A stretch of DNA of 41,471 nt from Muribaculaceae bacterium. GTDB lineage: Bacteria > Cyanobacteriota > Vampirovibrionia > Gastranaerophilales > Gastranaerophilaceae. The notes under the pieces are model-generated. The model searched no databases, was not told the origin of the DNA, and saw nothing but the letters and a program-made list of their open reading frames with translations. Positions 1 through 41,471 of this stretch are shown piece after piece. The stretch spans positions 1 to 41,471 of the forward strand of contig JAMPCZ010000004.1 in the NCBI GenBank assembly GCA_023665935.1, read 5' to 3'. The position numbers and the translations under genes were made by a program. The first letter of the stretch is position 1. Every line of letters begins with the position of its first letter.

Positions 1-1
1 T

Positions 2-484
2 GCTACAAGGACTTACAGCACCATTTATAACGTCCCGACAGGGCGCAGCAATTATAACTATAATTACAAAAATATAAATCCGTATACAAAAGATTTGGCA
101 CGCATTGAAGACTACCTGTTCGGGAAAACATATATGGGCGAATCTGCCGAAACCAGGTTAAATCGAATAGAAAAAGAGTTGTTTAACAAGACTTATCCGT
201 CACTTAATATAGCACAGCGGATGAATCGTGCACTGGAAAACTACAGAGATGATTATTATAATCGAAACTATTTATCGCAGTATTACAGTAATTCGCTTTC
301 TCCAACAGCAAGAATAAGAAACCGATTTACAGGTCAACCTACGGGATTCACTCCGCCAATATATACTTCACCATTTGGCAGCGGCTTTTCAGGAATAAAT
401 CAATCATTTTCATCAAATCGAGGATATGGCTATAACAATTATATTCCGGCAAATACCGGAATGGGTGTGCATATATTAAATTAG
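2..484 (+). CDS. Repeat-module hypothetical protein, 5'-truncated by window edge
   Basis: The reading frame is open from base 2, so the gene begins outside the window; an internal TTG at 95 is not the likely start because the same frame continues upstream without a stop. The visible 160 residues begin with a Tyr/Asn-rich stretch. Next comes a module with LFGKTYMGESAETRLNRIE followed by KELFNKTYPSLNIAQRMNRA, two tandem versions of a pattern [L/E]F.KTY...s...R.nR. I recall such modules from uncharacterised Melainabacteria proteins, but cannot name a function. The rest is Tyr/Asn/Gly/Ser-rich low complexity, which suggests an exported or surface protein. It ends with TAG 84 bases before glmS. 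Confidence 0.7.
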   Translation, partial: ATRTYSTIYNVPTGRSNYNYNYKNINPYTKDLARIEDYLFGKTYMGESAETRLNRIEKELFNKTYPSLNIAQRMNRALENYRDDYYNRNYLSQYYSNSLSPTARIRNRFTGQPTGFTPPIYTSPFGSGFSGINQSFSSNRGYGYNNYIPANTGMGVHILN

Positions 485-568
485 ATGTAAAAATTTTATA
501 AAGGTATTAATTTTCGAGTGTTTTAATGATACTATGTAATAGTACAGATAGATGGGAGAACTGCAATT

Positions 569-2413
569 ATGTGTGGTATCGTTGGATACGTTGGAAATAA
601 ACCTGCAATTGATATATTGGTAGACGGATTGGAACAACTTGAATATAGAGGTTATGATTCCTCAGGAGTTGCGCTAAAATGTGCAAATTCAATAAATATT
701 TATAAGGCAGAAGGCAAGTTAAAAAATCTGCGCGAAGAACTTGCACCGCACGCTTATGAACTGGCTAAGTCTACAACCGGTATCGGGCATATCAGATGGG
801 CAACACACGGAGCTCCTAATGTTATAAATGCTCACCCTCATACTTGTAATTGCGGAAATTTGGCAGTTGTACACAACGGTATTATTGAAAATTATAAGGA
901 ATTGAGAGCCGAATTGGAAGCCAATGGCTGTGTATTTAAATCTCAAACTGATACAGAAACCGTAGCACATTTGATTGCGTCTTTATATGAAACATCAAAG
1001 GACTTAAAAGATGCTGTACAAAAAGCTGCTAAAAAGCTGCAAGGAGCTTATGCCCTTTGTATTATGCACAACGATGAGCCAAATATCATTGTCGCAACCA
1101 AGAGAAATGCTCCGCTGATTGTGGGCGTCGGAGAAAATGAATTTTATGTTGCATCTGATGTACCTGCGTTTATCAAACATACAAAACGTGCAGTTTATCT
1201 AAACGATAATGAAGTTGTAAAATTAACACAAACGGCTATCGAATTGGAAAATGAAAACGGCGTTGCACTGACTCCAAAAGTTGAATTATTACCTTGGGAG
1301 CCTGTTGCTCTTAGTAAAATGGGCTACAAGCATTTTATGTTGAAAGAAATACATGAACAACCTGATGTAATCAGAAATATTTTGGTTGGTAAGCTTCACA
1401 CACCTGAATCCAATATTATTTTGGACGAAGTTAAGCTGACAAAAGAAACTTTAAAAAATCTAAACAGAATTCAAATTATTGCTTGCGGAACCTCGCTTCA
1501 CGCAGCTATGATTGGTAAATACATCATTGAAAATTTCTGTTCAATTCCTGTTGATGTGGAGGCATCCAGCGAATATATTTATAGAAAGACCGTGACTGAT
1601 GAGCATACTCTTGTTATCGGAGTTTCTCAATCGGGAGAAACCGCAGATACATTGACTGCGATTAAACAATCAAAGGCAAGAGGTTCGCATATTTTGATTA
1701 TAACTAACCGTCCGGATAGTGCAATGGCAAGAGAAGCAGACAGTTTGATTCCTGTAAGTGCAGGTATTGAGGTCTCTGTTGCCGCAACAAAATCATATAT
1801 TGCGCAGTTAACATCGTTCTATCTTTTGGCGTTATATATGTCGGAAGTCAAAGGTTCAATGGAAAAATCCGACTTAACTAACCTCAAATCCGAAATTTTA
1901 CTTTTGCCGCAAAAGATTGAGCAAATTTTGGCGCACAAAGAAAATATACAGGCTTGCGCTAGAAAATATGCAAACACTCGCGATTTCATCTATATAGCAC
2001 GTGGAATTAACTATCCTACAGCTTTAGAAGGGGCATTAAAGTTGAAAGAAATCAGTTATATTAACGCAACCGGTTACCCAGCAGGAGAGTTAAAACACGG
2101 ACCTATTGCAATGCTTGATGAAACAATGCCGGTACTCTCGATTCTTATGAACGGCAGCGTTTATGAAAAGCTGTTGTCTAACAGTGAAGAAGCAAAAGCG
2201 CGTAACGCCAGGATGATTGCATTGACAAATTCATCAGATTCAAAGCTTGATGATTTGTTTGATTATATCATTAAAGTTCCTGATGTAACAGAGCTGCTTT
2301 CTCCGATAATTGCTATGATTCCGCTGCAATTGATTGCCTATTATATCGCAGAATTTCTTGGCAAAGATGTTGACCAGCCGAGAAATCTTGCAAAATCTGT
2401 TACTGTAGAATAA
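569..2413 (+). CDS. glmS: Glutamine--fructose-6-phosphate aminotransferase (isomerizing)
   Basis: Makes glucosamine-6-phosphate from fructose-6-phosphate and glutamine, the first committed step towards UDP-GlcNAc for peptidoglycan and surface glycans. The 614 residues match the family length. The start MCGIVGYVG exposes the catalytic Cys2 of the class II glutaminase domain, which also shows HIRWATHG and HNGIIENY. Two SIS sugar-isomerase domains follow (IACGTSLHA, SQSGETADT, ARGINYPTALEGALKLKEI), and the end LAKSVTVE is the family C-terminus. A GGGAG ribosome binding site lies about 10 nt before ATG. No glmS ribozyme is evident in the 84-nt leader. A small gene follows 15 nt downstream, probably co-transcribed. 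Confidence 0.98.
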   Translation: MCGIVGYVGNKPAIDILVDGLEQLEYRGYDSSGVALKCANSINIYKAEGKLKNLREELAPHAYELAKSTTGIGHIRWATHGAPNVINAHPHTCNCGNLAVVHNGIIENYKELRAELEANGCVFKSQTDTETVAHLIASLYETSKDLKDAVQKAAKKLQGAYALCIMHNDEPNIIVATKRNAPLIVGVGENEFYVASDVPAFIKHTKRAVYLNDNEVVKLTQTAIELENENGVALTPKVELLPWEPVALSKMGYKHFMLKEIHEQPDVIRNILVGKLHTPESNIILDEVKLTKETLKNLNRIQIIACGTSLHAAMIGKYIIENFCSIPVDVEASSEYIYRKTVTDEHTLVIGVSQSGETADTLTAIKQSKARGSHILIITNRPDSAMAREADSLIPVSAGIEVSVAATKSYIAQLTSFYLLALYMSEVKGSMEKSDLTNLKSEILLLPQKIEQILAHKENIQACARKYANTRDFIYIARGINYPTALEGALKLKEISYINATGYPAGELKHGPIAMLDETMPVLSILMNGSVYEKLLSNSEEAKARNARMIALTNSSDSKLDDLFDYIIKVPDVTELLSPIIAMIPLQLIAYYIAEFLGKDVDQPRNLAKSVTVE

Positions 2414-2428
2414 GGAGCCTGATTAAAC

Positions 2429-2587
2429 ATGATTTTGTCAGATGTTGTGTGCATACCATATAGTAAACCAGTCAACAGCAGCCAAATTGAAACCGTATTA
2501 TCTGATACTTACGGCGAAATTATCCGGTGGGCAGTTATTGGTGTTACAGATGATAAATTAAAGATTTGCCTGTCATATATTAAATAA
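2429..2587 (+). CDS. Small 52-aa protein downstream of glmS
   Basis: The ATG at 2429 follows an AAGGAG site that overlaps the glmS stop codon region by spacing (TAAGGAG...ATG, about 9 nt). The frame runs 52 codons to TAA and starts MILSDVVCIPYSKPV, with two short hydrophobic beta-like stretches (EIIRWAVIGV, LKICLSYIK). It looks like a small folded cytosolic protein, with no membrane segment or signal peptide. I do not recognise the family. The strong ribosome binding site and its placement directly after glmS support it as real; the short length is the main reason for doubt. It converges on the ferredoxin gene, 10 bases away. Confidence 0.6.
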   Translation: MILSDVVCIPYSKPVNSSQIETVLSDTYGEIIRWAVIGVTDDKLKICLSYIK

Positions 2588-2597
2588 GCAGTCATAT

Positions 2598-2783
2598 TTA
2601 ATAATCATTCAAAGAAATTGCGTTAACCGGACAAATTATTGCGGCATCAATACATAAATCTTCAGTTGTATCAATTTTGTCTGAGTTTATTATGGCTTTT
2701 GCGCCCTGAATATCAAAAACTTCAGGATTGATTATTGAACATGCCCCGCAGCCAACGCAAGTATCAAGTATACTTATATACAT
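2598..2783 (-). CDS. Single-cluster 4Fe-4S ferredoxin
   Basis: A 61-residue electron carrier. C9, C12 and C15 (CVGCGAC) and C51 in a CPV motif are the expected four ligands of one [4Fe-4S] cluster, with a further C44. The length and the single-cluster arrangement match the short soluble ferredoxins of anaerobes. The start is set by GGAGG 8 nt upstream of ATG. That site lies in the 3' arm of a perfect 14-bp hairpin (2784-2820, separate entry), so translation or transcription into this gene may be controlled by RNA structure. It lies 67 bases downstream of thrB on the same strand. The partner oxidoreductase cannot be told from the context. Confidence 0.93.
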   Translation of the reverse strand: MYISILDTCVGCGACSIINPEVFDIQGAKAIINSDKIDTTEDLCIDAAIICPVNAISLNDY

Positions 2784-2820
2784 AAAAAGACCTCCATTAA
2801 CATATTATGGAAGTCTTTTT
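2784..2820 (-). terminator. 14-bp hairpin with U5 tail burying the ferredoxin RBS
   Basis: Read on the - strand, AAAAAGACTTCCAT (2820-2807) pairs along its whole length with ATGGAGGTCTTTTT (2797-2784), with one G-U pair and a 9-nt loop. The 3' arm contains the ferredoxin GGAGG and ends in TTTTT directly before ATG (2783). It looks like an intrinsic terminator for thrB, and also works as a U-tailed hairpin on the + strand after glmS. Because the RBS is inside the stem it may also act as a translational lock. Confidence 0.75.
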
Positions 2821-2850
2821 GCTATTAAATAACCCTATTTAGGGTAATAT

Positions 2851-3801
2851 TTAGCCTTCATCATTAGAAATAATTTGTGCACCGTTATTTTCTACAGATA
2901 ACGTCTTTAACGTACATTTGATGTTTTGATCAGCCCAGGTTTCACGGATAACTTCTTTGATTTTATCCACGTTATTCTTCTCAGAAATCACAAGAATCGA
3001 GGAACCTGCACCGCTCAGCACACAGCCCAAAACATTTTCAAAATGTTTCAAGTTCTCAATGATTTTGTCTAAGCCCGGAACAAGCTTCATTCTGTATGGC
3101 TGATGCAGTCTGTCATGCAGTGCCAGTTTCATTAATTCAGAATCTTTTGTATGGACAGCTTCAACAAACATTGCTAAACGTTTTGCATTGAATACGGCAT
3201 CTTTCATTGGTACCTCAGACGGTAAAACAGAGCGTGCAATATCTGTTGATAGTTCAAAATCCGGAACACAAACGGTTACAGCCCACTCATCCGGCCATTC
3301 CAATTTTCGATAAACAACGCTGCCGTCATCTTCTTGAGAGGATATAACAAGCCCGCCAACTATTGCAGGTGTAATATTATCAGGATGACCTTCAATTTCA
3401 GAAGCAATAGATAATAGTGCAACTTCATCAGCAGGACGACCAAGAAGCTCATTTGCTGCAATTAACGCACCTACAATAACAGAGGAGGAGCTGCCTAAAC
3501 CTCTTGCAACCGGTATATTCGAGTGAATATTTATTTTAAGTTCACTTGGGGTTTGACCGATTGAATTATACAGCAATTCAACTGCTTTATACACAATACT
3601 GTTTTCATCAGACGGTATATGATCCAATGATAATTGGTCAATAGAATCCGTATCCGCAAGCACGTTGATTTCTATGCCTGTACCGGGTAAAACGGTTTCT
3701 TCAATAGTAATTGTGTTATATATAGGCAACGCCATTCCCAAACAATCGAACCCCGGTCCGATATTGGCTGTAGTTGCCGGAACTTTTACACTTACTTTCA
3801 T
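2851..3801 (-). CDS. thrB: Homoserine kinase
   Basis: Phosphorylates L-homoserine with ATP, the step before threonine synthase. The 316 residues are the usual length for this GHMP-family kinase. Visible family features are the N-terminal VPATTANIGPGFDCLGMAL, the phosphate-binding loop PVARGLGSSSS at residues 97-107 and a C-terminal CVLSGAGSSI. The start codon is followed by MKVSVKVPATTANIG, which fits the family. The neighbouring threonine and homoserine genes usually found with it are absent here. The gene diverges from the MnmC-like gene across a 109-bp spacer. A reverse-strand AAAGGGA about 8 nt before ATG serves as the ribosome binding site. Confidence 0.97.
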   Translation of the reverse strand: MKVSVKVPATTANIGPGFDCLGMALPIYNTITIEETVLPGTGIEINVLADTDSIDQLSLDHIPSDENSIVYKAVELLYNSIGQTPSELKINIHSNIPVARGLGSSSSVIVGALIAANELLGRPADEVALLSIASEIEGHPDNITPAIVGGLVISSQEDDGSVVYRKLEWPDEWAVTVCVPDFELSTDIARSVLPSEVPMKDAVFNAKRLAMFVEAVHTKDSELMKLALHDRLHQPYRMKLVPGLDKIIENLKHFENVLGCVLSGAGSSILVISEKNNVDKIKEVIRETWADQNIKCTLKTLSVENNGAQIISNDEG

Positions 3802-3875
3802 ATATAAATTTCCCTTTCTAACTAATTATACCAAAAACAGGGGCAAATATGACAAAATAAGCAAATGTTAAGAAA

Positions 3876-3904
3876 TTGCAATACATATAAAAGTGGTGTA
3901 AAAT
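3876..3904 (+). promoter_or_regulatory. Promoter predicting a leaderless mRNA for the 3911 gene
   Basis: TTGCAA (3876-3881), a 17-nt spacer and TAAAAT (3899-3904) form a good sigma-70-type promoter. Six bases separate the -10 box from the ATG at 3911, so transcription should begin at or next to the start codon. No Shine-Dalgarno at useful spacing is present. Confidence 0.7.
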
Positions 3905-3910
3905 AGGACT

Positions 3911-5146
3911 ATGTACGACTTTCACCCATATTTTACTGCTGACGGCTCTGTGGGGCTGTTCAGTCCTGAGTATAATGATATCTATCACAGCGCAACCGGT
4001 GCGTTAACAGAAGCAATGCAAAAATTTGTTTCACCGATTGATATTAACGCTCTTGCTCAAAAAAAATCGGTGAAAGTTTTAGATATTTGTTATGGAATTG
4101 GATATAATTCAAAAAGTTTTTTGAATAAAATTCTTTCGCTTACAGAAACAAGTATCGGTTCGATATATACCAATAATCACCACAAGGATAGAGCGACCTT
4201 ATCGCCATGTAACGACAAGGTATATTCCGATAATATCTTTAGCAAGATTTCTGTAACCGCTGTAGATAATGATAAAATTTTAACTTTTCTATCACCATTT
4301 ATAAAAACCGGAGAAAAGAATATTAAAAATAAAAATTTTGATTTTGAGTACAAAACCATAGAAAAATATCTTGAAAATGACAACAATATTCAAAAACCAG
4401 AAATTAATAAATTAATAAATTTTTCAATTTTAAAAAATTTATTGGAAAATCAGCCTGATTTTATCGTGAATCCGCACCTGGAGGCTATTTTGACCTCATC
4501 TAAGTACAAAAGATATATTGACTCAGATTTAAAGGGGTTATATTACTTTTATAAATATAAGTCAGGTAAAGTTAACCATGTCGGGGGCTTATTAAGCTTC
4601 TTACATAATATATATTATCGGAATATATCTAAGCGTATGGAAAAGCGACTAAAAGCCCTTAATTTACACAATCTTGATTTTAATCTAAAAATAGGTGATG
4701 CGCGAGATATTATAAAGCATGATGATACAACCTATGATTTTATATTTTTGGATGCTTTCACCCCTTCAAAATGTCCGTGCTTATGGTCGTATGAGTTTTT
4801 CAATTTACTTTTCAAACACTTAAACAATGACGGAATTATTTTAACTTATTCATCATCAGCCGCTATCCGAGCTGCAATGATAGAAGCAGGGTTCGTCATC
4901 GGTGAAAATTTTAATCCGAAAGAAAATAAAACGATGGGGACAATCGCAGCAAAAAATAAAAGTCATATAAAATATCCGCTCTCAGAATTCGATTTAGGGC
5001 TCCTTAAAACTTCTGCGGGTATATTTTATCGTGACAAAAATTTAACAGGGCAAAACGAGGCTATTATCGAGCGGCGAAAATCTGATGTAAAAAATAGTAC
5101 AAGAATCTCTAGTTCAAAATACAAAAAGTTGCATAATCATGGCTAA
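3911..5146 (+). CDS. MnmC-like (DUF752) SAM-dependent methyltransferase
   Basis: Resembles the methyltransferase domain of MnmC, which finishes 5-methylaminomethyl-uridine in the tRNA wobble position. Features: YHSATGALTEAMQKFV near residue 27, the SAM loop VLDICYGIGYNS near residue 58, and the signature DFIFLDAFTPSKCPCLW with ILTYSSSAAIRAAMIEAGF in the C-terminal third. At 411 residues it is longer than a bare domain: about 130 Asn/Lys-rich residues separate the SAM loop from the rest, and a basic tail follows. There is no FAD oxidase domain as in fused MnmC. The start is the ATG placed by a promoter only 6 nt upstream. The substrate is inferred from the family only. Confidence 0.85.
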   Translation: MYDFHPYFTADGSVGLFSPEYNDIYHSATGALTEAMQKFVSPIDINALAQKKSVKVLDICYGIGYNSKSFLNKILSLTETSIGSIYTNNHHKDRATLSPCNDKVYSDNIFSKISVTAVDNDKILTFLSPFIKTGEKNIKNKNFDFEYKTIEKYLENDNNIQKPEINKLINFSILKNLLENQPDFIVNPHLEAILTSSKYKRYIDSDLKGLYYFYKYKSGKVNHVGGLLSFLHNIYYRNISKRMEKRLKALNLHNLDFNLKIGDARDIIKHDDTTYDFIFLDAFTPSKCPCLWSYEFFNLLFKHLNNDGIILTYSSSAAIRAAMIEAGFVIGENFNPKENKTMGTIAAKNKSHIKYPLSEFDLGLLKTSAGIFYRDKNLTGQNEAIIERRKSDVKNSTRISSSKYKKLHNHG

Positions 5147-5178
5147 ATTATTATAAGTATATATCTAAGCGTTATATG

Positions 5179-5394
5179 TTATTCTTTATCAATTTTTTTT
5201 AAACAAATTTCGTACCCAAGAAGGTTTGCAAAAAATTCTACATCGTTAAAATCCAGCGAACCTTTGCGCATTTTGTGCGATAACCCGTCCATAGTATACT
5301 TTTTATCACTGTTTTCAGTCGCTAGTTTGGCTAGTTGTGTAAGTGTAATGCACTCCTTTGCAAGCAAAATTTTTACAAACTCTCTTACTGCCAT
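5179..5394 (-). CDS. Small Cro/C1-like HTH protein
   Basis: A 71-residue protein. Residues about 6-60 (VKILLAKECITLTQLAKLAT... LSHKMRKGSLDFNDVEFFANLLGYEI) follow the helix pattern of a lambda-repressor-like helix-turn-helix: the TQLAKLA helix, a recognition-helix region LSHKMRKG, and FNDVEFFANLLG as the closing helices. It is likely a DNA-binding regulator. GGAGGG about 6 nt before ATG sets the start. It diverges from the prepilin gene at 5466 across 71 bp that hold a 14-bp palindrome (5409-5422). Control of that prepilin or of itself is an inference from position only. Confidence 0.7.
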   Translation of the reverse strand: MAVREFVKILLAKECITLTQLAKLATENSDKKYTMDGLSHKMRKGSLDFNDVEFFANLLGYEICLKKIDKE

Positions 5395-5408
5395 TTATAC
5401 CCTCCAAA

Positions 5409-5422
5409 ATATAGAACTATAT
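5409..5422. promoter_or_regulatory. Palindrome, candidate operator between HTH gene and prepilin
   Basis: ATATAG-AA-CTATAT, with perfect 6-bp arms, lies in the 71-bp divergent spacer between the small HTH gene and the prepilin gene, just upstream of the HTH ribosome binding site. It is the only clear palindrome in the spacer. Its role as the binding site of the adjacent HTH protein is inference. Confidence 0.35.
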
Positions 5423-5465
5423 ATCTAATATTGCTTAATAAAATACTGGAAAGGGGAAATTTTTA

Positions 5466-6149
5466 ATGAAAGTTGGTTTTACTTTAGCTGAAGTTCTGAT
5501 AACAATAGGAATAATTGGCATTGTCGCAGCCTTAACTATCCCCGCATTACTCCAAAAAAATTTTGAAAAACGCACAATTACTCAATTACGAGCTACACAA
5601 TCAATACTTTCTAATGCAATTAGAATGGCTGAGGAAGAGCACGGAACAATGGATGGCTGGAGTCAAAATCGAAAAGAAGACGCAACCACTGCAACTCTTT
5701 TTGCGAATAATTTAAAGCCATATTTAAAGCTGGCATTAGATTGCGGGGTTAATGCCAGCAAGGGTAAATGCCTATATAATGGAAATTATAAACTAAAATC
5801 CGGGGCGAATACTGCATTTCATCATGCAAGCAGTAACAGATATTATAAATTTAAGCTGTAAAACGGTTCTTCTATATGGTTGCGAGCTAATACAACCAGC
5901 AATACTCGTTTTGGCGTTATGGCAGTCGCAAACTTTTTTGTTGATACAAACGGAGTTCATTCACCTAATCACTGGGGAAAAGACGTATTTGAATTTGTAT
6001 ATTATCCAGGGGTAGGGCTTATTCCGGAAGGTGCCCCGGGTACTCTATATGATTACAAAAGCAATTGTCTTGATAAAAATGCCACAGGATACGGCTGCGC
6101 GTATTATGTGTTAAATTTTCAAAATATGAACTATTTGCACTCAAAATAA
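5466..6149 (+). pseudogene. Prepilin-like gene interrupted by an in-frame TAA
   Basis: The N-terminus MKVGFTLAEVLITIGIIGIV is a type III (prepilin) signal: a short basic leader, G before F, Glu5, then a hydrophobic helix. The frame stops at TAA 5859-5861 after 131 residues. The same frame then stays open to 6149 and encodes NGSSIWLRANTT, VDTNGVHSPNHWGKDVFEF and TGYGCAYYVLNFQNMNYLHSK. These align with the intact prepilin at 34095-34751 (KVKLLNGTFIWW, VDVNGLAGPNQWGTDLFEM, TGFGCAWYVLTFGDMNYLKNK). The stop sits where that homologue has its second Leu (KLLNG against KL-stop-NG), so one T-to-A change of TTA explains it. The RBS AAAGGGG is good. Recent decay, a sequence error or readthrough are all possible. 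Confidence 0.85.
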
Positions 6150-6163
6150 TAAATTATTATAAT
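6135..6163 (+). promoter_or_regulatory. Promoter predicting a leaderless mRNA for the 6170 gene
   Basis: TTGCAC (6135-6140), a 17-nt spacer and a perfect TATAAT (6158-6163). The ATG at 6170 follows after 6 bases with no Shine-Dalgarno. The -35 box lies inside the last codons of the broken prepilin gene. Confidence 0.75.
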
Positions 6164-6169
6164 TGTGTT

Positions 6170-7498
6170 ATGGATACGTATGATATAGTTGTTATTGGCG
6201 GAGGAACTGCAGGTTGCGCAGCCGCTTACATTTCAGGTAAACTCGGTCTGAAAACACTACTTATTGAGAAAACTCAAGTCCTGGGCGGAGCGATGACTTC
6301 AGGGTTAGTTGTTCCGATTATGAATACCGGAAAAAATCAGATTAACACTGAGTTTTATGAAAATTTAATTTCTGAATTAAAAAAAGTCGGTGGGCAATTG
6401 ACTTATCAAGAAAATCCCGGCTGGTTTAATCCTGAGATTCTGAAAATCATCTTGGATAAAATGATGGATGATGCAAATGTAGAGGTAGTGTTTAATACAG
6501 AGCTTCTTGAGGTCTTGCATGCAGATAAGCATATACGTGGACTGAAACTATCAGGCGAAACATTATCAATATGTACCGACAAGATATATAACGATAATAT
6601 TCCAACACAAAGAAGCAGTTTAAAAGCGGAAATATTATCAGAATATATCGAAGCGAAACACTTTATTGATGCTACAGGAAATTGTGATTTTTCTAAAAAA
6701 ATTAATTGTGAATTTTTAAATGACAGCACAGAATTTCAGCCGATGAGTTTGAGATTTTTGATGAGCGGCATTGACTGCGAAAAATTTGCCGATTGGATTG
6801 AAAAATTTGACTCAGACAGAACGGTAACAACTGTACAGAAAGATGAACATGGAATCCATTTTTCAACGGCTTACACCTGGGATAGCGATAAACAGTGGGC
6901 TTTAGCACCATATTTTAATTCCGCAGTAGAAGAAGGAATACTGAAAGATGAAGACAGGAACTATTTTCAGATGTTCAGTGTAGCCGGAATGCCCGGGACT
7001 GTAGCGTTTAACTGTCCAAGAATTATTGAAAATCTTAATCCTTCTAAGACTAAGGATGTTTCATATGCCCTAAAACTAGCAAGGGCAAGTATTCTAAGAC
7101 TTGCTGAATTTTGTAAAAAATATCTTCCGGGATTTGAAAAAGCTTATATATCAAACATCTCTGACGCAATTGGGGTAAGGGTTTCGAATAGAATTAAAGG
7201 TAAGTATATTTATACTATCGAAGATTTGAAATCAGGCAAAAAATTTGAAAATCCTGCACTTATTTCCAGCTATCCGATTGATGTACATAATAAGACAAAG
7301 GATAAATCAACGTGCGAAAAAGCGGGTGAATATCAACTTCCGATTGAAAGCTTAATGGCTGCGGATTATGATAATTTATTTGTTGCAGGGCGATGTTTAT
7401 CGGCTGATTACATGGCTCAAGGAGCCCTGAGAGTCCAAGCAAGCTGTTTTTCTATGGGAGAGTCAGTTGCAAAATACATAAAACAACAACTCACTTAA
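6170..7498 (+). CDS. FAD-dependent oxidoreductase (FAD_oxidored-type)
   Basis: A 442-residue flavoprotein. The N-terminal dinucleotide-binding fold is clear (DIVVIGGGTAGCAAAYISGKLGL, with Glu of LLIEK near residue 34), followed by VLGGAMTSGLVVP. The C-terminal part has LFVAGRCLSADYMAQGALRVQASCFSMGE, the second FAD contact usual for the 'FAD-dependent oxidoreductase, xanthan lyase-like' group of enzymes. No covalent-flavin motif is obvious. The substrate cannot be told. The start follows a TATAAT by 6 nt. Its end overlaps the end of the opposite-strand disulfide reductase by 4 bases. Confidence 0.88.
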   Translation: MDTYDIVVIGGGTAGCAAAYISGKLGLKTLLIEKTQVLGGAMTSGLVVPIMNTGKNQINTEFYENLISELKKVGGQLTYQENPGWFNPEILKIILDKMMDDANVEVVFNTELLEVLHADKHIRGLKLSGETLSICTDKIYNDNIPTQRSSLKAEILSEYIEAKHFIDATGNCDFSKKINCEFLNDSTEFQPMSLRFLMSGIDCEKFADWIEKFDSDRTVTTVQKDEHGIHFSTAYTWDSDKQWALAPYFNSAVEEGILKDEDRNYFQMFSVAGMPGTVAFNCPRIIENLNPSKTKDVSYALKLARASILRLAEFCKKYLPGFEKAYISNISDAIGVRVSNRIKGKYIYTIEDLKSGKKFENPALISSYPIDVHNKTKDKSTCEKAGEYQLPIESLMAADYDNLFVAGRCLSADYMAQGALRVQASCFSMGESVAKYIKQQLT

Positions 7499-8844
7499 GA
7501 ATCTATTTTGCCGCGCAGCATTAACATAGCGTTTATCAGCGGATCAATTGTAGGTGAATAGGGTGGCGAATAAGTCAAATCATTTTTACTGTATTCTTCA
7601 ACCGTCATATGCGCTAAAAGTGCCGACGTAAGTGAATTTATCCGTTTATCCGCACCTATTGAACCGACAGCCTGTGCGCCAAGCAATAGACCTGTTACTT
7701 TGTCCGCAACTACTTTGAGTATAATTTCGCCAACTTCAGGCATATACCCGACAATATCGTCTTTTTGCACTATAACTGATACGGGATTAAAACCGATTTC
7801 ACGGGCTTCATGTTCTGTCAAACCGGTCATAGACATTGTCGTATTAAGACACCTTGTCACTGCAGAACCAAGCACCCCGTCAAACTGCTCAAAACCTCCT
7901 GCAGCGTTTATTGCAGCACAGCGGCCTTCTTTATTTGCGGTAGAACCCAGTGGTATCCATACACTTTTTCCGCTTACCAAATGCCGTTTTTCACAACAAT
8001 CCCCACAGGCATAAATATCCTGAACAGATGTCTGCATCAGTCTGTTAACCTTTATTGCACCGGTTGAACCTATTTCAATCCCTGCATCTGCAGCTATTTC
8101 AATATTTGGTTTTACACCGGCACAAAATACGACCATATCCGTTTTAAATTCTTTACCTGAGAGTGTTTTGACAGTTTCTACAGAATCCTTGCCGGTAAAC
8201 TCAGATACAATTTCATTTGTTAAAATTTCAAATTTTCCGTCATTACCGTTTAACAATCTTGAAGTTATAATATCAGAAAGTTCATCGTCAAACATAGACA
8301 TAATTTTATCATTTTTCTCAATCAGACTGACATTCAATCCGTTTTTAATGAATGCTTCCAAAAGTTCCATACCGATAAAACCGCTGCCAATGATTGTTGC
8401 GTGCGAAGATTTTAGCATGCGTTCTCTAATATTTATACCATCTTCAATCTTACGTACCGAAAAAACGTTGTCCTTACGACTATTTCCTGTTACGTTTGGA
8501 ATAAACGGTCTTGCGCCGGTTGCAAGAATAAGCTTATCATACTCAACAAGTCTTGCACTTTTTTCTTCACTGACAAGTATTTGTTTCTTATCAACAAGAA
8601 TCTTCTCAACTTTAGATTTTAAAAATACATCAATTCCAAGTTGATTAAACTCTTCGACCGAGCGAACCAAAAGTGCCGTGTAATCTCTGAAATTACCCTG
8701 AATATAATAAGGTAATCCGCAAGAAGAATACGATACATGCGTATCATCCGTAAATATTGAAACTTTTGAATCTGGTAGTAAACGTTTTATTTTTGATGCT
8801 GCTTTTGCTCCGGCAGCAACTCCGCCAACAATAACTATATTCAT
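7495..8844 (-). CDS. CoA-disulfide reductase / NADH oxidase-like flavoprotein
   Basis: A 449-residue member of the single-cysteine branch of the pyridine nucleotide-disulfide oxidoreductases. MNIVIVGGVAAGAKAASKIKR binds FAD. YSSCGLPYYIQGN carries the redox-active Cys42, a lone Cys rather than CxxxxC, as in CoA-disulfide reductase and NADH oxidases. IIGSGFIGMELLEAF is the NAD(P)H site and DIYACGDCCE the second FAD site. The C-terminal dimerisation domain ends SPPYSPTIDPL. It may reduce CoA disulfide, persulfide or oxygen; the sequence alone does not decide. No Shine-Dalgarno precedes ATG. A weak -10 (TAGATT, 8856-8851) sits 6 nt upstream. Confidence 0.92.
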   Translation of the reverse strand: MNIVIVGGVAAGAKAASKIKRLLPDSKVSIFTDDTHVSYSSCGLPYYIQGNFRDYTALLVRSVEEFNQLGIDVFLKSKVEKILVDKKQILVSEEKSARLVEYDKLILATGARPFIPNVTGNSRKDNVFSVRKIEDGINIRERMLKSSHATIIGSGFIGMELLEAFIKNGLNVSLIEKNDKIMSMFDDELSDIITSRLLNGNDGKFEILTNEIVSEFTGKDSVETVKTLSGKEFKTDMVVFCAGVKPNIEIAADAGIEIGSTGAIKVNRLMQTSVQDIYACGDCCEKRHLVSGKSVWIPLGSTANKEGRCAAINAAGGFEQFDGVLGSAVTRCLNTTMSMTGLTEHEAREIGFNPVSVIVQKDDIVGYMPEVGEIILKVVADKVTGLLLGAQAVGSIGADKRINSLTSALLAHMTVEEYSKNDLTYSPPYSPTIDPLINAMLMLRGKIDS

Positions 8845-8850
8845 ATATGC

Positions 8851-8856
8851 AATCTA
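8851..8856 (-). promoter_or_regulatory. Weak -10 box 6 nt before the disulfide reductase start
   Basis: TAGATT on the - strand lies exactly 6 nt before ATG (8844), with no ribosome binding site in between. The -35 region is poor, so this is the weakest example of the leaderless pattern seen elsewhere in the window. Confidence 0.35.
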
Positions 8857-8890
8857 AATTACATACACAAAAAAATCATTGCACCATTGA

Positions 8891-9031
8891 CTAATTACAA
8901 CTATATGTATTTAAAATCATAGTTTTCATAAAATCGCAATACAGGTCTTTGTTTTCTTCAATTTCCTCAGCTTTTTTAATAAGAACCTTAATTTCGTCTA
9001 ATACTTTCTGTCTTAAAATATCCTCGTACAT
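8891..9031 (-). CDS. Small 46-aa helical protein
   Basis: ATG (9031) to TAG (8891), 46 codons, starting MYEDILRQKVLDEIKVLIKK and followed by an acidic stretch (AEEIEENKDLYCDF). It is strongly helical and charged, with Ile/Leu heptad-like spacing, and could be a coiled-coil or partner-binding peptide. A GGAG lies about 11 nt before ATG, which is on the long side. I do not recognise it. It fills most of the 284-bp gap between the disulfide reductase and the LuxR-type gene, on the same strand as both. Confidence 0.45.
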   Translation of the reverse strand: MYEDILRQKVLDEIKVLIKKAEEIEENKDLYCDFMKTMILNTYSCN

Positions 9032-9128
9032 TGTAATACACACTCCGTGAAATCTATTAACAATTACATAGACGGATATTCTTTTAAAAACTTTAGAAAT
9101 AATTAGTATTTGTTACAAAAATTTATGT

Positions 9129-9383
9129 TTAACAGATTTTAAAGATATCTTTTAGATAAGAATAATCACTATCAAGCTTATCTGGATTGAATTTATACAA
9201 AATATCAAATTGCCCGCCAATAAAGGCTGCATGAGTCCTGTTTTTAGAATTCGATTTTCTTAAGATAGATTCAACATGAGCTTTAACTGTATGTGTACTA
9301 ATGAATAAAACATCTGCTATTTCAATATTATTAAGCCCAAGGCATAACAGTTTCAGCACTTCAATTTCTCGTTCGGTTAACAT
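9129..9383 (-). CDS. Stand-alone LuxR/GerE-type HTH protein
   Basis: An 84-residue protein that is essentially only the DNA-binding domain of NarL/LuxR regulators: LTEREIEVLKLLCLGLNNIEIADVL, then FISTHTVKAHVESILRKSNSKNRT with the recognition helix THTVKAHV. No receiver domain is encoded upstream. About 25 C-terminal residues (FNPDKLDSDYSYLKDIF) are unassigned. I prefer the ATG at 9383, which has AAAGGA 7 nt upstream, over the ATG at 9410 that would add nine basic residues. Related full-length regulators such as the one at 30381-31055 share the same HTH, so this may be a domain-only regulator. Confidence 0.85.
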   Translation of the reverse strand: MLTEREIEVLKLLCLGLNNIEIADVLFISTHTVKAHVESILRKSNSKNRTHAAFIGGQFDILYKFNPDKLDSDYSYLKDIFKIC

Positions 9384-9480
9384 TTTATAATCCTTTCGTC
9401 TGGTTTTCATTTATTATTTTAGACAAAAGAAATTTTAAATTCTTAATAATATTTCCGCTTTATAAAAATTTACAAACTAC

Positions 9481-11322
9481 TTACTCTATGAATTTACCTT
9501 CAAACAAATCAATTACATTGTTCACTGTATCAGAATGAAAAAGCGCATCTCCGGTTTTTGCCTTTGTAATATGTGTTTGAGAATCCTCAGACTTTACTTC
9601 TTGAACGGCATCATCTATTTCTTCAACTGTAGGTTCAGGTTCTTTTTTCTCTACGGGAGCAGGTTTCGAAGCAGGGGCAGGGGTATCGTCATCGGCTGCG
9701 GAGGATTCTTTTCTTATATTATCATCATTTGCTTCCGGAGCACGTACTATAACTTTATTCGCGCTGCCATACATTGATTTAACAGCATCAACAATAAATG
9801 AATGTTTTGCACCGTCTTGACCAAATTGTTTTAACCAACTTGGATTTTTTATTGAAATAATAACTTCTTCCTGGGTGATTTTGACTGGCATCGCCTGCTG
9901 TTTTAAAATCGCGCGGGAAGGGAAACTTGAGATATTTTCCAATAATTTGCCCCAAGAAGCCTTTAAACCGTTAACGGCTGCAGGTTTTGACATAGGAACA
10001 GGGTCATTAAGTACCGCATCTTCAGATAACGAAGTTTTTTCTTGTTCTGAACTTGGTTGTGCAGCTTGAACCGGTTGAGGTTTTATCGGACGCATAACTT
10101 CCGGCTTTTTCACAGGAGCAGGCGGAGTATTGTATGCCGAAACATTAACCATTTTAACGCCTTCACCTGATTCCAACGCAGCAAGCCTTTTTTGCAAGTC
10201 TTCCAATTTTGTATTTTCAACTAAATTTGACATATCTAAAATTGCAACATCCAGCCATAATTTAGGATTAGTAGTAATTTTTAATTCTTTTATATAATTC
10301 GCACATTTATCAATCAGAGAAACCAATTGATGAGTTTCAACAGGTTCAAGAGCCTTGCAAAGCTGTTTTATCTGATCTTCATTTAACTGGATAACAGTAT
10401 TACTTACATTTGACCCGACAGTTTTAACAATCAATGAGTTCCGCAGATACTCCAGTAAATTAGAGAGAATTTGTATCGGCTCGTTCCCTTGATTATAAAT
10501 ATCATTCAACACGCCAAGTGCATCATTTTGATTTGAAGAAACTATTGCACTAAACAGTGAGGACAGTGAAGCAAATGATAATCTGCCAAGCAGATTATTT
10601 ATATCATCTACAGAAATTGCCTCTTGAGTGGAATTAAGAACACTCAGCTGATCTAATAAAGCAATACTGTCACGCATTCCGCCTGCCGAATTTTGCGCAA
10701 TAAGATTAAGGGCGTCATCGGTAATATTTATCCTCTCTGAGTCCGAAATATATCTGAGGTGCTTGGCAATATCATCTGTTGTTATACGTTTAAAATCAAA
10801 CCGCTGGCAACGGCTCTTTATTGTGTCCAAAACCTTATGAACTTCCGTTGTTGCAAGTATAAATATAACATTTTTAGGTGGTTCTTCAAGCGTTTTTAAA
10901 AGCGCATTAAATGCTTGATTTGTAAGCATGTGAACTTCGTCAATGATATATATCTTGTAGCGGCTGCGAACAGGAGCCAAGGCAACCTTTTGGATGATTT
11001 CATCCGCATCGTTAACGGAACGATTACTTGCTGCGTCGATTTCAATAACATCAATCGGAATCGAATTTGTTATATTTTTACAGTTTTCACACTCGTTACA
11101 AGGAGAAAGAGTCATCCCTTTTTCGCAGTTCAAAGATTTAGCAAAAATTCTTGCAGTTGAGGTTTTTCCGGTACCCCTGGGTCCGGTAAAAAGATAAGCA
11201 TGAGATATTCTGTCCATCTCAATAGCATTTGCCAAAGCTTTTTTAATATGTTCCTGACCCACAATTTGTTCAATCGCCTGCGGTCTGTATTTGCGATATA
11301 AAGGTATATAATTCTTTTCCAT
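9481..11322 (-). CDS. dnaX: DNA polymerase III subunits gamma/tau
   Basis: The clamp-loader ATPase of the replicase. LYRKYRPQAIEQIVGQEHI starts the family fold; Walker A is GPRGTGKT at residues 47-54; four zinc-binding Cys are C66, C75, C78 and C81; Walker B is IIDEVH at 126-131; TLEEPPKNVIFILATTE and SRCQRFDF follow. After about residue 390 comes a Pro/Ala/Glu-rich linker and a tau-like C-terminal part (LKASWGKLLENISS, IKNPSWLKQFGQ). The length of 613 fits a full tau form. No Shine-Dalgarno is seen. An extended -10 (TGGTATAAT, 11340-11332) ends 9 nt before ATG, so the leader would be at most a few bases. Confidence 0.97.
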   Translation of the reverse strand: MEKNYIPLYRKYRPQAIEQIVGQEHIKKALANAIEMDRISHAYLFTGPRGTGKTSTARIFAKSLNCEKGMTLSPCNECENCKNITNSIPIDVIEIDAASNRSVNDADEIIQKVALAPVRSRYKIYIIDEVHMLTNQAFNALLKTLEEPPKNVIFILATTEVHKVLDTIKSRCQRFDFKRITTDDIAKHLRYISDSERINITDDALNLIAQNSAGGMRDSIALLDQLSVLNSTQEAISVDDINNLLGRLSFASLSSLFSAIVSSNQNDALGVLNDIYNQGNEPIQILSNLLEYLRNSLIVKTVGSNVSNTVIQLNEDQIKQLCKALEPVETHQLVSLIDKCANYIKELKITTNPKLWLDVAILDMSNLVENTKLEDLQKRLAALESGEGVKMVNVSAYNTPPAPVKKPEVMRPIKPQPVQAAQPSSEQEKTSLSEDAVLNDPVPMSKPAAVNGLKASWGKLLENISSFPSRAILKQQAMPVKITQEEVIISIKNPSWLKQFGQDGAKHSFIVDAVKSMYGSANKVIVRAPEANDDNIRKESSAADDDTPAPASKPAPVEKKEPEPTVEEIDDAVQEVKSEDSQTHITKAKTGDALFHSDTVNNVIDLFEGKFIE

Positions 11323-11331
11323 GATATAGTA

Positions 11332-11340
11332 ATTATACCA
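11332..11340 (-). promoter_or_regulatory. Extended -10 promoter close to the dnaX start
   Basis: TGG-TATAAT on the - strand, with the -10 box at 11337-11332 and 9 nt to the dnaX ATG. A start point 6-8 nt after the box gives a leader of about 1-3 nt. No Shine-Dalgarno could fit in that space. The -35 region is weak, as is usual for extended -10 promoters. Confidence 0.55.
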
Positions 11341-11364
11341 AATAATTATTTAAAAGGATAAATT

Positions 11365-12267
11365 ATGAACTTAATTAAACCAAAGAAATTAAAATTAGGT
11401 GATACAATTGCTATCATTGCACCATCAGGCGAAGTTGATATAAAAAAGATTAACAGAGCGGTGAAATATTTTGAAACATTAGGGTTTAAGGTCAAATTAG
11501 GTTCAAATATAAAAAAACAAAATAACTATCTTGCAGGCACAGACGAGGAAAGATTAGAGGATTTACATGCAGCATTTCAAGACTCTGAAGTAAAAGCAAT
11601 CATCTGCGCCCGAGGCGGTTACGGCGCAATCCGGCTCATTAATAAAATTGATTATGAGTTAATTAAAAACAATCCGAAAGTATTTTGCGGATACTCTGAT
11701 ATCACAGCACTTTCAACTATAATTTTAAAACAAACAGGCTTGATTACTTTTTCTGCTCCAATGGCTCAAAGTGACTTTGCATTTGATGAAATTGATGAAT
11801 ACACATTAAATTCATTTTTAAAAACAATTATGCTTGGAAAAACCGAACTATACCCGACCAAATCAAAAATTATAAACAAAGGTAAGGCAAAAGGAACCCT
11901 TATAGGCGGAAATTTAACAACACTGGCATCCCTGTGCGGCATTGATTTTATCCCGAATAAAAAATTCATACTATTTGCCGAAGATATTGACGAACCCGCT
12001 TACAAGCTTGACAGATATTTTACACAACTGTTAAATATTGATAAATTCCGCAAGAACCTCGCAGGAATTATTTTGGGGGAATTTTCAGGCATAGACAACC
12101 AAAAATACTTTGACGATTTTATGACAAAGTCAGGGTTAGACCTAAATATCCCGATACTTGGAAACTATCCTATAACCCACGGAAAAACAAAAGCAACAGT
12201 TCCAATTGGAGCCGTTGCCGAGATAGAAAAAGAAAAAGTACAAATAAAAGAGTCTATGGACGAATAA
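11365..12267 (+). CDS. ldcA: LD-carboxypeptidase (peptidase family S66)
   Basis: Cleaves the L-Lys/DAP-D-Ala bond of tetrapeptides during peptidoglycan recycling; related MccF enzymes inactivate peptide antibiotics. The 300 residues start KPKKLKLGDTIAIIAPSG, as in the family. CARGGYGAIRLI is followed by GYSD with the predicted nucleophile Ser111. The C-terminal half has GGNLTTLASLCGI, AEDIDEPAYKLDRYFTQLL, ILGEF with the likely catalytic Glu, and PITHGKTKATVPIG with the catalytic His. There is no signal peptide, which fits a cytoplasmic recycling enzyme. AAGGA lies 6 nt before ATG. The 3' end overlaps the usp gene on the other strand by 14 bases. Confidence 0.95.
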   Translation: MNLIKPKKLKLGDTIAIIAPSGEVDIKKINRAVKYFETLGFKVKLGSNIKKQNNYLAGTDEERLEDLHAAFQDSEVKAIICARGGYGAIRLINKIDYELIKNNPKVFCGYSDITALSTIILKQTGLITFSAPMAQSDFAFDEIDEYTLNSFLKTIMLGKTELYPTKSKIINKGKAKGTLIGGNLTTLASLCGIDFIPNKKFILFAEDIDEPAYKLDRYFTQLLNIDKFRKNLAGIILGEFSGIDNQKYFDDFMTKSGLDLNIPILGNYPITHGKTKATVPIGAVAEIEKEKVQIKESMDE

Positions 12268-13111
12268 TCAAAACATCAGAATCAGCTATTTCTAAAAGAC
12301 GTTTACTAACAGAATTTATCAGGAATTTTGCTAAATATTTTCTGTTTCTTATACCGCAAACCACAAGGTCAATGTCGCGTTTTGTAATATATTTATTAAT
12401 TTCATCAGCCGGAGAACCTGATAGGACAGCTTTCTCCATTACTTTCAATCCGTTCTGCTGAAGTATCCCTTCAAACTTGTTTAATAAAAGCATTGATGCC
12501 TTTTCCTGCTTTGTTTGTATATCCAAAAGCCAGTTTGAATCAATATTGCCTTCTAAAAATAAATACTCAGGGATATCATAAACCGTAACTAAATAAATCT
12601 CTTTATCTTCAAAATCAAATGAATTTACGGCTTTTTCGACAACTGTTGTGCTGATTTCAGAATTATCCACAGCAAACAGTAATTTCTTTTTGTTATTGTC
12701 ACACTTAGAAATATATGTAGAATTATTTGCAATAGCAGCTATTTCCTGCGAAACAGACCCTAACCATTTTTGAATCCCCTTTTTACCGTGAGAACCCAGC
12801 ACAATAAAATCGTAATCAAAATTTTCACTGGTTTCCAATATACAATCAACTGTAGAACCGCACATTTTTATTTTTTTACCTATTTTAATATTGTGCTGCT
12901 GCAAAAACTTTTCCGAATAATCAAGTATTGAATCGGCAGAATTAGCGCACTGCATTGCAAATTCACTGTCTTCAAGCGACACCGTATCCGGTAAAAAGCT
13001 CCAATCAATTGCACACAAAATATCCGCAGTAAAATCCTTAATCCAGCAGGAAAAATTTTGGATAGATGAATAACTGCTTTTTGAACCGTCAGTACAAAAT
13101 AAAACTCTCAT
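12254..13111 (-). CDS. Tandem universal stress protein (two Usp domains)
   Basis: A 285-residue protein with two UspA-like domains, about residues 1-135 and 140-285. The first begins MRVLFCTDGSKSSYSSI and ends with the nucleotide-binding signature VLGSHGKKGIQKWLGSVSQEI. The second begins KKLLFAVDNSEIS and ends VVCGIRNRKYLAKFLINSVSKRLL, where the usual G.(2)G.(9)G[ST] loop is degraded. The first domain could therefore bind ATP while the second may not. It is a cytosolic stress protein with no more specific role visible. AGAGGAG 7 nt before ATG sets the start. Confidence 0.92.
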   Translation of the reverse strand: MRVLFCTDGSKSSYSSIQNFSCWIKDFTADILCAIDWSFLPDTVSLEDSEFAMQCANSADSILDYSEKFLQQHNIKIGKKIKMCGSTVDCILETSENFDYDFIVLGSHGKKGIQKWLGSVSQEIAAIANNSTYISKCDNNKKKLLFAVDNSEISTTVVEKAVNSFDFEDKEIYLVTVYDIPEYLFLEGNIDSNWLLDIQTKQEKASMLLLNKFEGILQQNGLKVMEKAVLSGSPADEINKYITKRDIDLVVCGIRNRKYLAKFLINSVSKRLLEIADSDVLIIRP

Positions 13112-13164
13112 AGTATCTCCTCTTTTTCTGAAACATAATTTATGTTAAGGAAAATTACATTAGC

Positions 13165-13193
13165 TGGTCATATACAATTTTTTTTGCTATTAT
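13165..13193 (+). promoter_or_regulatory. Extended -10 promoter upstream of the sigma factor gene
   Basis: TGGTCA (13165-13170), a 17-nt spacer and TATTAT (13188-13193), preceded by TGC. Transcription would start near 13200, giving a leader of about 40 nt that contains a 14-codon open frame (13210-13254) overlapping the sigma factor start. Confidence 0.55.
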
Positions 13194-13209
13194 AGGGGTG
13201 TAAATACGT

Positions 13210-13254
13210 ATGAAATTAGTTATTAGGATTAGTTATAGTAATGTCATCAGCTGA
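13210..13254 (+). CDS. Possible 14-codon leader peptide overlapping the sigma factor start
   Basis: ATG at 13210 opens a frame MKLVIRISYSNVIS that ends in TGA at 13252-13254, overlapping the first 14 bases of the sigma factor gene in another frame. Translation of it could couple to or compete with the ATG at 13241. Its own ribosome binding site is unclear, so it may be chance. Confidence 0.25.
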   Translation: MKLVIRISYSNVIS

Positions 13255-13861
13255 AGAAAATGTAAAACTAAAAAAATACAAGGACTTAATTGATATTATT
13301 GCGAAGGTTGAATATCAAAAATTTTCCCGTTCGCATTTAATTGAACTTCCGGAACTTGTTAATATCGGCACACACGCCTTGTATATTTTGTTCAAGAACC
13401 ATAATCCTGAAGATTATAACAGCACCTACCTCTCGACTGCTATAAAATGGGCAATCCGAAATGAGGTTAGAAGACGGTACAAATGGTATACACTTAAAAA
13501 CAAAGCCTCAGAAGATTTTGGAGAAGATGAAACAACAGAAGTTGAAATAAGAGCAGAGGTTTACAAAAATATTCTCTCTATAGACGAACTTCAAGAGGGC
13601 GAAGTTCCTATTCAGATAAAAGCAAAGGATAAAACTCCAGAAGAAAGCATTGAATTTAGCGAACTTAAGAACGGAATTCTTGAATCAATGAAAAAATTAC
13701 CTCCAAGAGAGCGGGAATTTATTGAATATAAATTCTTTAAGGAAAAGAAACTTCGGGAAATCGCAGACGAATTCAATATTTCTCAATCAAGAATTTCAAG
13801 AATTATACAGACAGGGTTAGACAGAATTAAAAAAGACTTGGCAAAGCAGGGGATAATCTAA
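13241..13861 (+). CDS. Alternative RNA polymerase sigma factor, sigma-70 family
   Basis: A 206-residue sigma factor. Residues about 30-90 are region 2-like (LPELVNIGTHALYILFKNHNP... TYLSTAIKWAIRNEVRRRYK), with the -10 recognition and core-binding helices. Residues about 155-200 are region 4 (LPPREREFIEYKFFKEKKLREIADEFNISQSRISRIIQTGLDRI), a clear HTH for the -35 box. Region 1.1 is absent and region 3 is short, so it is a group 3/4-type alternative sigma rather than the vegetative one. AGGA lies 11 nt upstream of ATG. It is followed after 3 nt by gcvPB. No anti-sigma gene is adjacent. Confidence 0.9.
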   Translation: MSSAEENVKLKKYKDLIDIIAKVEYQKFSRSHLIELPELVNIGTHALYILFKNHNPEDYNSTYLSTAIKWAIRNEVRRRYKWYTLKNKASEDFGEDETTEVEIRAEVYKNILSIDELQEGEVPIQIKAKDKTPEESIEFSELKNGILESMKKLPPREREFIEYKFFKEKKLREIADEFNISQSRISRIIQTGLDRIKKDLAKQGII

Positions 13862-13864
13862 AAT

Positions 13865-15289
13865 ATGAAAACAATCTTTGAAAAAAGCAACGGTATAGAC
13901 GGAATAAATCTTACAAATGAAACAGTTGATTTTACGCAGTTCATACCACAAAATGTTTTGCGCGAAACTCCGACTGATTTGCCGCAGCTCAGTGAACTTG
14001 AAGTAATGCGTCACTATAAAGAATTATCCGACCTGAACTTTTGCATCGAAAAAGGTTTTTATCCGCTCGGCTCTTGCACGATGAAGTATAATCCTAAAGT
14101 TAACGAGGTTTTGGCAGGTTTGGAGGGGTTTAATATTCACCCGTCAAGTGACGATGATTTAGCACAAGGCTCGCTTAAACTTATGTATAACCTTCAAAAT
14201 GCACTCCTTGAAATCACCGGCATGGATGCGATTACTCTTCAGCCGTCTGCCGGCGCGCACGGGGAAATGACAGGCATGATGATTATCAAAAAATACTTTG
14301 ATACAATCGGCGAAAAAAGGACGAAAGTCATAATCCCTGATTCTGCACATGGAACTAATCCTGCAAGTGCGAAAATGGCGGGTTTTGAGATTGTCGAAAT
14401 TAAATCAAATGAAAAAGGGCAGGTCGATATTGAAGCATTAAAATCTGTCTTGAATAAAGATATTGCGGCAATAATGATGACTAATCCGAACACTTTGGGT
14501 ATCTTTGAAGAAGGTGTAGAGGAAATTTCAAAACTTATGCACGATAACGGCTCACTTCTATATTATGACGGAGCTAACTTCAACGCTATTATGGGATGGA
14601 CAAACCCAAAACTTATGGGGTTTGATGTGGTACACCTGAATCTGCATAAAACGTTTTCAACCCCGCATGGCGGCGGAGGCCCCGGAGCCGGTCCAGTGGC
14701 TGTCGTTGACAAATTAAAGGACTATCTGCCTGCGCCGGTTATAGAGGTCAAAGACGGCAAGTATTTTAAAAATTACAATATTAAAAACTCAATTGGCAGT
14801 GTAAAAGATTTTTACGGTAATTTCGCAGTTCTTGTAAGAGCTTACGCGTATATTTTGATGATGGGCAGAAATTTAAAGAATGCGTCAGAAAATGCGGTTC
14901 TTAACGCTAATTACCTCAAAGAAAAGTTGAAAAATTATTTTGATTTACCATACAATGAACCTTGTATGCACGAATTTGTGATTACCGGGGAAAAGCAAAA
15001 ACACGAAAACGGAGTATCAACGCTGAATATAGCCAAGGCGTTAATGGATGGGAATACTCATCCCCCAACTGTTTACTTCCCGCTTATTGTTCATGAAGCT
15101 ATAATGATTGAACCGACAGAATCTGAACAAAAAGAAAAATTAGACGAATTCGTAGACACAATGATTGAGATTGCAAATACTGCAAAATCAAACCCTGAAA
15201 AGATTTTGTCTGCCCCGCACACAACACCGGTCAAAAAAATTGACGAGGTTACGGCGGCAAGACATCCGGACTTGAAATACAATAATTAG
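13865..15289 (+). CDS. gcvPB: Glycine dehydrogenase (decarboxylating) subunit 2
   Basis: The PLP-carrying half of the split P-protein of the glycine cleavage system, which decarboxylates glycine and passes aminomethyl to lipoyl-GcvH. Family features: FYPLGSCTMKYNPKVNE at about residues 65-81, LQPSAGAHGEMTGMM, IIPDSAHGTNPASA, and the PLP lysine K262 in NLHKTFSTPHGGGGPGAG. The 474 residues are the normal length. Subunit 1, GcvT and GcvH are not in the window, so the system must be dispersed. It starts 3 nt after the sigma factor gene and is probably co-transcribed; the activase-like gene follows 11 nt later. Confidence 0.96.
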   Translation: MKTIFEKSNGIDGINLTNETVDFTQFIPQNVLRETPTDLPQLSELEVMRHYKELSDLNFCIEKGFYPLGSCTMKYNPKVNEVLAGLEGFNIHPSSDDDLAQGSLKLMYNLQNALLEITGMDAITLQPSAGAHGEMTGMMIIKKYFDTIGEKRTKVIIPDSAHGTNPASAKMAGFEIVEIKSNEKGQVDIEALKSVLNKDIAAIMMTNPNTLGIFEEGVEEISKLMHDNGSLLYYDGANFNAIMGWTNPKLMGFDVVHLNLHKTFSTPHGGGGPGAGPVAVVDKLKDYLPAPVIEVKDGKYFKNYNIKNSIGSVKDFYGNFAVLVRAYAYILMMGRNLKNASENAVLNANYLKEKLKNYFDLPYNEPCMHEFVITGEKQKHENGVSTLNIAKALMDGNTHPPTVYFPLIVHEAIMIEPTESEQKEKLDEFVDTMIEIANTAKSNPEKILSAPHTTPVKKIDEVTAARHPDLKYNN

Positions 15290-15300
15290 GAAATATAAAT

Positions 15301-16470
15301 ATGTCAAATAAAAAACAAGAGAAAAAAAGGAAAGTTTCATTCCCGCATATGGGAACCATAAGTTACGCGTAGTCTGCAGCATTAAGAATCATAGGCTGTG
15401 AACCTTTTGTAGAACCGTATACCAGCAAAAAAGCTTTGTCTTTAGGGACAAAACACGCACCCGAAGCAATTTGTTTACCTTACAAATTAATCTTGGGAAA
15501 CTTTATTGAAGCAATAGAAGGCGGAACAGACTATGTTGCAATGATTACTTCTCCGGGATGCTGCAGGTTGGGTGAATACGGAAAGTGTATTGCAAATGCT
15601 TTGGCTGATTTGGGTTATGAAGCAAAATACATTGAAATGCAATTGTATGACGGGATTCAAGGAATGTACAATTTCTTAAAAGAAGTCAGCGGGAAAAACA
15701 ATACATTGTTGTTTGCACGCGCGATTCTGATTGCCATATTAAAAGTATTTATGCTTGACAAATTAGAAGCAAAATTGTCATACTACCGCGCAAGAGAAAT
15801 CAAACCGGGAACAGCGGAAAAGCATTACGCCAAAGCTCTTAAGATTATTGACCAAAATGACACCGTCATAGGATTGAATAAAGCTAAAAAACTTATTGAC
15901 GAGGAAATGAAAAAAGTTGAAATCAACAAAGACAGAGAAGTTTTGCATGTTGATATAACAGGTGAAATTTACGTTGTTAATGATGAATTTTCTAACCAAA
16001 ATATAGAAAAAGAGCTTGGAAGAATGGGAGTTGAAGTCCGCAGAAGTTTAACTGTCACAAGCTTTTTAAAAGATGCGATTATCCCAAAATTCCTCAGAAA
16101 GGGCGAAACTCACCTGCAGCGTGCTGATAGACTGGCCAAACCTTATCTGATGCGTGATATCGGGGGCGACGCGCTGGAGTGTGTTTCGGATGTTGCTTAT
16201 GCTAACGAAAGAGGTATAGACGGAATTATCCACATCAGCCCATTTACCTGTATGCCTGAAATTATGTCACAAAACATTTTCCCTGCAATGAGAGAAAACT
16301 GTGAAATTCCAATATTACCGCTCATTATGGATGAACAAACAGGTAGAGCAGGTTATATTACAAGGATTGAAGCGTTTGTAGATTTGATGAGAAGACGAAA
16401 AAGAAAACGTAAACTTGAATTAAAAAATGCTCAAACAGAAACTGAGAAGGAAACTGCAGAAGCGAAATAA
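15301..16470 (+). pseudogene. CoA-dehydratase-activase-related (DUF2229-type) gene with in-frame TAG
   Basis: Translation from the ATG at 15301 (AGGA site 8-9 nt upstream) gives SNKKQEKKRKVSFPHMGTISYA, then TAG at 15370-15372, then in the same frame SAALRIIGCEPFVEPY...LSLGTKHAPEAICLPYKLILGNFIEAI. FPHMG and LGTK.APE..C.P.K.N..NF.E are signatures of the 'CoA protein activase'/2-hydroxyacyl-CoA dehydratase-like family, and both sides of the stop carry conserved sequence. The next start in frame is a TTG at 15436 without an RBS, which would lose the N-terminal motif. The uninterrupted product would be 389 residues. ITSPGCCRLGEYGK and HISPFTCMPEIM supply likely cluster or metal Cys. One substitution (such as TGG or CAG to TAG) explains the stop. 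Confidence 0.8.
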
Positions 16471-16488
16471 TTGTACGGACAACATTTT

Positions 16489-17313
16489 ATGTTTAAAATA
16501 TTTAAAGACAGCTTCCATATAACAAATGATTGTATAATCTTGGCAATCCCGCTTATAATTTTTATGTCAATACTCGGGTGGTTTTTGAATTATACCGTAA
16601 ATGGTGCTGACACAGTTCCAAAAATTGTACTTGGCGGAGTTACACTGCTTGTTATGGCTAGCGGATTTCTTTCTTCTTGGCTTTATATGTGTAAAAAAGC
16701 TATACACATGTCAAAAAAAATTATTGTATTTGATAAAGACAGAGCCAAATCTCTTTGGACACTGATACTAACACTACCAAGAGGTATTGGCAGATTATTT
16801 TTGCCCAATTTAAGCGTTATTGGGATTTATATTATTCTATACGGAATTCTGATATTTATATCTTGCCAGGCTGTAAATGCGATTGAACCTACGTTTGATA
16901 CAAACGCTCTTTGGCTGAATTTTGATAAGTTTTCTACCGGTTCAAAAATAATAAATGATGTGAACAGCTTATCAATTAAGGAATTAGTACCGATTGCCTG
17001 TTGGCATTTTATTATGATAGCAGGAAGCCTGGCTATAGGCTATATCACAATGCTTTGGCTGCCCGAAATAGTCTATAGTGAAAAAAATGCGTTTAAAGCT
17101 CTAGGAAACTCAATATACAAAGTATTCTCTAATTTTAAACACACTTTTTTAGTATATCTGTACATAACAATTTTGATTACCGCAGTAATGATACTAACGA
17201 CATCACTTATGTATAATCCGCTATTATACTTCTTTACACTGATTTTATATTACTATTTGCTGGTTTACATAATTGTGTTAATATTTACGTATTATGAATA
17301 CGAATTTAAGTAA
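16489..17313 (+). CDS. Six-helix integral membrane protein of unknown function
   Basis: A 274-residue protein with about six hydrophobic segments: DCIILAIPLIIFMSILGWF, IVLGGVTLLVMASGFLSSWL, LSVIGIYIILYGILIFI, ACWHFIMIAGSLAIGYITML, FLVYLYITILITAVMILTT and LYFFTLILYYYLLVYIIVLI. No catalytic motif is evident. The frame opens upstream with a TTG directly after the activase stop (16471); I prefer the ATG at 16489. The 3' end overlaps the start of miaA by 20 bases in another frame, which suggests translational coupling. It is likely an inner-membrane protein of the same transcript. Confidence 0.75.
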   Translation: MFKIFKDSFHITNDCIILAIPLIIFMSILGWFLNYTVNGADTVPKIVLGGVTLLVMASGFLSSWLYMCKKAIHMSKKIIVFDKDRAKSLWTLILTLPRGIGRLFLPNLSVIGIYIILYGILIFISCQAVNAIEPTFDTNALWLNFDKFSTGSKIINDVNSLSIKELVPIACWHFIMIAGSLAIGYITMLWLPEIVYSEKNAFKALGNSIYKVFSNFKHTFLVYLYITILITAVMILTTSLMYNPLLYFFTLILYYYLLVYIIVLIFTYYEYEFK

Positions 17314-18175
17314 GCCTAAAGTAATAGCAATCGTCGGAGCAACGGCAAGCGGAAAAACCGCTTATTCTATTGAGCTGGCAAAAAAAATCGATGGTGAAAT
17401 AATTTCGGCAGATTCAAGACTTGTTTACAAAGGATTTGATATAGGGACTGCAAAGCCAACAGCAGCAGAACAGTCAGAGATTACCCATTATCTTATCGAC
17501 ATTGTGGAACCTGAATTTGAATATTCCGCAGGCTTGTACAAACAACAGGCAAAAGAAGCTATCAATAAAATTCTTGCAAAAAGTAAAACTCCGATTATTG
17601 TCGGAGGAACCGGGCTGTATATAGATATTTTATTAAAAAATTATGACTTACCTCAAATTGAAGCAGACAGAGAACTTCGGGATAAATTAAATAAACTTGA
17701 AACATTTGAATTGTATTCAACTCTCCAAAAACTTGATTCAGTCGGCTCAGAAGCAATTGACCAAAATGACAGAAAAAAAATTATTCGTGCAATAGAGATA
17801 ATAAAAAAGACGGGAAAATCGCTGAATGAGGTTCGGGGAATCGGAGAATCCGAATACCAAATCGAATGGATTGGTCGAAATTTTGACAGAAAAACGCTTT
17901 ATGACAGGATAGATAAACGAGTCGAAATAATGATTGAAACCGGATTGGTCGAGGAAACTAAAAAACTTTTAGATGCCCATGGAAGAATTCCAAACCTGAT
18001 TAATACTATCGGTTATCGGGAAATTTTGGGATACATAGATAACAGGTATTCTCTTGAAGAAGCAAAAGAATTACTCAAAAAAAATACACGAAACTACGCA
18101 AAACGCCAGCTAACCTGGTTTAGGCGAAATGAAGAAATAAATTGGAACATATATCCTGAAAAAATGAAGAAATAA
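17294..18175 (+). CDS. miaA: tRNA dimethylallyltransferase
   Basis: Adds a dimethylallyl group to N6 of A37 in tRNAs reading UNN codons; the tRNA-Leu(CAA) in this window is a plausible substrate. The 293 residues show the P-loop GATASGKT at 15-22, ISADSRLVYKGFDIGTAKP at about 37-55, HYLIDIVEP, and PIIVGGTGLYIDILLK. The C-terminal part has RKKIIRAIEI, NTIGYREILGYI and TRNYAKRQLTWFRR, all typical of MiaA. The start lies inside the 3' end of the membrane protein gene. The stop is immediately followed by the stop of yhcH on the other strand. No hfq neighbour is present. Confidence 0.97.
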   Translation: MNTNLSKPKVIAIVGATASGKTAYSIELAKKIDGEIISADSRLVYKGFDIGTAKPTAAEQSEITHYLIDIVEPEFEYSAGLYKQQAKEAINKILAKSKTPIIVGGTGLYIDILLKNYDLPQIEADRELRDKLNKLETFELYSTLQKLDSVGSEAIDQNDRKKIIRAIEIIKKTGKSLNEVRGIGESEYQIEWIGRNFDRKTLYDRIDKRVEIMIETGLVEETKKLLDAHGRIPNLINTIGYREILGYIDNRYSLEEAKELLKKNTRNYAKRQLTWFRRNEEINWNIYPEKMKK

Positions 18176-18619
18176 TTAAATCTTAACTTTTACAACAACC
18201 TTTTTTACTATCTCCGATTCAACAGGAGCTATTTGCGGCGCATGCGCCTCGTGCGGATAAATCAGTGCAAAATTTGAACTATTCAAAGTCAAATAGTCAT
18301 TTTCTCCAATGTTATTACTAAAAAACATAATATCTCTTGCGGGATTATAAGGTTCTTTGATTGACAATCCGTCTAAAGCCGAATAATAGATACGTTCTTT
18401 ACCCTTTAACAATATTTGGATATCAATATATTCTTTGTGAGCTTCAAACAGCCCCTCGTTTAAAGTTTTTGTTGAATACGATTCAATATTAGCATAACAA
18501 CCGTCAGGCAGCTCATAACGTCCGTCAGCCATCTCTAATGAGATGTTTTTGATAAAGTCTTTCGCAAAATCGGGAATCTGCGCATATAAATCCACATTAC
18601 TCAATTTATCTATAATCAT
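18176..18619 (-). CDS. YhcH/YjgK/YiaL family protein (EbgC-like)
   Basis: A 147-residue cupin-like protein. The family signature is clear: ...EAHKEYIDIQILLKGKERIYYS, near residues 60-80, and ALIYPHEAHAPQIA with metal-ligand His, then the terminal VKKVVVKVKI. Members include NanQ (sialic acid anomerase) and the small subunit of Ebg beta-galactosidase, so a sugar-anomer or sugar-processing role is likely; the exact substrate is not visible. AAAGG is upstream of ATG. The gene lies 62 bases after the giant prepilin, separated by a GC-rich hairpin (18643-18665). Confidence 0.9.
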   Translation of the reverse strand: MIIDKLSNVDLYAQIPDFAKDFIKNISLEMADGRYELPDGCYANIESYSTKTLNEGLFEAHKEYIDIQILLKGKERIYYSALDGLSIKEPYNPARDIMFFSNNIGENDYLTLNSSNFALIYPHEAHAPQIAPVESEIVKKVVVKVKI

Positions 18620-18642
18620 AACATTTAACCTTTCTATATAAA

Positions 18643-18665
18643 GGGACGGATATAAAATCCGTCCC
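18643..18665 (-). terminator. 9-bp perfect hairpin after the giant prepilin gene
   Basis: GGGACGGAT and ATCCGTCCC pair perfectly around a 5-nt loop, 17 bases past the stop of the 876-aa gene. On the - strand the stem is followed by TTTATATAG, a weak U-tract. It is probably an attenuating terminator between the prepilin gene and yhcH. Confidence 0.6.
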
Positions 18666-18681
18666 GTAATTACCTTTATTA

Positions 18682-21312
18682 CTAGAATGTACGAAGTTTA
18701 CGTCTTACCGAAATATAACATGCTTCAAAATCACATGGGTTATCCGACAAATTACTTCCGGTAACACTATCATTTCGCAAATACTCAGTACCTTTCAATT
18801 CAACTACGATATCCTGCTCATTATTCCTTTTGAACTTAACCTTTTGGTAATATTTTTCACCCAAGTTTAAACAATAAGGCGAATTCTTACTTATTTTCCG
18901 TACCGAACACAAAGCTCTCGCATAAGAAATATTCGGGAATACAACTTTCTTCGTTCTGCGTCCGGAAGAATCAACGTCATAATAGTAAACATCAGTCGGC
19001 AGCATATTTGCACTGTTACCGCCAAGATTTATATTAGACGACGTAGTATTAGACTTATTGCCATCCAGCGGATATCCGGGATAAACCATGCCGTTTGATG
19101 AAACATAGAACGGGAACACATCTTCCCACAACGTTCCGTTGCCTCGGCTGCCATTAATATCGACAAACACAGTGAATCCGCTGATAGCATAGACTCTCGG
19201 ATCTAAATAGTATGAATCTGAAGAAGATGCACCGGTACCAGCCGCTTTAGCTGCCGCAATATCCGATAAATCAGGAGCATTACAGCAGTTACGAGCATCC
19301 CCCATTGTTTTTCGGCTTTCATCTGAGATTTTATAACAACCGTTTTCTGCTCCGCAGAAATAAGCCTTTGGATCAGCTTCGGTACATGCTGCTTTTGTAT
19401 CTTTATTTAGATTTTTACAAATATTCCGTTCCGGAATGGCATTATCTGTCGTATAAGTTAACCCCGGAATTGATGCTACGCGGTCACTTAATATCCACAT
19501 ATATAAGCCGTTAGACAATATTAAGTTAGGTTTTAATCCTGAAAGTGTTTTTTGATTATATGCAAATGCTCCGGGCTGCGAGTCTATAGACATCAATCTT
19601 TTATTTGTAGAACTTGACCTGCCAAGTGCAGCTTCAAATACATTTTTATAATATTTAGCACCTGACAACTTCTCGACTGTGTAGTATTTAGTAGAATCAC
19701 AAAAGTTTCCGTGTCTCTTTATACTCCAAGTCTCTGCAACCAAATCGCAAAAACGCTTTGCGCTAATTATCGGAGGATTCAATACGCAAATATCATTACC
19801 GTCAACAGTTTTTTTAGAATAACCCTCAGTACAATTATCCGCTACACACTTGCCGCCCTTTTTAGAATATCCTGAAGCGCATACACAGGTAGAGCCATTG
19901 TAAAAAGCTCCAACTTCACAGCAAGTTTTAGTACTTTCATTGAAATCGCCTTCGCAGTATACATTACGGAATTCTTTTTTTGTAGTACCGACTTCCCAAG
20001 AATAACAACGTTTCTTTCCATTTTGTGTTCCGGTGGAGTTACAGGCATGCTTTGGATTATTTTCAGAATATACATAACCGGACGCAGGGACACACTCGAT
20101 TGTATTCGGTTTTCCGACGTTTCTCATATTATAATAACCGTTATTACCGTTTTGACAATCAGAATCACCAAATGTAGGAGGCTGAGCACTCACGGAGGAT
20201 GTTCCTGAACTTTGGGTATACGAGTATTTGGTCGTTGATTTTAGCTCGCAAAAACCTCGTTTATCATTAGAAACTTTACTTCCGTAATCAATAAATGAAT
20301 CATCCATATCCTTACCGGAATCGACAGCCGTTTTATTATCCTCACCATCATCGTCGTCGTCATCGCTATAGCCTTCTCTTGAACTTTCAGGAACCCAACT
20401 TGTAGAGTAGGTTACTGTAGTTCCCGAGTCAGAATCCGTATAGTTAGTTTTTAACATATTACCTAAACTTGTACATAGACTTTGACCGCTATTTGGCTCT
20501 GCATTATTATATCCGATTGCATTTAATAGTGTATTAAACGCCGCATCCGTAAGTGAGGGAGAATCAGTACCTGCTCCCTGAACATAAGCAGGTTTAAATG
20601 CTTCAATTTGAGGAAGCATCGCCATCAAAATATCATTTTCCGCAACCGGTCCCGGAACTTCTTGTTCCTCCCCTTTTTCATCAATAAAAGACCCCTTATT
20701 ACCAGCTTCTATAAAATCCTGATAACCGTAACAACCACCAAAATGATTACGATTATAATACAAAAAATCTGGGACCTGTTCTTTCGTACCGTCAGGGTTC
20801 TCTTTTTCGACTAAAATATTTTTCATTGGTACCGTGTGATCGCTGGTTCCACAAACCCGATACCCTAGCCAAAGTTCAGAGATAAACGAGTCTGTACCAT
20901 ATAAATCCTGGGTATATTCATCAATTTCCTCAGCCGCAAAAGCTTTTGGGAAAAATTTACGGATTAAGGCTTTTTCTGTAAAAGCTATCTTTGAAGATAA
21001 ATCTCTAAAAAACAACTTTGTTCTGAAAGCTAAAGCATCTTTCCAGGTATACTGGCGAAGCGTTGAACCGTCATAATAAAATGATGTGGTATCTTCATCA
21101 TCTGTTATCGGTTCCCCTATCGTAACAACTTGAGAAGCCATTTTTTCAACTGTTTTAAATGCCATATAGTAAGCGTATTCATCAGTCTTATCAAGCTGTC
21201 TATTAATAACCGGCAAAGTTATCATCGCTATTATTGCGATAATAAACAAAGCAATAAGAATTTCAGCCAATGTAAAAGCAGATTTTTTTATATAATCCTT
21301 AAATTTCATCAT
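18682..21312 (-). CDS. Giant 876-aa prepilin-like, cysteine-rich surface protein
   Basis: The N-terminus MMKFKDYIKKSAFTLAEILI followed by ALFIIAIIAMITLPV is a type III prepilin signal with A before F and the conserved Glu5, yet the mature part is over 850 residues where pilins have 120-250. Residues roughly 320-340 hold a run of six Asp. About 370-540 is very Cys-rich, with EGF-like spacing (CCEVGAFYNGSTCVCASGYSKKGGKC). The C-terminal third has VDINGSRGNGTLWEDVFPF, the motif shared with the other prepilins here, and a final Cys pair region. It is probably a minor pseudopilin tipped with an adhesin-like domain. GGAGGG abuts the first ATG, so the second (21309) may be used. It follows tktA by 10 bases. 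Confidence 0.85.
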   Translation of the reverse strand: MMKFKDYIKKSAFTLAEILIALFIIAIIAMITLPVINRQLDKTDEYAYYMAFKTVEKMASQVVTIGEPITDDEDTTSFYYDGSTLRQYTWKDALAFRTKLFFRDLSSKIAFTEKALIRKFFPKAFAAEEIDEYTQDLYGTDSFISELWLGYRVCGTSDHTVPMKNILVEKENPDGTKEQVPDFLYYNRNHFGGCYGYQDFIEAGNKGSFIDEKGEEQEVPGPVAENDILMAMLPQIEAFKPAYVQGAGTDSPSLTDAAFNTLLNAIGYNNAEPNSGQSLCTSLGNMLKTNYTDSDSGTTVTYSTSWVPESSREGYSDDDDDDGEDNKTAVDSGKDMDDSFIDYGSKVSNDKRGFCELKSTTKYSYTQSSGTSSVSAQPPTFGDSDCQNGNNGYYNMRNVGKPNTIECVPASGYVYSENNPKHACNSTGTQNGKKRCYSWEVGTTKKEFRNVYCEGDFNESTKTCCEVGAFYNGSTCVCASGYSKKGGKCVADNCTEGYSKKTVDGNDICVLNPPIISAKRFCDLVAETWSIKRHGNFCDSTKYYTVEKLSGAKYYKNVFEAALGRSSSTNKRLMSIDSQPGAFAYNQKTLSGLKPNLILSNGLYMWILSDRVASIPGLTYTTDNAIPERNICKNLNKDTKAACTEADPKAYFCGAENGCYKISDESRKTMGDARNCCNAPDLSDIAAAKAAGTGASSSDSYYLDPRVYAISGFTVFVDINGSRGNGTLWEDVFPFYVSSNGMVYPGYPLDGNKSNTTSSNINLGGNSANMLPTDVYYYDVDSSGRRTKKVVFPNISYARALCSVRKISKNSPYCLNLGEKYYQKVKFKRNNEQDIVVELKGTEYLRNDSVTGSNLSDNPCDFEACYISVRRKLRTF

Positions 21313-21322
21313 CCCTCCAAGG

Positions 21323-22147
21323 TTATTTTAATTCCTGCAAAGCACTTTCATAATCATCTTTTGAAGGAGCTTTACCATGCCAGCCGGCATTATTTTCCAT
21401 AAAGCTAACACCCTTACCCTTTATCGTGTTGGCAATAATGGCAACAGGTTTCCCCGCTTTTTTAGCAGATTCAATAGCCTCATATATCTGTACAATATCG
21501 TGGCCATCTATCTCTATCACCTGCCAGTTAAAAGCTTCTATTTTTGCATTCAAATTATCGAGAGGTTTAACACACTCTGTTGAACCGTCAATTTGCAAAC
21601 GGTTTCTATCAATAATTGCGACCAAATTATCTAAATTTCGATGAGGAGCATTCATCATTGCTTCCCAGATATTTCCTTCCTGCAATTCTCCGTCACCCAA
21701 GAGTACAAAGACATTCGCAGGATTTTTATCAAGCTTTAAAGACATAGCAATTCCGCATGCCATTGACAAACCTTGCCCCAATGAACCTGTAGCAATTTCA
21801 ACCCCCGGACACCACAGTGAAGGATGCCCCTGCAGCCTTGTACCGAGTTTTCTGAATGTTTTTAACTCGGATTTATCAATAAAACCCTCCTGCGCCAGCA
21901 CAGAATAATAAATCGGTGAAACATGACCTTTTGACAAAACAAAACGATCACGAATATTGTATTCAGGCGAATATTTGCCTTTCGGAGCATGCTTCATGCA
22001 TTTATGAAACAACACAGTCATAATATCACACGATGAAAGTGAACCTCCAATGTGCCCTGACTCGGCTTCATAAACCATATCAAGTATATGACGCCTGTTT
22101 TCTAAACATAAATCCTTTAACTCATTTATTTCTATATCTGTTAGCAT
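21323..22147 (-). CDS. Transketolase, N-terminal subunit
   Basis: The thiamine-diphosphate-binding half of a split transketolase (or related ketose-transferring enzyme). The 274 residues include SGHIGGSLSSCDIMTVLFH, FVLSKGHVSPIYYSVLAQEG, GSLGQGLSMACGIA and the TPP/Mg motif GDGELQEGNIWEAMMNA with N following in DRNRLQIDG. The C-terminal pyrimidine-binding subunit that must complete the enzyme is not adjacent; the next gene is the giant prepilin. It directly follows the WecG-like gene (TAAATG junction), which suggests a shared transcript. It could supply a sugar precursor for a surface glycan, but that is only contextual. Confidence 0.93.
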   Translation of the reverse strand: MLTDIEINELKDLCLENRRHILDMVYEAESGHIGGSLSSCDIMTVLFHKCMKHAPKGKYSPEYNIRDRFVLSKGHVSPIYYSVLAQEGFIDKSELKTFRKLGTRLQGHPSLWCPGVEIATGSLGQGLSMACGIAMSLKLDKNPANVFVLLGDGELQEGNIWEAMMNAPHRNLDNLVAIIDRNRLQIDGSTECVKPLDNLNAKIEAFNWQVIEIDGHDIVQIYEAIESAKKAGKPVAIIANTIKGKGVSFMENNAGWHGKAPSKDDYESALQELK

Positions 22148-22864
22148 TTAGTTTTTTATCAACCTTTCTTTTAAAACTCTCAAAATAAATAACGGTAACG
22201 TCGGAAAAATCCTCTTAAACCGCTTTGGTTCTTTAATAGTCCTGTAAAGCCACTCCAAACCAAACTTCTGCCAAATAACAGGAGCACGCTCAACAACACC
22301 AGCCCAAACATCAAAACTACCGCCCAGCCCAATTAACAAAGCTTTTGGCAGCCTTTGTTTTAATTTGGCATTAAACATTTCCTGTTTTGGAGAACCTAGT
22401 GCAACCAAAACCAAATCCGGAGAAAGTGCCGCAAGTTCATTTATTATTTGCTCATCATCAGAAAAATATCCGTCATGCGCATAAATAATATTTAAGTTTT
22501 CAATCTCATTTTTAAGATTTTTAGCCGCAAGCTCAACAACTTCAGGCTTTGCACCAACCAGTGCAACTTTTTTATTTTCTTTAGAAAACTTAATAATTAA
22601 AGCCTTGCCAAGCTCAACGCCGGGAATTCTTTTCACGTTATGTCCAAGAATTTTCAACCCTATTTGAACCCCGATACCATCAGGGACAACTAATTCGGCT
22701 TGCGAAATAACATCCGAAAACTCAGGTAGTTTTGCTGCAGTTTCAATCATTTCGGGATTGATTGTTACAATCTGACCGCCATGCTCATACGCATAGTCGA
22801 CAGCCTCATCAAAGCTGAACGTATCCACTCCATATCCCAAAATTTTAACCGAATCTCTGTCCAT
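22148..22864 (-). CDS. WecG/TagA/CpsF family glycosyltransferase
   Basis: A 238-residue GT26-family enzyme that transfers N-acetylmannosamine-type sugars to lipid-linked GlcNAc. Motifs in order: VTINPEMIETA, LVVPDGIGVQIGLKI with the conserved Asp, RIPGVELGKALI, KVALVGAKPEVVELA, LVLVALGSPKQEMF and LIGLGGSFDVWAGVVERAP, followed by GLEWLYRTIKEPKRFKR. It is a peripheral cytoplasmic-face enzyme of teichoic acid, enterobacterial common antigen or capsule assembly. The promoter gives a leaderless start: TATAAT is 6 nt before ATG. It heads the transcript with tktA and the giant prepilin. Confidence 0.95.
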   Translation of the reverse strand: MDRDSVKILGYGVDTFSFDEAVDYAYEHGGQIVTINPEMIETAAKLPEFSDVISQAELVVPDGIGVQIGLKILGHNVKRIPGVELGKALIIKFSKENKKVALVGAKPEVVELAAKNLKNEIENLNIIYAHDGYFSDDEQIINELAALSPDLVLVALGSPKQEMFNAKLKQRLPKALLIGLGGSFDVWAGVVERAPVIWQKFGLEWLYRTIKEPKRFKRIFPTLPLFILRVLKERLIKN

Positions 22865-22870
22865 ATCAAT

Positions 22871-22879
22871 ATTATATCA
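22871..22879 (-). promoter_or_regulatory. Extended -10 promoter of the WecG-like gene, leaderless geometry
   Basis: TG-A-TATAAT on the - strand, with the -10 box at 22876-22871 and exactly 6 nt to ATG (22864). There is no Shine-Dalgarno. It is back to back with the promoter of the 22910 gene within a 45-bp intergenic region. Confidence 0.7.
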
Positions 22880-22894
22880 TATTATACACAATTA

Positions 22895-22903
22895 TGCTAT
22901 AAT
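22895..22903 (+). promoter_or_regulatory. Extended -10 promoter of the 22910 gene, leaderless geometry
   Basis: TG-C-TATAAT, with the -10 box at 22898-22903 and exactly 6 nt to ATG (22910). There is no Shine-Dalgarno. This position favours 22910 as the start over an in-frame ATG at 22781, which would lie inside the opposite gene and upstream of the promoter. Confidence 0.7.
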
Positions 22904-22909
22904 CTTATT

Positions 22910-23728
22910 ATGAAAATATTTAAAAGTTTATTAACATTTTTGGTTATAATTTTAACTTTTAGCAGAGTTGAAGCTGTGCAGTTTAATGTAGTTGTTCTAC
23001 CTACTGATTTATTCAAAGTTTGCGACAATTATTTTTGTTTTCCGGAAGCTTCTGAAATTGCAAGCGAATATGTTATACAAAACCTGAATTCTTATAAAAA
23101 TATTTCAGCATACACACTGGCTGATGTTCGAGCTAAAATGTATGCAGACAAAGAACTTGCAGAGCAAACTGCAGTAATGCTTGATAAGTTTGCTAAAATA
23201 GACAGAATCGATTTTGCCCCTCTAAAAAAAATCTCAGATGAATTCGGGGTAAAATCAATAATCTTAATATCTTCCTGGATATCCAACGAAGAAACTTTGA
23301 CAAAAAGAAATCTGTGGGAAATATTGCAAATATCCAGCGCGTTTCAAATTTCTCACCCGTTCACTCTTAACACAAACGCCGTACTTACCGATACAGTAAA
23401 CAATACGGTCATGTGGAGCGGAAGATATACTGTAAAAGTCACTGATTCCAATGATATGTTCAAGGCTTCAAACCAAGCCCAAGCAGCTTCGCAGCTTGAA
23501 AAAATTAAACAATATTATAAAAATAACATTGCCCAAACAATCAGTCAAAATATCAGATTAAGATTTTTTCCAAAAACAGTCCGAACATTTACTACAGGCA
23601 AGCAGACAACCGAACAAAAACAATTCATGCCAAACGCACTGGAACATCTCTCAAAACCAAAATTAGAGTCTGAAATTAATGAGCTTTATAAAGAAACCAC
23701 CGCAGATGACTTAATTTTTGATTTTTAG
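22910..23728 (+). CDS. Exported protein of unknown function
   Basis: Begins MKIFKSLLTFLVIILTFSRVEA, a Sec signal peptide with likely cleavage after VEA, then QFNVVVLPTDLFKVCDNYFCF. The mature part of about 250 residues has two nearby Cys (CDNYFC), a segment ASEYVIQNLNSYKNISAYTLADVRAKM, and SIILISSWISNE...TLNTNAVLTDTVNNTVMWSGRYTVKV. The pattern of a query protein with an early helix, 'NVVVLPTD' strand and a later 'D..t..vlWS..y.v' strand reminds me of CsgG/TolB-N-like periplasmic domains, but this is only a resemblance. The promoter places the start at 22910. Family unknown. Confidence 0.8.
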   Translation: MKIFKSLLTFLVIILTFSRVEAVQFNVVVLPTDLFKVCDNYFCFPEASEIASEYVIQNLNSYKNISAYTLADVRAKMYADKELAEQTAVMLDKFAKIDRIDFAPLKKISDEFGVKSIILISSWISNEETLTKRNLWEILQISSAFQISHPFTLNTNAVLTDTVNNTVMWSGRYTVKVTDSNDMFKASNQAQAASQLEKIKQYYKNNIAQTISQNIRLRFFPKTVRTFTTGKQTTEQKQFMPNALEHLSKPKLESEINELYKETTADDLIFDF

Positions 23729-23843
23729 GTTTCTCATTTACTGTTTGAGATATCGTTTTGTCAACTTTTCGGCAAATTTGAACCATGTCGCAATACGCTA
23801 TTGCCAAGACAATTGAAAATATAACAAGATAAATTCTTTTCAT
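23676..23843 (-). CDS. Possible 55-aa small membrane protein
   Basis: ATG at 23843 opens a 55-codon frame starting MKRIYLVIFSIVLAIAYCDM, a convincing single hydrophobic helix with a basic start, followed by a basic tail ending FLYKAH. It overlaps the last 53 bases of the exported-protein gene on the other strand. No good Shine-Dalgarno is seen, and it lies downstream of the tRNA-Leu terminator. The N-terminal hydrophobicity is the only support. Confidence 0.3.
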   Translation of the reverse strand: MKRIYLVIFSIVLAIAYCDMVQICRKVDKTISQTVNEKPKNQKLSHLRWFLYKAH

Positions 23844-23893
23844 AAATACATCTTAAGCAATCAAAAAGAAAATTTATCCGCCGAATCAGCAAT

Positions 23894-23920
23894 AAAAAAG
23901 ACCCCTTCAAGGAGCCTTCT
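23894..23920 (-). terminator. Intrinsic terminator of tRNA-Leu
   Basis: On the - strand AAGGCTCC and GGGGTCTT pair (two G-U pairs) around TTGAA and run into TTTTTT. It begins a few bases after the tRNA 3' CCA, as expected for a single-tRNA transcript. Confidence 0.85.
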
Positions 23921-23923
23921 TTA

Positions 23924-24012
23924 TGGTGCCGATGGCCGGGGTCGAACCGGCACGAGGGTTGAACCTCACAAGATTTTGAGTCTAGCACGTCTACCAATTC
24001 CATCACATCGGC
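23924..24012 (-). tRNA. tRNA-Leu (anticodon CAA)
   Basis: The - strand starts GCCGATGTGATGGAATTGG and ends with CCATCGGC plus an encoded CCA. The acceptor arms GCCGATG and CATCGGC pair. The anticodon loop CTCAAAA gives CAA, decoding UUG. A long variable arm (GAGG...CCTC) and T-arm GCCGGTTCGACCCCGGC mark a type II tRNA-Leu. The anticodon stem has one T-T mismatch. The length is 89 nt including CCA. Confidence 0.96.
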
Positions 24013-24145
24013 TTATTTAATTATCATATAATTATAATAACTCAAAAATATTATTTTTCAAGAACTTTTATAAATAATAATTATGCTAATATTTTATCCC
24101 ACTATCTATTAAAAATTTGCAAAAATTACGGATAATATTTGTATT

Positions 24146-24937
24146 ATGAAAAGAACAGTTTTAATATTACTTAGTCTAATTTTACTAAATTCGCATGCAT
24201 TTGCCGAAATATTTACCGGTGGAGTCACAAAAGTCGGACAGGAAGCAAGTAATCGTGTTATAGATGCTCAAACAAATCAAGGGGTAGAGTTTGCAAAAGT
24301 AAGTATTCCCCAGAAAAAATACAACACCTACACTGATGCAAACGGAAATTTTACTCTGCCGACAATAAAGATTGATGTCCCCACAATTTTAAATGTGGAA
24401 AAAGAAGGTTACCGTCCGTTTTCCGTAACGATTAACAGCGGAGAAAACCTAAGCGATGAACCAATGAAAATCACAATCGCAAAAAGCACTCCTACCGATA
24501 TTTCTTTGGATACAGAAATTCTGCACCTGGGAGATAATAATTTCTCAAGACAATCGGCAAACGCTTCTGATTTTAAACTTAAATCTATCGGTCCGTATTA
24601 TTCTAAGGATTTTATAATGACAGATAATGCAAAACGAAGTACAAACTATCTTGTCATAGGTTCAATTGTAGGATTAGATACAAAACTTGCAAAATCAATG
24701 GGGCAAAATCGTATACGCACAGCATATTCAAGCCCAGCAGAAATATATTTTAACGGAAGAATAATCGGACAGCTCCAGGTTAACGGTGACGGACAGCGAA
24801 TAAAAATCCCCAACGGACTTATCCACGCAAACGAAAGAAACCAAATTACAATAAAAACCGGACAGAATCTTATGCCAAGTGATCATATAGATTACGACGA
24901 TATAGAAATCATGAATTTATCAATCCTGAGTGAATAA
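24146..24937 (+). CDS. Exported protein with carboxypeptidase-regulatory-like domain
   Basis: A 263-residue protein. MKRTVLILLSLILLNSHAFA is a Sec signal peptide. Residues about 30-95 form a CarboxypepD_reg/PEGA-like beta domain: ASNRVIDAQTNQGVEFAKVSIP, then YTDANGNFTLP and LNVEKEGYRPFSVTI, the usual 'DxxG.F.l' turn and 'k.GY.p' strand of such prealbumin-like folds. The remainder (about 100-263) is unassigned and may be a beta-rich binding domain (AEIYFNGRIIGQLQVNG, NERNQITIKTG). It is likely periplasmic or surface-exposed. No Shine-Dalgarno is visible; TAATAT (24133-24138) lies 7 nt before ATG, a likely near-leaderless start. Confidence 0.8.
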   Translation: MKRTVLILLSLILLNSHAFAEIFTGGVTKVGQEASNRVIDAQTNQGVEFAKVSIPQKKYNTYTDANGNFTLPTIKIDVPTILNVEKEGYRPFSVTINSGENLSDEPMKITIAKSTPTDISLDTEILHLGDNNFSRQSANASDFKLKSIGPYYSKDFIMTDNAKRSTNYLVIGSIVGLDTKLAKSMGQNRIRTAYSSPAEIYFNGRIIGQLQVNGDGQRIKIPNGLIHANERNQITIKTGQNLMPSDHIDYDDIEIMNLSILSE

Positions 24938-24944
24938 ATTACTG

Positions 24945-25340
24945 TCATTCCCTCTCCTTTTGGGAGAGGGGTAGGGAGAGGGTTTTGTCATTCCGGGCTC
25001 TGACCCGGAATCTATCAATGTTGGTTTTGCCCGTAGGGCTTTTCCATCCAATTGGATAGACCCTGAAATCAGCTACGCATACAGGCTCACTCAATTTGTC
25101 ACTGGATTTGTAAAGGGTGACCCCCCTCCCCTTTACTTCCCCTCCCACAAGGGGCGGGGATTAATTTTATGTCATTCGGAGGGAGGTTACGACCGAAGAA
25201 TCTCTTTTTGTTATGGATTCTTCGCTTCGCTCAGAATGACGAAAATCTTGCAACAAAGTTGTCATTGCGAAGGAGTTTACGACTGAAGCAATCCAGCTTT
25301 TGAAACTATCAGCTGGATTCTTTCGGGCTTTTAAAACTTG
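24945..25340. repeat. Cluster of palindromic intergenic repeat elements
   Basis: This 435-bp gap (24938-25372) holds at least four hairpin elements. A: CCCTCTCC-TTTT-GGAGAGGG type, 24950-24970. B: ATTCCGGG-CTCTGA-CCCGGAAT, 24990-25011. C: 25171-25240, with ends GTCATTC/GAATGAC and inner arms CGAAGAATC/GATTCTTCG. D: from 25261, GTCATTGCGAAGGAG...GAAGCAATCCAGC with a later GCTGGATT. C and D are diverged members of one family. Versions of A, B and D recur at 34744-34841. They look like REP/MITE-like palindromes. An open frame on the - strand here is just the repeats read through. Confidence 0.8.
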
Positions 25341-25372
25341 CGAAGTAAAACACAGAACTCCGCTTTATTGTT

Positions 25373-25705
25373 TTATTTACTCTTATCATCTTCATTTTCA
25401 GAAGTAATTGCAATAATAATTTTATATATATCATTTATTTTTTCAGGATTTTTCAAAATAACATCTGCGATATGTTCCAATCTATCGTTATTTGTCATAA
25501 AAAGCTCATACGGTAAAATATCAAAATAAGAAATAATATTAACAATCGTTTTTGCTTGAGGAAAACTCTTGCCGTTTTCAATTCGATTAAGATTATGTGT
25601 TTCTATTCCAATCTTTTCCGCCAATTCTGATTGTGTAAGCCCTTTTGATTTTCTCAAACGTCTTAAATTACCACCAAAACAACATCTAAATTCCTGAACA
25701 TCCAT
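25373..25705 (-). CDS. XRE-family transcriptional regulator
   Basis: A 110-residue protein. Residues about 12-66 are a classic Cro/C1 HTH: LRRLRKSKGLTQSELAEKIGI, then ETHNLNRIENGKSFPQAKTI and IISYFDILPYELF. The C-terminal 40 residues are helical and acidic-ended, perhaps for dimerisation. The promoter is leaderless in geometry (TAAAAT, then 6 nt, then ATG) with no Shine-Dalgarno. It diverges from the prepilin gene at 25821 across 115 bp, repeating the HTH/prepilin arrangement seen at 5179-6149. Control of that prepilin is plausible but unproven. Confidence 0.9.
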   Translation of the reverse strand: MDVQEFRCCFGGNLRRLRKSKGLTQSELAEKIGIETHNLNRIENGKSFPQAKTIVNIISYFDILPYELFMTNNDRLEHIADVILKNPEKINDIYKIIIAITSENEDDKSK

Positions 25706-25711
25706 ATTAGT

Positions 25712-25740
25712 ATTTTATGTAATATGTAAACAAATATAAA
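25712..25740 (-). promoter_or_regulatory. Promoter of the XRE gene, leaderless geometry
   Basis: On the - strand TTTATA (25740-25735), a 17-nt spacer, TAAAAT (25717-25712), then exactly 6 nt to ATG (25705). No ribosome binding site is present between the box and the start. Confidence 0.55.
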
Positions 25741-25772
25741 TACCGTTTTACAACACCATATTTATTAATTAC

Positions 25773-25801
25773 TTGATTAATATATCGTCATGCGGTATAT
25801 T
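25773..25801 (+). promoter_or_regulatory. Promoter of the 25821 prepilin gene with a possible operator
   Basis: TTGATT (25773-25778), a 17-nt spacer and TATATT (25796-25801). The leader would be about 13 nt and carries a strong AAGGAGGG. CGGTATATTTG (25793-25803) covers the -10 box. Its inverted counterpart with a 4-nt insertion, CAAATAT-aaat-ACCG, lies at 25731-25745. The pair may be the XRE regulator's operator. Confidence 0.6.
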
Positions 25802-25820
25802 TGATAAAGGAGGGATTTAA

Positions 25821-26471
25821 ATGAAGAAGAACGGATATACTTTAGCGGAAACATTGCTTACCATTGGTATCATAGGAATAGTTGCAGCAATAACGATTCC
25901 CATACTAAATAATTCGGTTCAAAAAAAGGTTTTACCGGTACAATTAAAAGTATTTTATGCAGATTTCACAAACGCAATTAGAAGATATATGACAGATAAC
26001 GATTATACACTTATATCCGACACTCCATTTGGAAATAAGACATCATCAGAAGAAGAAAAAATTGAATATTTTGTTGCTAATGTCCTTGTCCCATATATTG
26101 CAGGAAGTAAAACAAATACGACGACACTCCATAGATACTTAGGTAAAGAAGATACTATTAATAGACAAATAAAGTGGAATTATGTTTCAAATAAGGGCTA
26201 TCTTATTTCTATAAGCAATGGAATGTGGGACAGCTATATAACAATAGTATTTGATATTAATGGCACAAAAGGTCCTAATAAGGGAGGTTATGATATATTT
26301 AGATTTTACCTTTATGACAGCCAAACCCCAAAACAAGCATATCAGCGTAGTGCGGATTGGGATTGCTCTACTTGCGGAGATTCGTGCAGACCGGACATTC
26401 ACAAGTACGGAGCTAGCGGTTACGGCTGCTGGGCAAGAATTATGAAAGAAAATTACAAAATAAATTACTAA
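25821..26471 (+). CDS. Prepilin-like protein (type IV pilin/pseudopilin)
   Basis: A 216-residue protein with MKKNGYTLAETLLTIGIIGI, a type III signal cut between G and Y, Glu5 conserved, and then a hydrophobic helix (VAAITIPIL). The globular part carries the motif FDINGTKGPNKGGYDIFRF at about residues 144-162, shared with the other prepilins in the window. Near the C-terminus four Cys (WDCSTCGDSC, then GYGCWARI) probably form disulfides. AAGGAGGG 8 nt before ATG is the strongest ribosome binding site in the region. No pilus assembly genes (pilB, pilC, pilD) are near, so it must use machinery encoded elsewhere. Confidence 0.92.
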   Translation: MKKNGYTLAETLLTIGIIGIVAAITIPILNNSVQKKVLPVQLKVFYADFTNAIRRYMTDNDYTLISDTPFGNKTSSEEEKIEYFVANVLVPYIAGSKTNTTTLHRYLGKEDTINRQIKWNYVSNKGYLISISNGMWDSYITIVFDINGTKGPNKGGYDIFRFYLYDSQTPKQAYQRSADWDCSTCGDSCRPDIHKYGASGYGCWARIMKENYKINY

Positions 26472-26475
26472 TAAA

Positions 26476-26506
26476 AGAAAGCACTTTTTTAACAAAAGTG
26501 CTTTCT
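26476..26506 (-). terminator. Bidirectional terminator between prepilin and ftsZ
   Basis: AGAAAGCACTTTT and AAAAGTGCTTTCT form a perfect 13-bp stem with a 5-nt loop. On the - strand it is followed by TTTATTAG, so it serves ftsZ best. It lies 5 bases after the prepilin stop and 22 bases after the ftsZ stop. Confidence 0.8.
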
Positions 26507-26528
26507 AAACCTATATTATCACTACAGT

Positions 26529-27701
26529 CTATCTTTTTAAGAAATCAGGGATTTCGATATTAGTAAAATTATTACTTGGTGATGATAGAACTGATTTTGT
26601 TTGGTTATTAAATGCGCCGGAGAAGAAATCCACAGCATTCAAGCTTGAATCCGTTTTAATATCGGAGGAAGCTCCAAACATAGAAACTTGCGAATTATTT
26701 TTCAGTTCAAATCCGGTTGCAATAACAGTAATTTGGATTTCTCCCTGGATGTTTTCATCAACTGCCGTACCAATAATAACCGTAGCATCATCAAGTACCG
26801 CATCGTGGATAATAGACGCAGCATCACTGACTTCATGTATACCCATATCACGTCCGCCTGTGATATTAACGATAACCCCTGAAGCACCGTTGATTGAAGA
26901 TTCAAGAAGTTGAGAATTGATAGCTTGTTGAGCAGCTTTTACAGCTCTGCCTTCGCCTTGAGCCCTACCGATACCCATCAATGCTGAGCCGGAAGCCTGC
27001 ATTACAGATTTAACGTCAGCAAAGTCAACGTTAATAACGCCTGGAACCGTGATAATATCAGAGATACCTTGAACCCCGCGAAGCAACACTTCATCAACTA
27101 TTACAAAAGACTCTTGAAGTGATACTTGTCTGTCTACGACTTGAAGAAGCTTATCGTTTGGTACAACAATGACAGCATCTACAGATTCTTTCAACTTATC
27201 AATACCGTTATTAGCTTGATTTTGGCGTTTTTTACCTTCCCAAGAGAACGGTTTTGTTACAACACCAATTGTTAAAATGCCAAGTTGTTTAGCGATTTTA
27301 GCAACAACAGGAGCCGCACCGGTACCTGTACCGCCACCCATACCTGCTGTGATAAATACCATATCAGCACCTTCTAATGCTTGAGTAATTTCTTGTTGAG
27401 CTTCTTCAGCAGCTTTTTCTCCAACTGAAGGATCTCCGCCGGCACCCAAACCTTGTGTAGAAGATGAACCTAATTGAATTCTGTGGCTGGTTTTTCCGTT
27501 AACCAATACCTGTAAATCAGTATTCATCAACCAAAATTCAACGCCTGATAATCCGGCTTGAATCATTCGGTTTACAGCATTACCGCCGCCGCCGCCAACA
27601 CCGATAACTTTGATATTGGTAGGGTTTGCGCCTAATCTTGAGTACTGATCATTTGATGGTTCATCTTTTCTTGCAAAGATATCTGAAACGATATTTTCCA
27701 C
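26529..27701 (-). CDS. ftsZ: Cell division GTPase FtsZ
   Basis: Forms the cytokinetic Z ring. The 390 residues show [18 protein letters not shown] at about 30-47, the tubulin signature GGGTGTG at 122-128, [14 protein letters not shown], and the T7 loop region [11 protein letters not shown] needed for GTP hydrolysis. After a Ser/Asn-rich linker the C-terminal peptide IEIPDFLKR, which binds FtsA/ZipA-type anchors, is intact. The start codon is GTG, supported by GAGG 8 nt upstream. ftsA and ftsQ are absent here; ftsZ stands alone behind nadK with a 145-bp gap. Confidence 0.98.
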
Positions 27702-27846
27702 GTTATTTACCTCATTAATTGTAATATTTTACCTAAAACATATAACTACTAATAATGTAATTATAACAACATAGTATTTTAAATAGAAAAAAAGTACAAT
27801 GATTTTAAATAAATTATGTACAAAAGTTAATATAAAGGCTTAATTT

Positions 27847-28641
27847 CTAATATTTAGCGGGGGAATAGCCCCAATTAAGTTTGTTACGTAAAACCGAGTA
27901 AAAATCATTATTATTCAATAGTGCTAAATACGCCATTTTTGAGGATTTCCGTATTATCAAATCAGAGTTAGCGGCAAACGCAATCTGACCATCAGCAGAA
28001 ACATGATATTTATTATTATTACAAGGTAATATTTTTATAATATCATCAGCAGAAACCACTATCGGACGAGCAGAAAAAGTATGCGGACAAATCGGGACTA
28101 TTGTCAACGCGTTTATATCAGGAGTTAATACAGGTCCCCCAGCAGCCATACTATACGCAGTAGAACCTGTTGGAGTAGAAATAATTATACCATCCGCCAA
28201 ATAATCACACACAAATCTTCCGTTTATTTCAAGTGCAAAACGAGAAGTTCTTGAAGACGATTCACCTTTTATCACAAAATCATTTAGCGCATTATACCCA
28301 TCAAGTTCCAGCATAATACGTTTTTCAATTTTATAATCACCCGCCAAAACTGCAGAAACAGAAGATTCAAGATTTTCAACGGTTGCTTGTGACAAAAAAC
28401 CAAGCCGGCCAAGATTAATTCCGAATATAGGTGTTTCAAACCCGGAAAAGAACCTCGCAGCCTTCAATATCGTACCATCTCCACCGATAATAAATGCAAA
28501 ATCAAACCCCTGCTTTAAGTTATCAATATCCAATATGTAAAAATTAACAGAATTCTGCACCAAAATCTGCTGCAAACATTCCATAACCTCAACAGAATTC
28601 GGAATCTTCGGATTGTAACATATTGAATAACGTTTTTTCAT
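27847..28641 (-). CDS. nadK: NAD kinase
   Basis: Phosphorylates NAD to NADP. The 264 residues have the catalytic GGDGT at 53-57 (FAFIIGGDGTILKAARFF), INLGRLGFLSQ, the NAD-site TPTGSTAYSMAAGGPVL at about 180-196, and IVPICPHTFSARPIV, all diagnostic. No Shine-Dalgarno precedes ATG. An extended -10 (TGG-TATAAA, box 28655-28650) ends 8 nt upstream, so the leader should be very short. It diverges from the GIY-YIG gene with only 47 bases between start codons. Confidence 0.97.
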   Translation of the reverse strand: MKKRYSICYNPKIPNSVEVMECLQQILVQNSVNFYILDIDNLKQGFDFAFIIGGDGTILKAARFFSGFETPIFGINLGRLGFLSQATVENLESSVSAVLAGDYKIEKRIMLELDGYNALNDFVIKGESSSRTSRFALEINGRFVCDYLADGIIISTPTGSTAYSMAAGGPVLTPDINALTIVPICPHTFSARPIVVSADDIIKILPCNNNKYHVSADGQIAFAANSDLIIRKSSKMAYLALLNNNDFYSVLRNKLNWGYSPAKY

Positions 28642-28649
28642 ACGTTTAG

Positions 28650-28658
28650 TTTATACCA
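28650..28658 (-). promoter_or_regulatory. Extended -10 promoter of nadK with near-leaderless start
   Basis: TGG-TATAAA on the - strand, 8 nt before the ATG at 28641 and without a Shine-Dalgarno. The -35 region is not convincing. Confidence 0.45.
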
Positions 28659-28688
28659 AATATGCAAGAATATGCAATAATAATATTC

Positions 28689-28949
28689 ATGAATGATAAA
28701 CATTTTGTATACATATTACTGACTGAAAATAATACATTATACTGCGGTTACACGGATGATGTAGAAAAGCGGTTCCAAATTCATTTGGAGGGAAAGGGAG
28801 CCAAATATACAAGAGCAAACAAACCTGTAAAAATTGTTTATCAAAAAGAGTTTAAAACAAAATCGGAAGCAATGAAGGAAGAATACCGAATTAAACATAA
28901 CTTGACACGAGAAGAAAAACTAAATCTAATCAAAGATTCATCTATTTAG
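28689..28949 (+). CDS. GIY-YIG nuclease-superfamily small protein (UPF0213/YhbQ-like)
   Basis: An 86-residue single-domain GIY-YIG protein: FVYILLTENNTLYCGYTDDVEKRFQIH carries the VYI and CGY forms of the motif plus the conserved Arg, followed by KGAKYTRANKPVKIVY and EAMKEEYRIKHN with the metal-binding Glu. YhbQ-type proteins act on structured DNA; the cellular role is not well defined. I choose the ATG at 28689 over the frame-opening ATG at 28662, because the domain starts there and AATAAT lies 7 nt upstream (TGC-AATAAT). The end overlaps the end of the opposite gene by 8 bases. Confidence 0.9.
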   Translation: MNDKHFVYILLTENNTLYCGYTDDVEKRFQIHLEGKGAKYTRANKPVKIVYQKEFKTKSEAMKEEYRIKHNLTREEKLNLIKDSSI

Positions 28950-30375
28950 AAAGATTCTCTGCTTCACTTTCATATACTGTTTCAGCCTTCTCAGATGAAG
29001 AAGTATCGCCGGTTTCTTTATACAAAACATCAAGTTTCATATCTATTTTATCAATTTCCTTTTTCTTCTTATCAATAAGTTTTTCTGATTTTTGAACATC
29101 TTTATTATATTGGTCTATCAAGTACTGTTTGTAAGCCTCTTGCAAAGCTTCATCCTCGGTTGTACCAGCAAGAGAACGAAGTTTTCGATAATCTCGCAAT
29201 TCTTCTTTATAATTATCATAAAGATTTCGAACAGCAAAATTATAATCATCCTTAATTTCATCAACAACACGTTTATGTTCAAGCTCTCTCTGTTTAAGAA
29301 GATATTTAGATTCTTTTTTCAGATTTTTCTCCTGACGCATAACATCTTGATATCCCTGAATCTCGTCTTGAATAACCTTATAACCGTTTACACTGACCTG
29401 TTTATCTACATTTTTGTTAAACGACTCTATCCTAGATTGTGTTCCCTGGCAATCAATGCTCCAAGTTCCCAAAAATACAGGTTTTTCACCTGTAAAAGCA
29501 AACCCTTGAACAATAATCCGCTCTGAATCCTCTTTATCAAACCCGATAGGATAAATATCCCAGCGTTTATCATCAAGACGAAGATTCATGTATTCTTCCC
29601 AAAAATAAGAAATCGCATCACGAACTTCAACCAAATCATAACTTGTTTGGTTATCGAAATCATATATATAAACGCGGGTCTGCCAAATCCCGTCTTCTCG
29701 GCTGCCTATTTTTTGTTTTACCAAAAGCTTTGTACCGTCAGGAGAAAAATCAACGGGAGTCAGCGTTCTAAACGCCGCATAATTATCAATAGCTTTATCC
29801 GTAGATAAAATCGGTTCAGTAATACGTTTTGCAACATTAGCGGTTAAAATTCGCTGCAAATTTGTTCCCTCTTTACTCAAAGGGATTATAAATAAATCCG
29901 CTGCAACAGACGCACTATCCGTATAATAATAAATTGCAGGATAAACAAGCATTGAATAATCAGGTGACACAATACCCTGGGCATTAATTTGCCTGTTCAC
30001 ATACAGCCGCTTACCCAATGATAATTCAACACTTCCGGGCGGGTCGTTATATTTAACAATCCTGTAAAGAGGCTTTGGTACATATTTAAAATCTGACGGA
30101 GTTTCAATTTTTGGAACCGAAATCTCTGTTGTGGACTTATCCTTGTATTCAGACAAGGCTTCATACTCATCAACAGTCATATAACCCGACGGTGTCAGCT
30201 CAAAAATCCGTTTATTCAACCGATTTTTTTCATCTTCTTTCAGAACTTCGTACTGATACCTTATTTCTTTAGCCCGAGGGTCATTATCTTTTTTAAGCGG
30301 ATTTGTAAATTCAAAAGCAAAAGCTTTTGCGCATGATAAAACAAGTAAAATTAAGACCAAAACGCGTTTAATCAT
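28942..30375 (-). CDS. Exported protein with C-terminal coiled coil, linked to a two-component system
   Basis: A 477-residue protein. MIKRVLVLILLVLSCAKAFA is a Sec signal peptide. Residues about 20-330 are a beta-rich, WD40/TolB-like region by appearance (DYSMLVYPAIYYYT, VDFSPDGTKLLVKQKIG, GIWQTRVYIYDFDNQTSYDLVEVRDA): 'FSPDGTKLLV' is typical of TolB-propeller repeats, so a partial propeller is my guess. Residues about 345-460 are highly charged and coiled-coil (QEKNLKKESKYLLKQRELEHKR, KDVQKSEKLIDKKKKEIDKI). It starts 5 bases after the response regulator stop and so is in the same operon. It may be an output or sensory partner of that system. No family assigned. Confidence 0.8.
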   Translation of the reverse strand: MIKRVLVLILLVLSCAKAFAFEFTNPLKKDNDPRAKEIRYQYEVLKEDEKNRLNKRIFELTPSGYMTVDEYEALSEYKDKSTTEISVPKIETPSDFKYVPKPLYRIVKYNDPPGSVELSLGKRLYVNRQINAQGIVSPDYSMLVYPAIYYYTDSASVAADLFIIPLSKEGTNLQRILTANVAKRITEPILSTDKAIDNYAAFRTLTPVDFSPDGTKLLVKQKIGSREDGIWQTRVYIYDFDNQTSYDLVEVRDAISYFWEEYMNLRLDDKRWDIYPIGFDKEDSERIIVQGFAFTGEKPVFLGTWSIDCQGTQSRIESFNKNVDKQVSVNGYKVIQDEIQGYQDVMRQEKNLKKESKYLLKQRELEHKRVVDEIKDDYNFAVRNLYDNYKEELRDYRKLRSLAGTTEDEALQEAYKQYLIDQYNKDVQKSEKLIDKKKKEIDKIDMKLDVLYKETGDTSSSEKAETVYESEAENLSK

Positions 30376-30380
30376 AACCT

Positions 30381-31055
30381 CTAAACCAAACCGTCTTTCA
30401 TTGCCGTTGCAACAGCCTTTGAACGGGTTTTTACGTATAATTTCTGCAAAATATTATGGACGTGTGTTTTTGTCGTTGCAATGGTTATGACAAGCTTTTT
30501 AGATATCTGCGGATTTTTCAACCCCTCAACCAACAACGCCAAAACCTCCATTTCCCGTTCGGTTAATCCGTACAAATTCTTACCTTTTTGATAATTTATC
30601 CCGCTTGATTTTTCATCTGATTGGCTGCTCTTGCGGATATTAGACAAAACAACCCTTGCAATTGCAGGATCAAGCCAGCCTACACCTTCACTAACAGCTT
30701 TGATAGCAGAAATTGTCTGCTCAGAAGTTGCCCCTTTTGTAATATAGCCGTCAGCACCCGCAGCAAACGAATCCAAAATATCGTTCTCATTATCTCTGGA
30801 AGTATTCATCAATACCTTAATTTCAGGCATAGAATTTTTTATTTTCCTGGTAGCCTCAATACCGTCTATTGATGGTAATCCGATATCCATAATAACTAAA
30901 TCAGGTTTTAATTGAAGAGCCTGTTCCACACCTTCCAATCCATCAGAAGCTGCACCCAAAACCTCTATTGATTCGTTATTTGACAGAGCAAATGAAAGCC
31001 CCATTCTAGTCATATCATGATCTTCAATTATTGTAACCTTAATAGTTTTTGACAT
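30381..31055 (-). CDS. NarL/LuxR-family response regulator
   Basis: A 224-residue regulator: an N-terminal receiver (VTIIEDHDMTRMGLSFAL, phosphoacceptor Asp57 in LVIMDIGLPSIDG, MNTSRDNEN with the conserved Ser/Thr, GYITKGAT with the Lys) and a C-terminal GerE HTH (YGLTEREMEVLALLVEGLKNPQISKKLVI, TTKTHVHNILQKLYVKTR). I use the ATG at 31055, which has AAGG at proper spacing; a GTG three codons upstream would sit on the RBS. It lies 12 bases after the sensor kinase, its likely partner, and 5 bases before the exported protein. Confidence 0.95.
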   Translation of the reverse strand: MSKTIKVTIIEDHDMTRMGLSFALSNNESIEVLGAASDGLEGVEQALQLKPDLVIMDIGLPSIDGIEATRKIKNSMPEIKVLMNTSRDNENDILDSFAAGADGYITKGATSEQTISAIKAVSEGVGWLDPAIARVVLSNIRKSSQSDEKSSGINYQKGKNLYGLTEREMEVLALLVEGLKNPQISKKLVITIATTKTHVHNILQKLYVKTRSKAVATAMKDGLV

Positions 31056-31067
31056 TTTATCCACCTT

Positions 31068-32648
31068 TTAAACTCTTGATTTTGCAACGACATCAGTCAA
31101 CAAAAATGAAAATTCGCTGCCCTTATTAACCTTACTCTCAACCCAAATTTTACCGTTATGAGCTTCAACAATCTGCCGTGACAAATACAAGCCAAGCCCG
31201 GTTCCTGTTGAACGCTTTTTACTTGTTCCTTGAGAAAACCTCATAAACAAGTGCGGCAAATCTTCTTTCGGAATACCGTTACCATTGTCGGCAACAGAGA
31301 ATATCAAATCTCCGTGCTGAACCTTAACATAAATATCAATGGTTCCACCCTTATTTGTGTAATTCAAAGCATTACCGCAAAGATTAATAATAACTCTCTT
31401 GATTTCAGCCCTATCAGCATCAATCAACAAATCCTCCTCAACATCACAATGAAGATTAAATTCAATATCCTTTTTCTTAGAAATAGGTTCAAGCTCGTTA
31501 AAACATTGAACCACTAAATCTTTTATACTAAATACGGTTTTGCAAAGAGATAATTTCCCGCTCTCAAATCTATAGACTTCTAATAGCGCATTAACAAGCC
31601 CTAACAAGTCTTCATTACTTTGCAGCATAGTAGAGAGCAAAACAGATTGCTGCTCGGACAATTGCCCCAAAGAGCCGTCAAGAAAGAACTTCAAGGTTTG
31701 AATAGCTGCAAGCAGTGGAGTTCTCAAATCATGAGTTAGAGTCGCGATAAAATCATCTCTCAAACGTTCAGTTTCTTTTTGAACGCTAAAATTACGAATT
31801 ACGCCGACAAATTTTTCTTCATCAGAGTACTCATTTGTAAGAGAGGCAAAATTAATTTCAACGGGTATTGACTCATTGTTTATAGCATTTCTTATGTATA
31901 AATCTCTCAGCAAAAATTCTTTATTTTCACATGACAAGCCCAAAATCGTATTCTTAACAGATGACTTAGAAACACTGTTCAAATCAGGGTTATCGGTATA
32001 CGCAACCTCTTGAATCTTCATCTTGCATATCGTCTCGGAAGACAACCCCATCATATTTTCACAAGCCGGATTAACCTGCTCAATATTACCCTTTGCATCA
32101 ATAATAATTATACCGTCAGCACAGTAATTAATTATTCCAAAGAGTTTCAAATTAGCAAGAGATAACTCTTTTGTACGTTCAGCAACAAGAGCTTCCAAAT
32201 TCTCAGAATACACGGTGAACTGAGCTTTTGCCTCCTCCAACTCAGAAATCTTCTCTCTCAGAGAGGCTAATAAATGACTTCGCTCTATGCCGTTTTTAAT
32301 ATTCATGATTAAATCATCATTATCCCACGGCTTTTCGATATATTTGTAAACCCCGATTTCATTGATTGTCTTAATCGCATTTTCTTTATCAGCATAAGCC
32401 GTCAACAAAATCATGCTTATTTCGGGATGTAATTTTTTCGCTTCTCGCAAAAACTCCAACCCGTTCATCTCAGGCATCAAAAAGTCTGAAATTATTAAAT
32501 CCGGAGTTTCTGTTTTTAAATATTCAACAGCATCAAGCGGATTGTTATAAACAACAACATCTCCAAACCCTTCTACCTTCATCAGAGTCGAAAAGGTAGA
32601 AGTCAATAATTTATCATCATCAACGTATAATATTTTCCCTAAATTCAT
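31068..32648 (-). CDS. Receiver-PAS-histidine kinase
   Basis: A 526-residue cytosolic sensor. Residues 1-125 are a receiver domain (Asp55 in LIISDFLMPEMNG, Lys106 in YIEKPW). About 128-170 is a coiled coil. About 170-290 is a PAS domain (GIINYCADGIIIIDAKGNIEQVNPACENMMG). The HisKA H-box has His306 (FIATLTHDLRTP). The ATPase domain has N box INLCGNALNYTNKGG, G1 DNGNGIP and G2 TGTGLGLYLSRQIV. No membrane segment is seen, so the signal is internal or comes by phosphotransfer to the receiver. The start is the ATG at 32648, 6 nt after a -10 box; an upstream TTG (32702) lies before that promoter and lacks an RBS. Confidence 0.95.
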   Translation of the reverse strand: MNLGKILYVDDDKLLTSTFSTLMKVEGFGDVVVYNNPLDAVEYLKTETPDLIISDFLMPEMNGLEFLREAKKLHPEISMILLTAYADKENAIKTINEIGVYKYIEKPWDNDDLIMNIKNGIERSHLLASLREKISELEEAKAQFTVYSENLEALVAERTKELSLANLKLFGIINYCADGIIIIDAKGNIEQVNPACENMMGLSSETICKMKIQEVAYTDNPDLNSVSKSSVKNTILGLSCENKEFLLRDLYIRNAINNESIPVEINFASLTNEYSDEEKFVGVIRNFSVQKETERLRDDFIATLTHDLRTPLLAAIQTLKFFLDGSLGQLSEQQSVLLSTMLQSNEDLLGLVNALLEVYRFESGKLSLCKTVFSIKDLVVQCFNELEPISKKKDIEFNLHCDVEEDLLIDADRAEIKRVIINLCGNALNYTNKGGTIDIYVKVQHGDLIFSVADNGNGIPKEDLPHLFMRFSQGTSKKRSTGTGLGLYLSRQIVEAHNGKIWVESKVNKGSEFSFLLTDVVAKSRV

Positions 32649-32654
32649 ACCAAT

Positions 32655-32683
32655 ATGATAAATTATTTTTTGAAAATAAACAA
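32655..32683 (-). promoter_or_regulatory. Promoter of the sensor kinase operon, leaderless geometry
   Basis: On the - strand TTGTTT (32683-32678), a 17-nt spacer and TATCAT (32660-32655), then exactly 6 nt to ATG (32648). No Shine-Dalgarno. This promoter would drive kinase, response regulator and exported protein. Confidence 0.65.
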
Positions 32684-32720
32684 ATACATTACAAAACCGC
32701 AATATTTAGTTAAAATTAAC

Positions 32721-32760
32721 TTCACCCCATCCTAACCTTCCCCTTCCAGGGAAGGAATTT
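32721..32760. repeat. Short palindromic repeat related to element A
   Basis: TTCACCCCATCCTAA followed by a CCTTCCC-(6 nt)-GGGAAGG hairpin (32736-32755). It resembles the CACCCTGCCCTCTCC...GGAGAGG element at 34744-34775 in layout. It lies between the ferritin stop and the kinase start region and may also work as a weak terminator. Confidence 0.5.
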
Positions 32761-32783
32761 TGAATTTTTTGGAGCGTAAGTCG

Positions 32784-33290
32784 TTAATAAGTTAACGGCA
32801 CATATTCGCGTGTTGACAATTCTCTATCTATCAAATACAGTGCAGATTTTTCGGCACCAAAAGCCTTTAATTTTGCTATAATTCGAGAAACAGATGCCTC
32901 TTCTTCAATTTGTTCTTTCAAATACCAATCAATGAAATTACGGGTAGACAGGTCACATTCACCCTCCGACATATTTGCAACACAGTCAATTGCGGACGTA
33001 ATAGAACGCTCATGAGAATATATTTGATCAAAAACCTCTAGCGGGGAATTCATTTCAAATATAGGTGCAGAAAGCTGTCCTAAATGAATTTGTGAATTCC
33101 TGTCTAAAACGTATTCAAATAGAATCATTCCATGGTCAATTTCTTCTTTAGATTGAACTTTAGCCCAGTTAGAAAAGCCGTAAAGACCAATTTCAGAAAA
33201 ATAAGCAGACATTGAAAGATATAGATACGCAGAATAAAATTCCTTGTTAATTTGGTCATTGAGTATATCTCTGATTTTATCACTTATCAT
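32784..33290 (-). CDS. ftn: Ferritin
   Basis: Stores iron in a 24-mer shell after oxidising Fe(II) at a di-iron centre. The 168 residues match bacterial non-heme ferritin: INKEFYSAYLYLSMSAYFSEIGLYGFSNWAKVQSKEEIDHGMILFEYVLDR contains the centre ligands in E17, E50 and H53-type positions, and IDWYLKEQIEEEASVSRI carries the later ligands near residues 120-135. AAAGGAG 7 nt before ATG. It lies 19 bases after desulfoferrodoxin on the same strand, forming an oxygen and iron defence unit. Confidence 0.96.
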   Translation of the reverse strand: MISDKIRDILNDQINKEFYSAYLYLSMSAYFSEIGLYGFSNWAKVQSKEEIDHGMILFEYVLDRNSQIHLGQLSAPIFEMNSPLEVFDQIYSHERSITSAIDCVANMSEGECDLSTRNFIDWYLKEQIEEEASVSRIIAKLKAFGAEKSALYLIDRELSTREYVPLTY

Positions 33291-33309
33291 TACATCTCCT
33301 TTCTAATAA

Positions 33310-33723
33310 TTATTCATAACAGCAGCCACAGGTATCGGAAGATTGCCATAAGCCGTGAATATTACACATTTCAAGAGCTTTATCACTGTTGCATTTTTCT
33401 TGAAGATAGATTTTAGGTTCCTGCCCCGGGTACAAATAATGAAGTTTCATACAGTTTTTATCTTCCGAGATAACTTCTATAAATTGAATATGATGTTCAT
33501 CCGTCATTGGATGTGGTTCTTCCCCAACTCTGACTTCACATTTATTATCACCTGTCACATAAAATACAGGAACATGTTTTTCCCCCATTTCAGGTTCGTC
33601 AGTTTTTGCCTGCAAATATTCCATCGGCTGACCACAGCAAACAAGTTCGCCGTCACCGCGCAAAACAACCTGGATAGTCTGCCCGCAAAGCTTACATTTA
33701 TATAAATCTAAACGTTCGCCCAT
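33310..33723 (-). CDS. dfx: Desulfoferrodoxin (superoxide reductase)
   Basis: Reduces superoxide to hydrogen peroxide without making oxygen, a hallmark of anaerobes. The 137 residues contain both iron centres. Centre I is C10, C13, C29 and C30 in the N-terminal desulforedoxin-like domain. Centre II is H50, H71, H77, C120 and H123 (GEKHVPV, EPHPMTDEHHI, EMCNIHGLW), with Glu48 as the gating residue. The ligands are complete, so the enzyme should be active. AAAGGAG lies before ATG. It leads the dfx-ferritin transcript. A palindromic AT-rich site resembling a PerR box lies 32-46 bases upstream. Confidence 0.97.
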   Translation of the reverse strand: MGERLDLYKCKLCGQTIQVVLRGDGELVCCGQPMEYLQAKTDEPEMGEKHVPVFYVTGDNKCEVRVGEEPHPMTDEHHIQFIEVISEDKNCMKLHYLYPGQEPKIYLQEKCNSDKALEMCNIHGLWQSSDTCGCCYE

Positions 33724-33744
33724 AATTAACTCCTTTCTTGATAA

Positions 33745-33769
33745 AGTATAAATTTTAATAAACTTATAA
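33745..33769 (-). promoter_or_regulatory. dfx promoter -10 and PerR-like AT-rich site
   Basis: On the - strand a -10 box TATACT (33750-33745) is preceded 4 bases upstream by TTATAAGTTTATTAA (33769-33755). That matches 11 of 15 positions of the PerR box TTATAATTATTATAA. Its place between the -10 and -35 regions fits repression by a peroxide sensor. It rests on an AT-rich match and is tentative. Confidence 0.35.
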
Positions 33770-33822
33770 CATCCGAAAACAGGACAATAATCATAGGGGT
33801 AGACGAAAAAATTTCAGCATGC

Positions 33823-33828
33823 TAAAAT
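33823..33828 (+). promoter_or_regulatory. Promoter -10 of the SRP RNA gene
   Basis: TGC-TAAAAT (box 33823-33828) with a TAGACG -35 candidate (33800-33805, 17-nt spacer). The predicted start near 33835-33837 coincides with the first base of the terminal RNA stem. Confidence 0.6.
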
Positions 33829-33836
33829 AAACTCAA

Positions 33837-34091
33837 GTCGTGTTCCATGGGGTGTTGCGAGCCCTCGACCCGAAGCTTAGGCGGGGTGCAGAGCCTGTTG
33901 TGAGGGCTTTATGAACACGTTGAAATTTAGCATAATCGTTGATATCAGCGAATGCGACGGCGTAAACTTTCGAACCGTGTCAGGGGAGAAATCCAGCAGC
34001 ACTAAGATTGATTTTGCGGGTGTCGTATTTGATGAAGGAGAAAGTGCTAAAGGACATCTTGTTTGTAAATTTCGATAGACAGTGACACGAC
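33837..34091 (+). ncRNA. ffs: Signal recognition particle RNA, long form
   Basis: The Ffh-binding hairpin is clear: GTCAGG (33979-33984), GGA-GAAA-TCC stem and tetraloop (33985-33994), AGCAGC (33995-34000), followed by ACTAAG, the conserved pattern of helix 8. Further pairs stack outward: CGAC/GTCG, AAT/ATT, ATCA/TGAT, TTTAGCA/TGCTAAA. The ends close with GTCGTGT (33837-33843) and ACACGAC (34085-34091). The total of about 255 nt is far longer than a 4.5S RNA and matches the large class with an Alu domain. The 5' GC-rich part (33845-33910) would be that domain, but I cannot confirm its fold. It guides Ffh to exported nascent chains. Confidence 0.78.
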
Positions 34092-34106
34092 TTTTTATTT
34101 ATTTTT
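34085..34106 (+). terminator. SRP RNA terminator U-tract overlapping prepilin stop
   Basis: The closing stem of the SRP RNA ends at 34091 and TTTTTATTTATTTTT follows (34092-34106). This tract covers the stop codon and last codons of the convergent prepilin gene, so the two genes share their 3' ends. Confidence 0.65.
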
Positions 34107-34751
34107 AAGGTAATTCATATCGCCAAATGTTAGTACATACCATGCACAGCCAAAACCTGTTCCTGTTTTTGGAATGCATGTTCTTTCATAATCATCCAAA
34201 CCCGGAGCTCCATTTGGACGTAAGCCGATATCTTCAAAATACAACATTTCAAACAAATCTGTCCCCCATTGATTTGGACCCGCCAACCCGTTAACATCTA
34301 CAAAAAAATCGATATAATACCTGCTGGCATTACCTCTCCACCAAATAAATGTTCCGTTTAATAATTTTACTTTATAATGAGCAGAATTATTAGTATAACT
34401 AGCCCATAAACTTCCATTACGTAACTTATATGTAGCAGTTTTACAAACCTTATTAACATTTTTTGTTCCGCAATCATCAGCTAATTTCATAAAAGGTTTG
34501 ATATTATTAGCAATTATATTTGCAGATTGCTCATCTGCTCCGGTTATACCCCAACCGGAAACTCCGCCAAATTCATCTTCAGCAGCACGAATAACTTGGG
34601 ACAGGATAGATTGTATAGTCTTTAATTGAGTGTACACACGCTTATCTCTATTATTTTGAATAAGATTAGGAATGGTCATCGCCGCAACTACTCCGATTAT
34701 GCCCAGGGTGATTAAAGTTTCTGCTAAGGTAAAGGCATGTCGAACCCTCAC
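34095..34751 (-). CDS. Prepilin-like protein with a repeat-derived 5' end
   Basis: A 218-residue prepilin when started at GTG (34751): MRVRHAFTLAETLITLGIIG, with a short basic leader, A before F, Glu5, then a hydrophobic helix. The globular part contains VDVNGLAGPNQWGTDLFEM and ends TGFGCAWYVLTFGDMNYLKNK, closely matching the broken prepilin at 5466-6149. The frame also opens further upstream (ATG at 34832 or 34787), but that part reads through palindromic repeats A and D, so it would give an abnormal leader. The GTG itself lies in repeat A. No good Shine-Dalgarno can be assigned. The 3' end overlaps the SRP RNA terminator. Confidence 0.85.
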   Translation of the reverse strand: MRVRHAFTLAETLITLGIIGVVAAMTIPNLIQNNRDKRVYTQLKTIQSILSQVIRAAEDEFGGVSGWGITGADEQSANIIANNIKPFMKLADDCGTKNVNKVCKTATYKLRNGSLWASYTNNSAHYKVKLLNGTFIWWRGNASRYYIDFFVDVNGLAGPNQWGTDLFEMLYFEDIGLRPNGAPGLDDYERTCIPKTGTGFGCAWYVLTFGDMNYLKNK

Positions 34752-34841
34752 CCTGCCCTCTCCCTCGGAGAGGGGACATATCGTCATTGCGAGCGTATGC
34801 GAAGCAATCCAGCCTTTTAGATCCTGAAACAAGTTCAGGAT
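34744..34841. repeat. Palindromic repeats A, D and B upstream of the prepilin gene
   Basis: Element A: CCCTCTCC (34756-34763) and GGAGAGGG (34767-34774). Element D: GTCATTGCGAGCG (34783-34795) with GAAGCAATCCAG (34801-34812). B-like hairpin: ATCCTGAA (34821-34828) and TTCAGGAT (34834-34841). The three are the same kinds of element as at 24950-25340. The following 130 bases to 34972 hold further GC-poor sequence and a run of nine C (34925-34933 region), with no gene seen. Confidence 0.75.
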
Positions 34842-34972
34842 GACACGGGCTATTCTGTCCCTCTCAAGGGGGCAGATAAATGTAAATCCCGCAAAGCTAG
34901 GAAAGACAAGCCTTAAAAGGTTACCCCCCCCCGATTTTCTTGATATTGTTGAGTTCTAGCATACTTTCATCC

Positions 34973-35929
34973 TTATCTTAACTCTTTTTCTGCAATGTAT
35001 CTCGGACGAGCTTTAACTTCCCGATAAACTTGTCCGACATATTCTCCGATTACCCCAAGGCAAAATAACTGCAAACCGCCGAAAAACGAAAGCATAATAA
35101 TAGCTGTCGCGTAACCGTTTGGAGAATCGTTCAAAAAAACTTTTTCAAAAATCGTTTCTAAACCAACAAGAATTGAACCGATAAACATAATAAACCCCAA
35201 AACTGCAATAATTCTCAACGGAACAACACTGAACGAAGTTATACCATTCAAAGCTAAAGTCATAAGCGACATAAAATTAAACTTAGATTCGCCGGCAAAA
35301 CGAGGTTTAACATCAAATTTAACGATTTTTGATTTTAGTCCGACTTCATGGAAAAAACCGCGAAGAAATAGGGCTTTTTCAGGATACATATCCATAATAT
35401 CAAGAGCTCTTTTACTCACCAATCTGTAATCGGAATGATTCATAGGAATTTTGGCACCGAGCAGGTTCATTAACTTATAGAACAAAACCGCTGTGGTCTT
35501 TTTGAAAAAAGAATCACTTTTTCTGTCATTTCTAACACCCAAAACAATGTCATTACCCTCAATATAAGCATCAACAAATTTTTCAATCGACATTTCATCC
35601 TGCTGCAAATCCGCATCAATTGAAATAGAGCAATCACAGCCCAGGGCATTTACACCTTTAAGCCCTGCAATAAGAGCTTTTTGATTACCATAATTTCTAA
35701 CGAATTTTAAAGCCTTAACCTGCTCAGGATTAGCCGTGTGAAGATTCTCAATTATTTCCCAAGTTTTGTCATTTGAACCGTCATCAACCAAATACAAATA
35801 ACTGTTAGATGAAATCTTACCCTTTTCAAACAACATGTGCAAAACTTCTAAAAGCCTGTTTACAGTAGCTTCAACACAAAGCTCTTCATTGTAACAAGGA
35901 ATAATTACGGCTAATCTTGGAATTTGCAT
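34973..35929 (-). CDS. GtrB/DPM1-like family 2 glycosyltransferase
   Basis: A 318-residue enzyme that attaches a sugar to a polyprenyl phosphate. The catalytic domain shows LAVIIPCYNEE, LVDDGSNDKTWEI, KFVRNYGNQKALIAGL and SIDADLQQDE with the DxD-like metal site. MNHSDYRLVSKRALD and LRGFFHEVG follow. Two C-terminal membrane helices (LRIIAVLGFIMFIGSILVGL and ATAIIMLSFFGGLQLFCLGV) and IGEYVGQVYREVKARPRYI are typical of GtrB and ArnC relatives. It probably supplies lipid-linked sugar for surface glycosylation. It diverges from the deacetylase gene, with 63 bases between starts. Confidence 0.94.
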   Translation of the reverse strand: MQIPRLAVIIPCYNEELCVEATVNRLLEVLHMLFEKGKISSNSYLYLVDDGSNDKTWEIIENLHTANPEQVKALKFVRNYGNQKALIAGLKGVNALGCDCSISIDADLQQDEMSIEKFVDAYIEGNDIVLGVRNDRKSDSFFKKTTAVLFYKLMNLLGAKIPMNHSDYRLVSKRALDIMDMYPEKALFLRGFFHEVGLKSKIVKFDVKPRFAGESKFNFMSLMTLALNGITSFSVVPLRIIAVLGFIMFIGSILVGLETIFEKVFLNDSPNGYATAIIMLSFFGGLQLFCLGVIGEYVGQVYREVKARPRYIAEKELR

Positions 35930-35992
35930 TTTGCCCCACTTTCTTCTATAATTATATTATTTTAAGAATAAGAATAAAGCAAGGATATGTAA

Positions 35993-36838
35993 ATGGTTAA
36001 CAAAAAATTTATATTGAACGCTGATGATTTCGGGCTGAGCAAGTTTCACAATCAAGCAGCATTAGAAGGATATAATAACGGATTTTTAACAAGTGCAAGC
36101 CTCTGTGCAAACGGTGAAGCATTTGACAGCGCAGTACACGATATTATTCCGGACTGTCCGAATTTGGGAGTCGGGGTTCACCTAAATATTATTGAAGGTA
36201 AGGCATTAACCTCATGTCCGCTGTTAACAAATAAAAAAAGTGAATTTGATATCGGATATCTTTATCTGCTGCTTAACAGCCGTAATCAAAATCTGTTAGA
36301 TCAAATTGAAAACGAATTTAGAGCCCAAATAGAAAAAATCGCGAAAGTAACAAAGGTTGACCACCTGGATTCACATGTTCATACGCATTCGATACCCGCA
36401 ATCTTTGATATTACGTGTAAACTTGCTAAAGAATTTGGGATTCCTTATGTTAGAACCCAGTTTGAAGAATTTTATTTAATTCCAAAATTCACAAAACACC
36501 TTAGTTTTAAATACCCGATAAATATTATAAAAGTCGGATTACTTCAATTTTTCACAGAACTAAACAGAGTGACTTTAGACAAATACAATCTTAATACAAA
36601 CGATTCCATAATCGGAGTCGGCTATACCGGCATGATGGATGCAGATGCAATAGAATACGGATTAAAAGCGATCGAAGATGGATTTGTGGTGGAAGCACTG
36701 ATTCACCCATGTAAATATGATAAATTGACCAAAAATTCACACGCGAAAGAATTTTTAATCACTCAAGATAAAACACTGCAAGACACAATATCAAGACTTG
36801 GCTTTGAAATAACAAACTATAAAAACTTAGACGTATGA
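35993..36838 (+). CDS. ChbG/HpnK (YdjC) family carbohydrate deacetylase
   Basis: A 281-residue member of the YdjC family, whose members remove acetyl groups from chito-oligosaccharides (ChbG) or from hopanoid-linked GlcNAc (HpnK). Visible: NADDFG at 9-14 with the metal and base Asp, GVGVHLNIIEGK at about 59-70, and HLDSHVHTH at 124-132 with the metal His. The C-terminus has VEALIHPCKYD. The substrate is not decided by sequence; proximity to a GtrB-like glycosyltransferase favours a surface glycan. AAGGA about 8 nt before ATG. It overlaps the next gene by 4 bases (ATGA), so the pair is translationally coupled. Confidence 0.92.
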   Translation: MVNKKFILNADDFGLSKFHNQAALEGYNNGFLTSASLCANGEAFDSAVHDIIPDCPNLGVGVHLNIIEGKALTSCPLLTNKKSEFDIGYLYLLLNSRNQNLLDQIENEFRAQIEKIAKVTKVDHLDSHVHTHSIPAIFDITCKLAKEFGIPYVRTQFEEFYLIPKFTKHLSFKYPINIIKVGLLQFFTELNRVTLDKYNLNTNDSIIGVGYTGMMDADAIEYGLKAIEDGFVVEALIHPCKYDKLTKNSHAKEFLITQDKTLQDTISRLGFEITNYKNLDV

Positions 36839-38643
36839 AAAAACACCTGACGACATTATTCTTAATTTTATTATTCTCAGCATTTGCAATTTTTATCAGT
36901 ATTGCAGAAAAGTCTAAAAACATACTGAATGTGATAACGCCAAATAAAATAACAATAGATGATAAAAGCGGCGAAAAAACTGTTTGTATTGAAAATATTG
37001 AAGCGTTTTCGCTTGAACCTGATGAGGAATTTTTTGATAAGTATTCAAAAGAATTACAACTTTCAAAAATTGATATGATAAGCCTTGGATATTTAGCTCA
37101 GGAATTTGCTCAAAAAACGCTATACAATCAAAGGGTAACAATAGAATTAAGCGGAAAAATAACAAGTGAGTGCGAATGGGGGAAAGTCAAATTAAACGGA
37201 ATTGACTATAAAAACTTGATTGACTACAGCGGGTTTGGTTTGGCTGAGGGAAAAATCGCAGCACCTGACAAATTCAAAAAGAACCTGGAAAAAGCAAGAA
37301 AACTTGACCTTGTTGTATTAAATCATCATTCAGGCAAATACCACACTCTGACTTGTCCATACGGCGAAGTCGCGCATGATATGGTTATTATTCCGAAAAA
37401 ACAATTGCCGAAAAGTACAAAACCATGTAAATTTTGCCATCAGCAAAAGCCTAAAAAATACAGATTTAAAAAAGGGTTTAATATCTTTAAACCGCACAAT
37501 ATTCCCCAACCGCCGCTGAGTATTACGGACGGAGATGTAAAATTTTTGGTAACTGATTTTACAAAGCAGCTGAAACCAAACACCATGTGTCAGGCAAATG
37601 TATGCAAAGAACTTGTTAACACGATAAATTCCGCAAATAATACCCTGGATATCGCAATATACGGATATCAAGAAGTACCTGCGATAACTCAAGCCCTCAA
37701 AAACGCAAAATCAAGAGGGGTAAAAATAAGATTTGTCTATGACCAGTATTTTAACCCAGCAAAAGACTATTACAAAGACAATCAAATTATTCTTAACCTT
37801 GCAGATGAGTATAAATCCGACAGGGGCGAAAAAGCAACGCCAAGTAATATGCTGATGCACAACAAATTTATCATCATTGACAACAAAACCGTTTTTACCG
37901 GTTCTATGAACCTATCACCAACCGGATTATCGGGCTATGATGTAAATAACATCGTTGTAATTCATTCAAAAGAAATTGCCGAAATATACACTAAAGAGTT
38001 TGAGCAAATGCTCAGCGGAAAATTTCACAAGCAAAAAGAAAAACTTAATCTGCCAAATAAATTCATCGTTGGGTCAACCGAAATCGAAGTTTATTTTTCA
38101 CCTAAAGACAAGGCTTCTGTAAGGATTCGGGAACTGCTCCAGGGTGCAAAACACTATATCTATATTCCTGCATTTCTTATAACCCACAGTGAAATTACGA
38201 ACGAATTAGTGCAAGCAAAGCAACGCGGAGTAGATATTCGGATAATAATTGATGCAAACAGTACCAACATGAGAAACTCCAAACACAGTCTGCTTCGACA
38301 AAGCGGAATACTGCTAAAAACAGAAAACTACGCCGGCAAACTTCACTCAAAATCTATGATAATTGATGATGAATACGTTATTGCAGGTTCCATGAACTTC
38401 TCAAACAGCGGAGAAAATAAAAATGATGAGAATCTGCTCGTCATAAAAAATCCAAAACTTGCCAAATTTAACAAAGAATTTTTCCTTTATTTATGGACAG
38501 TCATTCCGAACAAGTACTTAAAACGCAACGCGCGCGCAGAAAGCCGAGAATCAATAGGCGCATGTGCTGACGGAATCGACAACAATTTCAACGGCAAAAT
38601 TGATATGCAAGAAGATTTATGCAAGGGTAAACAATCGCAATAA
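36835..38643 (+). CDS. SNase-like/phospholipase D-family nuclease with zinc and metal-binding motifs
   Basis: A 602-residue multidomain protein. Residues 5-22 are a hydrophobic signal or anchor. About 35-150 resemble a staphylococcal-nuclease-like fold, with YNQRVTIELSG and an ending FKKNLEKARK. About 160-205 carry a His/Cys cluster (H164, H165, H170, C174, H181, C198, C201, H202) that looks like a zinc site. Two PLD motifs follow: HNKFIIID (H342, K344, D349) and HSKSMIID (H504, K506, D511), each with GSMN. The tail CADGIDNNFNGKID, with a last Cys at 596, is a calcium-type metal-binding motif. It may be an exported nuclease, not a cardiolipin synthase. The combination is unusual. Confidence 0.85.
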   Translation: MKKHLTTLFLILLFSAFAIFISIAEKSKNILNVITPNKITIDDKSGEKTVCIENIEAFSLEPDEEFFDKYSKELQLSKIDMISLGYLAQEFAQKTLYNQRVTIELSGKITSECEWGKVKLNGIDYKNLIDYSGFGLAEGKIAAPDKFKKNLEKARKLDLVVLNHHSGKYHTLTCPYGEVAHDMVIIPKKQLPKSTKPCKFCHQQKPKKYRFKKGFNIFKPHNIPQPPLSITDGDVKFLVTDFTKQLKPNTMCQANVCKELVNTINSANNTLDIAIYGYQEVPAITQALKNAKSRGVKIRFVYDQYFNPAKDYYKDNQIILNLADEYKSDRGEKATPSNMLMHNKFIIIDNKTVFTGSMNLSPTGLSGYDVNNIVVIHSKEIAEIYTKEFEQMLSGKFHKQKEKLNLPNKFIVGSTEIEVYFSPKDKASVRIRELLQGAKHYIYIPAFLITHSEITNELVQAKQRGVDIRIIIDANSTNMRNSKHSLLRQSGILLKTENYAGKLHSKSMIIDDEYVIAGSMNFSNSGENKNDENLLVIKNPKLAKFNKEFFLYLWTVIPNKYLKRNARAESRESIGACADGIDNNFNGKIDMQEDLCKGKQSQ

Positions 38644-38653
38644 AGGGTAGGAA

Positions 38654-38693
38654 GTTAATAAGTTAATAAGTTAATAAGTTAATAAGTTAATAA
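38654..38693 (+). repeat. Tandem repeat, five copies of GTTAATAA
   Basis: Five perfect 8-bp units begin 11 bases after the PLD gene stop. The sequence GTTAATAAGTTAA also occurs once at about 32782-32794, at the ferritin 3' end. The repeat is AT-rich and lies outside genes, so copy number could vary. Confidence 0.95.
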
Positions 38694-38712
38694 GAAATTA
38701 AGACTTTAAGTA

Positions 38713-38757
38713 TTTGGGGGAGATACCCAAACCTACTTAGGCTCGTTGTCCTAAGTA
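38713..38757. terminator. Two hairpins after the PLD-family gene
   Basis: TTTGGG (38713-38718) pairs with CCCAAA (38726-38731), and TACTTAGG (38734-38741) pairs perfectly with CCTAAGTA (38750-38757). Neither has a U-tract, so a terminator role is uncertain; they may instead be repeat-type palindromes. Confidence 0.45.
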
Positions 38758-38773
38758 TCAATACAATACACTA

Positions 38774-38957
38774 CGGCGGAGCCGTCCCCGCGGAGCGCGT
38801 TAATTGCTCATTATTCTCATTAACTGGTAGCATAATGCCCCGTCCGGCGAACCCCAATAGTGCAAATATCAACTGCACCACGGCGGAGCCGTCCCCACGG
38901 AGCGCGTTAATTGCTCATTATTCTCATTAATTGGTAGCATAATGCCCCGTCCGGCGA
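38774..38957. repeat. Duplicated 77-bp GC-rich element next to argS
   Basis: Two direct copies, 38774-38850 and 38881-38957, offset by 107 bp and differing at 2 of 77 positions. Each starts CGGCGGAGCCGTCCCC, has an AT-rich core TTAATTGCTCATTATTC, and ends CCCCGTCCGGCGA. The 3' copy ends 3 bases before the argS stop. There is no open frame and no T-run of a terminator. The ends are far richer in G+C than the surroundings. Apart from this, the hairpins and the tandem repeat, I see nothing in 38644-38960. Confidence 0.9.
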
Positions 38958-38960
38958 GGA

Positions 38961-40694
38961 CTACATGCGTTCCGGAGCGGTTACAGCTAAAATACCTAAA
39001 GCATTAGCCAAGACAGTTTTAAACGCGTAAACAAGAGCAAGTCGGGCTTTTGTAAGCTCAACATCGTCTGTAATAACCCTTGTTGAATTATAGAACGAAT
39101 GGAACTCAGCCGCAAGATCTTGAACATAGCGGCAAATCGTATAAACTTGACGAGTTCGCGCGGACATATCAATCAATGACTTAAATTCTTCAAGCTTTAA
39201 GATGAGTTTTCTTGCATCTTTTACGGTAAGAGTAATAATAGATTTGTCAAAATCTGTTACCAGTTTTGAAAACTCATCTTCGGATAAAACAGCAGGAATC
39301 GTCTTACCTGATTCAGTATCAAGTTTATCCTGAGTTGCATTTCTGATGATTGAACAAGCTCTGGCATGAGCGTATTGAACATAGAAAACAGGGTTTTCGT
39401 CTGATTTTGTTTTAGCAAGCTCAATATCAAAATCAAGAGTTGTATCAATATTTCTCATAGACATCCAAAAACGAGTTGCATCAACACCCACTTCTTCAAT
39501 CAAATCTTCAAGGGTAACCATATTTTTACGTTTACCCATACGTACTTCGTTACCGTTTATTACAAGGTTCACAAGCTGGCCCAACAGGACTTCAAGCTTG
39601 TTCGGGTCATAGCCAAGAGCCTCAATTGAAGCCTTAACACGTGCAACATAACCGTGGTGATCGGCACCCCAAATATTAATCATTCTGTCAAAACCGCGCT
39701 CAAGTTTATCAACGTGGTAAGCAATATCAGCAGTCAAATACGTATTTGACCCATCAGCTTTTTTAATAACTCTATCTTGATCATCGCCGTAATCGGAAGA
39801 CTTGAACCAGTCAGCACCTTCTTTTTGGTAGATTTTACCGCTATTTTTAAGTTTTTGAACACACTCCTCAACTTTTCCGCTATTATGAAGAGTTAATTCA
39901 GAGTAGAACTTATCGAATTTCACTCTAAAATTATCAAGTAAATCACGCTGCACTTTTTGTTCATAAGCTTTTGCAAAATCACAGTAGATTTGCAAATCAA
40001 GAGCATCAACATCGTTTTCGACCCTTAATTCCGGGTGGTCAGCAAGAAAAGCTTTCGCAACCGGGATTAAATAATCACCCGGATAAAAATTCTTTCTTTC
40101 GATTTCATCCTCAGGGAAATCAATATTGATTCCTAGTTCCTGTTTCACCCTTATAACAAGCGAACGACCGAGTTTTTGAATCTGTGAGCCTGCATCATTG
40201 ATGTAAAATTCTTGATAAACATCATGACCATAGAATTTTAACAAATTAGCAAGTGCGCTGCCCATTGCAGCCCATCTACCATGACCGATATGAAACGGGC
40301 CTGTAGGATTTGCCGAAATATATTCTAAAATAATTTTTTCTTTCTCAATATTATCAGGTCTGCCAAAGTTTTCTTTCTTAGAGTAAATTTCACCGATTAA
40401 ATCAATTAAAAGAGATTCTCCGGCTTTGAAATTAATGAATCCGCCTATTACAGAATACTCACTATCCTCTTTTTCTACAAATTCAACAATCGCATTTGCA
40501 ATCATAGGAGGGGCAATTTTAGCACTACGAGCAAGTGATGAAACATTTATCGCAAAATCACCAAATTCGGGATTTTTAGGACGTTCCACAGGCAGAGCTC
40601 CCTTGACATATTCGCTCATTTGACCTAACTTACCAGCTTCAATTGCTTTAATAATAGCGTTTTCAATTTTATCTAAAAAATAATTCTTTAACAT
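38961..40694 (-). CDS. argS: Arginyl-tRNA synthetase
   Basis: Charges tRNA-Arg. The 577 residues are the usual class I length. They show the N-terminal Add1 domain (PKNPEFGDFAINV), the HIGH motif in SANPTGPFHIGHGRWAAMGSALA, the DVYQEFYINDAGSQI segment, MGKRKNMVTLEDL as the KMSKS-equivalent loop, and the C-terminal anticodon-binding domain ending LANALGILAVTAPERM. AGAGG precedes ATG at 5-6 nt. The stop codon abuts the GC-rich duplicated element. The gene is not linked to others here. Confidence 0.98.
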   Translation of the reverse strand: MLKNYFLDKIENAIIKAIEAGKLGQMSEYVKGALPVERPKNPEFGDFAINVSSLARSAKIAPPMIANAIVEFVEKEDSEYSVIGGFINFKAGESLLIDLIGEIYSKKENFGRPDNIEKEKIILEYISANPTGPFHIGHGRWAAMGSALANLLKFYGHDVYQEFYINDAGSQIQKLGRSLVIRVKQELGINIDFPEDEIERKNFYPGDYLIPVAKAFLADHPELRVENDVDALDLQIYCDFAKAYEQKVQRDLLDNFRVKFDKFYSELTLHNSGKVEECVQKLKNSGKIYQKEGADWFKSSDYGDDQDRVIKKADGSNTYLTADIAYHVDKLERGFDRMINIWGADHHGYVARVKASIEALGYDPNKLEVLLGQLVNLVINGNEVRMGKRKNMVTLEDLIEEVGVDATRFWMSMRNIDTTLDFDIELAKTKSDENPVFYVQYAHARACSIIRNATQDKLDTESGKTIPAVLSEDEFSKLVTDFDKSIITLTVKDARKLILKLEEFKSLIDMSARTRQVYTICRYVQDLAAEFHSFYNSTRVITDDVELTKARLALVYAFKTVLANALGILAVTAPERM

Positions 40695-40752
40695 AACTAC
40701 CTCTTATTATCTCAGTAAAATTATTATATTATAAACAGGATATAAGGTAAAG

Positions 40753-41471
40753 TTACCAAGGATAAGATTTGTCAATCTGCCAACCCGCACGGCGTATTTT
40801 TTCGCTGCAGAAATCACCCGTAGCGGATTTTGAACAGTTTGAATCAATTTCATCATTAGTTAAATTGTAACCGTACGGAACAATTGCACCACCTTTTGAA
40901 TCATCTATAGTTCGTACCAAAAAGAAAACGTCTTTCCCATATATATTTGGACCCTTTCCACCGTTAATATCTACAAGAATTCTAGGCTCAGTACTGATTG
41001 CAGTGGTATTTCCGCCTGTTAAAAGTAAAATTATGTACATAAATCCATCAGAGGTATAAAAACAGACCCTGACCTGACTTTTTACAAGAATAGTATTTGA
41101 GGAAATATTATCCATAGAAGTAAACGGACGATCCTTTTTGTATCCGCAGTCAACATAAGTTTTACAAATATGAGCAGTTTTAAGATACGGAGCCCAATAT
41201 TGACTAAAATAAGGCTCAGGACCAAGAGCTAATGCTTCATCAGGAGAAACCTCTCCGACATCATCATATGCAAGTCGATATGCCTGATTTAAAACGGATA
41301 TAGCTTTTTGCAGTTTAGTTACCGTGACTTTTTTCTGATGTGCAGCGATAAGATTCGGAATGGTCATCGCCGCAACAATGCCGATTATGCCAAGGGTGAT
41401 TAAAGTTTCCGCCAATGTAAATGCAGCTTTAGCGAAAATCGGTGGCTTATTTACGTGCGTAGCACCTTCTG
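40753..41471 (-). CDS. Prepilin-like protein, 5' end beyond window edge
   Basis: The frame is open to the right edge. It reads ...HVNKPPIFAKAAFTLAETLITLG followed by IIGIVAAMTIPNLIA, a prepilin signal with a leader of more than 16 residues; no start codon other than the internal ATG-less region lies inside the window, so the gene is partial. The globular part has LVDINGGKGPNIYGKDVFFLV near its middle, the motif shared by the other prepilins, and ends with TGDFCSEKIRRAGWQIDKSYPW. Cys pairs (HICKTYVDC) suggest a disulfide. The DNA of the signal region is nearly identical to that of the 34095-34751 gene. Confidence 0.9.
   Translation of the reverse strand, partial: EGATHVNKPPIFAKAAFTLAETLITLGIIGIVAAMTIPNLIAAHQKKVTVTKLQKAISVLNQAYRLAYDDVGEVSPDEALALGPEPYFSQYWAPYLKTAHICKTYVDCGYKKDRPFTSMDNISSNTILVKSQVRVCFYTSDGFMYIILLLTGGNTTAISTEPRILVDINGGKGPNIYGKDVFFLVRTIDDSKGGAIVPYGYNLTNDEIDSNCSKSATGDFCSEKIRRAGWQIDKSYPW

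Follow-up and report, generated by a model that had tools for sequence, protein, structure and literature searches.

Genes and features of the locus

The window, i.e. the whole stretch of 41,471 nucleotides that was analysed, belongs to an assembly of 2.03 Mb in 163 contigs with 88.6% completeness. It carries an intact open reading frame with no internal stop that encodes a giant prepilin of 876 residues (Table 1), as had been claimed in a preliminary description of this DNA, and whose closest match among named records is a Candidatus Melainabacteria MAG. The second methionine (M2, 21309) is more likely to be the start than M1, since M2 is invariant among orthologues and the Shine-Dalgarno sequence GGAGGG abuts the first ATG.

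Table 1. Features of the giant prepilin and of its neighbourhood; coordinates are those of the window, and identities are means relative to the window protein.
Feature	Position	Strand	Basis
YhcH/YjgK/YiaL (DUF386) sugar anomerase-like protein	18176..18619	-	PF04074
Terminator-like 9-bp hairpin with T-rich tail, between giant prepilin and yhcH	18643..18665	-	Sequence
Giant prepilin, 876 aa	18682..21312	-	ORF and TIGR02532 match; single-copy orthologues genus-wide
Leader peptide, residues 1-12, before predicted prepilin-peptidase site A12/F13	21277..21312	-	Invariant F13/E17; TIGR02532 above cutoff
Predicted pilin alpha-1 helix, residues 13-65	21118..21276	-	55% identity over 1-67; helix 3-65 in low-confidence model
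Linker, variable, partly acidic, residues 68-379	20176..21111	-	19-22% identity; many indels
PKAFA, conserved P-x-A-x-A motif at end of stalk, residues 122-126	20935..20949	-	25/26 orthologues
Hexa-Asp run, residues 317-322, length not conserved	20347..20364	-	Orthologue alignment
Cys-rich EGF-like region, residues 386-512	19777..20157	-	31% identity; Cys columns present in the majority or all of the 26 orthologues
EGF_2 signature PS01186 match, residues 476-489, CVCASGYSKKGGKC	19846..19887	-	15/26 orthologues
Conserved C-terminal core, residues 513-876, with Cys-rich insert at about 620-705	18685..19776	-	46% identity; hhalign E 6.8e-34
DING module VDINGxKGxGTLWxDVFPFYI...YPGYPLD, residues 705-780, common to other prepilins of the family	18973..19200	-	63% identity; profile and alignment
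Transketolase N-terminal half (tktN)	21323..22147	-	PF00456, E 9e-56
WecG/TagA/CpsF-family glycosyltransferase (wecG)	22148..22864	-	PF03808, TIGR00696

The genes wecG, tktN and the giant prepilin lie on the same strand with gaps of 0 and 10 nt. The preliminary description placed the prepilin in one transcript with a WecG-like transferase and half a transketolase; the neighbours and their close spacing stand, while the transcript itself is a prediction. It may end after the giant prepilin and before yhcH, because a hairpin with a T-rich tail (18665-18643) lies between the two. The transketolase half of the window is matched by PF00456 alone. Outgroup families have no prepilin here and show the order tktN, tktC, ftsE, ftsX (L187, L188, L184), whereas in the genus of the window a prepilin and/or yhcH stands after tktN instead of these three genes. 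As the other transketolase half follows tktN in the outgroups, the half transketolase is an ordinary enzyme encoded in two halves, and wecG-tktN as a pair seems to predate the arrival of the prepilin. The link of the prepilin to wecG/tkt is real and old, and it may be positional rather than functional, since wecG-tktN is kept without any prepilin in outgroups. A divergent gene at 22781-23728 (+) has a listed start that overlaps wecG, so that its first codons are likely unused; its product (MKIFKSLLTF...) begins with a signal-peptide-like sequence and has no accepted family match.

Domain organization of the giant prepilin

The signal KKSA|FTLAE scores 18.7 bits against TIGR02532 (cutoff 16.3), which identifies a class III signal peptide, and F13 and E17 are invariant in 26 orthologues. 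The Pfam N_methyl model falls just under its cutoff for the window protein (19.7 vs 21.2) and matches 20 of the 26 orthologues at E-values up to 1, the best being 2e-7. The prepilin signal proposed earlier is thereby confirmed, and so is the density of cysteines: the protein holds 28, against a median of 6 in the ordinary prepilins of the same genome, which are 216-258 aa long. From residue 386 onward most of the cysteines are nearly invariant among orthologues, while the linker drifts. AlphaFold2 models built from two sequences, the window protein and one relative, are of low confidence, with a pLDDT of 31 for the full length and 30 for the C-terminal part, and carry no information on the fold of residues 300-600.

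The hexa-Asp run that had been pointed out occurs at D317-D322, yet exactly six Asp residues recur in one close relative only; at this position some of the other orthologues have a D/E/G-rich stretch and the remainder none. As it varies in both length and presence, the run was rejected as a functional element. The DxNG motif (D718-G721) is indeed shared, as previously stated, occurring in 21 of the 24 parsed prepilins of the genome (19/21 without duplicates) compared with 3.3 expected in shuffled sequences.

The cysteines of residues 386-512 are C386, C407 and C424, then C453, C464, C465, C476, C478 and C489, and finally C494 and C509. The PROSITE signature PS01186, CxCxxG[FYW]x(4,8)C, is found in 15 of 26 orthologues, including the window protein, vs 0.07 expected in shuffles. 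No Pfam model of the EGF clan reaches its gathering score, EGF_MSP1_1 giving 16.1 vs 27 bits in the window protein; cEGF matches weakly in 6/26 orthologues (best E 2.2e-4), under the Pfam cutoff. The region is thus best labelled EGF-like by cysteine spacing and is not filed as an EGF domain; the Cys-rich EGF-like middle of the preliminary description holds as a spacing pattern and not as an accepted Pfam family. More generally, searches of Pfam, NCBIfam and PHROGs with the giant orthologues gave no above-cutoff match outside the N-terminus, and no functional domain was recognised in the insert by Pfam or NCBIfam. Searched by sequence against the PDB, the giant has no match; its profile matches pilin N-termini only, and the C-terminal profile none. 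No relative was found among the viral contigs searched.

Origin of the core and of the inserts

A profile of the C-terminal 360 residues matches prepilins in many other genera, and the core match lies within 2.5 kb of tktN in 22 of the 32 other-genus genomes that have one. In hhalign comparisons, whose E-values derive from small profiles built in this analysis, the giant core aligns end to end with the tkt-linked prepilins of other genera (probability 99.9, E 6.8e-34) and with the ordinary prepilins of its own genome over 30 columns around DxNG only. Elsewhere in the same bacterial family, the tktN locus of other genera holds short prepilins of 265-350 aa (L154, L163, L164, L172, L174) that share the homologous core and Cys pairs of the giant; unlike it, they have 6-10 cysteines and no EGF-like insert. 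Across other genera, the occupant of this locus is either an insert-free prepilin of 265-305 aa with 6-8 cysteines or an expanded one with different Cys-rich inserts and up to 52 cysteines. One of them (L166:1622-3727, +; 701 aa, 52 Cys) contains about a dozen CW[DN]GS...CP repeats, which have no Pfam match.

Because its core aligns end to end with the short prepilins of the same locus, the giant can be described as the local short pilin plus inserts, namely the linker, the EGF-like region and a Cys-rich loop within the core. The direction would be insertion and not deletion, and the inserts, differing by lineage, point to module swapping. With insert-free homologues at the same locus and inserts that differ between lineages, the protein combines a pilin module with a separately evolving one, as a modular pilin does.

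Distribution, probable losses and selection

The giant prepilin was matched in 31 of the 59 genomes searched, all presence and absence counts being those of draft genomes. Single-copy orthologues of 630-899 aa occur in 30 of the 36 genomes of the genus, the source genome included, and the 31st match is N-terminal-only, in another genus. In every carrier whose contig shows the region, the gene stands between tktN and yhcH in the block wecG-tktN-prepilin-yhcH. In the six remaining genomes of the genus, yhcH lies within a few bases of tktN; these absences are therefore real, and an assembly gap was rejected as their cause. The six non-carriers form two groups nested among carriers in a wecG plus tktN tree, and this topology, read without a formal test, fits presence at the base of the genus followed by two losses.

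Over eight pairs, dN/dS (NG86) ranges from 0.06 to 0.31 for the whole gene and is lowest in the core; several dS values are near saturation, so the weight rests on the low ratios of close pairs. The gene is real, intact and under purifying selection. The presence of the gene beside wecG/tkt in other genomes, a check proposed earlier, was verified across the genus, and the view that it might be strain-specific or decaying was rejected on both its distribution and its low dN/dS.

A repertoire of prepilins linked to poly-G tracts

The source genome has 93 N_methyl matches, and the number varies widely within the genus, from 6-13 in some species to at least 115 in others; the six species that lack the giant belong to the low end of this range (6-13). 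Many prepilins are preceded by a starter made of a Shine-Dalgarno sequence, an ATG and about ten codons (e.g. MLKFNNSAKF or MLELNNIKKI), then by a G8-G12 tract and FTLAE; this was seen at L217, L238, L246, L247, L251, L253-L255 and L281-L300, as well as at a locus of the window. That locus holds the sole G8 run of the window (34924-34932, -), upstream of a prepilin at 34095-34742 (-); the tract has 9 G, and a length of 8 or 11 would put the ATG in frame. The giant prepilin has no poly-G tract.

In one related genome (G007), each of the 20 tracts fetched is followed by a prepilin at a distance of 26-49 nt, and in the assembled sequence none of the 20 starter ATGs shares the frame of its prepilin. 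In the source genome, a prepilin-like motif lies within 900 nt of 13 of the 37 tracts examined, in an open frame for 11 of these 13, among them L226, which matches the motif but is unlikely to be a prepilin; 16 further tracts of the 37 run into a contig end. The tracts look like a device for slipped-strand phase variation of the pilin repertoire, and it is equally possible that a fixed out-of-frame state would be overcome by transcriptional slippage. Many tracts are found less than about 100 bp away from a contig end (e.g. C18, C25, C42, C73, C129, C135, C139) and many prepilin 5' ends start contigs; the assembly was probably broken by repeat DNA common to tract and prepilin. At L238, L251 and L227, the frame stays open for 424, 601 and 748 nt between the poly-G and FTLAE, through DNA resembling intergenic repeats, and would give prepilin leaders of 140-250 residues.

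Pilus machinery and plausible oxidative folding

Type IV pilus genes were reported earlier in Gastranaerophilales (PMC5877343). In the source genome, PilB, PilC/GspF and PilQ are encoded in one cluster; PilB and PilQ are the best matches though below the NCBIfam cutoffs, and PilC best matches GspF. Together with two PilT-family retraction ATPases (506 and 424 bits vs a cutoff of 319) and a PilD-like protein matching A24_N_bact, they make up the components of a type IVa pilus system. A single secretin and a single PilB-type ATPase were identified in the assembly, which yielded no further secretin. VKOR is above cutoff in 19 of the 21 genomes searched, and the VKOR frame of the source genome, although cut by a contig end, retains its DsbA-like domain, which makes oxidative folding with periplasmic disulfides plausible.

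Proposed function and alternatives

With a single type IV pilus machine in the genome and no other secretin found, the best reading, which we hold to be the probable one, is that the giant is a minor type IV pilin of the modular kind, likely to be displayed at the tip and to act as an adhesin. The class III signal and the alpha-1 helix (1-65) would be processed by the prepilin peptidase, and the protein would then be assembled into a type IVa pilus by PilB, PilC and PilQ. Its core (513-876), which profile homology and synteny trace to a 265-300-aa pilin of the same locus, would form the globular part of the pilin, and the predicted disulfide-rich modules are inserted between alpha-1 and this core and in a loop of the core. 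Modules of such bulk are easier to place at the pilus tip than in the shaft. There, the insert would most likely bind a ligand such as mucin or a glycan or protein of a host or bacterial surface, and the two PilT ATPases could pull on it. Bulky pilin modules are known to act as adhesins in the case of Streptococcus PilB (PMC8179133), and the bulky module of ComZ is a proposed DNA receptor at the tip (PMC6561018). Of the two functions offered by the preliminary description, a pilus-tip adhesin or a secretion-system component, the first is thus the better supported, still as a prediction, and the second is not favoured given one secretin, one PilB-type ATPase and two PilT.

Several points count against this reading. 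The operon partners are sugar-metabolism genes and not pilus genes, and the gene appears dispensable, having probably been lost twice. No ligand-binding domain of known function was recognised in the giant. Finally, the ectodomain could be cut from the stalk at the P-x-A-x-A motif.

Such a cut would define a two-step processed exoprotein, whose pilin part stays in the membrane or the pilus while a cleavage resembling that of SPase I releases or re-attaches the Cys-rich part of about 750 residues. SPase I sites have a small residue at -3, A at -1 and P at -5. The spacing of the motif fits this pattern, and its conservation within an otherwise variable stretch compares with 6.2 of 26 orthologues expected, against a chance-level 2/24 in ordinary prepilins. 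However, no clear hydrophobic segment stands right before it, and the core to be released is the homologue of the globular part of short pilins, which mostly lack the motif; we therefore judge this alternative unlikely. Outside the genus, a general tie of P-x-A-x-A to inserts was rejected, being weak (6/9 vs 2.5 expected).

It is slightly less likely still that the giant is a glycan-related surface protein tied to the wecG/tkt/yhcH sugar operon, binding or presenting a polymer made by WecG. Throughout the genus the four genes form a fixed block, and related prepilins of other genera are also found beside wecG or tktN; yet the sugar pair seems to predate the prepilin, as judged from the outgroup order of tktN, tktC and ftsEX, and the losses of the prepilin leave the sugar genes intact.

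A tip subunit resembling GspK, capping a pseudopilus with which the pilus machine would push exoproteins, is improbable. Large inserts in a pilin fold are the GspK design (PMC8179133), and PilC/GspF-type and secretin genes do exist in the genome, but neither Pfam nor NCBIfam gives a GspK family match, the assembly has a single secretin, and the two PilT-family ATPases of the genome have no counterpart in T2SS. A DNA-uptake receptor like ComZ, the best-known pilin with a domain inserted in its body and a DNA binder (PMC6561018), is the least probable, as the insert of the giant is Cys-rich with an acidic linker, by which DNA binding is unlikely, and not a beta-solenoid repeat.

Within the preferred reading of a tip-exposed modular pilin, a speculative extension, on the doubtful side, would make the giant an invariable receptor, readable at all times, at the tip of a pilus that draws its remaining subunits from the poly-G-gated repertoire of up to about 100 prepilins; swapped EGF-like modules would tune binding at the tip, and the remainder of the fibre would differ through phase variation.

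Comparison with known modular pilins

Although large modular pilins are expected to be widespread, few have been traced at a single fixed locus from versions lacking an insert to lineage-specific giants. The tktN locus offers such a series across genera, and the conserved cysteines make folding and disulfide pairing testable. The protein is also a candidate host- or mucus-binding molecule for Melainabacteria, which are mostly known from metagenomes alone. In a literature search that covered few subscription journals, no description of a prepilin with EGF-like modules, nor of these proteins, was found.

The giant is a known modular-pilin design in a form not described before. Like PilB and PilC of Streptococcus sanguinis (PMC8179133), it combines a prepilin signal with a large module presumed to bind a ligand at the tip. 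In these two pilins, the module is a recognised domain (vWA or lectin) placed C-terminally, whereas the giant has its Cys-rich EGF-like inserts within the core and also ahead of it, after alpha-1. ComZ of Thermus thermophilus (PMC6561018) likewise has a very large insertion inside the pilin body and a proposed tip position, but its insertion is a DNA-binding beta-solenoid near the end of the sheet, and no sequence similarity was seen between the two proteins. GspK, the minor pseudopilin of the T2SS, also sits at the filament tip and has a domain inserted into its pilin fold; this domain is alpha-helical, whereas the giant has no GspK family match and its host machine is T4aP-like with PilT. 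In size, the giant is similar to a modular pilin of 860 residues from Candidatus Falkowbacteria, which has been described as the "most extreme case" (PMC8179133) and is built of twelve repeat copies in contrast to the Cys-rich modules found here.
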